Below, in pieces: positions 1 through 64,000 of a DNA stretch of 64,000 nucleotides; the first letter of the stretch is position 1; the number at the start of each line of letters is the position of its first letter. The stretch spans positions 1-64,000 of the forward strand of contig JAGHZU010000009.1 of the NCBI GenBank assembly GCA_017745235.1, given 5' to 3'. The notes beneath the pieces are model-generated. The model did no database searches and was not told where the DNA came from. It saw only the letters and a list, made by a program, of their open reading frames with translations. The position numbers and the translations under genes were made by a program. Origin of the DNA: Caulobacter sp. Lineage in GTDB: Bacteria > Pseudomonadota > Alphaproteobacteria > Caulobacterales > Caulobacteraceae.

Positions 1-83
1 TGATGATCTCGCACCCCCACGACGTGGCCACGCTGATCGAAGCGGCCGCGGCCGATCAGAGCGCACCTGGCGGCCAGCCGTAG
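1..83 (+). CDS. C-terminal end of an unidentified protein (partial)
   Basis: An open frame from the window edge to a TAG at 81-83 ends in the residues DQSAPGGQP. Only about 27 codons are visible and no domain can be recognised. It is called because it is open to the edge, has the GC-rich codon use of its neighbours, and stops 73 bases before the next start in the same direction. It may equally be a chance frame. No function is proposed. Confidence 0.4.
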   Translation, partial: MISHPHDVATLIEAAAADQSAPGGQP

Positions 84-156
84 ATCTTGCCCGCACGTTC
101 CGTAGTGTTCGCAAAGCCGCCGCCGACGGGTGATCGGCCCTGGATTGGAGAAGATC

Positions 157-948
157 ATGGACCTCAAGATGAAGGGCCGCCTGGCGCTGGTCAGCGGCAG
201 CACCGCGGGCATCGGCCTGGCGATCGCCGAAGCCCTGGCCCTCGAAGGCGCTTGCGTCATCGTCAACGGGCGAACGCAGACGGCGGTTGATGCTGCGGTC
301 GAACGCCTGCGCACGAAAACCGGCGGCGACATCAAGGGTTTCGCCGGCGATCTCACCCAGGCCGCGGCGGCCGAGGCCGTCGCCGCGCAATTCCCCAACG
401 TGGAGATCCTGGTCAACAACCTCGGCATCTTCGAGCCGAAGGCTTTCGAGGATATTCCGGACGCCGACTGGCTGCGCTTCTTCGAAGCCAATGTCCTCAG
501 CGGGGTTCGTCTGGCGCGCCTCTATCTCCCGGCGATGCGCAAGGCCGACTGGGGACGGATCATCTTCATTTCCAGTGAAAGCGGTCTGCAGATCCCCGTG
601 GAGATGATCCACTACGGCGTGACGAAAACCGCCCAGATCGCGGTGGCGCGTGGCCTCGCCGAAGCCGTGGCGGGGACCGGGATCACCGTGAACAGCGTGC
701 TCCCCGGGCCGACCCGGTCGCGCGGCGTGGGCGACTTCGTCGAGGCCCTGGCCGCAGGCGAAGGCAAGACGATGGAGGCCTTCGAGACCGAGTTCTTCGA
801 GAAGGTGCGCCCCACTTCCCTCATCAAGCGCTTCGCAACGCCTGAGGAGATCGCCGCCCTGGTCGCGTACGTGGCCAGCCCGCTTGCCTCCGCGACCACG
901 GGCGCAGCCCTCAGGGTGGACGGCGGCGTCGTGAAAAGCGCGTTCTAG
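157..948 (+). CDS. SDR family oxidoreductase
   Basis: This is a short-chain dehydrogenase/reductase of 263 residues, a usual size for a classical SDR. The nucleotide-binding motif GSTAGIG is at residues 14-20, followed by the NNLG motif. The catalytic Tyr153 and Lys157 are in YGVTK, with the active-site Ser about 13 residues earlier. The C-terminus has the family's typical VDGG stretch. The ATG at 157 is preferred over an ATG at 130 because GGAG lies at proper distance before it. The family uses NAD(P)H on alcohols, ketones or 3-oxoacyl groups; the substrate cannot be read from sequence. It converges on a second SDR gene. Confidence 0.88.
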   Translation: MDLKMKGRLALVSGSTAGIGLAIAEALALEGACVIVNGRTQTAVDAAVERLRTKTGGDIKGFAGDLTQAAAAEAVAAQFPNVEILVNNLGIFEPKAFEDIPDADWLRFFEANVLSGVRLARLYLPAMRKADWGRIIFISSESGLQIPVEMIHYGVTKTAQIAVARGLAEAVAGTGITVNSVLPGPTRSRGVGDFVEALAAGEGKTMEAFETEFFEKVRPTSLIKRFATPEEIAALVAYVASPLASATTGAALRVDGGVVKSAF

Positions 949-1011
949 GCAGTTCGCCGGACGGAGCGAAGGCGCCAAGCCGCGTTTCCGGTGGGCCGCC
1001 CATGGTCCGAT

Positions 1012-1044
1012 TTCCACGCCCGGCCATGATCGCGGGGCGTGGAA
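1012..1044. terminator. Hairpin between convergent genes
   Basis: A 10-bp perfect inverted repeat (TTCCACGCCC / GGGCGTGGAA, loop 13) lies between the converging ends of two SDR genes. There is no T-run on either side, so it may act as a weak or Rho-assisted bidirectional terminator. Confidence 0.4.
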
Positions 1045-1056
1045 CAGTCCGATCCA

Positions 1057-1845
1057 TCAGACCGTCGGCACGGTCCCGCCGTCGATGACAAACTCGGCGC
1101 CGTGGATGGAGGCGGCTCTCTCCGAGGCCAGGTAGGCTATGACGTCGGCGACCTCGAAAGGTTCGGCCGCGCGTCCGATCGAGATGCCGCCCAGGCCGTT
1201 GAGGACGACCTGCCGCGCCTCCTCGATCGTGCCGCCGTTGGCGGTCTGTATGCGCTTGAGGAAATCCACGGACGCCTCGGTCATGATCCAGCCGGGGGAG
1301 ACGACATTGACCCGCACGCCCTTGGGGCCAAGCTCCTTGGAGATGGACTTGCTGTAGGTCCGGAGCGCGGCCTTGGCCGCCGCATAGGCCGTGGTCGCCT
1401 CGGGCAGCGGCAGGACCGACTGGATCGAGGTGACGTGCACCACCGCGCCGGCGCCGCGCTCGATCATCTGCGGGATCAGGAGGCGGTCGAGGCGGACCGT
1501 AGCCAACAGGTTCAGATTCAGTTCGGAAAGCCAGTGATCGTCCGTCAGGGCGACAAAGCCGCCGCCCGGCGTGGTCGAGCCGCCGATCACATGGGCGAGG
1601 ATGTCGACGCCGCCCAGACGCTCGAGCGCAGCCTTGGCGAGGCTTTCCCCGCCCTCGCCCGTCGTCAGGTCCGCCTGGACGAACTCGACGCCGTCGATGG
1701 GCTCCAGGGTTCCGCGGGCGGCGGTGATCACCCGGGCGCCGCCGGCCAGGAAACGGTCGACGGTGGCGCGGCCCAGGCCCTTGGTGCCACCGCTGACGAG
1801 CACGCGCTTTCCCGCGAACTCGGTCGGATCAGCCTTGAGGGTCAT
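1057..1845 (-). CDS. SDR family oxidoreductase
   Basis: A 262-residue classical SDR. The N-terminal GGTKGLG motif binds the dinucleotide, and the catalytic YAAAK (Tyr154, Lys158) follows a TSIQS serine segment. The C-terminus ends in IDGGTVPTV, as in 3-oxoacyl reductase-like SDRs. Its ATG overlaps the TGA of the upstream NTF2-like gene (ATGA at 1842-1845), so the two are translationally coupled and probably act on the same small molecule. The pair is divergent from a LysR regulator, which suggests LysR control. Substrate unknown. Confidence 0.88.
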   Translation of the reverse strand: MTLKADPTEFAGKRVLVSGGTKGLGRATVDRFLAGGARVITAARGTLEPIDGVEFVQADLTTGEGGESLAKAALERLGGVDILAHVIGGSTTPGGGFVALTDDHWLSELNLNLLATVRLDRLLIPQMIERGAGAVVHVTSIQSVLPLPEATTAYAAAKAALRTYSKSISKELGPKGVRVNVVSPGWIMTEASVDFLKRIQTANGGTIEEARQVVLNGLGGISIGRAAEPFEVADVIAYLASERAASIHGAEFVIDGGTVPTV

Positions 1846-2171
1846 GCCGTGATCTCCAGGACCTTGATGGCGTCGCCATCAAGCGTGAAACGATAGGTGA
1901 AGCGGATCGGGCTGCCCTTGAAGTCGCCATGGGCCGGGCCCTCGACCACGACCTGGCCGTCCTCGTGACGGACGGTGTCCGGCGTGAAGATCGCCTTTAC
2001 GGCGACGACTTCCTCTTCGAAGAGGCGCTTGAGCTCCGCGCGGCCCCGAATGGGACGACCATTATCGGTGAGGAAGGCGTCGGCGCCGAAAGGCTCAAGC
2101 ATGCCGGCCACGTCGAGGCGGGCGTTCGCCTCGACATATGCGGCGATGGGGGATGGAAGTTCGAGCGACAT
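1842..2171 (-). CDS. NTF2-like / SnoaL-like domain protein
   Basis: A protein of 109 residues starting [16 protein letters not shown]. The pattern of an N-terminal helix followed by strands ([14 protein letters not shown], then [17 protein letters not shown]) is that of the NTF2-like cone fold used by SnoaL-type cyclases, isomerases and small binding proteins. The start at 2171 is chosen over an upstream in-frame start because the preceding residues are low-complexity and outside the fold. It is first in a two-gene unit with the SDR and overlaps it by 4 bases. Assignment rests on fold resemblance, so the reaction is unknown. Confidence 0.75.
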
Positions 2172-2203
2172 CTGTTCTGTCCTGCTTTCCGGGGCCGCGG
2201 CCG

Positions 2204-2230
2204 GGTTGGCCGCCCTTGCGCTTGCCAACC
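2204..2230. promoter_or_regulatory. Inverted repeat in the LysR/NTF2 divergent promoter region
   Basis: GGTTGGC-N13-GCCAACC lies in the 127-bp gap between the divergent LysR gene and the NTF2-SDR pair. LysR regulators commonly bind interrupted dyads between themselves and a divergent target, so this is a reasonable operator candidate. Confidence 0.45.
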
Positions 2231-2298
2231 AAGGTAGCGATAGACAGTCGCGTGATAATCAGGACAATCCGGGACGCTTCATCACGAAAAGCAAGACA

Positions 2299-3240
2299 AT
2301 GGCCTTGAACAGCCTCACCGAATTGGACGCCGTTCTCATGGTCGCCCGGCAGGGCAAGTTCCGTACAGCTGCGCTTGAGCTCGGAGTTTCGACGACCGCG
2401 CTCAGCAATGCGGTCGGAAAACTGGAGCGCACTCTCGGCGTACGGCTCTTCAACCGGACGACTCGAAGCGTTTCCTTGACGGAGGCAGGCCAGCAGTTCG
2501 TCGCGCAAGTCGCGCCCGCCGTGCGCGACATTCATGAGGCGATGGAGATCGCGCGCTCTCAACAGGCCAAGCCTTCAGGCACGTTGCGGATCAACGCCTT
2601 CCCGACGGCGGCGCGGGAAATCTTCTCCTGGCTGGTGCTGCCGTTCCTGCGCGCGCACCCTCAGGTCCACATCGACATCGTCACGGAAGGCCGCTTGGTC
2701 GACATTGTCGCGGGCGGCTTCGACCTGGGCGTCCGGAGCGCCGACCTCGTGCCCGCCGACATGATCGCGCTGCCGCTAGGGGGCGGACGGCGCAATGTCG
2801 TCGTGGCCTCACCGGGCTATCTGAAAGCGCATGGGACGCCCACGAGTCCCCAGGACCTTGCTGGCCATTCCTGCCTGCGCGTGCGGCTTCCCAATGGCGC
2901 GATCTATCGCTGGCCGTTCGAAAAGGACGGGCAATCGGTCCATGTCGACGTCGAAGGCCCCGTCACGCTCGACGAGGCGAGCCTTGCCCGTACCGCGGCC
3001 CTGGCTTCCGTCGGGCTCACCCTGGCGATGGAGTCGGACGTGCGGGACGACATTGAGGCCGGCCGCCTCGTGCCCGTGCTCGAGGATTGGACGCCGGTGC
3101 TGTCGCCCTTGAGCCTCTACTATCCGAGCCGGCGCAATCCGACCGCCGCCTTCAAGGCGTTTGTCGATTTTGCGCGGCGGCACAGCGGAGCCAGCAATGC
3201 TTCGAGAGGTTCGACAGGCCAGGCCGAGGGACGCCCCTAA
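2299..3240 (+). CDS. LysR family transcriptional regulator
   Basis: A 313-residue LysR-type regulator. Residues 1-60 form the winged helix-turn-helix ([20 protein letters not shown], then [20 protein letters not shown] and [16 protein letters not shown]). The rest is a periplasmic-binding-like effector domain. The ATG at 2299 is selected because it places the HTH at the N-terminus as in all LysR proteins; the frame is open further upstream but that part overlaps the divergent gene. Divergence from the NTF2/SDR pair suggests it controls that pair and itself. Inducer unknown. Confidence 0.9.
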
Positions 3241-3296
3241 CGCTGCAGACCTTTCGAGGCTAACTCCGCCAATGAGCGCTGGGTAACGTGCAATAG

Positions 3297-3329
3297 AAAA
3301 CGGCCGGTTCCCAGGAGAACCGACCGTTT
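3297..3329 (-). terminator. Rho-independent terminator of ssb
   Basis: Read on the minus strand just after ssb, a 13-bp stem (AAACGGTCGGTTC / GAACCGGCCGTTT, one G-U pair) with a 6-base loop is followed by TTTTCTATT. The mismatch is a G-U wobble only on the minus strand, which supports that direction. Confidence 0.8.
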
Positions 3330-3355
3330 ATGGACGCTTCGAACCTTAGTCGGCC

Positions 3356-3859
3356 CTAGAACGGGATTTCATCGTCCAGGTCGGCCGAGAAGCTCTCGCG
3401 CGGGCCGCTGGGCTGGCTGCGAGGCGCGCCGCCGCCGAAGCCGCCACCGCCGCCGCCGGCGTAGCCACCGTCGTCATAGCCGCCCGACGAGGCGCCGGCG
3501 CCGTCGCCGCGACCGCCCAGCATGGTCAGTTCGCCACGGAACTTCTGCAGGACGATCTCGGTCGAGTACTTTTCCTGGCCCGATTGGTCGGTCCACTTGC
3601 GGGTCTGCAGCGAGCCTTCGATGTAGACGGTCGAACCCTTGCGCAGATAGCTCTCGGCCACCTTCACCAGGTTGTCGTTGAAGATCACCACGCGGTGCCA
3701 CTCGGTGCGCTCCTTGCGCTCGCCGGAGGTGCGGTCGCGCCAGGTCTCGGACGTGGCGATGCGCAGGTTGGCGACGCGGTCGCCGGAACCGAGGGAACGA
3801 ATTTCGGGATCGGCGCCGAGATTGCCGACCAGGATGACCTTGTTGACGCTGCCCGCCAT
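3356..3859 (-). CDS. ssb: Single-stranded DNA-binding protein
   Basis: A 167-residue SSB. It begins [19 protein letters not shown], the classic SSB start, with the OB-fold over roughly residues 4-110 ([35 protein letters not shown]). A flexible Gly-rich linker follows, ending in the acidic tip DDEIPF that recruits replication and repair partners. It coats single-stranded DNA during replication, recombination and repair. A perfect alphaproteobacterial LexA box sits 88-102 bases before the start codon, so SOS induction is expected. A terminator follows the gene. Confidence 0.97.
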
Positions 3860-3946
3860 GGGGAAGACCTTGTTCTCGCCCGGCGACCCAACGCGCCGGA
3901 ATCTGGCCGGGACGTTAACGCCTCATCAACGTTCGGCGCAAGATTT

Positions 3947-3961
3947 GTTCCACAAATGTTC
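3947..3961. promoter_or_regulatory. LexA (SOS) box upstream of ssb
   Basis: GTTCCACAAATGTTC is an exact match to the alphaproteobacterial LexA consensus GTTC-N7-GTTC. It lies in the 150-bp gap upstream of ssb (minus strand), about 90 bases from the start codon. Confidence 0.85.
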
Positions 3962-4009
3962 CTGTGGAGCAAGGGCGGTTATCCACCGCCCTCTTCCACC
4001 GTCCACGGC

Positions 4010-4393
4010 CTATTGGCGGCGGATCGCGCCCGGCACGGCCAGGCGGCCGTCGCCCGTGCGGACCAGCGACATGAACCTGGCGCCCTCGTAGGTGTCGCCC
4101 AGGTAGATGCCTTCCTTCTCGATGAAGATGAACTTGCCCTGGTAGGAGCCGGTCATCGAGCGGTTGGGGCTGCCCATGCGCACGAAGCGGATGCGCATGC
4201 CCTCCAGCTCGCCCGCGCATAGCTCGATGCTGGCGATGTTGCGGGCGACGGGATTGAACTTCAGCGTGCCGTCCTTCTGCTCGATGACGTGCATGCAGAC
4301 GCCCTGGTCGAACGGGGCCTTGGTCTGCTTCTCGCACCCGGCGAGGCCGGCTGCGGCGGCCACGACGGCGGCGGCGATGATGAGCTTGCGCAT
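4010..4393 (-). CDS. Putative lipoprotein of unknown function
   Basis: A 127-residue protein with a hydrophobic signal sequence ending in the lipobox LAGC, with Cys20 as the predicted lipidated residue. The mature part has three further cysteines' worth of potential pairing (for example VCMHVIEQ and ELCAGEL) and a compact beta-rich composition. No family was recognised. It starts 15 bases after the preceding gene, a membrane-anchored protein, and the two probably form an operon. It is likely anchored to the inner or outer membrane; role unknown. Confidence 0.8.
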   Translation of the reverse strand: MRKLIIAAAVVAAAAGLAGCEKQTKAPFDQGVCMHVIEQKDGTLKFNPVARNIASIELCAGELEGMRIRFVRMGSPNRSMTGSYQGKFIFIEKEGIYLGDTYEGARFMSLVRTGDGRLAVPGAIRRQ

Positions 4394-4408
4394 GAGCTTC
4401 TGGCCTTT

Positions 4409-5083
4409 CTAGCCGGCCGACGGGATCGAGCAGTTGGCGGCCTGCTCGATGATCGAATGGAAAGTGCGGTTGTCGGAAGAAGATTCGACGCGGCCGGGCA
4501 CAAGGCGCAGGGTTTCCTCGCCCCAGCGGCCATAGGTGGCGCCGCCCGGACGCTCGCACTTGCCGCTGAACAGCTGCTGGGCGCAGGCGTTGAGCGTGAT
4601 CTCGCCTGGCTGCTTGCGCCATTCGCCGCCAGCATAGCGCCAGCAGGCGGCCAGGGCGACCGCGGGCGCCGACACGGTCGGCGTGGTGGTCGCGGCGGGC
4701 GGCGGGGTGACGGGCGCGACGGCGGCGGGCGGCGGCAACGGGGTCAGGACCGTGCCGGCCTGGTCGGCGGCGGCCAGGGCGCCGGTCTCGTCGACGCCGA
4801 CGTCGAGCGCACCGGTGGCCACGCCGTTCTTCTTGGCGCATTCGGCCAGAGTGGTCTCGCCCACGAACTGGCCGCCCACGAAGCAGCGCAGCGGGCGGGC
4901 CGGATCGAGCTTGGCGTCGTCGGAACGGCCAGTGGTGACCACCAGCCCGCCGCGCGAGGCCGGCGGCTCCTCGGTCGAGGCCTTGTTGCTCTTCACCAGC
5001 GCCACGGCGATGACCACGCCCGCGATCAGGGCCAGGGCGGCGCCGCCGGCCAGCAACACGCGTCGATCTTTGAGAAGTTCCAT
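4409..5083 (-). CDS. Membrane-anchored protein of unknown function
   Basis: A 224-residue protein with one N-terminal membrane segment around residues 8-30 (VLLAGGAALALIAGVVIAVA), then a periplasmic domain. That domain contains a Pro/Ala/Thr-rich linker (PPPAAVAPVTPPPAATTTP) and cysteine-containing flanks (RCFVGGQFVG, ACWRYAGGEW, NACAQQLFSGKCE, ANCS). The even number of cysteines suggests disulfides. It precedes the lipoprotein gene by 15 bases and follows the flaEY-like gene by 64. It may belong to the flagellar locus by position only. No family recognised. Confidence 0.78.
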   Translation of the reverse strand: MELLKDRRVLLAGGAALALIAGVVIAVALVKSNKASTEEPPASRGGLVVTTGRSDDAKLDPARPLRCFVGGQFVGETTLAECAKKNGVATGALDVGVDETGALAAADQAGTVLTPLPPPAAVAPVTPPPAATTTPTVSAPAVALAACWRYAGGEWRKQPGEITLNACAQQLFSGKCERPGGATYGRWGEETLRLVPGRVESSSDNRTFHSIIEQAANCSIPSAG

Positions 5084-5147
5084 GGCCCCTGGCTACGACG
5101 CGTCGATGACGCTTTCAAGTCCAAGCGCCGCAAGGGGCGAATCTTGC

Positions 5148-7991
5148 CTAGCCGCCGCCTGTCAGGCGATCGAGGGCGGCCTGGTAGTTGGCGATCTGGT
5201 CGGTCAGGTACTTGGGGGCCGTGCCGCCGGTCTTGCCTGAGTTCTTGGAGTCGTCGACCTTCACGCCGTTGGCGATGTCGGCCATCTCGCGATAGGCGTT
5301 GCGGACCGCGGCGATCGCCTTGGTCATGGCCGATACCGCGGCCTTGCGCCCCAGGTCCGTCGTCAGGTCCAGGTCGGTGGGCAGGGCCAGGCCATAGACC
5401 GGACCCTTGCCGTCGGCCGAGACCGTGCGGCCATGGTCGACCTTGGTGTTGCGCACCACGCCGGCGCTCAGGCCCAAGGCGCCGAGCACGTCGGTGCCGC
5501 CCTTGCCCGGCAGGATCTCGACGGTCGAGGTGGTCTGCGAAGGGCTGATCTTCAGCTTGCGGGTGTTGCCGTCGCTGCTGAACTCGACCTTGGCGGCGTA
5601 GCCCGTGGCCCGGCGGATCTTGTCGGCCAGGGTGTCCAGCGTGTCGTCGGCCTCGATGGTGATCTTGGTCAGGGTTCCGCGCTCGCGCGTGCGGACCATG
5701 AAGGTGTCGCCGGCCCGGGCCGAAGTCGCCGAGACGATCTTGTCGGACTGGGTGAACTTCATCTCGCCGCGCGGCAAGCCGAACACGTCCAGCGAGCTGC
5801 CGCCAGAGGCGTCGACCGAGATCGAGGTCGGCGTCGCATAGCCGTCCTTGCCGGTCAGGCGCTGCTCCCACGAGGGCTGGCCGGTGCTCATGTCGATCTG
5901 GGCGACGTAGCCGTCCTTCGTCCCGACCGTCGGCTGGCCCGCCAGATCGGCGCCCGCCGAACCCACCAGCCAGACCTGGCCGTTGGAGACGGCCATGCCG
6001 GTGACCGTGTCGTCGCCCGTGCCGCCGTAGTAGGCCAGCGTGTCCTGCGAGGTGTCGGTCAGGTCCAGCGACAGGCGCGCGGCGAAGCCGTCGGATCCGC
6101 CCGAAGCTCCCTTGGTGACGTTGTTGACCGCCAGCGAGCCGTTCGTAGTCGACCCGCCCACGTAGAGCTGGCCGTTGTCGATGACGATTCCGGCCAGGTT
6201 GCCGCCCTTCAAGGTGCCCAGGTCGCGCGTCGCGCCGGCCGTCAGGGTGGCGGACTGGGTGTAGGTGACCGGCTCGGTGACCCACACCTCCTTGTCGTTG
6301 AGATAGGTGCGCGGCTCGGTCACGACGTTGGTGGCGACGTCGAAGCTGCGAAGCATCGCCTCGCTGCCTTCCTTGCTGGCCACGATCACCTGGGACCCGT
6401 TGACGACGATGCCCGAGACGGTGTCGTCGTTCTCGCTACCGAAATGGGTGGTGAACAGGGCCTTGGGCGTGCCGTTGGCGTCGGTGGCGAAGCCGGTCAG
6501 GTAGTTGTCGTAGCCCCCGGCGTTGGCGCTGTTGGCCGCGCCCGGAATGTCGGATTGGGTGCGGCCGCCGACATAGACCACGCCGTCCTGGCCGAAGGCC
6601 ACGGCCGTGGCCTGGTCTTCCAGCATGCCGCCCCGGCGCACGGTCCAGGATTCATCGCCGTTGGCGTCATAGAGCGTGACGAAGCTGTCGGAGACGGTTC
6701 CGGCCGAATCCGAATTGATCGGACCGTTGGTCGCGCCCTGCAGCGTGCCGGAAACCGAACCGGCGATGGCGACCTTGCCGTCGTCGCTGACGGCCATCGA
6801 ATAGCCGGTCGCGGTGTCGGTCGCGCCAAGGGTGCGGGCATAGAGCAGATGGCCGGCGGAATCATACTTCAGCAGGGCGACATCCTGGTCGCCCTTGATG
6901 GTCTGGCTGCTGACGCTGGTCTTGACGTCCGCCAGAACGTAGAGCGAGCCGTCGGGCCCGGTCACGGTCTTGTGGACGTTGGTGACCGTGCCTTCCAGCG
7001 TGTCGGTGAAGATCTTGCCGCCCGGCTGGCCGGCCGCGCCGGTGCTGTACTTGGTCATCGTGTTCTCGATGACCGCGTCGTCGGTCTTGGGGTTCTTGTC
7101 CGGGTCGGGATTACCGGCCGAAGTGGTGATGTAGACCGCCGGCTTGGGATCGGCCGCGGTGAAGACCAGCTTCTCCGTGGAGTCGCCGCGGATACGCAGG
7201 GCGAAGTCGTCGCCGGTGGGCGGCAGCTTGACGGTCTGGCCGTTCACGGTGGCGGTGCGCTCGGCGCCCACGGTGCGCTCGACCGCGAAGGTGGTGTCGA
7301 AGCCAGCGGCCTTGAGCTTGTCGTTGAAGAAGCTGACCACGTTGGACATCGTCCGCGGCGTGGAGCCCATCGCCGACAGGTCCATGGTCAGGTTCGTGGT
7401 CTGGCCGAACTTGGTGACCGCCATCGTGAAACTGGCGTTCCCCTTGAACTGGGGCACCTCGTCGTCGATCTCGCCGCTGTAGATCGTGTTGGTGACGTAG
7501 CCATAGACGTTCTTGGGCACGCCGACGCTGGACTTGTCGGTGGTCATCACCGAACCGGTCGTCACCCGCATGGCGTCGGTATTGAGATTCTGGATGTAGC
7601 TGTTGATCTCGCTCAGGCCCTTGGCGAAAGCGGTCTGCAGGCGCTTGATCTCGCTGTCGGTGACGCCCTTCTCGGACGAGCGGTTGGCAATGGCCGACAG
7701 GGTGTTGAGCGCCTGGTAGGTGGCGAACAGCTTCTTGTAGTCGCCGCTGATGGTGGGGGCGGCGGCCTGGGCCGCGCCCTCGTCGACAAACTTGCGGCCG
7801 TTCAGCGCCGCCTTCACCAAGTCGCTGGGCTCGGTCTTCACCGAGGTCCAGGGGGCGGCGGGAATGGCGTTCTTGGACGAGGAGGACGAAGAAGAACCCG
7901 TGGTCGAACCCGTCGACGTCGCACCGGCGCCCGTCAGGCCGGCCTTGGCCTGATAGTATCCGAGCAGCGAACTGGTGTCGAAAGTGATCAC
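5148..7991 (-). CDS. flaEY: FlaEY-like flagellar regulatory protein
   Basis: A very large flagellin-locus protein of 947 residues starting MITFDTSSLLGYYQAKAG. Residues 1-190 include a Ser-rich low-complexity stretch and helices resembling the coiled ends of flagellin-family proteins. Residues about 330-720 contain repeated beta-propeller-like units with the pattern AVAFGQDGVVYVGGRT. The C-terminus (AVRNAYREMADIANG, then a coiled end) returns to helix. Size, composition and position beside flagellins and an FlmH-like gene match Caulobacter FlaEY, reported to affect flagellin assembly and expression. The name rests on recall of that locus and was not verified by alignment. Confidence 0.72.
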   Translation of the reverse strand: MITFDTSSLLGYYQAKAGLTGAGATSTGSTTGSSSSSSSKNAIPAAPWTSVKTEPSDLVKAALNGRKFVDEGAAQAAAPTISGDYKKLFATYQALNTLSAIANRSSEKGVTDSEIKRLQTAFAKGLSEINSYIQNLNTDAMRVTTGSVMTTDKSSVGVPKNVYGYVTNTIYSGEIDDEVPQFKGNASFTMAVTKFGQTTNLTMDLSAMGSTPRTMSNVVSFFNDKLKAAGFDTTFAVERTVGAERTATVNGQTVKLPPTGDDFALRIRGDSTEKLVFTAADPKPAVYITTSAGNPDPDKNPKTDDAVIENTMTKYSTGAAGQPGGKIFTDTLEGTVTNVHKTVTGPDGSLYVLADVKTSVSSQTIKGDQDVALLKYDSAGHLLYARTLGATDTATGYSMAVSDDGKVAIAGSVSGTLQGATNGPINSDSAGTVSDSFVTLYDANGDESWTVRRGGMLEDQATAVAFGQDGVVYVGGRTQSDIPGAANSANAGGYDNYLTGFATDANGTPKALFTTHFGSENDDTVSGIVVNGSQVIVASKEGSEAMLRSFDVATNVVTEPRTYLNDKEVWVTEPVTYTQSATLTAGATRDLGTLKGGNLAGIVIDNGQLYVGGSTTNGSLAVNNVTKGASGGSDGFAARLSLDLTDTSQDTLAYYGGTGDDTVTGMAVSNGQVWLVGSAGADLAGQPTVGTKDGYVAQIDMSTGQPSWEQRLTGKDGYATPTSISVDASGGSSLDVFGLPRGEMKFTQSDKIVSATSARAGDTFMVRTRERGTLTKITIEADDTLDTLADKIRRATGYAAKVEFSSDGNTRKLKISPSQTTSTVEILPGKGGTDVLGALGLSAGVVRNTKVDHGRTVSADGKGPVYGLALPTDLDLTTDLGRKAAVSAMTKAIAAVRNAYREMADIANGVKVDDSKNSGKTGGTAPKYLTDQIANYQAALDRLTGGG

Positions 7992-8107
7992 GACGCGGTT
8001 CCATCAAGGCGCAATACGCCCCTTGCCTCCCAATGTCGGCGACGAACGCTGACGTTTCGTTAAGACGTATGAATTTCGCCCGGCCGGTTTTCGCGCCGGC
8101 CGCCGCC

Positions 8108-8662
8108 TCAGGCGGCGATCAGGTGGGCGTCGGCCAGGCCTCGCCGGACACCGCCGCCCAGCTCGGCCCACTCCTCGGCCAGGATGCCCAGCAGCACGAC
8201 ATCGCGCGGCTCGCCGTTCTTGAGGACGTGGCCGCGCAGGTAGCCTTCGCGGCGGAAGCCGGAGGCGGCCTGGGCCTTCAGCGCGGCGTCATTGTCGGCC
8301 ATCACCTCGGCGAAGACCTTGTGCAGGCCCAGCTCGCCGAAAGCCCGGTCGAGGCCCAGCACCTGAGCCGCGCGCCCCACACCCCTGCCCCGGGCCTGGG
8401 CCGAACCCAGGAACCAGTTCCAGCCGGCGCGACGATGGTGGCTGGTCAGCCCCGTCAGGGTCAGCAGGCCCGCCGGCTCGCCCGACTGGACGATCATCCA
8501 GCCGCGCATGTCCGGATCGGTGCGCAGGGCCTGGAACCACGAGGCGTGCGCCTCGCGGCTCGGGAAGGCCGCGTCGGACATCCAGCGGTCGACCTCGGGC
8601 TCGCCCCGCCACTGGAACAGGACCGCCTCGTCCTCGTCCTTCAGGTCGCGAAGCTCGATCAT
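8108..8662 (-). CDS. flmH: GNAT acetyltransferase, FlmH/PseH-like
   Basis: A 184-residue GNAT-fold N-acetyltransferase. The acetyl-CoA loop is visible in ARGRGVGRAAQVLGLDRAFG, preceded by the beta-bulge strand AGWNWFLGSAQ and followed by KVFAEVMADNDAALKAQAASGF. This resembles PseH, which acetylates the 4-amino group of a UDP-amino sugar in pseudaminic acid synthesis. Caulobacter FlmH is the flagellin-modification member. Placement between a flagellin gene and the flaEY-like gene supports that role. It might instead acetylate another amino sugar or a protein. Confidence 0.72.
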   Translation of the reverse strand: MIELRDLKDEDEAVLFQWRGEPEVDRWMSDAAFPSREAHASWFQALRTDPDMRGWMIVQSGEPAGLLTLTGLTSHHRRAGWNWFLGSAQARGRGVGRAAQVLGLDRAFGELGLHKVFAEVMADNDAALKAQAASGFRREGYLRGHVLKNGEPRDVVLLGILAEEWAELGGGVRRGLADAHLIAA

Positions 8663-8722
8663 GCCCTACCGATTCCCCCAGAATTGACGCGCGGGAAGTC
8701 TACCCGCCCCAGGGCCTTGGGC

Positions 8723-9562
8723 CTAGTTCCCGCCGTTGAAGAGGGACAGGATGATCTGCGGCGCCTGGTTGGCGATCGACAGCGCCTGGGCGCCCAGCTG
8801 CTGCTTGACCTGCAGGGCCTGGAGGCGCGCGCTTTCCTTGGCCATGTCGGCGTCGACCAGGTTGCCGACGCCGGTTTCCAGCACGTCGTTCAGCTTGGAC
8901 ACGAAGGTGTTGTGGGCCTCGATCTGCTTGGCCTGGGAGCCGATCGAGCCGACAGCGGTGTTCACCCCGCTGATCGTGGCGTCCAGGCGCGTCAGCACGG
9001 CGGCCGCCTGGGTCATGGTGCTGATGTCGTCGGTCGCGGTCAGGGTGTTGATCGTACCGCCCAGCGACAGGTTCTGCAGGTTCAGGGTGATGACCGTCGC
9101 CGCGTCGGCGTCGGCCAGGAAGGTGATGTTGGACGGCTCGCTGCCGTTGAGGATGTTGGCGCCGTCGAACGTGGCGCTGTTGATGACCTGCTGCATGTTC
9201 TTCAGCAGACCCTGGAAGTCGGCGTTCAGGGCCTTGCGCGACGCCGTCGACAGCGAAGTGTCCTTAGCGGCCACCACCTTCTCGCGCATCTGGGTCAGCA
9301 GGTCGGAGACGGACTCGCCAGCCGTCAGAGCCACGTCGGTGATCGAGGTGGCGCGGTCCAGGCTCATCTTCACGGCCGAGAGCGCGGAACGGTCGGCGCG
9401 CTGGTCCTGGGCGATCGACCAGACGGCGGCGTTGTCCTTGGCGGTGGAGATCGCCAGGCCGGTGTTGATGCGCGTCTGCACCCCCGCCATGTCGTCGTTG
9501 GTCTTGTTCAGGTTTTGCAGGGCGATCAGCGCAGGCTGATTGGTGTTCACGCTAAGCGTCAT
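8723..9562 (-). CDS. fljJ: Flagellin (FljJ-like)
   Basis: A 279-residue flagellin with both conserved ends. The N-terminal D0/D1 helices run from TLSVNTNQPALIALQNLN through RINTGLAISTAKDNAAVWS, and the C-terminal helix contains DADMAKESARLQALQVKQQ and LSIANQAPQIILSLF. The hypervariable D2/D3 part is short, as in Caulobacter. The ATG at 9562 is preferred to a GTG one codon earlier. The first residues (MTLSVNTNQ) differ from the MxLNSINTN start of the neighbouring flagellin, and this version resembles the 29-kDa FljJ. It builds the flagellar filament. The paralogue assignment is tentative. Confidence 0.92.
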   Translation of the reverse strand: MTLSVNTNQPALIALQNLNKTNDDMAGVQTRINTGLAISTAKDNAAVWSIAQDQRADRSALSAVKMSLDRATSITDVALTAGESVSDLLTQMREKVVAAKDTSLSTASRKALNADFQGLLKNMQQVINSATFDGANILNGSEPSNITFLADADAATVITLNLQNLSLGGTINTLTATDDISTMTQAAAVLTRLDATISGVNTAVGSIGSQAKQIEAHNTFVSKLNDVLETGVGNLVDADMAKESARLQALQVKQQLGAQALSIANQAPQIILSLFNGGN

Positions 9563-9733
9563 CACGATCTCCGAGCGGCGGTTCTAGCCAAGGGGAGCCC
9601 GGAAACGCGATTCGGCGGCCGAGCTATGTTCGACCGCGACCCTGGAGCCCAGGGAGTAAGAATATGGTTAACGCCTATAAACCATGTTTCGCGTGCGACG
9701 CCCGGTCGCGGCGAAACCCCTCCTCCGAGGTCG

Positions 9734-10048
9734 TCAGGTCAGGCCGTCGAAGACCTTGCCGGGATCGTAGTGCTCGGCCTGCTTGAAGCGCAGCACGTCC
9801 TCACGCGGGAACTGCTGCAGCGTCTCGCCGGTGATGCGATCGACCGTCTTGTAGACGAAGGTTCCCGTGGTGGGATCCTCCTCGATCACCAGGCGCAGGT
9901 CTCCCGGCTGAGGACCGCTGGCGACCGGCCTCTCCTTGCGGGCCGACATGTCGGCGCCGCTCGCGGGCGCGCCCGGAGCGGAGAAAGGAGCGTTCTGGGT
10001 CGTGGCGGGCTCTGTCAGCGCAGGCGTCAGTGCGATCTTGGTTTCCAT
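9734..10048 (-). CDS. flaG: FlaG family flagellar protein
   Basis: A small protein of about 104 residues. Its C-terminal half carries the FlaG domain (LRLVIEEDPTTGTFVYKTVD, RITGETLQQFPREDVLRF), and the N-terminus is disordered and Pro/Ala-rich. FlaG proteins influence filament length or structure. It lies between the two flagellin genes on the same strand. The ATG at 10048 has AGGAG close upstream; a GTG at 10063 would add five residues. It is probably secreted or filament-associated, but its exact role in Caulobacter is unclear. Confidence 0.85.
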   Translation of the reverse strand: METKIALTPALTEPATTQNAPFSAPGAPASGADMSARKERPVASGPQPGDLRLVIEEDPTTGTFVYKTVDRITGETLQQFPREDVLRFKQAEHYDPGKVFDGLT

Positions 10049-10121
10049 TACTCCTGTCGCCACCGGCTTTCGGCGGCGCCCCTGGTGGTCCCTCCCCTAC
10101 GGCGAACCGGAGGAAGGCGGA

Positions 10122-10141
10122 GGCGGGCCCGAAGGCCCGCC
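10122..10141 (-). terminator. Terminator hairpin after the distal flagellin gene
   Basis: An 8-bp GC stem GGCGGGCC / GGCCCGCC closes a four-base loop that reads TTCG on the minus strand, 14 bases after the flagellin stop codon. No U-run follows, but a UUCG-capped GC hairpin here would end or stabilise the flagellin mRNA. Confidence 0.65.
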
Positions 10142-10154
10142 CCCTTCTCGTTCC

Positions 10155-10976
10155 TTAACGGAACAGGCTGAGGATCGACGAGGTCGACTGGTTGGCGATC
10201 GAGAGCGCCTGGATGCCCAGCTGCTGCTTGGTTTGCAGCGACTGCAGCTTGGCGCTTTCCTTGGCCAGGTCGGCGTCGACCAGGTTGCCCACGCCGGCGT
10301 CGAGGCTGTCTTGCAGCTTGCCGACGAAGGTCAGGTGGGTGTCCAGGCCCGTCGAGCTGGTGCCCAGCGACGACAGCTTGTTCGTCGCGGTGGTCAAGGC
10401 GTTGGTGATCGTGGTGATCATCGTCTTGGCCGCAGCCGCGGTGGCGAAGGTCGAACCGGCGGTCAGGCCCAGGCCCACCAGCGACAGGGTCTTGGCCTGC
10501 ACGGTGAACTGGCTGCCGTCCGAGTTGGCCAGGAAGGCCAGCTTGGCGGTGGTGCCGTCCACCAGGCTGACGCCGTTGAACTTGGCGTTCGTGGCAGCCT
10601 TGGTGATCTGGTCGCGCAGCGAGTTGAAGTCCGAGACCAGGGCGTTGAACGAGGCGGTGTTGAGCGAGGTGTCGGAAGCGGCCAGGGCCTTTTCCTTCAT
10701 CTTGCCCAGCAGGTCGGTGACGGTGTCGCCGGCGGCCAGGGCCACGTCGATCGTCGACTGGCCGCGTTGCAGCGAGTCCTTCACGGCGTTCAGGGATTGG
10801 GCGGTGGAAGACTGCACCCTCGCCGTGGCCCAGATCGCGCCGTTGTCCTTGGCGTTGCTGATCTTCTTGCCGGTGTTGATGCGTTGTTGCGTCACCTGAA
10901 GTTCGCTGTTGGTGGCGTTCAGGTTCTGCAGGGCGATCATCGCGCCCCCGTTCGTGTTGATGCTGTTCAGCGGCAT
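10155..10976 (-). CDS. Flagellin (FljK/FljL-like)
   Basis: A 273-residue flagellin beginning [20 protein letters not shown], with conserved [19 protein letters not shown] at the N-terminus and [37 protein letters not shown] at the C-terminus. The centre is short and rich in Ala/Thr, as in Caulobacter 25/27-kDa flagellins. It is the first gene of the flagellin/FlaG/flagellin array. In Caulobacter, FlbT binds the 5' leader of fljK mRNA to destabilise it. The leader here has two small AAA-looped hairpins 30-60 bases before the start. No sigma-54 -24/-12 element (GG-N10-GC) was found within about 200 bases. Confidence 0.94.
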
Positions 10977-11005
10977 CCGGACAGGTTCCTATTCAAGGGT
11001 TCCGA

Positions 11006-11036
11006 CGTCATTTTGACGGTCGGGAGCATTTTGCTC
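11006..11036 (-). promoter_or_regulatory. Twin hairpins in the flagellin 5' leader
   Basis: Two adjacent perfect 5-bp stems with identical AAA loops on the minus strand: GAGCA-AAA-TGCTC (11036-11024) and CGTCA-AAA-TGACG (11018-11006). They lie 30-60 bases before the flagellin ATG and are good candidates for a protein-binding leader structure, possibly for FlbT. Confidence 0.5.
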
Positions 11037-11171
11037 GCTGTCAGGATCGGGGTCCGGGTGTTTAAAATGAATGAACCCGGAAGTTACTGCTGGGGAAGGA
11101 TTTCCGGGTGGGAAATCGCTGCCGGCCAATATTTGAAATCCAGGGTTTATGGGGCGATTTGACGCAGTATA

Positions 11172-11183
11172 GGCTCGCGAGCC
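11172..11183. promoter_or_regulatory. 12-bp palindrome upstream of the distal flagellin
   Basis: GGCTCGCGAGCC is a perfect palindrome about 200 bases upstream of the flagellin start, directly before TATACT (minus strand), which could serve as a -10. It may be an activator or repressor site. Nothing links it to a known regulator. Confidence 0.3.
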
Positions 11184-11275
11184 AGGCCCGGTTGGGTTTT
11201 GGTCACGGCGTCCAGCCTCCGCCCCGGGGCTGGGCGACTGCCGCAGGTTGCGGCCGATCGCCCGGCCGGAGGGCG

Positions 11276-11620
11276 TCAGGCGCACAGGCGCTGCGACGCC
11301 CGGTCGCGGTCGTCGGCGGCGAAAAGGTCGAAGACCTCCTCCCAGGCGTCCTGGCGGGAAGCGCGCAGGGCCGCGTCGTCGATCACCCGGACGATCTGAT
11401 CCTCGCGATCGTTCCACACCAGGCCCACGTCGCAGGCCCGCTCGGCGTCGCGGCCCAGCAGCAGGATGATGTCGGCCTTGGCCGCCCGCGCCGGACTCAG
11501 GCGCAGCAGCGTGCGGCCGCCGCCCAGGTCGCGATGGATGTCGGCGAAGTCGAGGACGGCCGAGATCATGGCGGCGTTGACCGGGGCGGTGCGCCAGTCC
11601 TGGCGGGCGAGGCGGGTCAT
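11276..11620 (-). CDS. Conserved-looking hypothetical protein
   Basis: A soluble 114-residue protein starting MTRLARQDWRTAPVNAAMIS. It has alternating hydrophobic strands (KADIILLLG, CDVGLVW, QIVRVIDDAAL) and a C-terminal helix WEEVFDLFAADDRDRAS. There is no signal peptide and no membrane segment. The frame has proper GC-rich codon use. It is divergent from the WYL regulator with 77 bases between. No family was recognised. Confidence 0.65.
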   Translation of the reverse strand: MTRLARQDWRTAPVNAAMISAVLDFADIHRDLGGGRTLLRLSPARAAKADIILLLGRDAERACDVGLVWNDREDQIVRVIDDAALRASRQDAWEEVFDLFAADDRDRASQRLCA

Positions 11621-11697
11621 GGGGCGGTTCCTTGCGCGTTCTGCGAGCCTGACTTTTGAAGGTGCATTGCGTCAAAAACGGTCGTATCTAATCGGCC

Positions 11698-12687
11698 ATG
11701 CGACACGACAAGGCGACGCGACTGCTGGAGCTGGCCCGGATGCTGGCCGGATCGTCCGAAGGCATGACCCTGGACGAGATGGCCCGTGCGATGGACGTGG
11801 GCCGGCGCACGGCCGAGCGTATGCGCGACGCGGTCTGGGCGGCCTTCCCGCAGATGGAGGCGGTGGACGACCCGCCGACCAAGCGCTTCCGCATTCCGTC
11901 GGGCCTGGACAGCCTCTTCCAGACGCCCACGGCCGAGGAGCTGGCGGCCCTGCGCACGGCGGCCGACTCCTACGCCGCCGGCGGGGCCGGGGCGCGGGCG
12001 GCGGCGCTGCACGCCCTGGAACGCAAGCTGCTGTCGTCGCTGCGGGGGTCCGCCCGCCGGCGCGTGGCTCCCGACCTGGAAGCCCTGATCCAGGCCGAGA
12101 CCATCGCCATCCATCCCGGCCCCCGCCCGTTCGAGGACGAGCAGGTGTTGAGCGCCATCCGGGCGGCGGTGAAGGGCCTGCAAGCCCTGGCGTTTCGCTA
12201 CGAGGGCGGTAGCGCGCCGGGGCGGGCCCGCAAGGTCACGCCTCTGGGCATCCTGTTCGGCCACAGCAACTATCTGGTCGCCGCCGAGGGCAAGGACCCG
12301 CGTCCGCGCACCTTCCGCCTGGACCGCATGCGCGATGTCCAGGCCCTGGACGAAGCCGCCGCTCCCCCCGCCGACTTCTCGCTGCAGGCCTTCGCCGACG
12401 AGAGTTTCGGCATCTATCACGGCGAGATCGAGGACGTGCGCCTGCGCATCAAGCCCAGCCGGGCCGAGGACGCCTTGCGCTGGCGCTTCCATCCGGCCCA
12501 GTCGGTCATCCAGGACGAGGATGGATCGGTTGTCGTGGCCTTCCGGGCCAGCGGCATGCGGGAATTGGCCTGGCACCTGTTCACCTGGGGCGAGGCGGTG
12601 GAGATCCTGTCGCCGCCTGGCCTGAAGACGCTGATGGTCGAGGAGTTGAGCCTGGCCCTGGCCGCGCACACCGGAGAGGTTCGATGA
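11698..12687 (+). CDS. WYL-domain transcriptional regulator
   Basis: A 329-residue regulator of the YafY/DeoR-like WYL family. The N-terminal winged HTH spans residues about 1-65 (EGMTLDEMARAMDVGRRTAE). The WYL domain is around residues 155-225 (LQALAFRYEGG, PLGILFGHSNYLVAAE, RTFRLDRM); the signature tripeptide reads NYL in place of WYL. The C-terminal WCX part follows. WYL domains sense ligands or nucleic acids and often control DNA-damage or phage-defence genes. Its ATGA stop/start overlap with the next gene shows coupling to a small membrane protein. Confidence 0.88.
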   Translation: MRHDKATRLLELARMLAGSSEGMTLDEMARAMDVGRRTAERMRDAVWAAFPQMEAVDDPPTKRFRIPSGLDSLFQTPTAEELAALRTAADSYAAGGAGARAAALHALERKLLSSLRGSARRRVAPDLEALIQAETIAIHPGPRPFEDEQVLSAIRAAVKGLQALAFRYEGGSAPGRARKVTPLGILFGHSNYLVAAEGKDPRPRTFRLDRMRDVQALDEAAAPPADFSLQAFADESFGIYHGEIEDVRLRIKPSRAEDALRWRFHPAQSVIQDEDGSVVVAFRASGMRELAWHLFTWGEAVEILSPPGLKTLMVEELSLALAAHTGEVR

Positions 12688-12995
12688 AGAGCGGCGTCGA
12701 CGCCCACGCCCTGGCCGTGCGCCTGAAGAACGCCGACCCGGCCGCCCGCAAGCGGATCATGGCCGCCTATCGGGCGTGGTTGCTGGAGGGCGCCAGGGCC
12801 GGCCAGTCGCGCACCTTGCCGGGCGTGGGCCTGATCGGCCTGGGCGCGACCCTGCTGTCGTTCAACGTGCTCCAGGCTCACGCGCTGACGCTTTACGCGG
12901 CGGGCGGGCTGGCCCTGGTGCTGGGGCTGTTCCTGTTCTCGGCCGGCGCGCGCCGGGAGCGGGCCTGGCGAGCGGCCAATCCCTTCCGGGGCTAA
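12684..12995 (+). CDS. Small membrane protein of unknown function
   Basis: A 103-residue protein with a soluble helical N-terminus (about 40 residues) and two closely spaced membrane segments (LPGVGLIGLGATLLSF and LTLYAAGGLALVLGLFLFSA), ending in a positively charged tail. Both ends would be cytoplasmic by the positive-inside rule. It overlaps the WYL regulator by four bases (ATGA), so the two are co-translated and the regulator may act with or on it. No family recognised. Confidence 0.75.
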   Translation: MKSGVDAHALAVRLKNADPAARKRIMAAYRAWLLEGARAGQSRTLPGVGLIGLGATLLSFNVLQAHALTLYAAGGLALVLGLFLFSAGARRERAWRAANPFRG

Positions 12996-13015
12996 GGCGA
13001 GCAGCTTCCGGGGCG

Positions 13016-14095
13016 TCAGTCGCTCACCAGCCGGAGCAAGGCCAGTTCCCGCGCCCGGCGCGAGCCCCCCCGGCGTCGCGGCAAGGCGCCCGCATCGAAC
13101 GCCTCCATCACCTTGGGGTGGATATAGGCCGTGCGGCAGACGGCCGGGGTGTTGCCCAGAAAGCCGGCCACCGCCTTGACGCAGGTGTTGAGCGTGCGTT
13201 TGGCTTCAGTCTTGGTGACGGGCCTGGGGGATAGGCTCAGGCCTTCCATCGCCGCCAGCGAGCCGGCCCAGGTGCGGAAGTCCTTGGCCGAGAAGTCGTC
13301 GCCGCAGGCTGCGCGGATGTAGTCATTGACGTCGCTGCTCTCGACCGCGCGCCGCTGGCCCTCGGGATCGAGATACTGGAAGAGACGCTGGCCGCGCAGT
13401 TCCTGGCAGGCGGCGACCACCCGGGCAAGGCGACGGTCGCGAAAGCCCGTGCGATGGACCTTGCCGCTCTTGCCGACGAACTCGAACACCGCTCCGCCGC
13501 CCGCCAGCTTCAGATGGCGCTTGCGCAGGGTGGTCAGGCCGAAGCTGCGGTTGGCCTTGGCGTATTCGTCGTTGCCCACCCGGATCAGGGTCAGCTCCAG
13601 CAGGCTCACCACGGCGGCCAGCACCTTCTCGCGGGGCAGTCCCCGGCGGGCCAGGTCGGCCTCGACGCGCTTCCTCAGGCGGGGCAGGGCGCGGCCGAAG
13701 GCGGCCATGCGGTCGTACTTGCGGGCGTCGCGGTCGGCCCGCCAGTCGGGGTGATAGCGATACTGCTTGCGGCCCTTGCTGTCGCGGCCCACCGCCTGGA
13801 CGTGGCCGTTGGGGGCGGGGCAGATCCACACGTCCGTCCAGGCCGGCGGGATGGCCAGGGCCCGGATCCGGTCCAGGGTGGCGGCGTCCTTCACGATGCG
13901 GCCCTCGTGGTCGAGATAGGAGAAGCCCTGGCCACGCGGCGCACGGCGCAGGCCCTGGTCGTGGGCGTCGACATAGATGAGCGACGCAGGACCGGCGTCG
14001 AGCGTGTCGCGCGCCATGGTCATCGGGCTCCCGGCCAGATCGCCGTCTTGGAAAAACGCCGCGTCAAGGAACGCTCCCAGTTTCTTCTCCGGCAA
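13016..14095 (-). CDS. Type IB DNA topoisomerase
   Basis: A bacterial/poxvirus-type topoisomerase IB that relaxes supercoils through a 3'-phosphotyrosyl intermediate. Core features are IPPAWTDVWICPAPNGHVQA near the N-terminus, RVGNDEYAKANRSFGLTTLR and KSGKVHRT in the middle, the Arg-containing AKDFRTWAG, and CRTAYIHP with the likely nucleophilic Tyr. The length as drawn is 359. A start at 14023 (MTMARDTLDAG) would give 335 residues and is at least as likely, because the first 24 residues lie outside the conserved fold. It is divergent from rlmJ. Confidence 0.9.
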   Translation of the reverse strand: MPEKKLGAFLDAAFFQDGDLAGSPMTMARDTLDAGPASLIYVDAHDQGLRRAPRGQGFSYLDHEGRIVKDAATLDRIRALAIPPAWTDVWICPAPNGHVQAVGRDSKGRKQYRYHPDWRADRDARKYDRMAAFGRALPRLRKRVEADLARRGLPREKVLAAVVSLLELTLIRVGNDEYAKANRSFGLTTLRKRHLKLAGGGAVFEFVGKSGKVHRTGFRDRRLARVVAACQELRGQRLFQYLDPEGQRRAVESSDVNDYIRAACGDDFSAKDFRTWAGSLAAMEGLSLSPRPVTKTEAKRTLNTCVKAVAGFLGNTPAVCRTAYIHPKVMEAFDAGALPRRRGGSRRARELALLRLVSD

Positions 14096-14136
14096 CGTGA
14101 TAGGAGGATCGCCGGTTCCGGGAACGACACGCGCAG

Positions 14137-14958
14137 ATGAACTACCGACACGCCTTCCACGCCGGCAATTTCGCCGACCTGCAGAAGCACGCGATCCTGC
14201 TGGCCTTGCTGGAGGCGCTGACGGCGGACGACGCGCCGCTGGCGGTGGTCGACACCCACGCCGGGGCGGGGGCCTACGACCTGGGCGGCGACATGGCGCA
14301 ACGCTCGGGCGAGGCCCAGGCGGGAATCGGGCGACTGCTGGCGATGGCGCAGGTCCCGGCCGTATTCGCGCCGCTGGTGGCGCGGGTGCGGGCGCTGAAC
14401 GGCGGGGCGGACGGGCCGCTGTATCCTGGCTCGCCCCTGCTGATCGCCGGAGCCCTGCGCAAGACCGACCGCTACACCGCCTGCGAGTTGCGGGCCGACG
14501 ACTTCGAGAGCCTGCGCCGCACGCTGGCGCCCTACGCCTTCGCCCAGGCGACGCAGGCCGACGGCTACGCCACGGCCGCCGCCCGCGCCGGACGAGGCGG
14601 GCGGACGTTCGTGCTGATCGACCCGCCGTTCGAGCGTCCCGACGACTACGCCCAGACGGTCGCGACGGCCCGCGCGGTGCTGGAGCGCGATCCCCAGGGC
14701 GTGATCGCCGCCTGGATGCCGATCAAGGACCTGGAGACCTTCGACGCCTTCATGCGCGCGATGGAAACCGTCACGGACGATGCGTTAGCGGCTGAACTGC
14801 GGCTGCGGCCCCTGACGGATCCGATGAAGATGAACGGCAGCGCCATGGTGATCGTCGGAACGCCCAAGGCGGCGGAGGATGCGATCGCCCAGGCCACGGG
14901 CTGGCTGGCCGAGAATCTCGGTCAGGCCGGCGCCAAGGCGAGGGTCTGGCGCGCGTGA
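14137..14958 (+). CDS. rlmJ: 23S rRNA (adenine(2030)-N6)-methyltransferase RlmJ
   Basis: A 273-residue RlmJ methyltransferase. It starts MNYRHAFHAGNFADLQKHAI, the family hallmark, with VVDTHAGAGAYDL as the SAM-binding motif and LIDPPFE as the catalytic DPPF-type motif IV. It methylates N6 of A2030 in 23S rRNA before 50S assembly. Size and motifs match the E. coli enzyme. The chromate transporter gene starts with a GTG overlapping its TGA (14955-14958), so the two are translationally coupled although functionally unrelated. Confidence 0.95.
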   Translation: MNYRHAFHAGNFADLQKHAILLALLEALTADDAPLAVVDTHAGAGAYDLGGDMAQRSGEAQAGIGRLLAMAQVPAVFAPLVARVRALNGGADGPLYPGSPLLIAGALRKTDRYTACELRADDFESLRRTLAPYAFAQATQADGYATAAARAGRGGRTFVLIDPPFERPDDYAQTVATARAVLERDPQGVIAAWMPIKDLETFDAFMRAMETVTDDALAAELRLRPLTDPMKMNGSAMVIVGTPKAAEDAIAQATGWLAENLGQAGAKARVWRA

Positions 14959-16253
14959 GCCCCGCCGCCGCGCCCAAGGCCGCGTCTCCCTGTTTCCGCG
15001 AGGCGTTCTGGGTGTGGCTGAAGGTCGGCTGCCTGGGCTTCGGCGGCCCGGCCGGCCAGATCGCCCTGATGCACCGTGAGGTGGTCGAGCGGCGCGGCTG
15101 GATCGACGAGGCCCGCTTCGCCCACGCGCTGAGCTTCTGCATGCTGCTGCCCGGGCCCGAGGCTCAGCAGCTGGCCGTGTGGCTGGGCTGGCGGCTGCAT
15201 GGAGTGCGCGGGGGCGTGGCGGCGGGGCTGCTGTTCGTGCTGCCGGGCCTTGCGGTGATGCTGGGCCTGTCGGCGCTGTACGTCGCCCACGGCCAGGCGC
15301 CCTGGGCGGGGCCGGCCCTGCTGGGGCTGAAGGCGGCGGTGGTGGCGCTGGTGCTGCAGGCCTTGCTGCGCATGGGCGGCCGGACGATCCGCGGCGTGGC
15401 GGCCTGGTGGAGCGCGGGGCTGGCGTTCCTGGCGCTGAGTTTCACGAACCTGCCGTTCCCACTGGTGATCCTCGTGGCGGGGGGCGTGGGCTGGGCCCTG
15501 GGCGGCGGGACGGTCGCGGCGCAGGCCGCCGAGGTCGAGCCGGCGCGGCCTGGCTGGCGCGTGGCCCTGGCCTGCCTGGCGGCCTGGCTGGCTCCGGTGC
15601 TGCTGGCCCTGGTCTTGGCGCCCGGCTCGTCCGTGGCGCACATGGGGCTGGTGTTCAGCAGCCTGGCGGTGGTCAGCTTCGGCGGCGCCTATGCGGCCCT
15701 GGCCTATGTGGGGCAGGCGGCCGGCGCGTTCGGCTGGCTGGCCTCCAGCCAGATGCTGGACGGCCTGGGCCTGGCCGAGACCACGCCCGGCCCGCTGGTG
15801 CTGGTCTTCGTGTTCGTCGGTTTCGTGGGCGCCTACCAGACCGCGCCGGCGGAGTGGGCGTGGCTGGCGGGTCTGGCGGGCGGGTTGATGGCGGCCTGGA
15901 CAACCTTCGCGCCCTCGTTCCTGTGGATCTTCGCCGGCGGGCCGTTCGTCGAGCGGCTGAGGGCCCGGCCGCGTCCGGCCCGCGCCCTGGCCCTGGTCTC
16001 GGCGGCGGCTGTGGGCGTGATCGCCAGCCTGGCCTTCTGGTTCGCCCTGAGCCTGTTGTTCCCGCACGCCGGCGTCTGGACCTGGGGGCCGCTGCACGCC
16101 AGGGTTCCCGCCCTGGCGGGGCTGGACTGGCCGGCCCTGGGACTGGTGATCCTGGCGGCGCTGCTGGTCTGGGCGGCGCGACTGCCGATCCTGGCGACGG
16201 TGGCGGCGATGGTGGCGGCGGGCCTAGCCCTCGGCGCTTTGGGCATGGCCTGA
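14955..16253 (+). CDS. chrA: Chromate transporter, ChrA type (two CHR domains)
   Basis: A 432-residue inner-membrane protein made of two CHR domains. The first begins with FWVWLKVGCLGFGGPAGQIA and ALSFCMLLPGPEAQQLAVWLG. The second begins around residue 230 with VFSSLAVVSFGGAYAALAYV. About ten hydrophobic segments are visible. Proteins of this family expel chromate by proton-linked exchange, though many homologues may have other anion substrates. Translation starts at a GTG overlapping the rlmJ stop codon. Confidence 0.9.
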   Translation: MSPAAAPKAASPCFREAFWVWLKVGCLGFGGPAGQIALMHREVVERRGWIDEARFAHALSFCMLLPGPEAQQLAVWLGWRLHGVRGGVAAGLLFVLPGLAVMLGLSALYVAHGQAPWAGPALLGLKAAVVALVLQALLRMGGRTIRGVAAWWSAGLAFLALSFTNLPFPLVILVAGGVGWALGGGTVAAQAAEVEPARPGWRVALACLAAWLAPVLLALVLAPGSSVAHMGLVFSSLAVVSFGGAYAALAYVGQAAGAFGWLASSQMLDGLGLAETTPGPLVLVFVFVGFVGAYQTAPAEWAWLAGLAGGLMAAWTTFAPSFLWIFAGGPFVERLRARPRPARALALVSAAAVGVIASLAFWFALSLLFPHAGVWTWGPLHARVPALAGLDWPALGLVILAALLVWAARLPILATVAAMVAAGLALGALGMA

Positions 16254-16334
16254 GCGAGCCGACCATTTTCGCGATTGCGAACTGGAAAACCGTGTTATGT
16301 TGCGGCGCAACAAACGGTTGTCGGAGCCTCCGCC

Positions 16335-16931
16335 ATGACCTCCTTGTTCCCCGAAATCGAGCTTCCCAAGATCGACCCCGAGAAGGGGCCGAACTTCGTC
16401 GCCGGCGTTTCTTCACCCCTGTGGCTGGTGTTCGGCGGCGCGGCCGTGGCCGGCGCCACCTGGTGGTGGTGGTCTTCGCGCTGGCGCGAAGCCGTCAATG
16501 TCGAGGCCTTGATGTCCCCCGCCGCCGCCGCGCCCGGGGCGGTGATCGATCCGGTGACCGAGGCGCCGGCGGCCTTGAAGGCGAAGGTCCCCGAACCGGT
16601 CGAGGTGGTGGCCGAGATCGCGGTCGAGGTCGTGGAGACCGCCGCCGATACGACCCAGGCCGTGCTCGATACGGTCGAGGCGTCAGTGGTCGAGACGGTT
16701 CAGGCCGCGACTCCGGCGGTCGAGGCGGCCGCCGACGACCTGACCCTGCTGGTCGGCATCGGCCCCAAGCTGGCGGCCTCGCTGGGCGAACTGGGCGTGA
16801 CCCGCTTCGAGCAGATCGCGGCCTGGGGGCCGGACGAACTGGCCCGCTTCGACGGGTTGCTGAGCCTGAGGGGCCGCGCCGAGCGCGACGCCTGGGTGGC
16901 CCAGGCCAAGAGGCTGACGTCCGGGACGTAG
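16335..16931 (+). CDS. Membrane-anchored helix-hairpin-helix domain protein
   Basis: A 198-residue protein. One membrane segment lies near residues 28-46 (PLWLVFGGAAVAGATWWWW). A Val/Glu/Ala-rich helical linker follows (EVVAEIAVEVVETAADTTQA). The C-terminal 60 residues form a tandem helix-hairpin-helix domain starting LTLLVGIGPKLAASLGELGV, of the kind often appended to envelope or respiratory-complex proteins. The ATG at 16335 is chosen; the frame is open upstream but lacks coding character. HhH motifs usually contact DNA or proteins; the function of membrane-tethered versions is unclear. Confidence 0.78.
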   Translation: MTSLFPEIELPKIDPEKGPNFVAGVSSPLWLVFGGAAVAGATWWWWSSRWREAVNVEALMSPAAAAPGAVIDPVTEAPAALKAKVPEPVEVVAEIAVEVVETAADTTQAVLDTVEASVVETVQAATPAVEAAADDLTLLVGIGPKLAASLGELGVTRFEQIAAWGPDELARFDGLLSLRGRAERDAWVAQAKRLTSGT

Positions 16932-16956
16932 ATCCGCTGCGTCAGCGGCGCTGTCG

Positions 16957-17940
16957 CTACTCCAGCCCGAACGCCGCCAGCAGGCGGTCGGCGGCCGCGG
17001 ACGCGGGGAGGTCGCCGGCGCGGACGGCGGCTTCGACCTGAGCGGTGATGGCGGCGACGGCCGGAGCCGACCTGAACGCCTCGGCCAGGCGATCCTGGAC
17101 CATGGCCCACATCCAGCGGCTGTCCTGGTCGGCGCGGCGCGCGGCGCGCGCGCCGTTGGCGGTCATGATCTCGCGATGTCGGCGGACCTGGGCCCATAGC
17201 GCGTCCAGTCCCGCTCCCGTCAGGCCAGAGGCCGTCAGCACTGGCGGCGTCCAGTCGGGCGAGGCGGGGGTCAGGATGTGCAGGGCGTTGCGGTAGTCTC
17301 GCGCTGAGCGCTCGGCGCGGGCCGGATCGGCGTCGGCCTTGTTGATCACCAGCATGTCGGCCAGCTCGATGAGGCCCTTCTTGATGCCTTGCAGCTCGTC
17401 GCCGCCGCCGGGGATCAGCAGCGCCAGGAAGATGTCGACCATGTCCGACACCACCGTCTCGGACTGGCCCACGCCCACGGTCTCGACGATGACGACGTCG
17501 AAGCCAGCGGCCTCGCACAGCAGCATGGCCTCGCGCGTCTTGCGGGCCACCCCGCCCAGCACGCCGCCCGAGGGCGAAGGGCGGATATAGGCGTTGGGAT
17601 CGATCGACAACCGCTCCATCCGCGTCTTGTCGCCCAGGATCGAGCCGCCGTGGCGGCCTGACGAAGGGTCGACCGCCAGCACCGCCACCTTGTGGCCGAG
17701 GCTGGTCAGCATCACGCCCAGAGCCTCGATCGTGGTTGACTTGCCTGCGCCGGGCACGCCGGTGATCCCCACGCGCTGGGCCGCGCCGGTGCGGGGCATC
17801 AACCGCTCCAGCAAGGCGCGGGCGGCCAGCTGGTGGTCGCGGCGGCGGCTCTCGGCCAGGGTGATGGCGCGGGCCAGGGCGGCGCGATCGCCGGCGACCA
17901 GGCGCGCTTCGAGGTCGGCGATGTCGATGGGCGGGTTCAC
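16957..17940 (-). CDS. meaB: Methylmalonyl-CoA mutase-associated GTPase MeaB
   Basis: A 327-residue G3E GTPase of the MeaB/ArgK family. The Walker A motif GVPGAGKST is at residues 61-69, followed by AVDPSSG, the ETVGVGQSE segment and the base-specific NKAD. MeaB loads and protects adenosylcobalamin in methylmalonyl-CoA mutase. Both mutase subunits are encoded about 2.5 kb away on the same strand, which strongly supports the assignment. Length is usual for the family. Confidence 0.95.
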   Translation of the reverse strand: MNPPIDIADLEARLVAGDRAALARAITLAESRRRDHQLAARALLERLMPRTGAAQRVGITGVPGAGKSTTIEALGVMLTSLGHKVAVLAVDPSSGRHGGSILGDKTRMERLSIDPNAYIRPSPSGGVLGGVARKTREAMLLCEAAGFDVVIVETVGVGQSETVVSDMVDIFLALLIPGGGDELQGIKKGLIELADMLVINKADADPARAERSARDYRNALHILTPASPDWTPPVLTASGLTGAGLDALWAQVRRHREIMTANGARAARRADQDSRWMWAMVQDRLAEAFRSAPAVAAITAQVEAAVRAGDLPASAAADRLLAAFGLE

Positions 17941-17949
17941 CCGACCGGC

Positions 17950-18267
17950 TTAGAGGACGACGGCGGTGCCGGAAACCGAAACCATCATCATCGAGCCGTG
18001 CGGGCCCACGGTGTTGTAGTCGAGGTCGACGGCCAGGATGGCGTTGGCGCCCAGCTTCTCGGCCTCCTTGGAGAGGTTCTTCATGGCGTCCTCGCGGGCC
18101 CGGGCCAGCACGCGTTCGTACGACTTGGAGTGACCGCCGATGAAGTCGCGGATGGCGGCCATCAGGTCCAGCACGACGTTGGCGCCCAGGATCGACTGGG
18201 CGTAGATCGCGCCTTTGTACTCCTGCACCGGCCGGCCTTCGATGAAGGGGGTGGTCGAGATCAGCAT
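17950..18267 (-). CDS. YbjQ family (UPF0145) protein
   Basis: A 105-residue protein of the YbjQ/DUF74 family. It has the conserved STTPFIEG start, YAQSILGANVVLD, SYERVLARAREDAMKNLSKE and AEKLGANAILAVDLDY. Members are pentameric beta barrels sometimes annotated as heavy-metal-binding, but no biochemical role is established. It lies immediately upstream of meaB (9-base gap), so the two are likely co-transcribed. Confidence 0.9.
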   Translation of the reverse strand: MLISTTPFIEGRPVQEYKGAIYAQSILGANVVLDLMAAIRDFIGGHSKSYERVLARAREDAMKNLSKEAEKLGANAILAVDLDYNTVGPHGSMMMVSVSGTAVVL

Positions 18268-18453
18268 GGTCGTTTTCCCCGGCCGGTCGCGTGCGCGGCG
18301 CCCCCGCGCGACGCATCCAACTTAAGCATAAACCCATCCGATCGCGAGGGGCGGCGCGAGCCTGTTCGCGCGGGGCGGGAAACTGCGCCGTGGCCACTTC
18401 CGGCAAGGCCATGGTTAAGGCAGATTGCCGGCTCACGCCGTTGGGGGACGCCG

Positions 18454-18915
18454 GTGATCTTCGCCAAGTCGCATCTGGACCTGCACAACATCCGCAACAA
18501 CGTCGAGCGGGTGAAGAAGCTGTCCGACAACGTGGTCGGCATCGGGCCGCTGGGGGTGGGCCTGGACGGCCTGCTGACCTGGATCCCGGGCGCGGGCGAG
18601 CTCTACAGCCTCGGCGCGGGCGGGCTGATCATCGTGGACGCCGTGCGCGCGCGCGCCGCGCCGATGATCGTGGTGCAGATCGTGGCCATCATCCTGATCG
18701 ACACCGTGGCCGGGGCCGTGCCGGGCGTGGGCAAGGTGGCCGACATGCTGTTCACCGGCCACAAGTGGTCGGCCGACATGCTGACCAGCCACATGGACGA
18801 CACGATCTACTTCGAGGGTTCGCGCAGGGACGTTCAGGGCACGGCCGAGTACCGCGACCTGCTGCAGCGGATCCAGGCCGGCAAGGAGAAGCGCCGGGTG
18901 GTGTTCCTGGGCTGA
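18454..18915 (+). CDS. DUF4112 membrane protein (first copy)
   Basis: A 153-residue protein of the DUF4112 family, with VKKLSDNVVGIGPLGVGLDG and LTWIPGAGELYSLGAGGLII followed by a hydrophobic segment (APMIVVQIVAIILIDTVAGA) and PGVGKVADMLFTGHKWSADM. The start is a GTG at 18454 with GGGGGA before it; no ATG is available in the right place. Two membrane segments are likely. A second copy of the same family follows 36 bases downstream. Function unknown. Confidence 0.82.
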   Translation: MIFAKSHLDLHNIRNNVERVKKLSDNVVGIGPLGVGLDGLLTWIPGAGELYSLGAGGLIIVDAVRARAAPMIVVQIVAIILIDTVAGAVPGVGKVADMLFTGHKWSADMLTSHMDDTIYFEGSRRDVQGTAEYRDLLQRIQAGKEKRRVVFLG

Positions 18916-18951
18916 CCGACAACCAACTTCGAGGCGGAGCGTTGACCTGAG

Positions 18952-19428
18952 ATGAGCGACACCAGCAGCGCCGAAATCCTCGAAGGCTACGTCGTCGACG
19001 ACGGCGTGGGCGGCCACCGTCACCGGGCCCACAAGGCCTGGCGCAACGCCGAGACGATCAAGCGCCTGTCGGACCGCCTGATCGGGCTGGGGCCGTTCGG
19101 CCTGGGGCTGGACGGGGTGCTGGCCTGGGCGCCGGGCGTGGGCGTGGTCTACAGCCTTGGGGCAGGAGCGCTGCTGATGGGCCAGGCGTTCTCGGCCAAG
19201 GCCTCGGCCGGCACGATGGCCCGCATGGCCGCCTACCTGCTGGTCGACACCGCCACCGACAGCGTCTGGGGCCTGGGTTCGCTGGTCGACACCCTGTTCC
19301 CCGGTCACCTGATGGCGGCCAAGGCCCTGCAGCGCGACATCGAGAAACGCCACGGCCTGCCCGACGAGATCGACCCGAAGACGCGCAAGGCCCGGAAGCC
19401 TCCCAAGGCGAAGAAGGGGCGGCGATAG
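18952..19428 (+). CDS. DUF4112 membrane protein (second copy)
   Basis: A 158-residue paralogue of the preceding gene. It shares IKRLSDRLIGLGPFGLGLDG and LAWAPGVGVVYSLGAGALLM at the same spacing, and the second hydrophobic unit AAYLLVDTATDSVWGLGSLV. It differs by a polar N-terminal extension of about 25 residues and a Lys-rich tail (TRKARKPPKAKKGRR) probably in the cytoplasm. The two copies probably arose by duplication and form an operon, possibly as a heteromer. Function unknown. Confidence 0.85.
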   Translation: MSDTSSAEILEGYVVDDGVGGHRHRAHKAWRNAETIKRLSDRLIGLGPFGLGLDGVLAWAPGVGVVYSLGAGALLMGQAFSAKASAGTMARMAAYLLVDTATDSVWGLGSLVDTLFPGHLMAAKALQRDIEKRHGLPDEIDPKTRKARKPPKAKKGRR

Positions 19429-19454
19429 CCTCTCGTTTCCTTCGGCTCCCTCAA

Positions 19455-19486
19455 CCGCTCATCCCCGCGAAGGCTGGGATGAGCGG
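19455..19486. terminator. REP-like hairpin between convergent genes
   Basis: An 11-bp perfect stem (CCGCTCATCCC / GGGATGAGCGG) around a CGCGAAGGCT loop. The arms and loop resemble dispersed palindromes common in alphaproteobacterial genomes. It sits between converging genes, is followed by ATTAATT, and probably acts as a bidirectional terminator. Confidence 0.6.
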
Positions 19487-19487
19487 A

Positions 19488-19961
19488 TTAATTCATCGCC
19501 GGCGACGGACGGCGGATCGGGCGGGGCGCGGGCAGGCGGGCCTGACGGCCGTAGGCGATCCACCAGACGAGGAGGGCGGTCAGCAAGCCCAGCCCCAGGC
19601 AGAAGGCGACGGCGGCGAGGCGGTGGACCTTGGCGCCGGTCAGGGCGACGCCGGCCCCGGCGGCGAGGCCCAAGAGAGCGGCGGCCCAGGCGTAGTGCCG
19701 GTCGAACCGGGCCAGCACCGCCCAGCAGCCGGCGGCTCCAGCCACATAGGGCCAGCCCAGCATGAGCCCCATCACCAGCGATGGCGCGGCGAACCAGGCC
19801 GCCTGCAACGGCGTGCGCGTCTCGACGGCGTCGCCCCACCAGAAGAACGCCTGGCCCATCGCCAGCGAGGGCAGGAGGTAGGCCACGAGGAGGGCCACGA
19901 CCACGCGGGTCATCGAGGTGCGGCGGACGGCGGGCGGCATGCAGTGACCCCAGGCTTTCAC
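19488..19961 (-). CDS. Small multi-pass membrane protein of unknown function
   Basis: A protein of up to 157 residues with four hydrophobic segments: VVVALLVAYLLPSLAMG, LVMGLMLGWPYVAGAAGCW, WAAALLGLAAGAGVALTG and LAAVAFCLGLGLLTALLVWW. It ends in a Pro/Arg-rich tail. The start is uncertain: ATG codons at 19940 and 19913 would shorten it, and the last (MTRVVVALL) places the first helix at the N-terminus. No family recognised. Confidence 0.65.
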   Translation of the reverse strand: MKAWGHCMPPAVRRTSMTRVVVALLVAYLLPSLAMGQAFFWWGDAVETRTPLQAAWFAAPSLVMGLMLGWPYVAGAAGCWAVLARFDRHYAWAAALLGLAAGAGVALTGAKVHRLAAVAFCLGLGLLTALLVWWIAYGRQARLPAPRPIRRPSPAMN

Positions 19962-20000
19962 AGCCTCAGGTTACGGGCGAACGCCGTTCCCGCAAAGGGC

Positions 20001-20507
20001 TCAGCGGCCCAGGTCCTCCCGGACGCGGGTCAGGATGCGACCCAGAAGGTTCTCGCCGCGCCAAGCTTCAGGCCGGTTGAGGTCCGGGTGATCGGCCGAG
20101 AGGCCGCAGCCCCAGATCCAGTCGCGCGGATTGGCCTCGACCAGCATCGCACCCGCCGTGGCCGCCAATTGGCGGGCCGCGCCGGCGTTCTGGCCGAACT
20201 TGGCCAGGCTGCCGCGGTGGACGATGTCGACTTTGGCCTCGTCCCAGGCGGCTTGGTCGAAGTCTCGGACGGTCTGGCCCAGGCGCTTCTGCTCGGCCGG
20301 ATCAGGCGTTGCTAGGATCGCCGCGGCGGCGGTCCCGTCGCCAAACAGTCGCGCCTTGCCATACATCATCCACTGCTCGGCCGTGGCGAAGTCGTGCCCC
20401 TCAAGCTTGAAGGGCGTCGCGTGCCACTGGCTGAACACCCCCTTCAGGAAGGGGTGAAAGGTCGCGAAGGCCGACGGCGCGGGAAGGTCGTCGACCGTGA
20501 GCGTCAC
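20001..20507 (-). CDS. NADAR family protein (YbiA-like)
   Basis: A 168-residue NADAR (NAD/ADP-ribose-linked) domain protein. Recognisable parts are [33 protein letters not shown] (split across two strands), [33 protein letters not shown] and [12 protein letters not shown]. YbiA-type members cleave N-glycosidic bonds of early riboflavin intermediates, and some reverse DNA or RNA ADP-ribosylation. The GTG start overlaps the stop codon of the mutase gene (20504-20507), so translation is coupled to methylmalonyl-CoA mutase, an unusual partner. Confidence 0.9.
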
Positions 20508-22657
20508 GCCGCCTCGCCTTGGGTGTAGCCCAGCTGCTTGTTCAGCTTGTCCAGCAACTCGATCACCGCCTCGGCGATCACGGTGCCGGGGGGGAAGATG
20601 GCGGCGGCGCCGGCGTCGCGCAGGGCCTGGAAGTCCTGGGGCGGGATCACGCCGCCGACCACCATCATGATGTCGCCGCGTCCCTGCTTCTCCAGCTCGG
20701 CCTTCAGCTCGGGGGCCAGGGTCAGGTGACCGGCGGCGAGCGACGAGGCGCCGACGATGTGGACGTCGTTCTCGACCGCCTGCTTGGCGGCCTCGGCCGG
20801 GGTCTGGAACAAGGGGCCGATATCGACGTCGAAGCCCAGGTCGGCGAAGGCGGTGGCGATCACCTTCTGGCCGCGGTCATGACCGTCCTGGCCCATCTTG
20901 GCCACCAGGATGCGCGGGCGGCGGCCGTCGGCCTGCTCGAACGCCTCGACCATGGCCTTGGCGCGGGCGGTGGTGGGGTCGGCGCCGGCTTCCTTCATGT
21001 AGACCCCCTGGATCGACTGGATGGTGGCGCGGTGGCGGCCGAAGACGTTCTCCATCGCCTGGCTGATCTCGCCGACGGTGGCTTTCGCGCGGGCGGCGTC
21101 GATGGCCAGGGCCAGCAGGTTGCCGGTTCCGCGCGCGCCGTCCTCCAGCGCCTTCAGGGCGGCGGCCGTGGCGGCCGGGTCTCGCTCGGCCTTCAGACGC
21201 TTTAGCTTCTCCAGCTGCTGCTCGCGCACGGCGGTGTTGTCGACCTTCAGCACCGGGATGTCGTCGGCGATCTCGGGCCTGTAGCGGTTGACGCCGACGA
21301 CGCTCTGCTTGCCGCTGTCGATGCGGGCCTGGGTCTTGGCCGCCGACTCCTCGATGCGCAGCTTGGGCAGGCCCTGCTCGATGGCCTTGGCCATGCCGCC
21401 CAGGGCCTCGACCTCCTCGATGTGCGCCAGGGCCTTGACCGCCAGGTCGTGGGTCAGCTTTTCGACGTAGTAGCTGCCGCCCCATGGGTCGGCGACGCGG
21501 GTCGTGCCGCTCTCCATCTGCAGGAACAGCTGGGTGTTGCGGCTGATCCGGGCCGAGAAGTCGGTGGGCAGGGCCAGGGCCTCGTCCAGGCTGTTGGTGT
21601 GCAGGCTCTGGGTCTGGCCGTTCACGGCCGCCATGGCCTCCACGCAGGTGCGGGCGACGTTGTTGAACACGTCCTGCGCGGCCAGCGACCAGCCCGAGGT
21701 CTGGCTATGGGTGCGCAGGCTGAGCGAGCGGTCGTCCTTCGGCTCGAACTCGCGCTTCATCAGCCGGGCCCACAGCAGGCGCGCGGCGCGCATCTTGGCC
21801 ACTTCCATGAAGTAGTTCATGCCGATCGCCCAGAAGAACGACAGGCGCGGGGCGAACTGGTCGATGCTCATGCCGGCGGCGACGCCTGCGCGGGCGTACT
21901 CGATGCCGTCGGCCAGGGTGTAGGCCAGCTCCAGGTCGGCCGAGGCCCCGGCCTCCTGCATGTGGTAGCCACTGATCGAGATCGAATTGAACTTCGGCAT
22001 CTTCTCGGACGTGAAGGCGAAGATGTCCGAGATGATCCGCATCGAGGGGCCCGGCGGATAGATGTAGGTGTTGCGGACCATGAACTCCTTGAGGATGTCG
22101 TTCTGGATGGTCCCCGACAGCTTGTCGGGCGTCACGCCCTGCTCCTCGGCCGCCACGACGTAGAGGGCCAGGATCGGCAGAACCGCGCCGTTCATCGTCA
22201 TCGACACGCTCATCTTGTCGAGCGGGATGCCCGAGAAGAGGGTGCGCATGTCGAGGATGGAGTCGATGGCCACGCCCGCCATGCCGACATCGCCCTTCAC
22301 CCGCTCGTGGTCGCTGTCGTAACCCCGGTGGGTGGCCAGGTCGAAGGCCACCGACAGGCCCATCTGGCCGGCCGCCAGGTTGCGCCGATAGAAGGCGTTG
22401 GAGTCCTCGGCGGTGGAGAAGCCCGCGTACTGCCGCACCGTCCAGGGATTGGTCACGTACATGGTCGGATAGGGGCCGCGCAGATAGGGCGCGACGCCGG
22501 GATAGCCGCCGGTGAAGTCGAGGCCGGCGGTGTCGTCGGCCGTGAAGGCGGGCGGCACCTCGACGCCCTCGGGCGTGGACCAGGCCCGGCCCTGCGGAGC
22601 CGGGACGGTGGCGGCGGCCTCGAAGGCCACGTCCTTGAAGTCGGGGAACTTGCTCAT
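20504..22657 (-). CDS. scpA: Methylmalonyl-CoA mutase, large (catalytic) subunit
   Basis: A 717-residue catalytic subunit. It has the N-terminal TIM barrel ([43 protein letters not shown]) and the C-terminal cobalamin domain, with [10 protein letters not shown] containing the cobalt-ligating His593. It interconverts (R)-methylmalonyl-CoA and succinyl-CoA with adenosylcobalamin, connecting propionate and branched-chain amino acid breakdown to the TCA cycle. It is 3 bases downstream of the small-subunit gene and coupled to the NADAR gene. Confidence 0.97.
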
Positions 22658-22660
22658 GGC

Positions 22661-24112
22661 TCAGGCTCCCTCGAAGGCGGCGGAGAAGCGGATGGGCGCC
22701 AGCGGCCGGCACCGACTGTCGGGGCCCGGCAGGCGGGCGCTGGGGGCGTCCACGGCGAACCGGGCGGGATCGACGACGGCGACCTCCACGGGCTTGTCGT
22801 CGGCGTTGGGGAAGGCGGTGACGCCCAGGATCTTGCGGCTCTTGTCGGCGAAGGCCGCCTCCTGGGCCGCGCGGGTCTTGCCCACGATGTCGGCGACCAG
22901 GCCGCTTTCCAGCGCCTTGACGACGCCGCCGGCCGCCTCGATGGCCTGGAAGCCGCCCCAGGCGGCGCGGGCCAGCTGGTCGGTCAGGCTGTCGAGGTAC
23001 CAGGAGCCGCCGGCCGGGTCGGCGACGCGGCCCAGGTGGCTTTCCTCCATCAGCACCAGCTGGGTGTTCCGGGCCTGGCGGCGGCCGAACGCGGTGGGCA
23101 GGCCGATGGCGTCGGTGAAGGCGCCCAGCACCACGGCGTCGGCCCCGCCGACTGCGCCGGCGAAGCCTGCCGAGGTCAGGCGCAGCAGGTTGGTCCAGGC
23201 GTCGGGCCGGGTCAGCATGCGGTGCGAGGAGCGGGCCTCGATCACGGCCGGCGCATCGACCCCGCAGGCCTGGGCCAGGCGGGCCCAGATGGCGCGCGCG
23301 GCGCGGACCTTGGCCACGCCGGTGAAGTATTCGGCGTCGAGGCTGACGCCCAGGGTGATGCGGGCGAAGGCCTCGTCCATCGTCAGGCCGGCGCGGACCA
23401 GGGCCTTGGCGTAGGCCAGGGCGCAGGCGGCCATCACGGCCAGTTCCTCGGTGTTGGAGCCGCCGGCCTCGTGCACGGCGCGGCCGGTGGCCAGCATCAG
23501 TCCGGCCTTGGCGTAGGTCCCGGCCAGGCGTGCGCCGACGGTGGCGGCCGAGATCAGGTGGCTCTCGATCGGGCCGGGGCTGGTCCCGGCCTGGGCGAAG
23601 GCGGTGAGGGGATCCATGTGGAAGGCCAGTGGCGCATTGGGCGCGGCCTTGGCCAAGGCGCCCAGCCAGTCGGCGGCCTTGGGGCCCAGGAACCCGGCGT
23701 CCAGCGCCACCGGCGCCAGGTCCAGCAGTACGCCGTTCAGGGCCAGGGCCAGGTCCTGCACCGAGCCGACGGCGACGCCGTTCTGACCGGACGGGTCGAT
23801 CGCCAACAGCACCGAGGCCGCGCCGCCCTCAAGGTCCTTCATGATCTCGGCGGCGGCCTGGCGAGGATCGGGGTGGGCCGCGCGCATGCGCAGGTCCCAC
23901 GGCCGATCGGCGTCTCGCAGGCGCAGGTCGCGGACCACGGCCACCTGGTCCTCGACGGTGTAAAGCGGGCGGATGGCGATGCCGTCGGGGGTGGCGGTGA
24001 CCAGGGCGTCGTCGAACGCCTGGCCCTTGAGGGTCTTCTCGACCAGGGCCATCCACTTAGACCGGTCCGGGGCGCCAAAATCCTCGGCAAGCGGGGTGGT
24101 CGGGTGATTCAC
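22661..24112 (-). CDS. Methylmalonyl-CoA mutase, small subunit
   Basis: A 483-residue partner subunit of the heterodimeric mutase, with the TIM-barrel motifs (SSHRMLTRPDAWTNLLRLTS, ARNTQLVLMEESHLGRVADP, GGSWYLDSLTDQLA). It lacks an identifiable cobalamin-binding His motif, as expected for the non-catalytic subunit. The GTG at 24112 is chosen because AGGAGA lies a proper distance upstream; an earlier GTG at 24130 would include that ribosome site inside the gene. It is first in the operon with the large subunit and NADAR. Confidence 0.93.
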   Translation of the reverse strand: MNHPTTPLAEDFGAPDRSKWMALVEKTLKGQAFDDALVTATPDGIAIRPLYTVEDQVAVVRDLRLRDADRPWDLRMRAAHPDPRQAAAEIMKDLEGGAASVLLAIDPSGQNGVAVGSVQDLALALNGVLLDLAPVALDAGFLGPKAADWLGALAKAAPNAPLAFHMDPLTAFAQAGTSPGPIESHLISAATVGARLAGTYAKAGLMLATGRAVHEAGGSNTEELAVMAACALAYAKALVRAGLTMDEAFARITLGVSLDAEYFTGVAKVRAARAIWARLAQACGVDAPAVIEARSSHRMLTRPDAWTNLLRLTSAGFAGAVGGADAVVLGAFTDAIGLPTAFGRRQARNTQLVLMEESHLGRVADPAGGSWYLDSLTDQLARAAWGGFQAIEAAGGVVKALESGLVADIVGKTRAAQEAAFADKSRKILGVTAFPNADDKPVEVAVVDPARFAVDAPSARLPGPDSRCRPLAPIRFSAAFEGA

Positions 24113-24274
24113 GACGTCTCTCTCCTGCACCGCAGCATTTTTCTTGTTTTGACCAGCAGATGCGCCTGTGCCCTAGCGTAGGTCAAGCGCTTGCGCGTCG
24201 TGCGAACGAGTGTTTAAGCTAACGCTGTTTACATTGCCGGCCCTGCAGAGGCCGCCCCTGAGGAGACGACTTCC

Positions 24275-25282
24275 ATGGCCCTGCCGCCGATCCTGCGCGA
24301 CCGTCTGCGCCTTCCGGTGATCTCTTCTCCGCTGTTCATCATCAGCAATCCCGACCTCGTGATCGCCCAGTGCAAGGCGGGGATCGTGGGGTCGTTCCCG
24401 GCCCTGAACGCGCGGCCGATCTCGCAGCTGGACGAGTGGCTGGCCCGGATCACCGAGGAGCTGGCGGCCTACGACCGCGCCAATCCGGACGCCCCGTCGG
24501 CGCCGTTCGCGGTCAACCAGATCGTCCACAAGAGCAACAACCGGCTCGAGGAAGACGTCGCCCTTTGCGTCAAATACAAGGTGCCGGTGGTGATCACCTC
24601 GCTGGGCGCGCGCGAGGACCTGAACGGGGCGATCCACAGCTACGGCGGCGTCACCCTGCACGACGTGATCAACGACAAGCACGCCCACAAGGCCATCGAG
24701 AAGGGCGCGGACGGCCTGATCCCGGTGGCCGCGGGCGCGGGCGGTCATGCCGGCACGCTGTCGCCGTTCGCCCTGGTGCAGGAGATCCGCCAGTGGTTCG
24801 ACGGGCCGGTGGCGCTGTCGGGCTCGATCGCCTCGGGCCGCTCGATCCTGGCCGCCCAGGCCATGGGCGCGGACCTGGCCTATATCGGCTCGGCCTTCAT
24901 CGCCACGGCCGAGGCCAACGCCCCGCAGGGCTACAAGGACACCATCGTCGAGGCCTCGGCCAGCGACATCGTCTATTCCAACCTCTTCACCGGCGTGCAC
25001 GGCAACTATCTGCGCCAGTCGATCGTGAAGGCCGGCCTGGACCCCGAGAACCTGCCGGTCAGCGACCCGTCGGCCATGAACTTCGGTTCGGGCGGCAACC
25101 AGGAAGCCAAGGCCTGGCGCGACATCTGGGGCTCGGGCCAGGGCGTGGGCGCGATCGACAAGGTGGTCACCGCGGGCGAACTGATCGCCAAGTTCGCCGA
25201 GCAATACGAGGACGCGAAGGCGGAGCTGGCCGCCAAGACGGCCCTGACTTCGGGCAATCGCCTGGCTTTCGCCGCCGAATAG
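24275..25282 (+). CDS. Nitronate monooxygenase
   Basis: A 335-residue FMN-dependent enzyme with a TIM barrel. Diagnostic parts are LPVISSPLFIISNPDLV, AGIVGSFPALNARP, FAVNQIVHKSNNR, the phosphate-binding VAAGAGGHAGTLSPFALV and LSGSIASGRSILAAQAMGAD. The family oxidises alkyl nitronates to carbonyls plus nitrite and protects against 3-nitropropionate. It is divergent from the mutase operon with 162 bases between them; no clear operator was seen. An upstream GAGGAG supports the ATG. Confidence 0.92.
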   Translation: MALPPILRDRLRLPVISSPLFIISNPDLVIAQCKAGIVGSFPALNARPISQLDEWLARITEELAAYDRANPDAPSAPFAVNQIVHKSNNRLEEDVALCVKYKVPVVITSLGAREDLNGAIHSYGGVTLHDVINDKHAHKAIEKGADGLIPVAAGAGGHAGTLSPFALVQEIRQWFDGPVALSGSIASGRSILAAQAMGADLAYIGSAFIATAEANAPQGYKDTIVEASASDIVYSNLFTGVHGNYLRQSIVKAGLDPENLPVSDPSAMNFGSGGNQEAKAWRDIWGSGQGVGAIDKVVTAGELIAKFAEQYEDAKAELAAKTALTSGNRLAFAAE

Positions 25283-25373
25283 GCGCGGACGGGCAGGGGG
25301 ATCGGCGGGCGTCGGTCCTCCCTGTTCCAGGACGGCGGACACTGGAGGGGTCTTGAACCCTCCGGAGCTCCGC

Positions 25374-26111
25374 ATGTCGAACGACCTCACGCCCCGCCTG
25401 TCGCTGCCCTATGTGGTCGCCGGACAGGCCCAGAAGCACATCACCGTCAACGAGAGCCTGGCCCGGCTGGACGCCCTGGTCCAACTGGCCGCCGAGAGCC
25501 GCGCCGTCGCCGCCCAGCCCGCCGCGCCTACGGAGGGCGGGGTCTGGATCCTGCCGGGCTTGGCGAGCGGCGCGGCCTGGGCCGGCAAGGCCGCCGGCCT
25601 GCTGGCCCGCTTCGAGGCCGGGAGCTGGGAGTTCCTGACGCCCGCCGCGGGCCATGTCGCCTGGATCCGTGACGAGGGGCAACTGGCCGTGTTTGATGGT
25701 GCGGCCTGGACGCCGCTGGCGGCCGCCTTCAAGGCGCTCACCGCCGCCCGCTCGCCGTTGGGCGCGGCCACCCGGTTCGAGATTCTCGAGCAGGAGGTCA
25801 CCCTGTCGGGCGCCTCGACGGCCACCGCCATCGCCATCCCTGCGCGCGCGGTGGTCTACGCCGTCTCGACCCGCACCAGCGCGGCGGTGACCGGGGCGAC
25901 GTCGTACGGCTGCGGCGTGGCGGGCGAGACGACCAAGTTCGGCGCGCTGCTGGGCGTGGCCAAGAACGCCAGCAACATCGGGGTGATAGGACCGACGGCC
26001 TACTATGCCGACACGCCGGTGGTGATCACGGCGGCGGGCGGAACGTTCACCGGCGGCAAGGTGCGGGTGGCGATCCACGTGGTGCGGTTCGAGGCGGCGG
26101 GGGTGGTGTAG
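25374..26111 (+). CDS. DUF2793 phage-type protein
   Basis: A 245-residue protein. The N-terminal part, MSNDLTPRLSLPYVVAGQAQ followed by KHITVNESLARLDALVQLA, is the DUF2793 signature found in alphaproteobacterial prophages and gene-transfer-agent clusters. The second half (ATRFEILEQEVTLSGASTAT and following strands) is beta-rich like phage tail or fibre tips. No other phage gene is adjacent, so it is an orphan or remnant. The ATG at 25374 has GGAG upstream; a TTG at 25353 is an alternative. Confidence 0.85.
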   Translation: MSNDLTPRLSLPYVVAGQAQKHITVNESLARLDALVQLAAESRAVAAQPAAPTEGGVWILPGLASGAAWAGKAAGLLARFEAGSWEFLTPAAGHVAWIRDEGQLAVFDGAAWTPLAAAFKALTAARSPLGAATRFEILEQEVTLSGASTATAIAIPARAVVYAVSTRTSAAVTGATSYGCGVAGETTKFGALLGVAKNASNIGVIGPTAYYADTPVVITAAGGTFTGGKVRVAIHVVRFEAAGVV

Positions 26112-26119
26112 GCGAGGAG

Positions 26120-26157
26120 GCCCCCTCAGTCGCTCCGCGATTGCTCCCAGAGGGGGC
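26120..26157 (+). terminator. Hairpin after the DUF2793 gene
   Basis: An 8-bp GC stem GCCCCCTC / GAGGGGGC with a 22-base loop begins 9 bases after the stop codon. It is followed by TTCGG, not a T-run, so it is a plausible but not ideal terminator. Confidence 0.5.
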
Positions 26158-26194
26158 TTCGGCATTGACCAGGCCGCCTTCAGCCGCTACTCAC

Positions 26195-26333
26195 CGCCCA
26201 CCTTTGGGGAGTAGCCGCCCGCACCTATCAGTGGGACCCGCCGTCAACACACTTGCCTCGCTTCCTTTTCGGGAACGGGCATGGCGCGGGTGAAGGAAGT
26301 CGGTCGATGACTTCCGCGGCGAGACCAATGGCG
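26195..26333 (+). ncRNA. yybP-ykoY manganese riboswitch
   Basis: The conserved yybP-ykoY elements are present in order: TTTGGGGAGTAGCC at 26203-26216, CGTCAACACACTTG near 26241-26255, a variable GC hairpin arm, and GGCGAGACCAATGG at the 3' end. The outer arms (CGCC at 26195 and GGCG at 26330) can pair as P1. The class binds Mn2+ and usually turns on Mn exporters. It sits directly upstream of a TMEM165/GDT1 gene, a known target type. Confidence 0.88.
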
Positions 26334-26401
26334 TCGGTTTCCGTTCCGGGCTGGGCGGGGTCTCCGACGCTATTGGCGTGCGCTCGGCCCGGATGGTTTT
26401 T
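26327..26401 (+). promoter_or_regulatory. Likely expression platform of the Mn riboswitch
   Basis: Two mutually exclusive pairings can be seen. AATGGCGTCGG (26327-26337) pairs over 11 positions with CCGACGCTATT (26364-26374) and competes with riboswitch P1. CCGGGC (26346-26351) pairs with GCCCGG (26387-26392), followed shortly by TTTTT ending 6-7 bases before the TMEM165 start codon. The second looks like a terminator or a start-occluding stem. Confidence 0.5.
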
Positions 26402-26406
26402 GATCC

Positions 26407-26982
26407 ATGGAATCCTTGCTCGTATCGGCCCTTGTCGTGGCCATCGCCGAAATCGGCGACAAGACCCAGCTGTTGGCCATCATCCTGGCCACCCGCTTCA
26501 AGAAACCCGTTCCGATCATCCTGGGCATCCTGACGGCCACCCTGGCCAACCACGCCCTGGCCGCGCTGGTCGGTTCCGAGGCCTCGCGCTTCCTGGACGG
26601 CGCCTGGTTCCGCTGGGCGATCGCGATCTCGTTCGTGGCCATGGCCGCCTGGGCGCTGATCCCCGACAAGGCGGACGACGACCTGCCCGGCGGCAAGGGC
26701 CGCTATGGCGTGTTCCTGACCACGACGATCGCCTTCTTCCTGGTGGAGATGGGCGACAAGACCCAGATCGCCACGGTGGCCCTGGGCGCGCGCTTCCACA
26801 ACGTTCTGCTGGTCGCCGCCGGCACCACTCTGGGCATGATGCTGGCCAACGTGCCGGCCGTTTACCTGGGTGAGGCCGTCACCAAGATCGTGCCGCTGAA
26901 ATATGTGCGCATGGGCGCGGCGCTGATCTTCCTGCTGCTGGGCGTGTGGCAGGTGGCCGAGCTGACGGGCCTGCTGAAGTAG
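26407..26982 (+). CDS. TMEM165/GDT1 family manganese transporter
   Basis: A 191-residue membrane protein with six hydrophobic segments in two repeats. Each repeat carries the family motif E-x-G-D-K-T-Q: AIAEIGDKTQLLA near residue 15 and VEMGDKTQIATVAL near residue 117. Bacterial members export Mn2+ (MneA type); eukaryotic members move Ca2+/Mn2+ into the Golgi. The upstream yybP-ykoY riboswitch strongly supports Mn2+ export in response to Mn excess. The start codon has only a weak Shine-Dalgarno match, fitting riboswitch control. Confidence 0.95.
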   Translation: MESLLVSALVVAIAEIGDKTQLLAIILATRFKKPVPIILGILTATLANHALAALVGSEASRFLDGAWFRWAIAISFVAMAAWALIPDKADDDLPGGKGRYGVFLTTTIAFFLVEMGDKTQIATVALGARFHNVLLVAAGTTLGMMLANVPAVYLGEAVTKIVPLKYVRMGAALIFLLLGVWQVAELTGLLK

Positions 26983-27042
26983 GTTCGGTTCATCCCGGAC
27001 GGCGCTCGGCGCTTGCGGGATGACACGAAGGCTGAAGGCGTT

Positions 27043-27074
27043 ATGAGGGGCGGAGCAAGGAGTCCGCCCCTCAT
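27043..27074 (+). promoter_or_regulatory. Perfect hairpin enclosing the oxoprolinase ribosome-binding site
   Basis: ATGAGGGGCGGA (27043-27054) pairs perfectly with TCCGCCCCTCAT (27063-27074). The 8-base loop GCAAGGAG holds the Shine-Dalgarno sequence, and the first two bases of the ATG at 27073 close the stem. This is a direct candidate for translational control. Confidence 0.7.
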
Positions 27075-30000
27075 GACCCAAGAACCGCGCGGCTGGGAGT
27101 TCTGGATCGATCGCGGCGGCACCTTCACCGACATCGTGGCGCGGCGGCCGGACGGGACGCTGGCGACCCACAAGCTGCTGTCGGAGAATCCCGAGCAATA
27201 CGAGGACGCCGCCGTGGCGGGCGTCCGGGCGTTGCTGGACGGAGGCGCGATCGACGCGGTGAAGATGGGCACCACCGTGGCCACCAACGCCCTCTTGGAA
27301 CGCAAGGGCGAGCCGACGGTCCTGGCGATCACGAAGGGTCACGCCGACGCCCTGCGCATCGGCTACCAGGCCCGGCCCAAACTGTTCGACCGCAACATCG
27401 TCAAGCCCGAGGCCCTCTATGCCCGCGTGGTCGAGATCGACGAGCGCGTCGCCGTCGACGGCGGGGTGCTGCGTCCGCTGGACGAGGCCGCCGCCCGGGG
27501 CGACCTGCGGGCGGCGTTCGAGGCCGGCTTCCGCGCCGTGGCCATCGTGCTGATGCACGGCTTCCGTTTCACCGACCACGAGGCGCGGGTTGCGGCGATC
27601 GCCCGCGAGATCGGCTTCACCCAGGTCTCGGTCAGCCACGAGGTCAGCCCGCTGATGAAGCTGGTCGGGCGGGGCGACACCACGGTGGTCGACGCCTACC
27701 TCTCGCCGATCCTGCGCCGCTATGTCGACCGGGTGGCCGGGGCGCTGGGGCGCGAGACGCGGCTGCTGTTCATGCAGAGCAACGGCGGCCTGACCGACGC
27801 GCGGGCGTTCCGGGGCAAGGACGCGATCCTGTCGGGGCCGGCCGGCGGCGTGGTGGGCATGGCGCGCACGGCGGGCGAGGCCGGGTTCGATCGAGTGATC
27901 GGCTTCGACATGGGCGGCACCTCGACCGACGTCTGCCACTATGCGGGCGAGTACGAGCGCGCTTACGAGACGGTGGTGGCCGGCGTGCGGATGCGCGCGC
28001 CGATGATGAACATCCACACCGTGGCGGCGGGCGGCGGCTCGATCTGCACGTTCGACGGGGCGCGATTCCGGGTGGGGCCGGAGTCGGCGGGAGCCAATCC
28101 GGGCCCGGCCTGCTACCGGCGCGGCGGTCCGCTCACCGTGACCGACTGCAACGTGATGCTGGGCAAGCTGTCGCCCGACTTCTTCCCCGCCGTGTTCGGC
28201 CCGAACGCCGACCAGCCGCTGGACCTGGCGGTGGTGGTCGAGAAGTTCCAGGCCCTGGCCGAGGACGTGGCGGTCGCCACCGGCAGGGCCATGAGCCCGC
28301 AGCAGATCGCCGAGGGCTTCGTCACCATCGCCGTGGAGAACATGGCCAAGGCGGTGCGGCAGATCTCGATCCAGCGCGGCTACGACGTCACGCGCTACGT
28401 GCTGGCCTGTTTCGGCGGGGCTGGCGGGCAGCACGCCTGCCTGGTGGCCGACGCCCTGGGCATGACCAAGGTGATGATCCATCCGTTCGCCGGGGTGCTG
28501 AGCGCCTACGGCATGGGTCTGGCCGACCTGCGTCTGATCCGCGAAGAGACGGTTGAGCGACCGCTGGACAAGGCGTCCGACCTGGCCGTCCGCGCGGCGG
28601 CGCTTGCGGAACAGGCCGAGGCCGCCCTGAGGGCGCAGGACGTGCCGGTGGCGTCGGTCGAGACCCAGGCCTCCCTGCGGGTGAAGTACGCCGGAACGGA
28701 CACGCCCCTGGTCGTGCCGTTTGGCGATCCGGCCGCCGTGAAGGCTGCGTTCGAGGACTTGCACCAGCGCCGCTTCGGCTTCACTTCGCCTGAGACGGCG
28801 CTGGTTGTGGAGACATTGTCCGTCGAGGCGATCGGACGCTCGGACGTGGGAGACGCGGCTGACTTGAAGTCGGCTGGCGCGGAGCGCGCCCAGCCGCTGG
28901 CGACCCTGCCGGCGCGCATGGCCGGGACGGAGCACCTGACGCCCGTCTTCGATCGCGAAGCCCTGGGCGTCGGCGCTGAGATTCTTGGCCCCGCCATCAT
29001 CCGCGAGGCCACCGGGACCACCATCGTCGAGCCCGGCTGGCGAGCCGCCGTCGATCCGCGCCTGAACCTTGTCCTCGACCGCGTGGTCGCCTTGCCCGCC
29101 CGCAAGGCCATCGGGACCCAGGCCGATCCGGTGATGCTGGAGGTGTTCAACAACCTCTTCATGGCCGTGGCCGAGGAGATGGGTTTCGCCCTGCAGAACA
29201 CGGCCTATTCGGTGAACATCAAGGAGCGGCTGGACTTCTCCTGCGCCCTGTTCGACCGCGACGGCGCCCTGGTGGCCAACGCCCCGCACATGCCGGTCCA
29301 TCTGGGCTCGATGGGCGACAGCGTGAGGGCGGTGCGCGACGGGCGCCTGCACGACGGCCGGGGATTGAAGCCCGGCGATGTCTACATGCTCAACGCCCCC
29401 TATGCGGGCGGCACCCACCTGCCGGACGTGACGGTGGTGGCGCCGGTGTTCGATGCGGCGGGCGCATTGACCTTCTACGTCGCCGCACGGGGGCACCAGG
29501 GCGACATCGGCGGGATCACGCCCGGCTCGATGCCGCCCAATAGCCGCACGGTCGAGGAAGAAGGGGTGCTGATCGAGAACTTCCTGCTGGTCGAGGACGG
29601 ACGGTTCCGCGAGACGGAGGTGCGGGCGCTGCTGGCCTCGGGCGCATGGCCGGCGCGCAATCCGGACCAGAACATCGGCGACCTGAAGGCCCAGGTGGCC
29701 GCGTGCGCGCGCGGGGCCGAGGCCCTGGCGGGCATGGTCGCCGAGTTCGGCCAGGACGTGGTCGAGGCCTATATGGCCCACGTGCAGGACAACGCCGAGG
29801 AGGCCGTGCGGAGGGTGCTGGCGACCCTGTCGGACGGGGCCTTCGCCTACGAACTGGACGACGGCGCGGTGGTGAAGGTGGTGATCACGGTCGATCGCGA
29901 CGCCCGCTCGGCCCGGGTCGACTTCACCGGAACCAGCGACCAGGTCCCGACCAACTTCAACGCCCCGGCCTCGATCTGCCGGGCGGCCGCGCTGTACGTC

Positions 30001-30657
30001 TTCCGCACCCTGGTCGACGACGAGATCCCCATGAACGACGGCTGCCTGCGACCGGTCGAACTGGTGATCCCAGAGGGCTCGATGCTGCGGCCGCGCTATC
30101 CGGCGGCGGTGGTCGCGGGCAATGTCGAGACCAGCCAGGTGGTGGTCGACGCCCTCTACGGCGCGCTCGGCGTGATGGCCGCGGCCCAGGGGACGATGAA
30201 CAACTTCACCTTCGGCGACGACCGGCGGCAGTACTACGAGACGATCTGCGGCGGGGCGGGCGCGGGACCGGGCTTCGCCGGCGCCGACGCGGTGCAGACC
30301 CACATGACCAACAGCCGCCTGACCGATCCGGAGGTGCTTGAGACGCGCTACCCCGTGCTGGTGGAGGCGTTCCAGATCCGGCGCGGCTCAGGCGGGGCGG
30401 GCGCGCATCGCGGCGGCGACGGGGTGGTGAGGCGGATCGGCTTCCGCGAGCCGATGACGGCGACCCTGCTGTCGAACCGTCGTCGGGTGGCGCCTTTCGG
30501 CATGGCCGGCGGCGGCGAGGGCGCGCTGGGCAAGGCCCGGGTCGAACGCGCCGACGGGGCGGTTCAGGTCTTGGCTGCGACCGACGCCGTGGAGGTGGTG
30601 GGGGGCGACGCGATCGTGATCGAGACCCCGGGGGGCGGGGGTTACGGAAGGCCGTAA
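27073..30657 (+). CDS. Hydantoinase/5-oxoprolinase, fused A and B subunits
   Basis: A 1194-residue fusion. The N-terminal HyuA half begins with the ATP-binding [17 protein letters not shown] and includes [38 protein letters not shown] and [19 protein letters not shown]. The HyuB half starts near residue 690 ([20 protein letters not shown], then [11 protein letters not shown] and [11 protein letters not shown]). The one-chain layout matches ATP-dependent 5-oxoprolinases, which open 5-oxoproline to glutamate in glutathione turnover; hydantoin or N-methylhydantoin substrates are possible. The ATG at 27073 is set by AAGGAG in a hairpin loop. Confidence 0.92.
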
Positions 30658-30662
30658 CCCCC
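30637..30662. terminator. Terminator overlapping the oxoprolinase stop codon
   Basis: An 11-bp perfect stem (GGGGGTTACGG / CCGTAACCCCC, loop AAGG) includes the TAA of the oxoprolinase gene and ends 9 bases from the converging KGSADH gene. It is symmetrical, so it may serve both genes. No U-run follows. Confidence 0.6.
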
Positions 30663-30670
30663 TCCGGGCC

Positions 30671-32248
30671 TTAGGCCAGCACGACCTTCCCATCCACGCG
30701 CCGGGCGATGCCCAGCGGGTTGGCGTCCTGCAGTTCGGCCGGCAGCAGGGCCGCCGGGACGTTCTGGTAGGAGACCGGACGCAGGAAGCGGAAGATCGCC
30801 AGCGAGCCGACCGAGGTGGTGCGGCTGTCGGAGGTCGACGGGAAGGGGCCGCCGTGGACCATCGCGTGGCCCACCTCGACGCCCGTGCCGAAGCCGTTGA
30901 ACAGCACGCGGCCAGCCTTCAGCTCCAGCGACGGCAGCAGGGCGCGGGCCAGGTCGGCGTCGGCCTCGTCGGCGTGGACGGCGATGGTCAGCTGGCCTTC
31001 CAGGGCGGTGATGACCTGGGTCAGCTGAGCCAGGTCCTTGGCGCGCACGACCAGCGAGGCCGCGCCGAAGATCTCGTCCTGCAGGTGCGGGGTGGCCAGG
31101 AAGGTGGCGGCGTCGACGCTGAACAGGGCCGCACGGCCTTGGCCGTGGCCGCCTTCCAGGCCGTGGGCCACTTCGTCGACGCCCGAGGTCTCGGCCAGCG
31201 CCTTCACGCCGTGCGAGAAGGCCTTGCAGATGCCGGGGGTCAGCATCTGGCCGGCCGGGGCCTTGGCGATCACCTCGGCGGTGGCGGCCAGGAAGGCGTC
31301 AAGCTCGGGGCCGTCGATGCCCAGAAGCAGGCCGGGATTGGTGCAGAACTGGCCCGCGCCCTGGGTCAGGGCGGCGACGAAGTCGGGAGCGATGGCTGGG
31401 CCGCGCGCCTTCAGGGCGGCGGGCAGCAGCAGCACCGGATTGATGCTGCTCATCTCGGCGTAGAACGGGATCGGCTCGGGACGGCCCTGGGCGATGGCCG
31501 TCAGGGCCAGGCCCGCGCGGCGCGAACCGGTGAAGCCGGCGGCCTTGATGCGGGGGTCGGCGACCAGGCCTTGCGAGATCTCGACGCCGGCGTCGTGCAG
31601 CAGGGCGAAGACGCCGGCGGGCAGGCCGGCTTCCTTGACCGCTTCCTGGATGGCGCGGCCGACCAGTTCCGAGGTGCCAGGGTGGGCCGGGTGGGCCTTG
31701 ACCACGACCGGGCAGCCGGCCGCCAGGGCGCTGGCGGTGTCGCCGCCGGCCACCGAGAAGGCCAGGGGGAAGTTGCTGGCGCCGAACACGGCCACCGGGC
31801 CCAGCGGCACGTTGCGCAGGCGCAGGTCGGGGCGCGGCAGGGGCTTGCGGTCGGGCTGGGCCGGGTCGATGCGGGCCTCCAGCCAGCCGCCGTCGCGCAG
31901 GACGCCGGCGAACATGCGCAGCTGACCCACGGTGCGGCCGCGCTCGCCTTCGAGGCGGGGACGGGGCAGGCCGGTCTCGGCCATGGCGCGCACGATCAGA
32001 TCGTCGCCGATCGCTTCGATCTTGGCGGCGACGGTTTCCAGGAACGCGGCGCGCTGCTCCGGGCTGGTGTGGCGGTAGGGGCCGAAGGCGGCAGCGGCCA
32101 GGGCGCAGGCCTCATCCAGGTCGGCCGCCGTGGCGCCGCCGAACGCGGGAGCGAGCGATTCGCCCGTGCTGGGGTCGATCGCCTGGATCGAACCGCCGGT
32201 TCCGGGGCGCGCGGCGCCGCCGATCAAGAGTTCACCGGTGATGGACAA
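30671..32248 (-). CDS. NADP-dependent alpha-ketoglutarate semialdehyde dehydrogenase
   Basis: A 525-residue aldehyde dehydrogenase of the 2,5-dioxovalerate/KGSADH type. Visible are [33 protein letters not shown], the Glu in [12 protein letters not shown], and the catalytic Cys in [12 protein letters not shown]. It oxidises alpha-ketoglutarate semialdehyde to alpha-ketoglutarate, the last step of non-phosphorylating pentose or hexarate pathways. A TTG start at 32248 is preferred, with AGGAAGG upstream; the in-frame ATG at 32293 lies about where transcription should begin. It is divergent from a LacI regulator whose likely operator overlaps its promoter. Confidence 0.9.
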
Positions 32249-32299
32249 GGGAGCGATCCTTCCTGCTGCTGATATGTTCTGGCCCGAGGGCATCCTTAA

Positions 32300-32324
32300 A
32301 TGATACCGCTCCCATGCGCGTCAA
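32300..32324 (-). promoter_or_regulatory. KGSADH promoter with overlapping LacI-type operator
   Basis: On the minus strand TTGACG (32324-32319), a 13-base spacer and TATCAT (32305-32300) form a Caulobacter-style housekeeping promoter. The imperfect palindrome TGATACCGCTCCCA (32301-32314 on the plus strand) covers the spacer and -10. It resembles the CG-centred sites of LacI proteins such as Caulobacter XylR. A LacI gene starts 82 bases away. Confidence 0.6.
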
Positions 32325-32395
32325 GCGGCGCGGGGGCAGACAGAGTGTTTCACCCTCGCTAGGGTCTGCGCAAATCGGGGGAAACGGGATCTGGA

Positions 32396-33448
32396 ATGGC
32401 GAAGCGGCCGGCAACGATCATTCATGTGGCCGAGAAGGCGCGCGTGTCGGTCAAGACCGTCTCGCGGGTGCTGAACAATGAGCCCAACGTCACCCCCGAC
32501 CTCAAGGCGCGCGTCCTGGAGGCGGTGCAGAAGCTGGGCTACAGCCCCAGTAAGGCCGCCCGGGCCATGGCGGGCTCGCGCTCCTACCTGCTGGTGGCCA
32601 TCAACGACCGGCGGCTGACGATCGACAACTGGCGCAGCGAACGCGGCAACGAGTGGATCGACCAGATGCTTTACGGCGCGATGCTGCGCTGCGAGCAGTC
32701 GGGCTATCACCTGATGTTCGAGCTGGTGGATCGCGAGTCCGACGACCTGGAGCGGCAGATCACCTCGGTGCTGTCGTCGCTGCAGCCCGACGGCGTGATC
32801 CTGACGCCGCCCAACTGCGAGAACCCGGTGATCCTGGGGGCGCTGAAGAAGCGCAACATTCCGTTCGTGCGTCTGAACACGCCGGTGCGCGGGCAGGGGC
32901 CGCGGGTCTACATGGACGACCGCGCCGCCGCCCGCCAGGCAACGAAACATCTGCTCGGGCTGGGTCACAGGCGGATCGGCTTGATCGCCGGCGACTATCG
33001 CTTCTCGTCCTCGATCCAGCGGGTGGAGAGCTATGCCGAGACCCTGGCGGGCGCCGGCATCGAGGCTCGGGACGACTGGATCTACAAGGGCGACTTCACG
33101 TTCGAGGCCGGCGTGGCGGGGGCCAACGCCTTGCTGGACCTGGCCGAGCCGCCGACGGCGATCCTGGCCTCCAACGACCAGATGGCGCTGGGCGTGGTCA
33201 GCGTGGCCCAGGCCAGGGGCGTCCCCGTGCCCGACCAGCTGTCGATCATCAGCTTCGACGACACGATCGGCGTGAGGCTTAGCGTGCCGTCTCTGACGGC
33301 CGTGCGTCAGCCGGTGGCCCGAATGGCCGAGACGGCGACCGACATGCTCATCAACGCCAGCGCCAGCGGGGAAAAATTGAGTTCGAGCAGCACGCTGGTG
33401 CCGTTCGAGCTGATCGTGCGCGCCTCGACGGGACGCGCGCCGGCGTAG
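32396..33448 (+). CDS. LacI family transcriptional regulator
   Basis: A 350-residue LacI-type repressor. The HTH and hinge are at residues 1-60 (TIIHVAEKARVSVKTVSRVL, NNEPNVTPDLKARVLEAV, KLGYSPSKAARAM). The sugar-binding fold follows (LVAINDRR, GVILTPPNCENPVILG, GLGHRRIGLIAGDYRFSSS, ILASNDQMALGVVSVAQARG). It probably represses the divergent KGSADH gene, and possibly the GH3/TonB receptor genes downstream, in response to a sugar or sugar acid. It is followed by a hairpin terminator. Confidence 0.93.
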   Translation: MAKRPATIIHVAEKARVSVKTVSRVLNNEPNVTPDLKARVLEAVQKLGYSPSKAARAMAGSRSYLLVAINDRRLTIDNWRSERGNEWIDQMLYGAMLRCEQSGYHLMFELVDRESDDLERQITSVLSSLQPDGVILTPPNCENPVILGALKKRNIPFVRLNTPVRGQGPRVYMDDRAAARQATKHLLGLGHRRIGLIAGDYRFSSSIQRVESYAETLAGAGIEARDDWIYKGDFTFEAGVAGANALLDLAEPPTAILASNDQMALGVVSVAQARGVPVPDQLSIISFDDTIGVRLSVPSLTAVRQPVARMAETATDMLINASASGEKLSSSSTLVPFELIVRASTGRAPA

Positions 33449-33454
33449 GAGCGA

Positions 33455-33482
33455 GGGCGGAGCCGCTTTCGCCGCTCCGCCC
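33455..33482 (+). terminator. Terminator after the LacI gene
   Basis: A 9-bp stem GGGCGGAGC / GCTCCGCCC with loop CGCTTTCGCC lies 7 bases after the LacI stop and is followed by CCTTTCC. It separates the LacI gene from the convergent GH3 gene and may serve both. Confidence 0.6.
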
Positions 33483-33492
33483 CCTTTCCATT

Positions 33493-35742
33493 CTACTTGC
33501 CGTCGTACGACACCGGCAGGGACTTGGCCGCCAGGGTGACGTCGGTCTTGCTCGTCAGGTCTCGCGAGGAGGCGCCCAGCGACACCTCGTAGGCGCCGGC
33601 GGCCACGTTCCACGTCTTGGCCTTGGAGTCGAAGGTGGCCAGCAGGCGCGGGTCCACCGTGACGCTGACGGTGGTGCTGGCGCCGGGCGCCAGGTCCACC
33701 TTCTTGAAGCCAGCCAGGCGGCGGGGCGCTTCCCAGTCCGAGCCGGCCTTGGGGCCGACATAGACCTGGGGCACGTCCTTGCCGGCGGTCTTGCCGGTAT
33801 TGGTGACCTTGAAGCTGACGGTCAGCTTGCCGCCGGCCGACGAGGCCTTGAGGTCGCTGTAGCCGAAGGTCGAGTACGACAGGCCGTGGCCGAAGGCGAA
33901 CAGCGGCTGGTGGCCCTTCAGGTCGAACCACTTGTAGCCGACGGCCGCGCCCTCGATGTCGTAGTTGGCGTCGACCATCAGCTCCGGTTGGGCGTGGTCG
34001 CCGTCGATCACCGGGCGCGGCAGCTGGGCCGCGGCGGCGGGGAAGGTCACGGGCAGGCGGCCCGACGGGTTGACCTCGCCGGTCAGAACGCGGGCGATGG
34101 CCTCGCCGCCGTTGGTGCCCGGGAACCAGGCTTCCACCACGGCGCCGACCTTGTCGAGCCAGGGCATCAGCACCGCGCCGCCCGTCTCCAGCACCACGGC
34201 CGTCTTCGGATTGGCCGAAGCCACCGCGTCGATCAGGGCGTCCTGGTTGTCGGCCAGGGTCAGGGAGTAGTCCTCCGACTCGGCCGCCCACTGGTGGGCG
34301 AAGACGATGACCAGGTCGCTCTCGGCGGCCAGCTTGGCGGCCGCGGCCGGATCGGTCCCGTCGTTATAGGTGACGGTCGCGCCCTTGGCCCGGGCTTGCA
34401 GGGCCTTCAGGGGCGAGTTGGGGTGGTAGACGATCGGACCGGGGAAGCCCTTCGGGCCCAGGCCCTTCACCGCCATGCCGCCGATCGGGAACACCTGGGA
34501 GGAACCGCCGCCCGACAGGACGCCGACATCGGCGTGCGAACCGATCACGGCGATCTTCCTCGCCGTCGACGCGACGGGCAGCAGGGCCTTGTCGTTCTTC
34601 AGCAGCACGATGGCCTCTTCGGCATCGGCCTGGGTGATCTTGGCGTGGGCGGCGAAGTCGATCGGGCCCTTGACCACCGGGTGGTCGAACAGGCCATGGG
34701 CGAACATCGAGCGGGTGATGCGGCGGGCCATGTCGTCCAGGCGCGCCTGCGGCACCGAACCGTCGGCCACGGCGGCCTTCAGCGGCGCGCCGAAGAAGGG
34801 CTGCTTGTCGAAGGTGTAGGCCGACTCCTGGTCCAGGCCCGCATTGGCGGCCTTGGCGGTGGAGTGCGTGCCGCCCCAGTCGGACATGACGTAGCCCTTG
34901 TAGCCCCAATCCTTCTTCAGGACCTCGTTCAGGAGCCAGTCGTTCTCGCAGGCGTAGGTCGAGTTGACGCGGTTATAGGAGCACATGACCGAGCCGGGGC
35001 TGGAGTTCTCGATCGCGAACTCGAAGGCCAGGAAGTCGGACTGGCGGGCGGCGGCGTCGCTGATGTTGGAGCTGACCGTCATGCGGTTCGTCTCCTGGCC
35101 GTTCAGCGCCCAGTGCTTGATGGTGGAGATGATGTTGTTGGACTGGATGCCGCGGATCTGGGCCCCGACCATCACGCCGGCCAGCAGGGGATCCTCGCCG
35201 CCGTACTCGAAATTGCGGCCGTTGCGGGGGTCGCGGGCCAGGTTCACGCCGCCGGCCAGCTGGACGTTGAAGCCCGAGGAACGCGCTTCCGAACCGATCA
35301 TCGCGCCGCCCTTGAAGGCCAGCTCGGGATTCCAGGTGGCGGCCGTGGCGATGCCGGCGGGCAGGGAGGTGCGCTCCAGGTAGGGATCGCTCGACTCGCG
35401 TTGGGTGGCCACGCCGACGCCGGCGTCGGTTTCCCATTGGGGAGGCACGCCCAGGCGCGGGATTCCAGGGATGTAGCCCGCCGAGCCCATGCGGGCCTCG
35501 GGCGAGGGGGTGAACTTCGGCTTCTCCTGGTTCGAGCCGAAATAGCCGAACACCAGGGTCAATTTTTCGTCCTGCGTCATTTGCGCAACGATCAGGTCGG
35601 CGCGTTGGTCGGGTGAAAGCTTGGTGTTCATCCAAGGTTTCGAGGCCGTCGCGGTCGCCGTCTGCGCGTGAGCGACGCCCATCGGCAGCGCCGTGCTGAG
35701 CATCAAGGCCATCGCCAGGCCGCGCATTTGCTGTCGTTTCAT
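33493..35742 (-). CDS. Secreted glycoside hydrolase family 3 enzyme
   Basis: A 749-residue GH3 enzyme with a signal peptide (MKRQQMRGLAMALMLSTALP, cleavage after AHA near residue 26). Next come the TIM barrel with the nucleophile Asp288 in GYVMSDWGGTHST, the second alpha/beta domain (VIGSHADVGVLSGGGSSQVF), and a C-terminal fibronectin-III-like domain (VPQVYVGPKAG). GH3 enzymes release beta-linked glucose or xylose from the ends of oligosaccharides, likely in the periplasm here. It is divergent from a TonB-dependent receptor, which suggests a joint uptake and hydrolysis unit for a plant glycan or glycoside. Confidence 0.93.
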   Translation of the reverse strand: MKRQQMRGLAMALMLSTALPMGVAHAQTATATASKPWMNTKLSPDQRADLIVAQMTQDEKLTLVFGYFGSNQEKPKFTPSPEARMGSAGYIPGIPRLGVPPQWETDAGVGVATQRESSDPYLERTSLPAGIATAATWNPELAFKGGAMIGSEARSSGFNVQLAGGVNLARDPRNGRNFEYGGEDPLLAGVMVGAQIRGIQSNNIISTIKHWALNGQETNRMTVSSNISDAAARQSDFLAFEFAIENSSPGSVMCSYNRVNSTYACENDWLLNEVLKKDWGYKGYVMSDWGGTHSTAKAANAGLDQESAYTFDKQPFFGAPLKAAVADGSVPQARLDDMARRITRSMFAHGLFDHPVVKGPIDFAAHAKITQADAEEAIVLLKNDKALLPVASTARKIAVIGSHADVGVLSGGGSSQVFPIGGMAVKGLGPKGFPGPIVYHPNSPLKALQARAKGATVTYNDGTDPAAAAKLAAESDLVIVFAHQWAAESEDYSLTLADNQDALIDAVASANPKTAVVLETGGAVLMPWLDKVGAVVEAWFPGTNGGEAIARVLTGEVNPSGRLPVTFPAAAAQLPRPVIDGDHAQPELMVDANYDIEGAAVGYKWFDLKGHQPLFAFGHGLSYSTFGYSDLKASSAGGKLTVSFKVTNTGKTAGKDVPQVYVGPKAGSDWEAPRRLAGFKKVDLAPGASTTVSVTVDPRLLATFDSKAKTWNVAAGAYEVSLGASSRDLTSKTDVTLAAKSLPVSYDGK

Positions 35743-35765
35743 TCGTTTGCCTCCCTTATGAAGCT

Positions 35766-35780
35766 TGCTCGTTATCGAGC
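35766..35780 (-). promoter_or_regulatory. Small hairpin in the GH3 leader
   Basis: GCTCG-TTAT-CGAGC forms a 5-bp stem in the region between the predicted promoter and the start codon of the GH3 gene. It might affect mRNA stability. Weak evidence. Confidence 0.25.
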
Positions 35781-35876
35781 GTATTCTCAGCTATTTCTTT
35801 CGAAACGACGTCCTACTTTTAGCTATTCACGGCGAGCGAGACGCGGCTTCCAACTAAGCATCAAATACAAGTGTGA

Positions 35877-35905
35877 TTGACAACGTTGTCGTACTGTAGC
35901 TATGC
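35877..35905 (+). promoter_or_regulatory. TonB-receptor promoter with LacI-type palindrome
   Basis: TTGACA (35877-35882) is followed after 17 bases by CTATGC, a plausible -35/-10 pair. The perfect 12-bp palindrome GACAACGTTGTC (35879-35890), with the central CG typical of LacI-family operators, overlaps the -35. It lies between the divergent GH3 and TonB receptor genes and could control both. Confidence 0.6.
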
Positions 35906-35956
35906 ACAGCACGCAAGTCGCGACAAAAAACGGATCGCGCGCAGGGAGGGATGAAG

Positions 35957-38347
35957 ATGAAACTCCGCACTACCCTTTTGGCAGGAACTTCGGCCGTGGC
36001 GGCCCTGATCGTCGCCGGCGCCGCACAGGCTCAGCAGGCTCCGGCCGCCGCTGACAGCAATCAGATCGAAGAAATCACGGTCACCGCCACCAAGCGGGAG
36101 ACCAATCTGCAGGACACCCCGATCGCCATCTCGGCCTTCGGCCAGGGCGCGCTGGACCGCCAGCAGGTCAAGGACGTGACCGACCTGGCCAAGTTCGTGC
36201 CCTCGATGGCCATCAACCAGCAGGGCGACCAGGGCGCGATCCTGATCACCATGCGCGGCATCGGCAACGACACCGCCTTCACCGAAGTGGCCGACCCGGA
36301 AGTCGCCATCTATGTCGACGGCATCTATTCCCCACGCGCGCAGGGCGCGGCGGTCCTGATGTACGACGTCGACGCGGTCGAAGTGGCCCGTGGTCCGCAG
36401 GGCACCCTGTTCGGCCGTAACGCCACCGTCGGCGCCGTCAGCATCCGCACCGCCAAGCCGGTGCTGGGAGACTATTTCGGCAACGCCGAAGTCGTGGCCG
36501 GCTCGTATAACCGCCTGGGCGCCCGCGTTGCGGTGAACATGCCGATCTCGGACACGTTCGCTCTGCGCCTTGCGGCGATCACCGAGCGCCACGACGGCTA
36601 TGTCGACTTCCAGCGTCCGCCGGAAGCTCCGGGCATCAGCCCGTCGGCCTTCGTCACCCAGGGCAAGAAGTACTATGCCCAGGACCAGCGCTCGGCCCGT
36701 CTGAGCGCCCTGTGGAAGCCCAATGAAAAGCTGACCTGGAACGTCAACGTCGAAGGCTACCAGGACACCGGCGCCCCGGTGATCGCCCTGGCCCAGACGC
36801 CGCGCGCCGGCCAGAAGAAGTGGTCGGCCCTGATCGACACCGCTCCCGAGAGCGACCGCTTCTCGTATGGCGTCCGTTCGACCCTGGACTATTCGATCAA
36901 CGACGACATCGGCCTGAGCTGGATCAGCGGCTGGCAACGCGTCGGCGGCAGCGCCAACAGCGACGCCGACGGCGGCATCCTGGGCGTGACCCGTCCGGAC
37001 GGCTCGCTGACCAAGGGCGGCTTCGGTGAAAACCACACCGTCTGGTCGCGCAACGACGCCTGGAGCCAGGAAGTCCAGCTGAAGTCGCAAGGCAAGCACA
37101 CGATCGACTGGATCGTCGGCGGCTTCTACAGCCACGAAGACAATTCGATCCGCTTCGATATCGACCAGCGCGACGGCTACCGCAATGGTCCGATGAGCTG
37201 GTCGGGCAGTTTCATCCAGGCCAAGCGGACCGTGGAATCGAAGGCGGCCTTCGGCCAGGCGACCTGGAACGTCAACGATCGCCTGCGCCTGACCGCCGGC
37301 CTGCGCTACACCGACGACACCAAGCAGGACCAAGGCGGCCGGAACGTCACGTTCAAGGGCTTCAACGACTGCCTGACGGCCGAAGCCGCGTCGCCCACGC
37401 CGAACCCGGCCCGCTGCAGCACCGGCATCTTCGGTCGTGACCGTAGCGCCAGCGCCGCTCAACTGCTGGCTCTGCTGGGCCCCGGCTACAGCATCAGCAA
37501 CAACGACGTGAAGGGCAGCTGGGACAAGTTCACCTGGCTGGGCCGCGCCGACTTCGACGTGACGGACGATATCCTGGCCTATGCCAGCGTCAGCACCGGC
37601 TTCAAGTCGGGCAACATCGAGGATGGCGGCCTGCTGGCCAACCCGGAAACCCTGACCAACTACGAAGTCGGCTCGAAGATCCGCTTCCTGGACGGCCGGG
37701 CCACCCTGAACCTCGCGGCCTACTACGAGGACTTCAAGGGCTACCAGGTCAATCAGGTCGTCACGACCTTCAAGCCGGACGGCACGGTCGACAAGTCGCA
37801 GGTCATCACCACGAACGCCAAGGGCGCCCAAGCCTACGGCATCGAGGCCGAACTGAACGCGAACCTGACCGCCAACGACCGCCTGCAGATCTCGGCCACG
37901 CTTCAAGACACGAAGATGGACGAACTGCTGGCCGCCGACGGCCGCGTGGGTCCGAACGACGCCGCTCACGCGGTCCAGCTGAAGGGCAACGAGCTGCCGC
38001 ACGCCCCGCACTTCTCGGGCACGGTGGCCTACGAGCACACCTTCGACCTGGATGGCGGCGCGCGCCTGACCCCGCGCATCGCGACCCACTTCGAGACCAA
38101 GAGCTGGCTGTCCTACTTCAACCAGGGCAAGCCGGACCAGCAAGGCAGCTACACCCGCACGGACGTGACCCTGCGGTACGAACCGTCGGAAGCTCCGTGG
38201 TCGGTCGAGGCCTTCGTCCAGAACCTCGAGGACAAGAATATCAAGACCGGCGCCGGCGCCGCGGGCGTGCCGAACTACGATCCGGTGTGGACGGCCGTCT
38301 ACCAGCCGCCGCGCACCTGGGGCTTCCGTCTGCGGACGAAGTTCTAA
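35957..38347 (+). CDS. TonB-dependent outer-membrane receptor
   Basis: A 796-residue receptor: signal peptide ending AHA/AQA near residue 25, TonB box region EEITVTATKRE, plug domain (LDRQQVKDVTDLAKFVPSMA, VEVARGPQGTLFGRNATVGA), and a 22-stranded barrel ending in a C-terminal Phe (GFRLRTKF). It imports a ligand across the outer membrane using TonB energy. The neighbouring GH3 and LacI genes suggest an oligosaccharide or plant glycoside, not iron. The ATG at 35957 is used because GGAGGG is properly spaced there and too close to the ATG at 35951. Confidence 0.94.
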   Translation: MKLRTTLLAGTSAVAALIVAGAAQAQQAPAAADSNQIEEITVTATKRETNLQDTPIAISAFGQGALDRQQVKDVTDLAKFVPSMAINQQGDQGAILITMRGIGNDTAFTEVADPEVAIYVDGIYSPRAQGAAVLMYDVDAVEVARGPQGTLFGRNATVGAVSIRTAKPVLGDYFGNAEVVAGSYNRLGARVAVNMPISDTFALRLAAITERHDGYVDFQRPPEAPGISPSAFVTQGKKYYAQDQRSARLSALWKPNEKLTWNVNVEGYQDTGAPVIALAQTPRAGQKKWSALIDTAPESDRFSYGVRSTLDYSINDDIGLSWISGWQRVGGSANSDADGGILGVTRPDGSLTKGGFGENHTVWSRNDAWSQEVQLKSQGKHTIDWIVGGFYSHEDNSIRFDIDQRDGYRNGPMSWSGSFIQAKRTVESKAAFGQATWNVNDRLRLTAGLRYTDDTKQDQGGRNVTFKGFNDCLTAEAASPTPNPARCSTGIFGRDRSASAAQLLALLGPGYSISNNDVKGSWDKFTWLGRADFDVTDDILAYASVSTGFKSGNIEDGGLLANPETLTNYEVGSKIRFLDGRATLNLAAYYEDFKGYQVNQVVTTFKPDGTVDKSQVITTNAKGAQAYGIEAELNANLTANDRLQISATLQDTKMDELLAADGRVGPNDAAHAVQLKGNELPHAPHFSGTVAYEHTFDLDGGARLTPRIATHFETKSWLSYFNQGKPDQQGSYTRTDVTLRYEPSEAPWSVEAFVQNLEDKNIKTGAGAAGVPNYDPVWTAVYQPPRTWGFRLRTKF

Positions 38348-38360
38348 GCACTTGCACGAC

Positions 38361-38520
38361 CCGTCCCGGCGCTGGAGGCGCGCCGGGACGGCTTCTACCG
38401 GCGGCCGGCGCTCCTATCCCCGCGCCGGCCCGCAAGTTCCCCTTGAGCGTATGCATACCTCCCAGACTTACGCTCCCTGGGTGATGGCTCTCCTGACCAT
38501 CACCCAGGCTCTCTTTTTCC
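38361..38520 (+). ncRNA. Structured 3' region after the TonB receptor: four hairpins ending in a terminator
   Basis: Four consecutive perfect stems: CCGTCCCGGCG/CGCCGGGACGG (38361-38391), GGCCGGCGC/GCGCCGGCC (38403-38430), GAGCGTA/TACGCTC with CCTCCC in its loop (38445-38475), and CCTGGGTGATGG/CCATCACCCAGG (38476-38508) followed by CTCTCTTTTT. The last is a textbook Rho-independent terminator. The terminal two hairpins could form a stable 75-base 3'-derived small RNA. Confidence 0.7.
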
Positions 38521-38587
38521 GCTCGATTCCCCTCGACCGACTCGGGCCCGTGTCGTCCTGTGAGGCGACGTCCAAGGAAGAGCGCAC

Positions 38588-40132
38588 ATGGCAGGAAACC
38601 GCATCGTCATCGTCGGCGGCGGCACGGCCGGCTGGCTGACGGCCGCCTATCTGGCCAAGCAGCTGGGCGCGAACCGTCCGGATGGCGCGCGCATCACCCT
38701 GATCGAGTCCCCCGAGATCGGTACGATCGGCGTTGGCGAGGGCACTTTCCCAACTATTCGCAGCACGCTCGCGACCTTGGGCGTCAGCGAGGCGCGGTTC
38801 CTGCGCGAGAGTTCGGCGACCTTCAAGCAGGGCGTCCGGTTCGTGGACTGGGAACGACGTTCGGCGAATGGAAAGTCTTCCGAATACTTCCACCCGTTCA
38901 ACCTGCCGCTTCGCCCCGACGGGCGCGATCTGTCACCCTATTGGCTGCTGGACCACCAGGCGGGCTCGCCCCTGGCCTTCGCCGATGCGGTGACGACCCA
39001 GGGCAAGGTGATCGAGGCCGGCCTGGCGCCGAAGCGCCTGGAGGATCCCGACTTCGGCGGTCCGATGAACTACGCCTATCATTTCGACGCCGCACGCTTC
39101 GCCGCCTTCCTGCGCGGGGTGGCGGTCGAGCTTGGCATCACGCACCTGCAGGGCAAGGTGGAACAGGTCACGCTGGACCCGGAGACGGGCGACGTGGTCT
39201 CGGTCAGCGCTCCCGAGGTCGGCGTGGTCGAGGGAGACCTGTTCGTCGATTGCTCGGGCTTCAAGGCGCTGCTGATCGGGGAGGCCCTGGGCGCGCCGTT
39301 CAAGCGCTGCGACGACGTGCTGTTCAACGACCGCGCCCTGGCCATCCAGGTTCCCTACGAGACGCCGGACGCGCCGATCAATCCCTACACCCTGGCCACC
39401 GCCCACGAGGCCGGCTGGACCTGGGACATCGGCCTGGATAGCCGCCGGGGCGTGGGATACGTCTTCTCCAGCCGCCATAGCGACGAGGCCCGGGCCGAGG
39501 AGGTCCTGCGGGGCTACCTGGGCAGGGTCGCCGACGGCCTGACGCCGCGCCTGCTGAAGTTCCAGACCGGTTATCGCGAACGCCAGTGGATCGGCAACTG
39601 CGTGGCCGTGGGCCTGTCGGCCGGCTTCTTCGAGCCTTTGGAATCGACCGGCATCATGCTGATCGAAGCCGCCGCGGTGATGATCGCCGAAGTGTTTCCG
39701 CTGCGCGACCGCGCGGCCCGAGACGCCGCGGCCCGCAACTTCAACCACCTGATGGCCGGCCGCTTCGAGCGGATCGTGGCGTTTCTGAAACTGCACTACT
39801 GCCTGACCAGGCGCGACGAGGCGTATTGGCGCGACAACGCCGATCCGGCGTCCTGGCCGCAGAGCCTGCGCGATCTGCTGGCGCAGTGGGAGCATCGTCC
39901 GGTGTCGCGGTTCGACTTCCTGGTCGACCTGGAGACGTTCCTGCCGGCGAGCTACCAGTACATCCTCTACGGCATGAACGCGGCGACCGACTTCGCCCCG
40001 GTCGAGGGGCGCTATCCCGACATGGCCCAAGCCCGCCAGACCTTCGCCAAGGTGGGCGCGGCCGCCAGCGAGGCGCTCAAGCACCTGCCGCCACATCGCA
40101 CGCTGGTCGAGGCGTACTACCGCCGGGCGTAA
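38588..40132 (+). CDS. Flavin-dependent (tryptophan-type) halogenase
   Basis: A 514-residue FAD-dependent halogenase. The FAD motif GGGTAGW is at residues 10-16, and Lys80 (SSATFKQGVRF) aligns with the catalytic Lys79 of PrnA. The second signature reads AGWTWDIGL, where classic halogenases have GWxWxIP. Family enzymes halogenate aromatic rings using reduced flavin. Caulobacterales and Xanthomonas often keep such genes beside TonB receptors. The true substrate may be a compound imported or bound by the receptor. It starts 240 bases after the receptor, beyond a terminator. Confidence 0.88.
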   Translation: MAGNRIVIVGGGTAGWLTAAYLAKQLGANRPDGARITLIESPEIGTIGVGEGTFPTIRSTLATLGVSEARFLRESSATFKQGVRFVDWERRSANGKSSEYFHPFNLPLRPDGRDLSPYWLLDHQAGSPLAFADAVTTQGKVIEAGLAPKRLEDPDFGGPMNYAYHFDAARFAAFLRGVAVELGITHLQGKVEQVTLDPETGDVVSVSAPEVGVVEGDLFVDCSGFKALLIGEALGAPFKRCDDVLFNDRALAIQVPYETPDAPINPYTLATAHEAGWTWDIGLDSRRGVGYVFSSRHSDEARAEEVLRGYLGRVADGLTPRLLKFQTGYRERQWIGNCVAVGLSAGFFEPLESTGIMLIEAAAVMIAEVFPLRDRAARDAAARNFNHLMAGRFERIVAFLKLHYCLTRRDEAYWRDNADPASWPQSLRDLLAQWEHRPVSRFDFLVDLETFLPASYQYILYGMNAATDFAPVEGRYPDMAQARQTFAKVGAAASEALKHLPPHRTLVEAYYRRA

Positions 40133-40142
40133 GGCCGGGCGC

Positions 40143-40514
40143 TCAAGCCGCCAGGGACAGCCCCACGGCCGTCGCCTCGGCCTCGTCGCGCACGAAGCGG
40201 ACCGGTACGCCCACCGCCTTGCCGAAGCCCTCGGCCGCGAGGCGGAAGGGCAGGGCCAGGGGCTTGTCGCCTTGGATGACGACCACCCCCCGACAGAGGC
40301 TGCGCAATCGCTCGCGCTGGCGCTTGAACTGCAGGGCGCGGACCTTGCGCTCCTCCGGCGTCTCGTCATGGACGTGGTCTGGGAAGGGCTTGGTGACCAG
40401 GACGAACGGCGCCCCCGCGTCGAGCAGGTCGTCCAGCTGGCGCTCGTAGGGCGTGTCGGTGGTCATGTCGGGGCGCATGAAGACGAGCGGCGCCCGGTTG
40501 CGGTCAAGGTGCAT
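40143..40514 (-). CDS. Unrecognised 123-residue soluble protein
   Basis: It contains AGAPFVLVTKPFPDHVHDET, an Arg/Lys-rich helix (RALQFKRQRERLRSLCR), then GVVVIQGDKPLALPFRLAAE and VPVRFVRDEAEATAVGL. The alternation of strands and helices suggests a small alpha/beta fold that may bind a polyanion. No signal or membrane segment. It is second in a likely two-gene unit after the 84-residue protein (26-base gap). The start could be the ATG at 40514 or an internal ATG such as 40478. No function proposed. Confidence 0.65.
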   Translation of the reverse strand: MHLDRNRAPLVFMRPDMTTDTPYERQLDDLLDAGAPFVLVTKPFPDHVHDETPEERKVRALQFKRQRERLRSLCRGVVVIQGDKPLALPFRLAAEGFGKAVGVPVRFVRDEAEATAVGLSLAA

Positions 40515-40540
40515 GAGGGTCTCCGAAAAGGCGTGGAAAC

Positions 40541-40795
40541 TCAGAGGCTGGCGGCGACGAACGCCCGCAGCCGGGGATCCCTGATCTCGAACACGTCGAA
40601 CAGGCCGATGGCGCGCAGCGCGGGCAGGGCTTCGAAGATCTCGCGCAGGACGATGTCCTGCACATCGGCGGGCAAACCGGGACGTCCCAGGAAGGCGGCG
40701 TTGGCCAGGAAAGCTGCGAGCGAATTCCTGCGCACCCGCACGCCGCCGAACTCGATCTGGTCGCTGTCCTCGGCGAGGACGTCATATGTGCGCAT
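40541..40795 (-). CDS. Unrecognised 84-residue protein
   Basis: It begins MRTYDVLAEDSDQIEFGGVR, then has two amphipathic helices (SLAAFLANAAFLGRPGLP and IVLREIFEALPALRAIGLFD). AGGAGG lies before the ATG, directly after a perfect CCTGTCA-C-TGACAGG dyad. It is divergent from an AraC regulator with 86 bases between, so that regulator may control it. Size and helical content suggest a small binding or regulatory protein. No family recognised. Confidence 0.65.
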   Translation of the reverse strand: MRTYDVLAEDSDQIEFGGVRVRRNSLAAFLANAAFLGRPGLPADVQDIVLREIFEALPALRAIGLFDVFEIRDPRLRAFVAASL

Positions 40796-40803
40796 GGTCG
40801 CCT

Positions 40804-40818
40804 CCTGTCAGTGACAGG
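40804..40818. promoter_or_regulatory. Dyad beside the ribosome site of the 84-residue gene
   Basis: CCTGTCAGTGACAGG is a perfect palindrome with a one-base centre. It lies between the divergent AraC and 84-residue genes and abuts the latter's AGGAGG. Its position over the leader suggests an operator. Confidence 0.45.
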
Positions 40819-40881
40819 ACTGTAGCGCGGGCGGCTTGGCGGCTATAAGTCGCTAATGCCAATCAATATCAAGAATGCGCC

Positions 40882-41658
40882 ATGATCGCCCGGATGCTCG
40901 AACCGACCTTCCTGAAGGCTCCGGACGGTCCGGTGATCCACGTCGCGGCGGGGGCGCAGGAGAACGAGCTGATCTCCGAACCGCATCAGCACGCCTGCGG
41001 CCAGCTGTTCGCTTCGTTGAAGGGGCTGCTGTCGGTCGGGGTCGAGGACGAGGTCTGGGTGGTGCCGGCGATCCACGCGGTGTGGCTGCCGCCGCATCAT
41101 CGCCACTACGCCGCCTCGCACGGGCCGTTCGAGGGCTGGAGCGTCTACGTGGCCGAGGCCGCCTGCGCCGACCTGCCCCCGCGGCCGTGCACGTTGCGCA
41201 TCTCGGGCCTGCTGCGCGAGGCGGTGTTGCGCGCGGCCGGTTGGGAGCCGGGACCCCTGGATGCCTCGCAGGCTCGCCTCGCCGAGGTGATCCTGGACGA
41301 GATCCGCATCCTGCCAGCCGAGCCTCTGGGTCTGAGCCTGCCGCGGGACCCCCGCCTGGTGCGCATCGCCCGAGCCCTGATCGAGGATCCGGCCGACCCG
41401 CGCGACCTGGACCAATGGGCGGATTGGGGGGCGGTCAGTTCGCGCACGCTGAGCCGCCGGTTCGTGACCGAGACGGGATTTTCCTTCACCGCCTGGCGCC
41501 AGCGCGCGCGGCTGATGCGGTCGCTGGAGATGCTGGCCGCCGGCGCGCCGGTCACCACCATCGCGCTGGACCTGGGCTACTCCACCGCCAGCGCCTTCAT
41601 CGGCCTCTTCCGGCGGACGTTCGGCGAGACACCCGCGGCTTATCGGCAACGGCTTTGA
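40882..41658 (+). CDS. AraC family transcriptional regulator
   Basis: A 258-residue AraC/XylS-type activator with an N-terminal cupin sensor (EPHQHACGQLFASLKGLLS, HAVWLPPHHRHYA) and a C-terminal double HTH (RTLSRRFVTETGFSFTAWRQ, RLMRSLEMLAAGAPVTTIAL, DLGYSTASAFIGLFRRTFGE). The His-rich cupin fits a small ligand or metal. It is divergent from two small unknown genes that it may control. Ligand unknown. Confidence 0.92.
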   Translation: MIARMLEPTFLKAPDGPVIHVAAGAQENELISEPHQHACGQLFASLKGLLSVGVEDEVWVVPAIHAVWLPPHHRHYAASHGPFEGWSVYVAEAACADLPPRPCTLRISGLLREAVLRAAGWEPGPLDASQARLAEVILDEIRILPAEPLGLSLPRDPRLVRIARALIEDPADPRDLDQWADWGAVSSRTLSRRFVTETGFSFTAWRQRARLMRSLEMLAAGAPVTTIALDLGYSTASAFIGLFRRTFGETPAAYRQRL

Positions 41659-41716
41659 AGGCCGGCGACGGAGTTCCGGGGGACAATCAAGGGGCTGGGC
41701 CGCCCCTGTGTGCCGC

Positions 41717-42955
41717 CTAGATCCGCTCGACGATCACCGCCGGCGCCATGCCGCCGGCCGCGCACATGGTGACCAGGCCGTAGCGGCCGCCGGTGCGTTC
41801 CAGTTCGTCCAGCACAGTGCCGATCAGGATCGAACCGGTGGCGCCGATCGGATGCCCCAGGGCCATGGCGCCGCCGTTGACGTTGACCTTCTCGCGATCC
41901 AGGCCCAGGTCGCGGATGAACTTCTCGGCCACCACGGCGAAGGCCTCGTTGATCTCCCACAGGTCGATGTCGTCGACGGTGAGGCCGGCCTTGGCCAGCA
42001 CCTTGCGGGCGGCGGGAACCGGGGCGTTCAGCATCAGGGTGGGGCTGTCGCCCATGTTGGCCATGGCCACGATGCGAGCGCGAGGCTTGAGGCCGTGCCT
42101 GGCTGCGTAGGCCGGCGAGGCCAGCAGCACGGCGGCCGCGCCGTCGACCACGCCTGACGAATTGCCGGCGTGGTGCACGTGCTCGATCTTCAGGTCCGGA
42201 TAGACGGAGGTGATGAGGCCGCCCAGGGTCATGCCGGTCTCGTCGATCGGGGCCGCGGCGAAGGGGGCGAACGAGGGCTTCAGCGCGGCCAGGCCTTCAA
42301 GCGTGGTTTCCGGGCGGGGGAACTCCTCGCGGTCCAGGGCCAGGGTCCCGTCGTCGTGATAGACGGGCGTCAGGGCGCGATCGAAGCGGCCTTCGCGGAT
42401 CGCGCGGTCGGCGCGCTGCTGGCTGACCAGGGCCAGCTCGTCCAGGGCCGAGCGCGGGATTCCTTCCAGCGTGGCGATGGCGTCGGCGCAGACGCCCTGG
42501 TGGCTCTGCGGATGCTTGGCGCGCAGGCGGGTGTTGCCGCTGTCCAGCAGGCCCGGCGAGGAGCGGTCGGCGGTGGCGGCGGTGTAGGACATCATCTCGG
42601 TTCCGCCGGCGATGACCAGGTCCTCCATGCCCGACATGATCGAGGCGGCGGCGAGGTTCACGGTGGTGATGCCCGAGCCGCAGAAGCGGTCCAGCGTCAT
42701 GCCGCTGGCGCGGACGTCGTAGCCGGCGTCGAGGGCGGCCATGCGGCCAAGGTCCCCGGCCTGCTTGCCACGCTGGCTGCTGGTGCCCCAGATGATATCG
42801 TCGACCTCGGCTGTGTTCAGCGCGTTTCGCTCGGCCAGGGCCTTCAGCACGGTGGCGGCCAGATGCTGGGGGTGGAAGTCCGCCAGGGCTCCCTTGCCGA
42901 CCTTGCCGACGCCGCGAGGCGTGCGGCAGGCGTCGATGATCAGGGCTTCGGGCAT
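41717..42955 (-). CDS. Acetyl-CoA C-acyltransferase (thiolase)
   Basis: A 412-residue type II thiolase. The acyl-accepting Cys92 is in [16 protein letters not shown]. The C-terminal motifs are [18 protein letters not shown] with the catalytic His and [17 protein letters not shown] with the second Cys. It makes or cleaves 3-oxoacyl-CoA in fatty acid or steroid side-chain oxidation. The ATG at 42955 has GGAGGA upstream; an earlier in-frame start would add 35 basic residues absent from the family. It stands alone, divergent from an unrecognised gene. Confidence 0.93.
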
Positions 42956-43163
42956 GGCGTCCTCCTCCAGAACGATTGTTTGAACCGATCTGGCGCGCGG
43001 CGCCGTTGGGTCAGTCCAGCCCTTTTTCGAGCTGCGGCGCCGTCGGGCGCGCTTACTCAAAATGGGTGAGGCGGCCGGGGTTCTGGTCGTTCCTCAACCA
43101 TGGCGCATGGACAATCCTGGCGGGAATTGTCTCCCTTGCGCCGCGTGAACAGAGGAGCGAGCG

Positions 43164-44177
43164 ATGCTGCTGGCCATAGACGAGATCGTGAACATCACCC
43201 AGGACAAGACGGTCGTGATCCACGGCATGGTCGCCAATGTCGACGACCTGCCGGAACAGTTGCGGCAGGGCAGCCCGATGGATGTCTTCAGCCGTTTCTT
43301 TCAACCGTCGACGTTCAACATTTTGGCCCCCATGGTCCAGGCCGACACCGCCCCGGCGTCGTTCACCAAGGCCGTTCAGCTATTCCCGGACTGTGGGAGG
43401 GGGATGGGCCTGTGGCCGGACGACCAGCCTGACCTGCCCGCGCGGAAGCAATCCCTGGTCCAGGCGCCGAATGCTCAGCCGGCGCCGGCGATGCCGCAGG
43501 CCAGCTGGATCTTCGTGGTCGACGCCGACGGCGGCGTGTTGATGACGGCCGTGCAGCTTCTGGCCTACAGCGAATTGGGCGGGGCAGGCCAGGGGCTGCC
43601 GGTGGGCAAGGACCGCTCGCTGATCGGGGCGGGGATGCCGATGGGCTTTCCTCCGCCGGGAGGACAGCCGCCGAAAGCCAGGCACGCCTTGCGGATGTCG
43701 TCCTGGAAGCTGGCCCCGGGAAAGTTCGACTACCGGACCTGGTTCGACTTCAACCGGCCCGGTCCGTCGATAACGCCTCCGGCGCCGGAGGCGTGGGGCG
43801 AGGCGGCGACCCAGACGATCCTGCTGGCGACGGAATCGCCGATCCGGAACGTTCACTGGACCCGGAACCGCGGCCGCCTGGACATGGACGGCTTCTTTCC
43901 CTCCTCGCCGATCCTGCATGCGACGTTCCTGGTCGGCAATGCGATCACCATCAAGAAGTCCTGGGAGCGCACGTTCGAGGCCAAGCTCGTCGATCAGGTC
44001 CCGACGGCCCTGCCGGCCTGGTACTCCGCACAGCTGATGATGATGCGGATAGTGACCTCCAAGGTGTTGGGCGAACTCGGGCCGCTGGGCGACATCAGCG
44101 ACATCTTCTTCGATGAGATGGGCAAGGCCCTGGACAAGAACGCCGCGTACGTCACGCCGCCTTGGCTGGGGCGCTGA
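43164..44177 (+). CDS. Unrecognised 337-residue protein
   Basis: A soluble-looking protein, MLLAIDEIVNITQDKTVVIH, with no signal peptide or clear membrane helix. Parts are strand-rich (ASWIFVVDADGGVLMTAVQL, HALRMSSWKLAPGKFDYRTW, QTILLATESPIRNVHWTRNR). The N-terminal 65 residues repeat a hydrophobic/charged pattern, and a Pro-rich insert occurs near residue 165. The C-terminus is helical and Met-rich (YSAQLMMMRIVTSKVLGELG). It may be a secretion-system or toxin-like effector, but nothing in the sequence proves this. No family recognised. Codon use is normal for the genome. Confidence 0.7.
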   Translation: MLLAIDEIVNITQDKTVVIHGMVANVDDLPEQLRQGSPMDVFSRFFQPSTFNILAPMVQADTAPASFTKAVQLFPDCGRGMGLWPDDQPDLPARKQSLVQAPNAQPAPAMPQASWIFVVDADGGVLMTAVQLLAYSELGGAGQGLPVGKDRSLIGAGMPMGFPPPGGQPPKARHALRMSSWKLAPGKFDYRTWFDFNRPGPSITPPAPEAWGEAATQTILLATESPIRNVHWTRNRGRLDMDGFFPSSPILHATFLVGNAITIKKSWERTFEAKLVDQVPTALPAWYSAQLMMMRIVTSKVLGELGPLGDISDIFFDEMGKALDKNAAYVTPPWLGR

Positions 44178-44182
44178 GCGGG

Positions 44183-44638
44183 CTATTTCTTCGGCGGGTC
44201 CAAACGCAGGAAGGCGAACTTCTCCGGATCGCTGGCGTCGGCCTTGGCGGCCTTGCAGTAGGCGGCCTCGTTGCGGGTGGCCTCTCCCAGCGCCAGGCCC
44301 GACAGCGCGCCGAAGGTGACCAGGGCCAGGTCGTGCAGGCGGATGCGCTCCTGCTCCGACACGCCCTGGGAAGCTTCGGTCATCATATCGCCGACCGACT
44401 TCTCCACCGCCGCGTCGTCCAGGCTGATGCCGTCGCACAACTGGGCGGTGGCGGCGGCGTGGGCGGCCAGTTGCAGGATGGCGACCTGCTTCTGAGTGAA
44501 GTCCTTTGTGGCCTCGCCCACGGCGATGGTCATGGCGCGGCTGGGCCGGGCGGCCAGGGTCTGGGCCTGGACCGGCGCCAGCGGCGCGAGGACGGGGAGG
44601 GCGATCAGCAGGGCGCAGGCCCGGTGCTTGCGGGTCAT
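44183..44638 (-). CDS. Secreted protein of unknown function
   Basis: A protein of 151 residues when started at the ATG at 44638, which has GAGGAG upstream. The signal peptide is CALLIALPVLAPLAPVQA with cleavage near AQA. The mature part is helical (AAHAAATAQLCDGISLDDAA, VEKSVGDMMTEASQG, GALSGLALGEATRNEAAYC) with two cysteines that could pair. It lies 12 bases after the next upstream gene, also a secreted protein, so the two form an operon. No family recognised. Confidence 0.72.
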   Translation of the reverse strand: MTRKHRACALLIALPVLAPLAPVQAQTLAARPSRAMTIAVGEATKDFTQKQVAILQLAAHAAATAQLCDGISLDDAAVEKSVGDMMTEASQGVSEQERIRLHDLALVTFGALSGLALGEATRNEAAYCKAAKADASDPEKFAFLRLDPPKK

Positions 44639-44649
44639 CGGGCGTCTCC

Positions 44650-45204
44650 TCACCGGTAGTAGATCCGCTTGGTCCAGTAGCGCGAGAACGAACCGTTCTC
44701 GTAGCAGGCGCTTTCACGGGGGTAGCATTCCACGCCGCGCGAGGGGCTCCACGAGCGATCGTCGTCGTGGCGGTCCTTCTTCTTGGCGCTGGCCACGATG
44801 GCCCCGGCCAGCAGGGCGCCGACGATGACGGCGGCCGCGGCGTTGGCGTTCTTCTTCTTGTCGTCGTCGGATGAGCCGTGGTTGAGGTTGCGGATGTCCA
44901 GCCCGTAGGTCGCGCCGGTTCGGGCGTTGTAGATGCAGTCGTAGTTGAACTGGGTCCAGCCGCCGTTGTCGGCGAACTGGGCGCGGCCCGAGACGCCGGT
45001 CTCGTCGTAGCCGATCGAGCGGGTGTCGTTGCTGAGCAACTGAGTGCGGCCGGCTTGAGAATAGCGGCGGCCGATCTCGCGGTCGACGGCGCTGGAGCAG
45101 GCGTCGATCGCATAGCGGTCCGATCTCTGGGCCAGGACCGGGGCGGGGGTCAGGGCGCATGTCGCCGCCAAGGACGCGACCACGCACCAAGCCGTTGTCT
45201 TCAT
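44650..45204 (-). CDS. Secreted or periplasmic protein with glycine-zipper-like segment
   Basis: A 184-residue protein with a signal peptide (MKTTAWCVVASLAATCALTP, cleavage near LAQ). A middle domain has paired cysteines (IDACSSAVDREIG, FNYDCIYNARTG). An Ala/Gly-rich hydrophobic stretch (NANAAAAVIVGALLAGAIVA) is flanked by charged KKKDRHDDD, like a glycine-zipper segment in envelope proteins. A Tyr-rich tail follows (ECYPRESACYENGSFSRYW). The ATG at 45204 is preferred for its signal peptide and GAGG site. It is co-transcribed with the next secreted protein. Confidence 0.72.
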   Translation of the reverse strand: MKTTAWCVVASLAATCALTPAPVLAQRSDRYAIDACSSAVDREIGRRYSQAGRTQLLSNDTRSIGYDETGVSGRAQFADNGGWTQFNYDCIYNARTGATYGLDIRNLNHGSSDDDKKKNANAAAAVIVGALLAGAIVASAKKKDRHDDDRSWSPSRGVECYPRESACYENGSFSRYWTKRIYYR

Positions 45205-45346
45205 GGCCACGAGCCCTCCTGTTCCGGTCGATCCGAAGTCTGAACGACACCGGCGACGCTTTCGTCTCAGGAGGGCCCGGATTTTGCCGGAGGTCAATCT
45301 GGGGTGGAGGCGGCGCCGGAGTTACCGTCCAAAGCCGCCCGTCTGG

Positions 45347-46228
45347 TCAGCGGACCTGCGTCTTGATCCAGTCGATCACCGAGGGACGATGCGGGGCCCA
45401 GCCCAGGTCGCGGGCGCGGTGGCCGCGCACGCGGCTGTTGGAGCCCAGGCCGAAGACGGCCATCTCGCGGCCCCACAGAGCGACGGCGGCGTCCTTGTCC
45501 AGCGAGGCGGCGGGCAGGCCCAGGGCCTCGCCGATGGCCTGCGCCATCTCGAGGTACGAAGCCTCGCCGCTCTCGACAAAGGCGAACAGCCCGTCAGGCG
45601 CCTTTTCCAAGGCCAGCAGGTAGAGGTCGGCGACATCGGCGATGTGGACGTTGGACCAGCGGTTCAGGCCCCGGCCGATATAGGGCGCCTTGCCCGAAGC
45701 CCTGGCCTGATCGATCAGGCGCGGCAGTTGCACGCTGCGGGCCTTGGGCCCCAGGGCGTCGCCGTAGATCAGGGTGTTGCAGAGCACGATCGAGCGCACG
45801 CCTGGGGCGGCGAGAATGGCGTCGTCCAGTGCGATGCGGGCTTCCTTGTCGGGCTCGGGCGTGAAGGGGGCGCCTTCCTCGAACACCCGCTCGGACGGCT
45901 CGCCCATGGCTTCGTCGCCGACGATGCTGGAGCCGCTGGTGTGGATCAGGCTCTTGCCGCTGCCGGTCAGGGCCGCGATCAAGGCGTCGGCCGCGCCACG
46001 GTCGTCGCTGCTGGCGGCGTTGATCACCGCATCGGCGGCCTGGGCCTCTCGGGCCAGGACGTCGTGGTCGGCCAGGGTTCCGACCACGGGCTCGATCCCG
46101 AAGGCGCGCAGCTCGTCGGCGCGCGACGGATCGCGGATCAGGCCACGCACGGCGTGGCCGGCCTGAACCAGGCGGACGGCGACCGAACCGCCGATGTAAC
46201 CGCTGGCGCCGGTGACGAAAACCTTCAT
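45347..46228 (-). CDS. NAD(P)-dependent epimerase/dehydratase-like protein
   Basis: A 293-residue extended SDR with the Rossmann motif VFVTGASGYIGG at residues 4-14. The remainder is similar to NmrA/HSCARG or dihydroflavonol-reductase-like proteins (VGTLADHDVLAREAQAADAV, SKEARIALDDAILAA-like region). An ATG at 46228 has GAGGAG upstream. It is divergent from a LysR gene, with direct repeats in the shared promoter, suggesting LysR control. Some relatives sense redox state instead of catalysing. Substrate unknown. Confidence 0.87.
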   Translation of the reverse strand: MKVFVTGASGYIGGSVAVRLVQAGHAVRGLIRDPSRADELRAFGIEPVVGTLADHDVLAREAQAADAVINAASSDDRGAADALIAALTGSGKSLIHTSGSSIVGDEAMGEPSERVFEEGAPFTPEPDKEARIALDDAILAAPGVRSIVLCNTLIYGDALGPKARSVQLPRLIDQARASGKAPYIGRGLNRWSNVHIADVADLYLLALEKAPDGLFAFVESGEASYLEMAQAIGEALGLPAASLDKDAAVALWGREMAVFGLGSNSRVRGHRARDLGWAPHRPSVIDWIKTQVR

Positions 46229-46262
46229 GGGATCGAGCTCCTCTATTGACTGGCGCAAAGAT

Positions 46263-46300
46263 AGGGTGGTTCAGGCCGGCGATTAGGGTAGGTTCAGGCC
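46263..46300. promoter_or_regulatory. Direct repeats between divergent NmrA-like and LysR genes
   Basis: The unit AGGGT-GGTTCAGGCC occurs at 46263-46277 (split as AGGGTGGTTCAGGCC) and again at 46285-46300 (AGGGTAGGTTCAGGCC), about two helical turns apart. Spacing and place suit binding of a LysR dimer pair. Confidence 0.45.
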
Positions 46301-46325
46301 AATAATCTTTGACTGAGGCGCACAG

Positions 46326-47300
46326 ATGCCGCGCGAATGGATCGATCGCTCCGGCGACATGGAGGTGCTGGCCAGGGTCGTCGAGACGGGCAGTTTCTCA
46401 GCCGCCGGTCGCCTGCTGGACCTGACGCCCTCGGCGGTCAGTCGGATCATCGCCCGGCTCGAGGCGCGGTTGGGCGTGCGTCTGCTGATCCGGACCACGC
46501 GCGCCCTGACCCTGACGCCGGAGGGCGCGGCCTATCACCGTTCGGCCCTGCGCATCCTGCGCGACCTGGGCGAGACCGAGCAGGCGGTGATGGACCAGGC
46601 CGCGCCGCGCGGCCGCCTGAGGGTCAGCGCGTCGCTGGGCTTTGGCCGCATGTACGTGGTGCCGCTGCTGGGCGGCTTCCTGGAGCGCTATCCCGAGGTG
46701 CTGGTCGATCTCAGCCTCAGCGACGCCATGGTCGACCTCATCGGGGGCCAGGCCGATGTGGGCATCCGTGTGGGACCGATGGCCGACAGCAGCCTGACCG
46801 CGCGCAAGCTGGGCGAAAGCGACCGCGTCGTGGTGGCCTCGCCGGCCTACCTGGCCCGGCGCGGGGAGCCGGGGACGCCGGAAGACCTGGCGGAGCACAA
46901 CTGCATCGGCTTCAACTTCCGCCGCATGCGCCAGGGCTGGCCGTTTCGACGCGACGGGCTGGAGTTCGAGCTGGCGGTGAGCGGCGGGGTCGAGGTCAAC
47001 AGCGGCGATGCGGCCGTACAACTGGCCCGCGACGGTGTGGGCGTGGCGCGGGTGGGGCGGTATGTGGTGGCCGACGACATCGCCGCCGGACGGCTGGTCC
47101 CGCTGCTGGAGGCCTTCAACCCGGGGGAGCGCGAACCCTTCCATGCGGTGTTCATGGGCGGGGTCCAGACGCCGGCGCGTGTGCGGGTGTTCGTGGACTA
47201 TCTGGTGGGGGCGCTGGCGGGGACCGCCAACGCCGCTTCCCCGGTCAAGGAAAAGGCGACGCCCGCGAACGGAGCGTCGCCTGGAAGCCCTAGGCCTTGA
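46326..47300 (+). CDS. LysR family transcriptional regulator
   Basis: A 324-residue LysR regulator with N-terminal HTH ([60 protein letters not shown]) and effector-binding domain ([40 protein letters not shown]). The extra C-terminal 25 residues ([20 protein letters not shown]) are disordered and overlap the 3' end of the convergent hydrolase gene. It probably controls the divergent NmrA-like gene. Confidence 0.92.
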
Positions 47301-48279
47301 AGAAGGCCAGCAGGTCCGGATTGATGATCTCCGGATGGGTGGTGCACATGCCGTGGGGCAGGCCCTTGTAGGTTTTCAGTTCGCCCTTCTTCAGCAGCTT
47401 GGCCGAAAGGGGCGCGCTGTCGGCGTAGGGGACGATCTGGTCGTCGTCGCCGTGCATGACCAGCACCGGCACGTCGATCTTCCTGAGGTCGTCGGTGAAG
47501 TCGGTTTCGGAGAAGGCTTTAATGCAGTCGTAGTGGGCCTTGGCTCCGCCGGCCATGCCCTGGCGCCACCAGTTGTCGATCACGCCCTGGCTGACCTTCG
47601 CGCCCGGCCGGTTGTAGCCGTAGAACGGGCCGGCGGGCACGTCGTAATAGAACTGGGCGCGGTTGGCGACGAGGGCGGCGCGGAAGCCGTCGAACACCTC
47701 GATCGGCAGGCCGCCGGGGTTCTTGTCGGACTTGACCATGATGGGCGGCACCGCGCCGATCAACACGGCCTTGGACACGCGGCCCGGCTTGGCGTGGGCG
47801 ACGTAGTGCGCCACCTCGCCGCCGCCCGTGGAATGGCCCACGTGGATGGCGTTCTTCAGGTCCAGGTGGTCGGTCAAGGCGATGACGTCGGCGGCGTAGG
47901 TGTCCATCTCGTTGCCGGTGTCGGTCTGGGTGGACCGGTTGTGGCCGCGACGGTCGTGGGCGATGACCCGGAAACCCTTGTCCAGGAAGTACATCATCTG
48001 GGCGTCCCAGTCGTCGGCGCTCAGCGGCCAGCCGTGGTGGAACACGATCGCCTGGGCGGTCTTGGGTCCCCAGTCCTTGTAATAGATCTGGACGCCGTCC
48101 TTGGTGGTGACGTAGCCGCTGCTCATGGTCTTGGCTCCTTGGTTTGACGCGGCCTCCGGCGTGGCCGCCGAGGCGGTGGACGAGGCGGGGACGGCCGACA
48201 GCACGGCTACGGCGGCGGCGCCGCCCAGCACGTCCCGTCGGGTTCCGTTGGCGTGAATTTCCAGTCGGTCGTCGGACAT
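47290..48279 (-). CDS. Alpha/beta hydrolase, chloroperoxidase-like, Tat-exported
   Basis: A 329-residue protein. The N-terminus carries a twin-arginine-like motif ([20 protein letters not shown], Arg14-Arg15). The hydrolase domain has [20 protein letters not shown], the nucleophile Ser in [15 protein letters not shown], the Asp in [10 protein letters not shown] and His in GLPHGMC. It resembles non-heme chloroperoxidases/esterases, which can form peracids from H2O2 and acid. It may be exported folded to the periplasm. It overlaps the convergent LysR gene by 11 bases. Substrate unknown. Confidence 0.9.
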
Positions 48280-48432
48280 CTCTCCTCCATCCGTTCGAAC
48301 GCGCGGGGCGCTCCGATCAGCGAGTTCCGCGAACGGGAACGTGATCGGCCATCCCGTGGAGAACGGATTGGAGATGCGTGCGCGTTTTGGACGATCGTGC
48401 GCGGACGATCCGGGAGGGGAGAGGGCGGCTCC

Positions 48433-51400
48433 CTACGGAACCGCCGTCTCGTCGTTCAGCGCCGTGATCTGCGGCTGGTCGGTGACGATCCGCACGCGCA
48501 GGCCTTGCGCCTGGCCGCCGGCGGGCAGACGCAAGGTCAGCTTCGCCGTCTTGGGTAGAAGGTCGCTGGGCGCGGCTAGGGCGGGGATGGCGGCGCTGGA
48601 CAGCACCTTGCCGGCCGCGTCGACCAGGTCGAGCCGGGCCGCTTTTGCGTCCTGGGCGCCCAGGCTATGGACGGTGACCGACAGGGTCGAACCCCTGGCG
48701 GCGACGTCGCCGCGTCCCACACCCAGGTCGGCGCGGGCGGACGGGTCGTCGCCCGCCTTGGTGCGGGTCATGTCCAGCACCGTGGTCTGGCGCGGCGGCA
48801 GGATGACGGTGAGCGAGGCGGTGCGCTCGAAAGCGATGTCGCGGGACTGGCTCGCCCCGTCGATGGCGTCGTCGCCATTGGCGTCCGCCCCTTGCGTCAA
48901 ACGCCAGGTTCCGGGGGCGACGCCCCAGCCGGTCATGCGGGCGGTCACCGGCTTGTCGGAGGTGTTGTAGGCCAGCACCTTGAAGCCGGTCGCGCCGGCC
49001 GGATCGAACCGGCTGTCGGTAACCAGCACGGCCACGTCGCGGCCGTCGGCGGACGAGGCCGAGCCGTCGCCGAAGCGCCAGCTGACCAGATGGCCCGGCA
49101 TCATCTGTCCGCGCTTGTTGGCGATCCCGCCCAGACGGGTGCGCTGCAGGAAGTCGCTGGGAATCTCCACCCGGTCGGACCACCAGTGGCCCTCGGTGTG
49201 CATATACATGTGCTGGTCGGCCGACTGGATCTCGTCAGCGTAGAGGCTTTCCAGGTAGCGCTTGTCCCCGGTCAGCCGCCAGGCGGCGTAGCGCTCGGCC
49301 GGCGCGCCCTTGTCGGCGGCCTTCAGGATGGCGTCGCGGTCCTTGTCGCTCAGGTCCAGCCTCGTGAAGGCGTCGTCGTTGATGCTGGCCAGCGACTTCA
49401 CCCCGTTCTTGCCCATGCGCCACCGGATCGGCGTCAGGTACTTGGGATCGTTGGTCCAGCGCCAGGCCGTCCAGAACAGCTGGAACGGACCGTCCGCGCC
49501 GCCGCCTTGCAGCACCGTGCCGCCGCGCTCGGCGTCGGTGCGCCAGTTGATCTCGTTGGGATACGAGCCGTCCTTGGCCACGTGGGCCAGGTAACCGTCG
49601 GCCAGGCCGGTGACCAGGTCGCGAGCGGTGCGGTCGCGATTGTAGTCGCCAATCAGGATGGCCGGGTGAGTCACGCCGAACGAATACGGTTTCTGCCACT
49701 CCCACGGTCCCTCGCGGTACGACAGGGCGCCGCCGTACCAGTTGGTGTTGAAGTGGACGTGGCCCGCCGGGTTGCGCTCGATCACCCGGGGCAGGGCTTT
49801 GACCGTGGTGAACAGCCGCTCGACCGCCAGCGGGTCGCCGTAGTCGAGATACATCGCCTCGGAATTTGAGTTGATGCCGTCCTCGTAGGCATGGAGCTCG
49901 TCGGTGACGATGGTGGCCAGGCCGTCAGTGAACATGCCGTTGCGATAGACGGCGTCGGTCAGGCGGTTCAGCGAAGTGGTGATCTTCTCCGGCTGCACGC
50001 CCATCAGGGCCAGGCCCGGCCACTGCTGCAGCAGGTCGGTGTCGTCGGACAGGCCGCCGCCGAAGTCGCCGTAGTCGGACTGGCGCTCATCGATCCACCA
50101 GTCGACGAACTTGGCGACGCGCTTGAGGTCCTCCACCTGGCGGAAGGCCCACAGCGGTGTGTCATCCTTGGGCTTGGGCTGCTCGAACGCGGGCCAGCCC
50201 TGGCTGCCATAGGTGATGTCGGCCCAGTATTCGCGAGCCAGCGGGTTGTCGGGGTCCACGCGCAGCAGGTCGGAGATGTCGGCGTAGAGACGGCGATAGA
50301 GGCCCTGGCGCTTGGAGGTGGTGTGCTCCTCGACCAGGAAGGCCCAGTTGTCCTTCACCTGGTTGAAGCGGTCGGCCACGTGCTCGACCTTGGCCGCCTC
50401 GCGGTCCTTGAACACTAGGCGGATCTTCGCGCCGTCCAGGGCCTGGGCTCCGAAGTCGGGGCTGTCGGCGGCGATGGTCAGGTACAGGCTGTCGGGCGTG
50501 AGGATGCGGTCGCGCAGGTCCAGCCACAGGGTGCGAGCCTCGCCCGGTCTCACCGACACCCCGACGTCGATCATGTTGCGGCCCGGCCAGATCGGGTCCT
50601 TGACCTGGATGTTCAGCGGGATCAGGGCCTGGCCCCTTCCCGGCAGGGCGGGGATGTCGATGGCGACGCCGTCCAGGCCGTCGCGGGCGTTCTCCCAGCC
50701 ATAGGCCCAGTTGCGGGCCAGGGGCTGGGCGGCGGGGGCGTCCCCGAAGCCCGAGGGGATCATCACGTGCACGATCGGCAGGCCGCCCGAGGGGACGGCC
50801 GCGCGCTTGCGCATCGGCGCGCCCTCGGGGAGGGCCACGACCGTCGCCCGCTCGCCTGCCGGGAAGCGCCCGGCGACATAGGCGTTGAGCGCCTTGAGGT
50901 TCAGATAGTCCGGCGCGGCCTCGGCCCGCACCGTATAGCTCATCTTGAACGCGTCCTTGGGCTCCTGGCCGGCGCCGACGTCGTAGGCCCAGATCTCCTG
51001 GATCGGGGTCTCCTGGGCGACGTTGGTGAAGGTCAGGGTCCCGCCCTTCAGCGGTTGGGCCAGGGTGGTGATCGTGCGGCCCTGGTCCCTGGGCCTGGTC
51101 GCCAGCTTCGTTCCGGCCGCGCCGTTCCTGGCCGCCCAGGTCAGGTCGCCGTAGGCCGGGCCCTGGATCTCGATACGGTTGACCGGTTCATCAGGCAGGG
51201 TCAGCCGCAGAGCCTTGCCGCCTTCGACATAGACGTTCCAGTCGGGCAGCTGGAAATAGTCGTCGCGGCCCGGTAGGCGCGAACGGTTGTAGACGCCGGG
51301 CCAGGTGGTTTCGGAGATGCCGTCCGTGCCCTTCCACATCCATTCCTTGATGTCCTTGGCGTCGGCGAACTCGACCTTGCGGATGCGGGTGGAGGGCGCG

Positions 51401-52257
51401 GCGAGATAGGGTGGCGGATCGTCGGGACGGTTCCAGCCGTAGCGCAGTCGCCAGGCCGCGCGGACAGCCGGATCGGACAGGTCGGCGACCGGCGCGGCGA
51501 CCATCGGGGTTTCGTTGCGGGCCAGGGCGGCCACGGCGGGCGCGTCCAGCGCGCGGTCGTAGACGCGGATCTCGTCCATGTCGCCGCCGCGCAGGAAGTT
51601 GTAGCGGCTCTGCACCTGGTGCGGGGCGATCACCCGTCCGGCGATGCCGAACTGGTCCAGGCCCGCGTCGTAGATCGCCTGAGTTTCCTGCTTGGCCGCC
51701 AGCTTGCCGTCGACGAACAACTGCACGCCCCTGGTTTCGTCCCAGGTGAAGGCCAGGTGGGTCCAGGCGTCGGGGGCGGGGTTCTTGTCGACCTTGAACG
51801 ACACGCGTGTGCGGGCCAGGCCGTTGTCGGTGACGAAGGCGTCGAAGCCGTGGCCGTTCCAGTCGATGCGCAGGAAGGCCATGTCCCAGCTGGTGTGGTC
51901 GGCGTAGCCCACACGGAAGATCACGAACGGCGCCTTGCCCACCGGGTAGCCCGATCGCCAGAAGAACGACAGCGTTCCGCGCTGGGCCAGGATGTTGCCG
52001 GGCGCGTTCCACGACAGCACCCCGTCGTCCTCGGCGTGCAGGCCCTTGCCCGCGCGGCCGTCTACGATGAGCGAGACCTTGTCGGCGAAGTTGGGGACCC
52101 CGTCGCCCCCGGCGACATCGGCGTTCAGACCGTTGTCGCCCGAGACGTGGAAGAGCAGGGCGGCCTGTTCGGTAGCGGCCGGTGAAGCGGCTTGGGCCGC
52201 GCCGAACCACAGCATCGAGGCGCATGCCGAGGCGAGGAGGAAGGTCTTCGTCTTCAC
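48433..52257 (-). CDS. Very large secreted multidomain protein, probable polysaccharide-active enzyme
   Basis: A 1274-residue protein with a signal peptide (FLLASACASMLWFGAAQA). Residues about 30-240 form a LamG/concanavalin-like lectin fold (GTLSFFWRSGYPVGKAPFVI, DAWTHLAFTWDETRGVQLFV). Residues about 290-460 are beta-rich and CBM-like. About 640-1060 are helical with many Trp, Asp and Glu (WWIDERQSDYGDFGGGLSDD, YEDGINSNSEAMYLDYGDPL, NWYGGALSYREGPWEW), like an (alpha/alpha)6 toroid of glycoside hydrolases or polysaccharide lyases. The C-terminus is a beta-sandwich. It starts at a GTG with GGGAG upstream. No known GH/PL family was recognised. Confidence 0.78.
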   Translation of the reverse strand: MKTKTFLLASACASMLWFGAAQAASPAATEQAALLFHVSGDNGLNADVAGGDGVPNFADKVSLIVDGRAGKGLHAEDDGVLSWNAPGNILAQRGTLSFFWRSGYPVGKAPFVIFRVGYADHTSWDMAFLRIDWNGHGFDAFVTDNGLARTRVSFKVDKNPAPDAWTHLAFTWDETRGVQLFVDGKLAAKQETQAIYDAGLDQFGIAGRVIAPHQVQSRYNFLRGGDMDEIRVYDRALDAPAVAALARNETPMVAAPVADLSDPAVRAAWRLRYGWNRPDDPPPYLAAPSTRIRKVEFADAKDIKEWMWKGTDGISETTWPGVYNRSRLPGRDDYFQLPDWNVYVEGGKALRLTLPDEPVNRIEIQGPAYGDLTWAARNGAAGTKLATRPRDQGRTITTLAQPLKGGTLTFTNVAQETPIQEIWAYDVGAGQEPKDAFKMSYTVRAEAAPDYLNLKALNAYVAGRFPAGERATVVALPEGAPMRKRAAVPSGGLPIVHVMIPSGFGDAPAAQPLARNWAYGWENARDGLDGVAIDIPALPGRGQALIPLNIQVKDPIWPGRNMIDVGVSVRPGEARTLWLDLRDRILTPDSLYLTIAADSPDFGAQALDGAKIRLVFKDREAAKVEHVADRFNQVKDNWAFLVEEHTTSKRQGLYRRLYADISDLLRVDPDNPLAREYWADITYGSQGWPAFEQPKPKDDTPLWAFRQVEDLKRVAKFVDWWIDERQSDYGDFGGGLSDDTDLLQQWPGLALMGVQPEKITTSLNRLTDAVYRNGMFTDGLATIVTDELHAYEDGINSNSEAMYLDYGDPLAVERLFTTVKALPRVIERNPAGHVHFNTNWYGGALSYREGPWEWQKPYSFGVTHPAILIGDYNRDRTARDLVTGLADGYLAHVAKDGSYPNEINWRTDAERGGTVLQGGGADGPFQLFWTAWRWTNDPKYLTPIRWRMGKNGVKSLASINDDAFTRLDLSDKDRDAILKAADKGAPAERYAAWRLTGDKRYLESLYADEIQSADQHMYMHTEGHWWSDRVEIPSDFLQRTRLGGIANKRGQMMPGHLVSWRFGDGSASSADGRDVAVLVTDSRFDPAGATGFKVLAYNTSDKPVTARMTGWGVAPGTWRLTQGADANGDDAIDGASQSRDIAFERTASLTVILPPRQTTVLDMTRTKAGDDPSARADLGVGRGDVAARGSTLSVTVHSLGAQDAKAARLDLVDAAGKVLSSAAIPALAAPSDLLPKTAKLTLRLPAGGQAQGLRVRIVTDQPQITALNDETAVP

Positions 52258-52282
52258 CGGTATCTCCCGTGTCCGGTCTTAT

Positions 52283-52297
52283 TGGTAACCGGTGTCA
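52283..52297. promoter_or_regulatory. LacI-type operator near the 1274-residue gene promoter
   Basis: TGGTAACCGGTGTCA is an imperfect dyad with CCGG centre. On the minus strand it overlaps TTGACA (starting at 52298), a good -35 for the large secreted enzyme, 26-40 bases before its start codon. It could also affect the divergent alpha-galactosidase. Confidence 0.45.
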
Positions 52298-52485
52298 ATG
52301 GATTAGCGCGCCATCAGGCGGGCGGCAAGCAAGCTAAGGTTCAGCGCAGTCGGCGCCCAAGATCCGCGCATCGGCAAATCGATTTCGTTTGCGGGTTGAC
52401 CGTCGCCTTGCGGTTATGATGATTAATAGTATAAGTGGAGGAGCCGGAGACGCGAACCTATCGCGCCAGGTCTGGGAGGAGCGTC
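52298..52485 (+). promoter_or_regulatory. Divergent promoter region of the alpha-galactosidase leader
   Basis: This stretch has no protein gene. TTGCGG (near 52413), a 16-base spacer and TATAAG (near 52435) form a likely promoter for the leader ORF and alpha-galactosidase, next to an AT-rich segment. A strong GGGAGGAG at 52475-52482 serves the small leader ORF. No other strong structure was seen. Confidence 0.4.
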
Positions 52486-52608
52486 ATGGGATCAGGCTAC
52501 GCGCCGCTGCGTGCAGGCGTCATCGAATGCGTCCTTGCGTCGTCGATGCGCGCCGATCCCCTCTTCCCCGCGCGTCGCGCCGCTCGGGCATGCCTCCAGT
52601 CCTACTGA
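52486..52608 (+). CDS. Small leader ORF (40 residues) before the alpha-galactosidase gene
   Basis: An ATG at 52486 with a very strong Shine-Dalgarno (GGGAGGAG, 4 bases away) opens a 40-codon frame: MGSGYAPLRAGVIECVLASS at the N-terminus, and Arg/Ala-rich, ending CLQSY. There is no membrane or signal segment. It ends about 115 bases before the alpha-galactosidase start, which has only a weak ribosome site, and between them lie nested hairpins. It may be a leader peptide whose translation affects the downstream gene. Coding is inferred from the ribosome site alone. Confidence 0.45.
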   Translation: MGSGYAPLRAGVIECVLASSMRADPLFPARRAARACLQSY

Positions 52609-52621
52609 GGCTCCTGCCTCA

Positions 52622-52686
52622 CGGTCCGCCGACCTTCCCGCGCCTCCCGTTTCCTGCACGCGGGTTCCTTCAGGGTCGGCGGACCG
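52622..52686 (+). promoter_or_regulatory. Nested hairpins in the alpha-galactosidase leader
   Basis: A 13-bp perfect outer stem (CGGTCCGCCGACC / GGTCGGCGGACCG) encloses an inner 6-bp stem (CCCGCG / CGCGGG) whose loop holds CCTCCC. CTTTCTCTTCCC follows. The structure lies 38-102 bases before the alpha-galactosidase start and could be an attenuator or stabiliser. Confidence 0.6.
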
Positions 52687-52723
52687 CTTTCTCTTCCCGT
52701 TCACTCCAATCGGAAACCGTACG

Positions 52724-53914
52724 ATGAAAGCAGTCGTCTCGACCCTGGCGGCCTTGGCGCTGGGCCTGGCCGCGGTTCCCGCCCGGGCGGACGAACCGCC
52801 GCCGCCGTTGGCCGACAACGGTCTGGTCCGCACGCCGCCCATGGGCTGGAACAGCTGGAACAAGTTCGCCTGCAACGTGGACGAGGCCCTGATCCGCAAG
52901 ACGGCCGACGCCATCGCCGCTTCCGGCATGAAGGACGCCGGCTACGAGTACGTGGTCATCGACGACTGTTGGCAGGGCGAGCGCGACGCCCAGGGCTACA
53001 TCCAGCCCGACGCCAAGCGCTTTCCCAGCGGCATGAAGGCCCTGGGCGACTACATCCATTCCAGGGGGCTGAAGTTCGGCATCTATTCCGACGCCGGCCT
53101 GAAGACCTGCGGCGGTCGGCCGGGCAGTTGGGGACACGAATACCAGGACGCCCGGCAATATGCGGCGTGGGGCGTCGATTACCTCAAATACGACTGGTGC
53201 ATGGCCGGCGGCCAGCACGCGCCGAGTTCGTACTACATCATGTCCCGCGCGCTGCAGGAGACCGGCCGCGACATCGTGCTGTCGATCTGCGAGTGGGGTG
53301 GATCCAAGCCGTGGCTGTGGGGCCCGCAGGTGGGCAATCTCTGGCGCACCACGGGCGACATCTACGACGCCTGGGAAGGCGTGAAGGGCTACAGCATGGG
53401 GGTGATGAACATCCTCGACCGGAACGCCGACCTGCACCCCTACGCCCGGCCGGGCCACTGGAACGACCCGGACATGCTGGAGGTCGGCAACGGCGGCATG
53501 ACCACCGAGGAATACCGCGCCCACTTCAGCCTGTGGGCCATGCTGGCCGCGCCGCTGATCGCCGGCAACGACGTCTCGGCCATGGACGCCGACACCAAGG
53601 CCATCCTGACCAATCGCGAGGTCATCGCGATCGATCAGGATCCCCTGGGCGTTCAGGCGCGGCGGGTGTCCAAGCAGGGCGACCTGGAGGTCTGGGCGCG
53701 TCCCCTGCAGGGCGGCGGCCGGGCGGTGGTGCTGCTGAACCGGGGCAAGGCGAGCGCTCCCATCCGTGTGGACTGGGCCCAGTTGGACTATCCGGCCGGA
53801 CTGAAGGCCAAGGTCCGCGACCTATGGGCGGCCAAGGACCTGGGGACCATGAAGGGAGGATATCAGGCGTCGGTGGCCTCGCACGGCGTGGTGATGCTGA
53901 CGGTCCAGCCGTAA
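52724..53914 (+). CDS. Secreted alpha-galactosidase, GH27 family
   Basis: A 396-residue GH27 enzyme. The signal peptide is MKAVVSTLAALALGLAAVPA with cleavage near ARA. The GH27 core starts TPPMGWNSWNKFACNVDEAL, contains VIDDCWQ, the nucleophile Asp157 in DYLKYDWCMAGG and the acid/base Asp248 in RPGHWNDPDMLEVGNGG. A C-terminal beta-sandwich follows. It removes terminal alpha-galactose from galactomannan or raffinose-type oligosaccharides, probably in the periplasm. Ribosome site is weak (GGAA). Divergent from the 1274-residue secreted protein and followed by sugar-kinase and epimerase genes. Confidence 0.95.
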   Translation: MKAVVSTLAALALGLAAVPARADEPPPPLADNGLVRTPPMGWNSWNKFACNVDEALIRKTADAIAASGMKDAGYEYVVIDDCWQGERDAQGYIQPDAKRFPSGMKALGDYIHSRGLKFGIYSDAGLKTCGGRPGSWGHEYQDARQYAAWGVDYLKYDWCMAGGQHAPSSYYIMSRALQETGRDIVLSICEWGGSKPWLWGPQVGNLWRTTGDIYDAWEGVKGYSMGVMNILDRNADLHPYARPGHWNDPDMLEVGNGGMTTEEYRAHFSLWAMLAAPLIAGNDVSAMDADTKAILTNREVIAIDQDPLGVQARRVSKQGDLEVWARPLQGGGRAVVLLNRGKASAPIRVDWAQLDYPAGLKAKVRDLWAAKDLGTMKGGYQASVASHGVVMLTVQP

Positions 53915-53924
53915 CGGCATAATA

Positions 53925-53957
53925 AGGAAATTTGTTTTACTAAATACTTTGCGCCCG
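53925..53957 (+). promoter_or_regulatory. AT-rich segment before the ROK kinase gene (possible ROK operator)
   Basis: An unusually AT-rich stretch (GGAAATTTGTTTTACTAAAT) stands out in a GC-rich context 85-110 bases before the kinase. ROK repressors (NagC/XylR type) bind A/T-rich dyads of this general kind, and a ROK repressor is encoded 3.7 kb downstream. It might also be the promoter itself. Confidence 0.35.
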
Positions 53958-54037
53958 GGCGCGCCGCGGCTATGCCTCTGGGCTGGGGCCGGTGATGGGG
54001 TATCATCGCCGGCCGAGCGTTCGGGAGGTACCGGCGG

Positions 54038-54961
54038 ATGATCCGGATCGGCGTCGATTTCGGCGGCACGAAGATCGAGGCGGCGGCCCTGTCGGAAGAC
54101 GGCCGCCTGCTGGCCAGCCTGCGCGCGCCGACGCCGGGCGACTACGACACGGCGATCGCCATGGTCCGCGACCTCATCGAGCGGATTGAGCAACAGGCCG
54201 GCGATCGGGGGACCGTGGGCGTGGGGGCGCCCGGTTCGGTCTCGCCGCGCACCGGGGTGATGCGCAACGCCAACACCGTCTACCTGAACGGCCGAACCTT
54301 CCGTGAAGACCTGACCCAAGCCCTGGGGCGTCCGGTGCGGCTGGCCAACGACGCCAACTGCCTGGCCCTGTCGGAGGCCGTCGACGGCGCGGCGGCGGGT
54401 GCGCGCACGACCTTCGCCATCATCCTGGGCACCGGTTGCGGGGGCGGCCTGGTGGTGGATGGCCGGCTGATCGAGGGGGGCAACGGCGTGGGCGGCGAAT
54501 GGGGTCACATCCCGCTGCCCTGGCCGACCGCCGACGAGGTGGACGGACCGGCTTGCTGGTGCGGCCAGAAGGGGTGCCTGGAGACCTGGGTGTCGGGCTC
54601 CGGCCTTCGTCGCGACTTCAAGGCCCGCAGCGGCCGGGACCTGAACGGCGAGGCGATCTTCGCCGCCGCGCAGGAGGGTGACGCCGAGGCGATGGCGGCG
54701 CTCGACCGACTGCTGTCGCGCCTGGGCCGGGCGATGGCGGTGATCTGCAACATCGTCGATCCCGATGTCTTCGTGCTGGGCGGCGGGCTGTCGAACCTGG
54801 CGCTGCTCTACGAGCGCCTGCCGGCCTCGATCGAACCCTTCGTCTTTTCCGACACTTGGTCGACACCGATCGTCAAGGCGCGCTGGGGCGATTCCTCAGG
54901 CGTACGCGGGGCCGCCCGGCTATGGAGCGCTACGGATCGGACGGCCGATGTCGCGGCCTGA
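54038..54961 (+). CDS. ROK family sugar kinase (fructokinase/Mak-like)
   Basis: A 307-residue ROK kinase. The phosphate-binding DFGGTKIEAAAL begins at residue 7, the catalytic Asp is in LANDANCLALSEAVDG, and the ATP loop is LGTGCGGGLVVDG. The zinc site is GGEWGHIPLPWPTADEVDG with ACWCGQKGCLETWVSG. Such enzymes phosphorylate fructose, mannose, glucose or N-acetyl sugars at O6. Its stop overlaps the start of the epimerase gene by 14 bases. With an epimerase next to it, fructose or mannose is the likely substrate. Confidence 0.92.
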   Translation: MIRIGVDFGGTKIEAAALSEDGRLLASLRAPTPGDYDTAIAMVRDLIERIEQQAGDRGTVGVGAPGSVSPRTGVMRNANTVYLNGRTFREDLTQALGRPVRLANDANCLALSEAVDGAAAGARTTFAIILGTGCGGGLVVDGRLIEGGNGVGGEWGHIPLPWPTADEVDGPACWCGQKGCLETWVSGSGLRRDFKARSGRDLNGEAIFAAAQEGDAEAMAALDRLLSRLGRAMAVICNIVDPDVFVLGGGLSNLALLYERLPASIEPFVFSDTWSTPIVKARWGDSSGVRGAARLWSATDRTADVAA

Positions 54962-56120
54962 CGACCGGGCGCGGGCTAGCGCTGGCTATCGCAGGCTGAA
55001 GGCCTGGCTGGTCGAGGCCGCCGCGCCGTTGTGGAGCTCGGTCGGTGTCGATGGGCGGGGAGCCTTCCACGAGACCGTGGGCCAGGACGGTGTTCCGATC
55101 GAGGGGCCGCGCCGGGCGCGTGTCCAGCCGCGCCAACTGTACGCTCTGCAGGTCGCCCGCGATCTGGGCGCGGCGGTCGGGCCCAGCCTGTTGCGCCGAG
55201 GCCTCGACACCTACCTGGCGGCCTATATCCGGCCCGACGGACTGGTGCGCGCTGTGGTGGATGGTGAAGGCGAGGCGTTGGACGACCACGTCGTCCTATA
55301 CGATCAGACTTTCCCGATCCTGGCCCTGGCCTGCCTGAAGGGCGACCTTGGCGACGAGGCGCAGGCCCGCGCGACCGACTTCCGAGCGGCGATCATCCGC
55401 TGGCTGGGCCGCAGCGATGGCGGCTTCGAGACCGGGCTGGAACCAGGCCCGTTGCTGGCTTCCAATCCGCATATGCACCTGCTGGAAGCCTGCCTGGCCT
55501 GGGTCGAGGCGGGGGGCGACGCCGAGTGGGGACGGCTGGCGGAGGGAATCGTTGCGCTGGCCCTGGACCGCTTCATCGATCCGGTGAGCGGCGCCTTGCG
55601 CGAGTTCTTCGACTCCGAGTGGCGTCCGGCGCCGGGTGAGGCGGGCCGGATCGTGGAGCCGGGGCACCAATTCGAATGGGCCTGGCTGTTGCTGCGCTGG
55701 AGCCGCCTTGCGCCGCGCCATCCCCGGGCGGTCGCCGCCCGCAACGCCGCGCTACGCCTGATCGCAAACGGCGAGGACCACGGCGTGGATCCGGCCCGGG
55801 GCGTGGCGTTCAACAGCCTGCTGGACGACTGGTCGATCCAGGACGCAGAGGCGCGGCTGTGGCCGCAGACCGAGCGGATCAAGGCCTGGGCCCTGGCCGC
55901 CGCCCAAGCCGACGCGCCGTGGAAGGCTGTCGCCGACGCGGTGGAGGGGCTGGAGCTCTACCTGGCCACACCCATCCGGGGTCTATGGTTCGATCGCATG
56001 ACGCCCGACGGCCGGTTGATCGATGCGCCAGCCCCTGCCAGCTCGTTTTACCACATCGTTTGCGCCATAGCCGCCCTGGGGGAAGCGCTGGGCGAGGAGC
56101 GCACGGCTTGCGAGGCCTGA
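54948..56120 (+). CDS. AGE family epimerase/isomerase
   Basis: A 390-residue member of the N-acylglucosamine 2-epimerase family with an (alpha/alpha)6 barrel. Conserved parts are DDHVVLYDQTFPILALACLK, NPHMHLLEACLAWVEAGGDA, PGHQFEWAWLLLRWSRL (His and Glu near the active site) and PASSFYHIVCAIAALGE (second His). Relatives interconvert mannose and fructose or epimerise glucose/mannose and cellobiose. Beside a fructokinase-like gene, mannose isomerisation is the best guess. The ATG at 54948 lies in the 3' end of the kinase gene, so translation is coupled. Confidence 0.88.
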   Translation: MSRPDDRARASAGYRRLKAWLVEAAAPLWSSVGVDGRGAFHETVGQDGVPIEGPRRARVQPRQLYALQVARDLGAAVGPSLLRRGLDTYLAAYIRPDGLVRAVVDGEGEALDDHVVLYDQTFPILALACLKGDLGDEAQARATDFRAAIIRWLGRSDGGFETGLEPGPLLASNPHMHLLEACLAWVEAGGDAEWGRLAEGIVALALDRFIDPVSGALREFFDSEWRPAPGEAGRIVEPGHQFEWAWLLLRWSRLAPRHPRAVAARNAALRLIANGEDHGVDPARGVAFNSLLDDWSIQDAEARLWPQTERIKAWALAAAQADAPWKAVADAVEGLELYLATPIRGLWFDRMTPDGRLIDAPAPASSFYHIVCAIAALGEALGEERTACEA

Positions 56121-57625
56121 TCGCCTTGGGCTTGGCCGCCCTGGCGTTGGCCGCCGGACCGGTCGCCGCACGAGCCGACGGGCCGGTGGTCGCCACCCGG
56201 GAGGGACGGCTGGCGGGCGTCGCCGGCGACAAAGGGGTCTCGCTGTTCCTGGGCGTGCCGTTCGCGCAGCCGCCGGTGCGGGATCGGCGTTGGCGTCCGC
56301 CCGGTCAGGTCACGGCTTGGAGCGGCGATCGCGCCGCAGACAAGCCGGGACCCGCCTGCCTTCAGACCCCGCGCGGCTGGAACGACAAGGACGCCGCCCG
56401 GTCCAGCGAGGACTGCCTCTATCTCGACGTGGCCACCCCTCGCCTGGATCCGGCGGCCGGCCTGCCGGTAATGGTCTGGATCCACGGCGGGGCCAATCAC
56501 GCGGGTTCGGGCGACGGGGTCGTTCGCTCCAGCCTGGCGCGCCAGGGCGTGGTGGTGGTCAGCGTCCAGTATCGCCTGGGCGTCTTCGGCTTCCTGTCGC
56601 ATCCGGGGCTGACGGCGGAGGGTGGCGGGGCGTCGGGCAACTACGCCCTGATGGACCTGGTCGCGGCCCTCACATGGGTGCATGAGAACATCGCCGCCTT
56701 CGGCGGCGACCCCGGCAACGTCACCCTGTTTGGCCATTCGGCCGGCGGGCAGGACGTGGGCCTGCTGATGCTGGCGCCCGGCGCGCGGGGGCTGTTCGCA
56801 CGTGGAATCCTGCAGAGCGGTACGCCCGGCTTCGGCTTTCCGCCGCGCAGCCTGGCCCAGAACGAGGCCATCGGCGCCGAACTGGCCCGGCGCGTCGGCG
56901 CGCCCGCCGAGGAAGCGAGCGCCGCGGCGGGGCTGGCGGCCTTGCGCGGCGCCTCGGGCCAGGCCTTGCTGGCGGCGGCGAAGAACCTGCCCGCGCCGAT
57001 CGACGACAAGAGCTTCATCTGGACCCAGGCGGTGGTGGACGGCGCGGTGCTGCCCAGGTCGCCAGCGGCGCTGCTGAGCGATCCGGCCTCGCCCTTGGCG
57101 CCGATGATCGTGGGCTCCAGCGCCCGCGAGATCGCCTTGTTCGACGACGATCCGGCCCGGGCGCGAACCTGGGTGAAGACGCTGGACGGCGAAACCGCCA
57201 AGACCCTGACCGCACTGTACGGCCTGGACCGGTCCGGTCTCCAGGCGGCGGATCCCGTCGACGGGACCACGGCGGTGCGGGTCGCCACCGACCGCATGTT
57301 CCGCTGCCCCGGCGACGCGGTGGCCGCCATACGCACCGCGGCCGGTGCGCGAGTCTGGCGCTATCAGCTGGAGGTTCCCTCGTCGGGGGAGGCGGCCGTG
57401 CGTCATGGCTCGGAGCTGCGCTATGTGTTCGACGGGCTGGAGGGTGCGCCGATGCAGGCCTATTGGCTGAACTTCGCGCGCACGGGCGATCCCAATGGCC
57501 CAGGCTTGCCGACGTGGCCGGGCTATGGCGCCGAGGGGCGCTATCTGGCCTTTACGGAAAAGGGGCCGGTGGCGCGTGATGGCCTGCTGGGTGGTGCGGC
57601 GTGCGCGCGTCTGAAACGGCCCTGA
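56108..57625 (+). CDS. Secreted carboxylesterase family (type B) protein
   Basis: A 505-residue alpha/beta hydrolase of the COesterase family. The signal peptide is [20 protein letters not shown]. The oxyanion segment is WIHGGANHAGSG, the SEDCLYLDV motif is present, and the nucleophile Ser211 lies in LFGHSAGGQDVG. The catalytic His is probably in AVRHGSELRYVF. The start is a TTG at 56108 with GAGGAG upstream, 12 bases inside the epimerase gene. It probably removes acetyl or aryl esters from plant-derived sugars in the periplasm, fitting the alpha-galactosidase locus. Confidence 0.88.
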   Translation: MRGLIALGLAALALAAGPVAARADGPVVATREGRLAGVAGDKGVSLFLGVPFAQPPVRDRRWRPPGQVTAWSGDRAADKPGPACLQTPRGWNDKDAARSSEDCLYLDVATPRLDPAAGLPVMVWIHGGANHAGSGDGVVRSSLARQGVVVVSVQYRLGVFGFLSHPGLTAEGGGASGNYALMDLVAALTWVHENIAAFGGDPGNVTLFGHSAGGQDVGLLMLAPGARGLFARGILQSGTPGFGFPPRSLAQNEAIGAELARRVGAPAEEASAAAGLAALRGASGQALLAAAKNLPAPIDDKSFIWTQAVVDGAVLPRSPAALLSDPASPLAPMIVGSSAREIALFDDDPARARTWVKTLDGETAKTLTALYGLDRSGLQAADPVDGTTAVRVATDRMFRCPGDAVAAIRTAAGARVWRYQLEVPSSGEAAVRHGSELRYVFDGLEGAPMQAYWLNFARTGDPNGPGLPTWPGYGAEGRYLAFTEKGPVARDGLLGGAACARLKRP

Positions 57626-57628
57626 AGC

Positions 57629-58843
57629 TCAGCCTTCGACCTTCTGAAGGGTGGCGCGCAGCGGCAGTAGCTGCTCGATGATCGGCAGGATAGCCGCGCC
57701 CATCGCCGGGGCGTCGGCGGCGAGGGCCGCGCGGCGGACCGGCGCCATGACTGGAGCGGTCAGGCGGCGGCCCAGCTTTTCGGCCAGGGCGGCGGTCAGT
57801 TGGTCGATCAGCGGCTCGGGCAGGCGACCGCCCACATAGATCGCCTGGGGATTGATGAGGCAACTGATGGCGATCACCGGATCGACCAGCAGTTCGGCGG
57901 CCAGATCGATCCAGGCGGCGACCTCCTGCTGGCCCGCGTCTGGCAGGGTCAGCAACTGGGCGGGGCTTTCGACCGGAAAGCCCTTCTGGGTCAGATGATG
58001 CTCGAGGGCCGACAGCGAGACGACGTCCTGCAGGGTTTCAGCCGGGGTCCGCGCCGATCGCAGGGGCAGGAAGCCGAGCTCGGCGCTGCGGCCTTCCGCG
58101 CCCCGGAAATACTCGCCTTCCAGCACCAGGCCGCCGCCAAGACCCGAGGTGATCAGCATGTAGAAGAAGTTGGGCGTGCGCATGCCATGGCCGAAGTGGC
58201 GCTCGCCCAGGGCCGCAGCGGCGGCGTCGTTCTCGACGATGACCGGCAGGTCGTGGCGGCGCGAAAGCAGGCCGCGGATATCCACGCCGTTCCAGGCGTC
58301 ATAGCTTTCAGGGCGGTTTGGCAGGTCCACCCGGGCGAGGTCGTCGGGCATGGCCACGCCCACACCGATGATGCGCAGGGGATCCACGCCCTTGGCCTTG
58401 CTGAAGGCTTTCCACTGGGCTTCGAAGAAGCTGGCCACCTCGTCGGGACCGGCGAAGGCCACCTCGCGCGAGGCGCGGGCCCGCACCTGGCCGGCGAAAT
58501 CCAGCAGCACGGCGGTTACGTGGTCTCGGTCGATGTTCAGGCCGATCGAAAAGCAGCCGTCGGGATTCACCGCGAGAGTCATGGCGGGCTGGCCGCGATG
58601 GCCGTGCAGCTTGCCGGCCTCGACGATCAAGCCGTCGTCCAGCAGGCGCCGGGTGATGTTGGTGATCGCCGGGACGGTCAGGCCGGTGAGGGCGGCCAAC
58701 TCCTGTTTGGTCCTGGCCTGGCCGATGCGGATGGCCTGCAACGTGACCCGCTGGTTGTACTCGCCGGCCCGTTCCAGGTTGGTGCCCGAAAGGCCCAGGC
58801 CGCCGGCGGGGCTACGGGTCTCGGTCGCCGGGGCGCTATCCAT
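57629..58843 (-). CDS. ROK family transcriptional repressor
   Basis: A 404-residue ROK repressor (NagC/XylR type). An N-terminal winged HTH (RIGQARTKQELAALTGLTVP, AITNITRRLLDDGLIVEAGK) is fused to the ROK fold (AVNPDGCFSIGLNIDRDHVT, IVENDAAAAALGERHFG, LITSGLGGGLVLEGEYFRGA). The kinase zinc cysteines are absent, as in many repressors. ATG at 58843 is selected over an upstream TTG. It converges on the kinase/epimerase/esterase operon and probably represses it. A TTGGCC-N7-GGCCAA dyad lies just before it. Confidence 0.9.
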   Translation of the reverse strand: MDSAPATETRSPAGGLGLSGTNLERAGEYNQRVTLQAIRIGQARTKQELAALTGLTVPAITNITRRLLDDGLIVEAGKLHGHRGQPAMTLAVNPDGCFSIGLNIDRDHVTAVLLDFAGQVRARASREVAFAGPDEVASFFEAQWKAFSKAKGVDPLRIIGVGVAMPDDLARVDLPNRPESYDAWNGVDIRGLLSRRHDLPVIVENDAAAAALGERHFGHGMRTPNFFYMLITSGLGGGLVLEGEYFRGAEGRSAELGFLPLRSARTPAETLQDVVSLSALEHHLTQKGFPVESPAQLLTLPDAGQQEVAAWIDLAAELLVDPVIAISCLINPQAIYVGGRLPEPLIDQLTAALAEKLGRRLTAPVMAPVRRAALAADAPAMGAAILPIIEQLLPLRATLQKVEG

Positions 58844-58881
58844 GCGGTGTTTCGAACTCCTTGGTTCAGGCCCGATACCAC

Positions 58882-58900
58882 TTGGCCGGTTAGGGGCCAA
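58882..58900. promoter_or_regulatory. Dyad upstream of the ROK repressor (possible autoregulation)
   Basis: TTGGCC-N7-GGCCAA is a perfect 6-bp dyad, 39-57 bases before the repressor's start codon, in the promoter zone. It is a candidate site for the repressor's own control. Confidence 0.45.
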
Positions 58901-58915
58901 ACGCTCTTGCGCTCC

Positions 58916-59941
58916 TCAGCTCTCCACCAGTTCGCGCACCATCGGAACGACCTTCTCGCCATAGAGCTCGATCCCGCGCATCAGCCGCTCATGCGGCATC
59001 GGGCCGGCGCTGTACTTCAGCTGGAAGCGGTCCACGCCGAGCGCCTTGACGGTGGCGGCGATCTTGCGGGCCACGGTCTCGGGCGAGCCGACATAGAGCG
59101 AGCCGTTGTCGGCCTCGCTGTCGAATTCGGCGCGCCCCATGGGCGGCCAGCCACGCTCCGCCCCGATGCGGTCGCGCATCTGCTTATAGTGCGGCCAGAG
59201 CTCCTCGCGAGCCTGCTCGTCGGTTTCGCCCACGTAGCCGGGCGAGTGCACGCCGATGGGCCGGACGGGGCGTCCCAGTTCCGCGAAGGCGCGGCGGTAG
59301 AGGTCGGCGTAGGGGGCGAAGCGACGCGGATCGCCGCCGATGATCGCCAGCATCATAGGCAGGTCGTGACGCGCGGCGCGAACGACGGACTCGGGGCTGC
59401 CGCCCACGCCCACCCAGGTTCTCAATTCGCCCGTTTCGACAGGCGGGAAGACGGCCTGGTTGACCAGCGGCGCGCGGGTCTGGCCACGCCAAGTGACCGT
59501 GGGCTGACGCAGCAGGGCCACGAAGAGGTCGAGCTTCTCCTCGAACAGCCGATTGTAGTCCGACAGTTCGTAACCGAAGAGCGGGAAGGACTCCGTGAAC
59601 GAGCCGCGGCCCAGGATCACCTCGGCCCGGCCGCTGGACGCCGCGTCCAGGGTGGAGAAGCGCTGGAAGACCCGCACGGGGTCATCGGAGCTGAGCACGG
59701 TGACGGCCGAGCCCAGGCGGATGCGCGTGGTGCGGCCGGCGATCGCCGCCAGGACCGTCTCGGGCGAGGAGATGGCGAAGTCGGCGCGGTGGTGCTCGCC
59801 AACGCCGAAGAAGTCGACGCCCACGCGATCGGCCAGCACAGCTTCCTCGATCACGTCGCGGATCACCTGGGCGGGCGGCAGCAACGCGCCGTCGGCGCCG
59901 CGCGTGACGTCGCCGAAGGTGTCCAGGCCGAGTTCGAGCAT
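58916..59941 (-). CDS. LLM class flavin-dependent oxidoreductase
   Basis: A 341-residue luciferase-like monooxygenase with a TIM barrel. Recognisable are LGLDTFGDVTRGADGALLPP at the N-terminus, GVDFFGVGEHHRADFAISSP, RVFQRFSTLDAASSGRAEVI and LGRGSFTESFPLFGYELSDY. Enzymes of this kind use FMN or F420 supplied by a partner. In Caulobacter only FMN is expected. The gene stands between a ROK repressor and an HtrA-like gene, with no partner reductase beside it. Substrate unknown. Confidence 0.92.
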   Translation of the reverse strand: MLELGLDTFGDVTRGADGALLPPAQVIRDVIEEAVLADRVGVDFFGVGEHHRADFAISSPETVLAAIAGRTTRIRLGSAVTVLSSDDPVRVFQRFSTLDAASSGRAEVILGRGSFTESFPLFGYELSDYNRLFEEKLDLFVALLRQPTVTWRGQTRAPLVNQAVFPPVETGELRTWVGVGGSPESVVRAARHDLPMMLAIIGGDPRRFAPYADLYRRAFAELGRPVRPIGVHSPGYVGETDEQAREELWPHYKQMRDRIGAERGWPPMGRAEFDSEADNGSLYVGSPETVARKIAATVKALGVDRFQLKYSAGPMPHERLMRGIELYGEKVVPMVRELVES

Positions 59942-60019
59942 GGGTCGTCCTTGTCTTCTTGTGCGGTGAGTTCTTGAGGGGTCTTCGGTCTGGACCTTGA
60001 GACCGTAACGCCGGTCGGG

Positions 60020-61060
60020 CTAGTTCAGCCGGCGCTTCTTGAGCAGGCTGTTGCGGTCTATGGAGCGCACTTCCATTTCGAACACGTCCTCCTCGCGCAG
60101 CACGCGCAGGGGGATGGACGCGCCCGCCGGGCCTTGGGCCCACAGCTGGCCGTAGAACTCCGCCAGGTTCGACACTTCGATCCCGTCCACCGCCAGGATC
60201 ACATCGCCGGGGCGCAGTTCGGCGCGGGCGGCCGGGCCGCCGGGCGAGACGCCGACGACCACCACGGTTCCGTCCAGCTCCTGGGCGAAGACGCCCAGCC
60301 AGGGCCGGGGCGGATGGGCGGGGCGGCCGCGCGCCAGGTCGTCGAGGATCGGCGGCAGAAGATCGATCGGCACGTACATGTTGATCGCCTTGGCGCCGTG
60401 CTCGGTGCGCCCTTCCAGGCTCAGCGATCCCAGCCCCACCAGGTCGCCCTTGGGGCCGATCAGGGCCGCGCCGCTCCAGTGCGGGTGGGCGGGCTCGGCG
60501 ATGATGGCGTCCTCCAGCAGGTACTCCCAGTAGCCGGCGAAGGGCATGCGGGCCAGGACCTGACCGGCCATGGCGTGCGAGCGGCCGCCGGCCCCTGCGG
60601 CGATCACCCCTTGGCCGGTGTTCAGGTCGCGGGCGCTGCCCAGCGTCATCACCGGCAGGTTCAGGGGCTCCAGCGCCTGGACCAGACCAAAGCCCGTCTG
60701 GCTGTCGATCCCCAGCACATGGGCGGGCACGCGGCGGCCGCTGTTGAGGGTCAGGGTGACGTCGGCGGCCTCGGTGACCAGGTAGGCCATGGTCAGCACC
60801 AGGCCCTCGGGACCGATGACCACGCCGTTGCCCAGCCGTTCGGTTCCCAGGATGCCTGCGGTGTAGGCGTCGGGCGGCACGGTGGCTTCGAGGGCGACGA
60901 CCGCCGACAGCGCCCGATCCAGATCGAATCGATAGGCGTCGGCCGTCGGCCTCAGCCGCGCTTCGACTTCGTGACCCTGGAACGGTGAGCTCAAGCCAAT
61001 CTCCTGTTTAAGACTGGAATCTGGGCTCGCCGACGCGTCGGACAAGGGGGCGGGGCTCAC
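60020..61060 (-). CDS. HtrA-like PDZ protein with a degenerate catalytic triad
   Basis: A 346-residue protein of the S1C/HtrA family with trypsin-like fold (GNGVVIGPEGLVLTMAYLVT) and one C-terminal PDZ domain (WLGVFAQELDGTVVVVGVSP, ARAELRPGDVILAVDGIEVS). The catalytic His is replaced by Tyr93, and the position of the Asp by Gly123. Only Ser196 (PHWSGAAL) remains. No signal peptide is apparent. It is therefore likely proteolytically inactive and may act as a binding or chaperone protein in the cytoplasm. The frame is complete with good codon use, so this is not simple decay. Confidence 0.85.
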   Translation of the reverse strand: MSPAPLSDASASPDSSLKQEIGLSSPFQGHEVEARLRPTADAYRFDLDRALSAVVALEATVPPDAYTAGILGTERLGNGVVIGPEGLVLTMAYLVTEAADVTLTLNSGRRVPAHVLGIDSQTGFGLVQALEPLNLPVMTLGSARDLNTGQGVIAAGAGGRSHAMAGQVLARMPFAGYWEYLLEDAIIAEPAHPHWSGAALIGPKGDLVGLGSLSLEGRTEHGAKAINMYVPIDLLPPILDDLARGRPAHPPRPWLGVFAQELDGTVVVVGVSPGGPAARAELRPGDVILAVDGIEVSNLAEFYGQLWAQGPAGASIPLRVLREEDVFEMEVRSIDRNSLLKKRRLN

Positions 61061-61129
61061 GTCTCCGTATTTGCTGGCGCAGCATTGCGGCGTTTTGTCC
61101 CTTTTTTGGTGAAATCGACGCCAAGGGGC

Positions 61130-61156
61130 TTGCGAAATCCAATGGTACCGCTACCT
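61130..61156 (+). promoter_or_regulatory. Promoter and LacI-type operator of the candidate small RNA
   Basis: TTGCGA (61130-61135), a 14-base spacer and GCTACCTA (61150-61157) fit the Caulobacter housekeeping promoter style (TTGACG-N10-14-GCTANAWC). TGGTACCGCTACCT (61143-61156) overlaps the -10. It matches the KGSADH operator TGATACCGCTCCCA at 11 of 14 positions and resembles the LacI-type palindrome TGGTAGCGCTACCA. Confidence 0.55.
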
Positions 61157-61161
61157 AGGTC

Positions 61162-61247
61162 CTCGTGAGGCGCGTGTCGCCTCTGCCCTTCCTGGGCGTT
61201 TCCTCCCTAATGAACTGGCCCGGCCGCAAGGCCGGGCCTTCTTTTTT
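61162..61247 (+). ncRNA. Candidate trans-acting small RNA
   Basis: A plus-strand RNA between minus-strand genes: hairpin GAGGCG-CGTGT-CGCCTC (61167-61183), hairpin GCCC-TTCCT-GGGC (61185-61197), an unpaired segment GTTTCCTCCCTAATGAACT, then a Rho-independent terminator GGCCCGGCC-GCAA-GGCCGGGCC (61217-61238) followed by TTCTTTTTT. No plus-strand protein gene lies upstream, so the terminator must serve this RNA. CCUCCC is complementary to Shine-Dalgarno sequences. Likely length about 86 bases. Confidence 0.75.
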
Positions 61248-61252
61248 GGTCC

Positions 61253-61870
61253 CTACCGGAACGTGCGAAAGGTGACCGAGTAGCGAAGGGCGTCCAAGGG
61301 CGGGATCGAGTGTTCCCAGTCGGTGCGGCTGGGGCCGTCGAGCATATAGGCCGAGCGTGGCTCCACCCGGGCGGTGGCCCGGTCCCAGCCCTCACCGCGG
61401 CGACGACGCAAGCGAAATGGGCAGGCGGCCAGAAGCGATACGCCGGCGATCTCGCGGAACTGCGGCCGATCGCGATGCCAACCGATGCCCGCGCCGGGCG
61501 CGTATTCCAGCACCAGCACCTGCCGGAAGGCCTCGGCCTCCAGGCCTGAGAAGGCCGCCACCTTGTCGCGCAACGGCAGCAGGAAGTCGGGAATGGCCGC
61601 GGCGGGCTCCAGCACGTGCCGCGCGAAGTCGTAGCGCCAGCCGAACGACACCACCCGCCGCGCGCCGGTGTAGCCGTGGAACTCGAACGGCTTGAACGGC
61701 AGCGCCTCTATGTGGCGGACCAGGGCCTGCTCCTCGTCCCGGCCGATCAGTTCGGGCCGATAGCGGAAGCCTTCGGGCATGGCGGTGGTGGCGGGACGAT
61801 CCGGCGGCAGGTCGAAGAGGCTGGGCTGCAGGCTCGGCGCGAAGGTCGGGCCCGGAAAGGGAACAGGCAT
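61253..61870 (-). CDS. alkB: AlkB family alpha-ketoglutarate-dependent dioxygenase
   Basis: A 205-residue AlkB-type enzyme. It shows the iron-binding triad His132 and Asp134 (GWHRDRPQF) and His187 (DWEHSIPP), and Arg residues in RYSVTFRTFR for 2-oxoglutarate. It directly reverses N-alkyl damage in DNA or RNA by oxidative demethylation. A perfect LexA box overlaps its predicted promoter 16-30 bases before the start codon, so it should be SOS-induced. It converges with a small RNA terminator at 61238-61247 and follows the siderophore-interacting gene. Confidence 0.92.
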   Translation of the reverse strand: MPVPFPGPTFAPSLQPSLFDLPPDRPATTAMPEGFRYRPELIGRDEEQALVRHIEALPFKPFEFHGYTGARRVVSFGWRYDFARHVLEPAAAIPDFLLPLRDKVAAFSGLEAEAFRQVLVLEYAPGAGIGWHRDRPQFREIAGVSLLAACPFRLRRRRGEGWDRATARVEPRSAYMLDGPSRTDWEHSIPPLDALRYSVTFRTFR

Positions 61871-61885
61871 GGGAAATCCGGGATT

Positions 61886-61900
61886 GTTCCCATTATGTTC
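61886..61900. promoter_or_regulatory. LexA (SOS) box at the alkB promoter
   Basis: GTTCCCATTATGTTC is an exact GTTC-N7-GTTC alphaproteobacterial LexA site. On the minus strand it covers the predicted -10 CATAAT (61897-61892), downstream of TTGACG (61916-61911) with a 13-base spacer. LexA bound here would block alkB transcription. Confidence 0.8.
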
Positions 61901-61927
61901 TGGTCCCGGACGTCAAAGTCAAGCGCA

Positions 61928-61968
61928 TCCTTCATGCTCATCCCACGAAAGAGAATGAGCATGAAGGA
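61928..61968. repeat. 14-bp perfect inverted repeat after the siderophore-interacting gene
   Basis: TCCTTCATGCTCAT and ATGAGCATGAAGGA flank a 13-base spacer, 3 bases after the siderophore-interacting stop codon and just upstream of the alkB promoter. No U-run follows. It might end the upstream transcript or bind a regulator. Confidence 0.6.
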
Positions 61969-61970
61969 CA

Positions 61971-62756
61971 TTACTCGATCGGTTCATGCGCGCCTTCGGC
62001 GCCGCGGATCCAGTAGCCGGCGGCCTTGATCCGGCGGGGATCGACGCCCCGGACCTCGATCAGGTGAGCGCGGAGGGCGCGGGCGACACGGGCCTCGGCG
62101 GCCACCCAGAAGAAACCCTCGCCAGCCTTGGGGATCACCTCGTCCAGGCGTGCGATCAGGGCCGCGGCGTCGTCCACGTCGACCTGGTCGCGCAGCACCC
62201 AGTGGGGGCTCCAGGCGGCCGGGGTCTCGAAGGTCTGGACGTCGGCTTGCGTCTCTACGATCGCCAGGCCGGATATCGTCAGGCCTTCGGGGGACTCTTC
62301 GACGCGGCGGCCGATGGCGGGCAGGGCGGTCTCGTCGCCGATCACGACCAGCCAGTCCACGGCCTCGGGCAAGAGGGTCGAGCCGCGGGGACCTCCGATC
62401 ACCAGGGTGTCCCCGACCTTGGCCGCCAGGGCCCAGGCGGTGGCGGGGCCAGCGTCGTGGACGGCGAAGTCGATGACCAGGCGGCCTGCCGTCCGGTCGA
62501 AGGCGCGCGGGGTGTAGTCGCGCATGATCGTCTCGCCTCCGGGACCCGGGATCATCAGCTTGACGTGGTCGTCGGGGCTGGCGCTGGGGAAGTCGGTCAG
62601 GTCGGGCGAGCGGAACACCAGCCGCAGCATGCCGGGCGAAAGGCGCTCGACCGTCTCGACCACGCAGTCGCGGCGGCGGATGTCGTGGCGCATGCGGCGC
62701 AGGGCCCAGCGATCGGAGGCGGGCGTGGGGGATTGGGCGTCGTCGGCGGGCGTCAT
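61971..62756 (-). CDS. Siderophore-interacting protein (FAD-dependent ferric reductase)
   Basis: A 261-residue SIP/ViuB-type flavoprotein. The FAD-binding domain contains RDYTPRAFD and LVIDFAVHDAGPATAWALAA. The NAD(P)H domain has VVIGDETALPAIGRRVEESP and a C-terminal YWIRGAE. It reduces ferric siderophores in the cytoplasm to release iron. Directly upstream are two TATATCGAAA repeats 17 bases apart, typical of a small transcription factor such as PadR or a similar dimer. It is divergent from nothing visible; the next gene upstream (62865) is on the same strand. Confidence 0.92.
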   Translation of the reverse strand: MTPADDAQSPTPASDRWALRRMRHDIRRRDCVVETVERLSPGMLRLVFRSPDLTDFPSASPDDHVKLMIPGPGGETIMRDYTPRAFDRTAGRLVIDFAVHDAGPATAWALAAKVGDTLVIGGPRGSTLLPEAVDWLVVIGDETALPAIGRRVEESPEGLTISGLAIVETQADVQTFETPAAWSPHWVLRDQVDVDDAAALIARLDEVIPKAGEGFFWVAAEARVARALRAHLIEVRGVDPRRIKAAGYWIRGAEGAHEPIE

Positions 62757-62774
62757 TCTTCGATCCGGTCTCGT

Positions 62775-62801
62775 TATATCGAAATCACAGATATATCGAA
62801 A
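62775..62801. promoter_or_regulatory. Direct repeats before the siderophore-interacting gene
   Basis: TATATCGAAA occurs at 62775-62784 and 62792-62801, spaced 17 bases apart, within the promoter of the gene starting at 62756. The AT-rich repeats stand out in the GC-rich background and suggest a dimeric regulator, possibly PadR-type, as such genes are often adjacent. Confidence 0.5.
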
Positions 62802-62864
62802 CCGTGTCGGGTCAAGGGCGGCCGGACGTGAAACCTCGCCCGGCCGCCTTCGCTGTTCTTCGAC

Positions 62865-64000
62865 CTATTCGGCCGCGACCTGTTCGGGGGCGCGGGTCCA
62901 GCGATTCTCCGGAACCGGCAGGCCCAGGTGGCCGCGCAGGGTGTCGTGTTCGTACTCCGTGCGGAACAGGCCCTTGGCCTGGAGGATCGGCACGACCTTT
63001 TCGCGGAACAGGGCGAAATCGCGCGGACGAGTCACGTGCAGGATGAAGCCGTCGACGGCCCGCCCGACGAACCAGCGCTCGATCTCGTCGGCGATGGTCT
63101 GGGGCGAACCGACGAAGTTGGCGCGCCAGCGCCCGAAACGCTCGGCCGCCTGGCGCACGGTCAGGTTCTCGGCTTGGGCGATCCGCACGATGCGCTCGGC
63201 GTGGCCCTTGTAGCTGTTGAGGCTGAGTTGGCTGACGTCCGGGAACGGACCGTCCAGCGGGTATTGCTTGAAGTCGTGATAGCCGAAGGCGCGGCCGAGT
63301 TCGACCAGCAACTTGTCGATCTCGCGGCTTCCGGCCTGGGCCTCGGCCAAGGCCTGGGCCTCATCGTCGGTGTCGGCGATGATCGGGGCGATGCCGGGCA
63401 GGACGCTGATGTGGTCGGGATCGCGGCCCAGGGCCGCGGCGCGGGCCTTGAGGTCGGCATAGTACTCCACCGCGTCCTCGAAGGTGTCGACGCCGGCGAA
63501 GACGCCCTCGGCGATGCGCGCGCCCAGGTCGCGGCCCGCGCCGCTGACCCCGGCCTGGAAGATCACCGGCTGACCCTGGGCCGAGCGCGAGAGGGCCAGG
63601 GGGCCGGCCACGGAGAAGTGCTTGCCCTTGTGGTTGAGCGCATGCTGCTTGGACTTGTCCAGGAACACCCCGGCGGCCTTGTCGCGCGGGAAGGCGTCGT
63701 CCTCGTAACTGTCCCACAGGCCCTGGACCACGTCGACGAACTCGCCGGCCCGCTCGTAGCGCTCGCCGTGCTCGAAGTGCTGGTCGCGGCCGTAGTTGCG
63801 CGCGGCGCCCTCCAGGCCCGTGGTCACCACGTTCCAGCCGGCGCGGCCCTTGCTGATGTGGTCCAGCGAGCCGAACTGGCGGGCGACGTTGTAAGGCTCC
63901 CAGTAGGAAGTGGTCAGGGTGCCGACCAGGCCGATCTTCGAGGTCGAGACCGCCAGGGCCGACAGCAGCGTCAACGGCTCAAGGCGATTGAGGAAGTGGG
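62865..64000 (-). CDS. LLM class flavin-dependent monooxygenase (NtaA/SnaA/DszA type), partial
   Basis: The gene continues past the window edge. The visible part has LTLLSALAVSTSKIGLVGTL and TTSYWEPYNVARQFGSLDHI, GRAGWNVVTTGLEGAARNYG, QPVIFQAGVSGAGRDLGARI and NFVGSPQTIADEIERWFVGR. These identify the FMN-dependent NtaA/SnaA/DszA group, which oxidises chelators, sulfones or antibiotic precursors with a separate reductase. About 378 of an expected 440-450 residues are seen, and the start lies outside. Substrate unknown. Confidence 0.92.
   Translation of the reverse strand, partial: HFLNRLEPLTLLSALAVSTSKIGLVGTLTTSYWEPYNVARQFGSLDHISKGRAGWNVVTTGLEGAARNYGRDQHFEHGERYERAGEFVDVVQGLWDSYEDDAFPRDKAAGVFLDKSKQHALNHKGKHFSVAGPLALSRSAQGQPVIFQAGVSGAGRDLGARIAEGVFAGVDTFEDAVEYYADLKARAAALGRDPDHISVLPGIAPIIADTDDEAQALAEAQAGSREIDKLLVELGRAFGYHDFKQYPLDGPFPDVSQLSLNSYKGHAERIVRIAQAENLTVRQAAERFGRWRANFVGSPQTIADEIERWFVGRAVDGFILHVTRPRDFALFREKVVPILQAKGLFRTEYEHDTLRGHLGLPVPENRWTRAPEQVAAE

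Follow-up and report, generated by a model that had tools for sequence, protein, structure and literature searches.

The best described relatives of the locus considered here are the αR8 small RNAs (sRNAs; suhB/MmgR, Rfam family RF00519). Four such siblings in C. crescentus, SisA to SisD, are enriched with Hfq, have in common the 10-mer UUUCCUCCCU, and both pair with and are titrated by CrfA; SisA is recognised by the neighbouring gene for N-formylglutamate amidohydrolase (FGase) and repressed 8 of the 10 reporters tested, including those for xylX and for TonB-dependent receptor genes (PMC12559287). PhaR, a PHB sensor, binds the S. meliloti mmgR promoter at the site CAATTGTGCACCGCAGCATTA (PMC12542648). 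Two sugar regulons also bear on what follows, here as given in the accessible portions of the respective papers: the XylR protein of C. crescentus binds a xyl-box, published as TGGTAGCGCTAACA, and is released from it by xylose (PMC10380989), and zwf heads an operon that is predicted to be under GluR control in Caulobacter (PMC4052901). The 2025 study of SisA-D left open, in its available text, why four similar sRNAs with "unrelated" promoters persist (PMC12559287).

An αR8 RNA and its paralogues

The window, by which we mean the whole stretch of 64,000 nucleotides of Caulobacter sp. DNA analysed here, comes from a genome assembly that is 93.7% complete and consists of 167 contigs. Scanned at gathering thresholds, it holds a single Rfam match, to RF00519 at 61178-61253, with 58.1 bits as compared to a gathering cut-off of 41 and with E = 2.3e-9, which is beyond chance. 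A first-pass annotation of the same DNA had proposed an sRNA with a CCUCCC anti-Shine-Dalgarno seed at this place and was right to do so; that reading survives as regards the nature of the RNA and the LacI-type operator in its promoter, and needs correction as regards the family, which is a known one, and the choice of regulator. Judged by its sequence, the window RNA is a member of the known Rfam family αR8 and a paralogue of SisA. Besides scoring above the cut-off it has a predicted single-stranded UUUCCUCCCU after a weak hairpin and a Rho-independent terminator (Table 1).

Table 1. Features of the sRNA locus and of related elements in the window
Feature	Position	Strand	Basis or remark
αR8 small RNA, predicted	61162..61247	+	5' end inferred, ~86 nt; Rfam RF00519 and fold z -4.9
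-35-like element TTGCGA	61130..61135	+	read in the sequence
-10-like element GCTACC, inside the operator	61150..61155	+	read in the sequence; overlap as at this genome's xylX
Operator TGGTACCGCTACCT of XylR type (LacI family), over the -10 region	61143..61156	+	matrix rank and 36 other copies with a site at the matching place
Hairpin 1 (GAGGCG...CGCCTC)	61167..61183	+	predicted fold; double-sided changes among relatives
Hairpin 2 (TGCCC...GGGCG)	61184..61198	+	predicted fold; same stem in a sibling's Rfam alignment
Seed UUUCCUCCCU, the αR8 10-mer, anti-Shine-Dalgarno	61199..61208	+	identical to the 10-mer in the available text of PMC12559287
Rho-independent terminator with U-run	61217..61247	+	perfect 9-bp stem with GCAA loop
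Trypsin-like/PDZ (HtrA-like) gene, neighbour	60020-61060	-	
2OG-Fe(II) oxygenase (AlkB-like) gene, neighbour	61253-61870	-	
LacI-family regulator with GluR-like recognition helix	32396..33448	+	unlikely regulator of the sRNA
Second XylR-type site of the window, TGATACCGCTCCCA	32301..32314	+	before aldehyde-dehydrogenase gene 30671-32293 (-); matrix

Much of what had been read from the letters is borne out. The perfect 9-bp terminator stem lies at 61217-61238 on the plus strand, with a GCAA loop, and TTCTTTTTT then runs to 61247; both flanking protein genes are indeed on the minus strand; and in the minimum-energy fold, which has a z of -4.9 relative to 200 shuffles, the two 5' hairpins are followed by the predicted unpaired segment UUUCCUCCCUAA, which starts at 61199. 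Among relatives hairpin 1 takes the forms GAGGCG/CGCCTC, GAAGCG/CGCTTC and GAGGCT/AGCCTC, that is, with changes on both sides of the stem. As for the Caulobacter-style promoter, the TTGCGA/GCTACC pair is present and is one that we take to fit the Caulobacter housekeeping consensus; a generic sigma-70 scan of the window called no promoter at the sRNA locus. Counterparts of the -35 element (TTGCAA, TTGAAA or TTGCGC) are found at the equivalent place in relatives and before xylX in this genome.

Three αR8 copies score above the cut-off in this genome. The one on contig C33 (C33:127765-127838) adjoins an FGase gene and is the SisA orthologue; the window copy has HtrA-like and AlkB-like genes on its two sides, with no FGase neighbour, and is thus another paralogue. 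Identity with CrfA was considered and rejected, since CrfA is described as having a G/A-rich stem loop that is the complement of the αR8 10-mer, whereas the window RNA carries this 10-mer itself; given this complementarity, the window RNA is likely a partner of CrfA.

A covariance search, a check that the first-pass annotation had itself proposed, found RF00519 copies across the genus: at E <= 0.001 it is matched in 73 of 75 genomes, 68 of which exceed the cut-off at least once, and the matches total 253. Upstream DNA was read for 143 of these and 141 copies were placed, L025 and L216 being dropped with their seeds unplaced; the other 110 matches stand outside the class counts given below, and some of them appeared in the gapped-pattern search. 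Both the stems and CCUCCC, whose absence from relatives was to have spoken against the sRNA, are present across the placed copies. CCTCCC occurs in 136 of the 141 and the exact 10-mer UUUCCUCCCU in 121, counts that are partly built in because the copies were picked by the Rfam model and placed by their seed; a terminator-like stem accompanies 140.

The operator over the promoter and its counterpart at xylX

The letters of the operator were taken from the xylX promoters of relatives and from the xyl-box of a Xanthomonas paper, in its available portion (PMC10380989). When a matrix made from the published xyl-box and the xylX operator alone is run over the 63,987 positions of the window, the site over the sRNA promoter ranks first and the one before the aldehyde-dehydrogenase gene second; with a matrix from 27 αR8 copies of the genus alone (class X, below) the two ranks are swapped. 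Since these two sites head the ranking, the resemblance to a KGSADH operator that had been pointed out is real, whereas the KGSADH label is unconfirmed, the product of 30671-32293 being an Aldedh-family protein with NCBIfam scores far under the cut-offs. At the sRNA promoter the site is identical to the xyl-box in 11 of 14 positions and differs in 3; it has 4 differences from the xylX operator of this genome, and as a palindrome it matches in 5 of 7 pairs. The nearest αR8 copies elsewhere have TGGTACCGCTAACT (G006) or TGGTAGCGCTAACT (8 genomes), with 12 and 13 of the 14 letters of the xyl-box. In view of its differences from both references, the window site may be weak or may be the operator of another PMT-type LacI (L266).

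Counts of loosely matching sites are of little help. A search of the window that allows three mismatches gives 3 matches as compared to 2.27 expected, and the loose pattern TGNTANCGNTANC has 38 matches in the genome as compared to 41 for its reversed control, a count so uninformative that position, conservation and strict patterns were used instead. Among the 38, of which 8 were without a locus to inspect, some precede genes for a GH30 enzyme, a GH43 beta-xylosidase-like enzyme, an arabinofuranosidase-like enzyme and a sugar-acid dehydratase, and others precede genes for a fucosidase, a tryptophan halogenase and TonB receptors; neighbours were read at the operator matches only. Two of five strict-pattern matches lie inside reading frames, and operator matches inside dapB, a peroxiredoxin frame and glucokinase were left out of the support for that reason. 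Elsewhere in this genome (L229:1501-1528, which is C66:38442-38469) a XylR-type TGATACCGCTAACA is found beside a GluR-type TGACAACGTTGTCA before a reading frame of 101 amino acids, possibly a promoter with two sugar inputs.

Strict matches at xylX are more telling. In each of two relatives (G045 and G072) the pattern TGTTAGCGNTANCA occurs 4 times, with 0 for the reversed control, once at xylX, 83 bp 5' of the gene start, and once before an αR8 copy; of the remaining pairs, one precedes a gene like those of GH5 mannosidases and one an unidentified gene. The reading of the gene as xylX comes from its product, which matches a structure of the fumarylacetoacetate-hydrolase family (E = 1e-246) and keto-deoxy-arabinonate dehydratase. 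On contig C112 of the present genome a LacI-family gene (helix VSPMTVSRVIN), a perfect TGTTAGCGCTAACA and xylX follow in a row, the xylX protein being 89% identical to that of the relative, and the promoter, with TTGCGC and the operator over GCTAAC, has the build of the class X sRNA promoters. The computed energy of pairing between the xylX leader and the seed region is -23.7 kcal/mol for the relative's leader and -19.7 kcal/mol for that of this genome. Of 3,980 random windows 1%, and of 130 Shine-Dalgarno-like starts 8%, pair at -23.7 kcal/mol or better, so that the energy is only moderately special and more weight attaches to the published reporter result.

Promoter classes of αR8 copies in the genus

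A XylR-type operator lies over the -10 region in 37 of the 141 placed copies. In 27 of them (class X) it reads TG[TAG]TA[AGC]CG[CGT]TA[ATC]CA, ends 40-42 nt 5' of the seed and overlaps the -10; in 10 others, including the window copy (class G), it reads TGGTA[GC]CGCTA[AC]CT and is placed in the same way. In a further 15 copies (class L) a perfect palindrome, TGACAACGTTGTCA, is found 43-44 nt 5' of the seed and is followed by a -10 of the GCTATA type, and 89 have none of the three patterns. Sorting by operator pattern first is partly circular, in that the fixed letters of a class are conserved by construction, and it is the contrast with the surroundings that informs. For the 27 copies of class X, the left half of the operator, which lies in the promoter spacer, has a mean pairwise identity of 0.96 as compared to 0.48 in the 30 nt before it, and the 14 bp of class L do not vary at all, although identity is 0.38 in the 30 nt before them and 0.35 in the 10 nt after. 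The flanks of the 10 class G copies are also alike (0.69-0.84), for which reason conservation of the operator says less in the class to which the window copy belongs. Perfect 14-mer palindromes centred on CG and with A/T in the half-site are present upstream of 20 of the 141 copies, of which 15 belong to class L, and do not include the window site; in 200 dinucleotide shuffles their mean number was 0.26 and their maximum 3.

When copies are grouped by flanking genes, X, G or L copies occur in 33 clusters of at least 3 loci; 31 of these are pure and the two mixed ones combine L copies with one unclassed copy each. None of the clusters includes the window copy: its HtrA-like and AlkB-like flanks were matched at no other αR8 copy read, the nearest relatives being flanked by GH2 and aldose epimerase genes, and its orthology therefore rests on sequence and not on synteny. 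A scan with the AlkB-like protein gave, in the best 80 of 490 relatives, mostly Mesorhizobium and no C. vibrioides, and left the classes unmatched to SisB, SisC or SisD. Two groups of αR8 copies, each with flanking genes of its own, have promoters outside the LacI-type classes; one comprises L131, L155, L166, L183, L188, L196, L204, L205, L213, L219, L220 and L221, the other L198, L199, L201, L208, L209, L211, L212, L214, L217 and L225.

The SisA-type copies form a set apart, with none of the 59 in class X, G or L. All 59 have a PhaR-like motif, [TC]GCNNNGCA, over the promoter (in 36 it is TGCNNNGCA), and this motif recurs in only 1 of the 82 other copies (0 of the 52 in classes X, G and L and 1 of the remaining 30). 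We infer that it corresponds to the PhaR site of S. meliloti, and a PhaR-family protein (PF07879) is encoded in the present genome. In six SisA-type copies (L168, L178, L179, L181, L182 and L185) a GluR-like CGACAACGTTGTC is found about 95 nt 5' of the seed, upstream of the PhaR-like motif, which may give SisA a second carbon input in these cases; in L169 the palindrome is perfect, CGACAACGTTGTCG.

The GluR-type site can be followed by strict patterns. In this genome TGACANCGNTGTCA occurs 9 times, with 0 for the reversed control, and among its places are one directly 5' of zwf, one before the αR8 copy on C66 and one inside a glucokinase frame. A gapped pattern that joins the GluR-type site with TTTCCTCC is present in 42 of 72 genomes of the genus (reversed control, 0) and, outside the genus, in 1 of 227 genomes of the family, where the letters are unlike αR8; all five of the gapped-pattern places that were fetched scored above the RF00519 cut-off, and a XylR-type copy of αR8 coexists with a GluR-type one in 35 genomes. 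In the 15 GluR-type copies (L003, L193-L195, L197, L200, L202, L203, L206, L207, L210, L218, L223, L224 and L226) hairpin 1 is missing 14 times and the seed end is changed every time, to TTTCCTCCCAAT or TTTCCTCCTATG, alterations by which their set of targets may differ from that of SisA.

Candidate regulators, a proposed circuit and known systems

The reading that we regard as probable is that the window RNA, with its observed family, seed, predicted fold and conserved operator and with the operator observed at xylX, is an αR8 sRNA that XylR represses until xylose or a related pentose appears and that would then act by Shine-Dalgarno pairing, its binding by XylR, its induction by xylose and the targets of this particular copy being presumed. 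We think it unlikely that this is instead an ordinary αR8 sRNA, constitutive or otherwise controlled, whose palindrome combines a Caulobacter -10 (GCTA) with a left half due to chance. Such an account would agree with the imperfect palindrome, the right half of which doubles as the -10, with the lack of enrichment of the loose patterns and with the nearly constitutive behaviour of SisA in C. crescentus, but it does not sit well with a left half that is conserved within the spacer far above its surroundings, with the absence of SisA-type copies from the LacI-type classes, or with the same operator at xylX.

The choice of regulator can be narrowed by the recognition helix, which in LacI-family proteins sets the operator half-site. 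This helix was read for 7 of the 9 LacI-family genes in the genome (all except L267 and L272): it is PMTVSR in the gene beside xylX and in a second gene on C123, a contig with xylan/arabinan-type genes, IKTVSR in a gene near zwf (the GluR candidate), and VKTVSR in the window gene at 32396. The first-pass annotation had named this last LacI as the regulator, which we hold to be very improbable despite its presence in the same window and the similar site between its gene and the aldehyde-dehydrogenase gene; a VKTVSR helix is like that of the GluR candidate and should bind TGACA-type sites, so that the XylR-like gene is preferred. A plausible site for the 32396 protein is TGACAACGTTGTCG at 35878-35891, which resembles a GluR/BglR operator and precedes the start of a GH3 glycosidase gene (33493-35742, minus strand) by 136 bp. 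The second PMTVSR-type LacI (C123:7900, in the xylan/arabinan cluster) has a recognition helix identical to that of the gene beside xylX, and several TGNTANCGNTANC sites on its contig lie beside GH43, esterase and arabinofuranosidase-like genes, as would suit a signal such as a xylan oligosaccharide or arabinose; the relatives' class X copies nevertheless carry the xylX-type operator, and control by this protein seems to us quite unlikely. The likeliest regulator of the window sRNA is thus the XylR-like gene beside xylX. No NCBIfam model matches its product above cut-off, and so its name rests on its place beside xylX.

Under XylR control, the repressor encoded beside xylX, on another contig, would hold the sRNA off through the operator at its -10, and xylose or a related pentose would free both the xylX and the sRNA promoters, so that the sRNA would be produced together with the xylose and xylan genes. 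With Hfq it would use UUUCCUCCCU to pair with Shine-Dalgarno regions and would damp xylX itself, in an incoherent feed-forward loop, as well as outer-membrane receptors for other nutrients while the sugar is at hand; CrfA would clear the siblings in starvation, and sister copies would carry other carbon inputs, PhaR-like in the case of SisA and GluR-like in another. The sugar control that had been suggested from the letters thus holds in principle, by virtue of a conserved XylR-type operator, with repressor binding and xylose induction presumed.

The promoter classes suggest that one RNA exists in sister copies, each under a carbon-source sensor different from that of the others. We lean, with limited confidence, towards a wider view in which an ancient anti-Shine-Dalgarno sRNA has become a multi-input carbon sensor, its copies retaining the same core seed under PhaR (storage polymer), XylR (pentoses) and GluR (glucose/Entner-Doudoroff): any abundant carbon source would raise the seed and shut receptors for other nutrients, the XylR copy would close the xylX loop, and CrfA would reset them all. 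The redundancy of the siblings finds a concrete and directly testable answer in operators that are distinct, conserved and similar to the sites of known carbon regulators; if true, this answer would place a post-transcriptional layer beneath several of the genus's sugar regulons simultaneously.

As far as the open-licence literature was searched, the αR8 family itself is known and no report connects its siblings to separate carbon regulators, no link of this kind and no sRNA member of a XylR regulon having been found there. The XylR regulons of Caulobacter and Xanthomonas (PMC10380989, PMC7198004) resemble the present case in the sequence of the operator and its place in the xylX promoter and differ from it in that the members named in the accessible text are protein genes, whereas the window candidate is an sRNA. 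Likewise, the GluR regulon (zwf-pgl-edd-glk) contains no sRNA as described in the accessible portion of its source (PMC4052901), whereas TGACAACGTTGTCA precedes both zwf and a sibling sRNA here, the motif letters of that paper being left out of the comparison. MmgR is also an RF00519 RNA, with a PhaR-bound promoter site that resembles the SisA-type motif; S. meliloti is said to have no other αR8 sRNA (PMC12542648, available text), and the promoter of the window copy lacks the PhaR-like motif and carries a XylR-type operator. Closest of all are SisA-D of C. crescentus, which belong to the same Rfam family and likewise have the UUUCCUCCCU seed, a terminator and several paralogues per genome; the main text of that report, in its accessible portion, mentions neither LacI, XylR, GluR nor PhaR and describes no motif common to the sibling promoters (PMC12559287), whereas three promoter classes, each with a recognisable motif, can be distinguished here.
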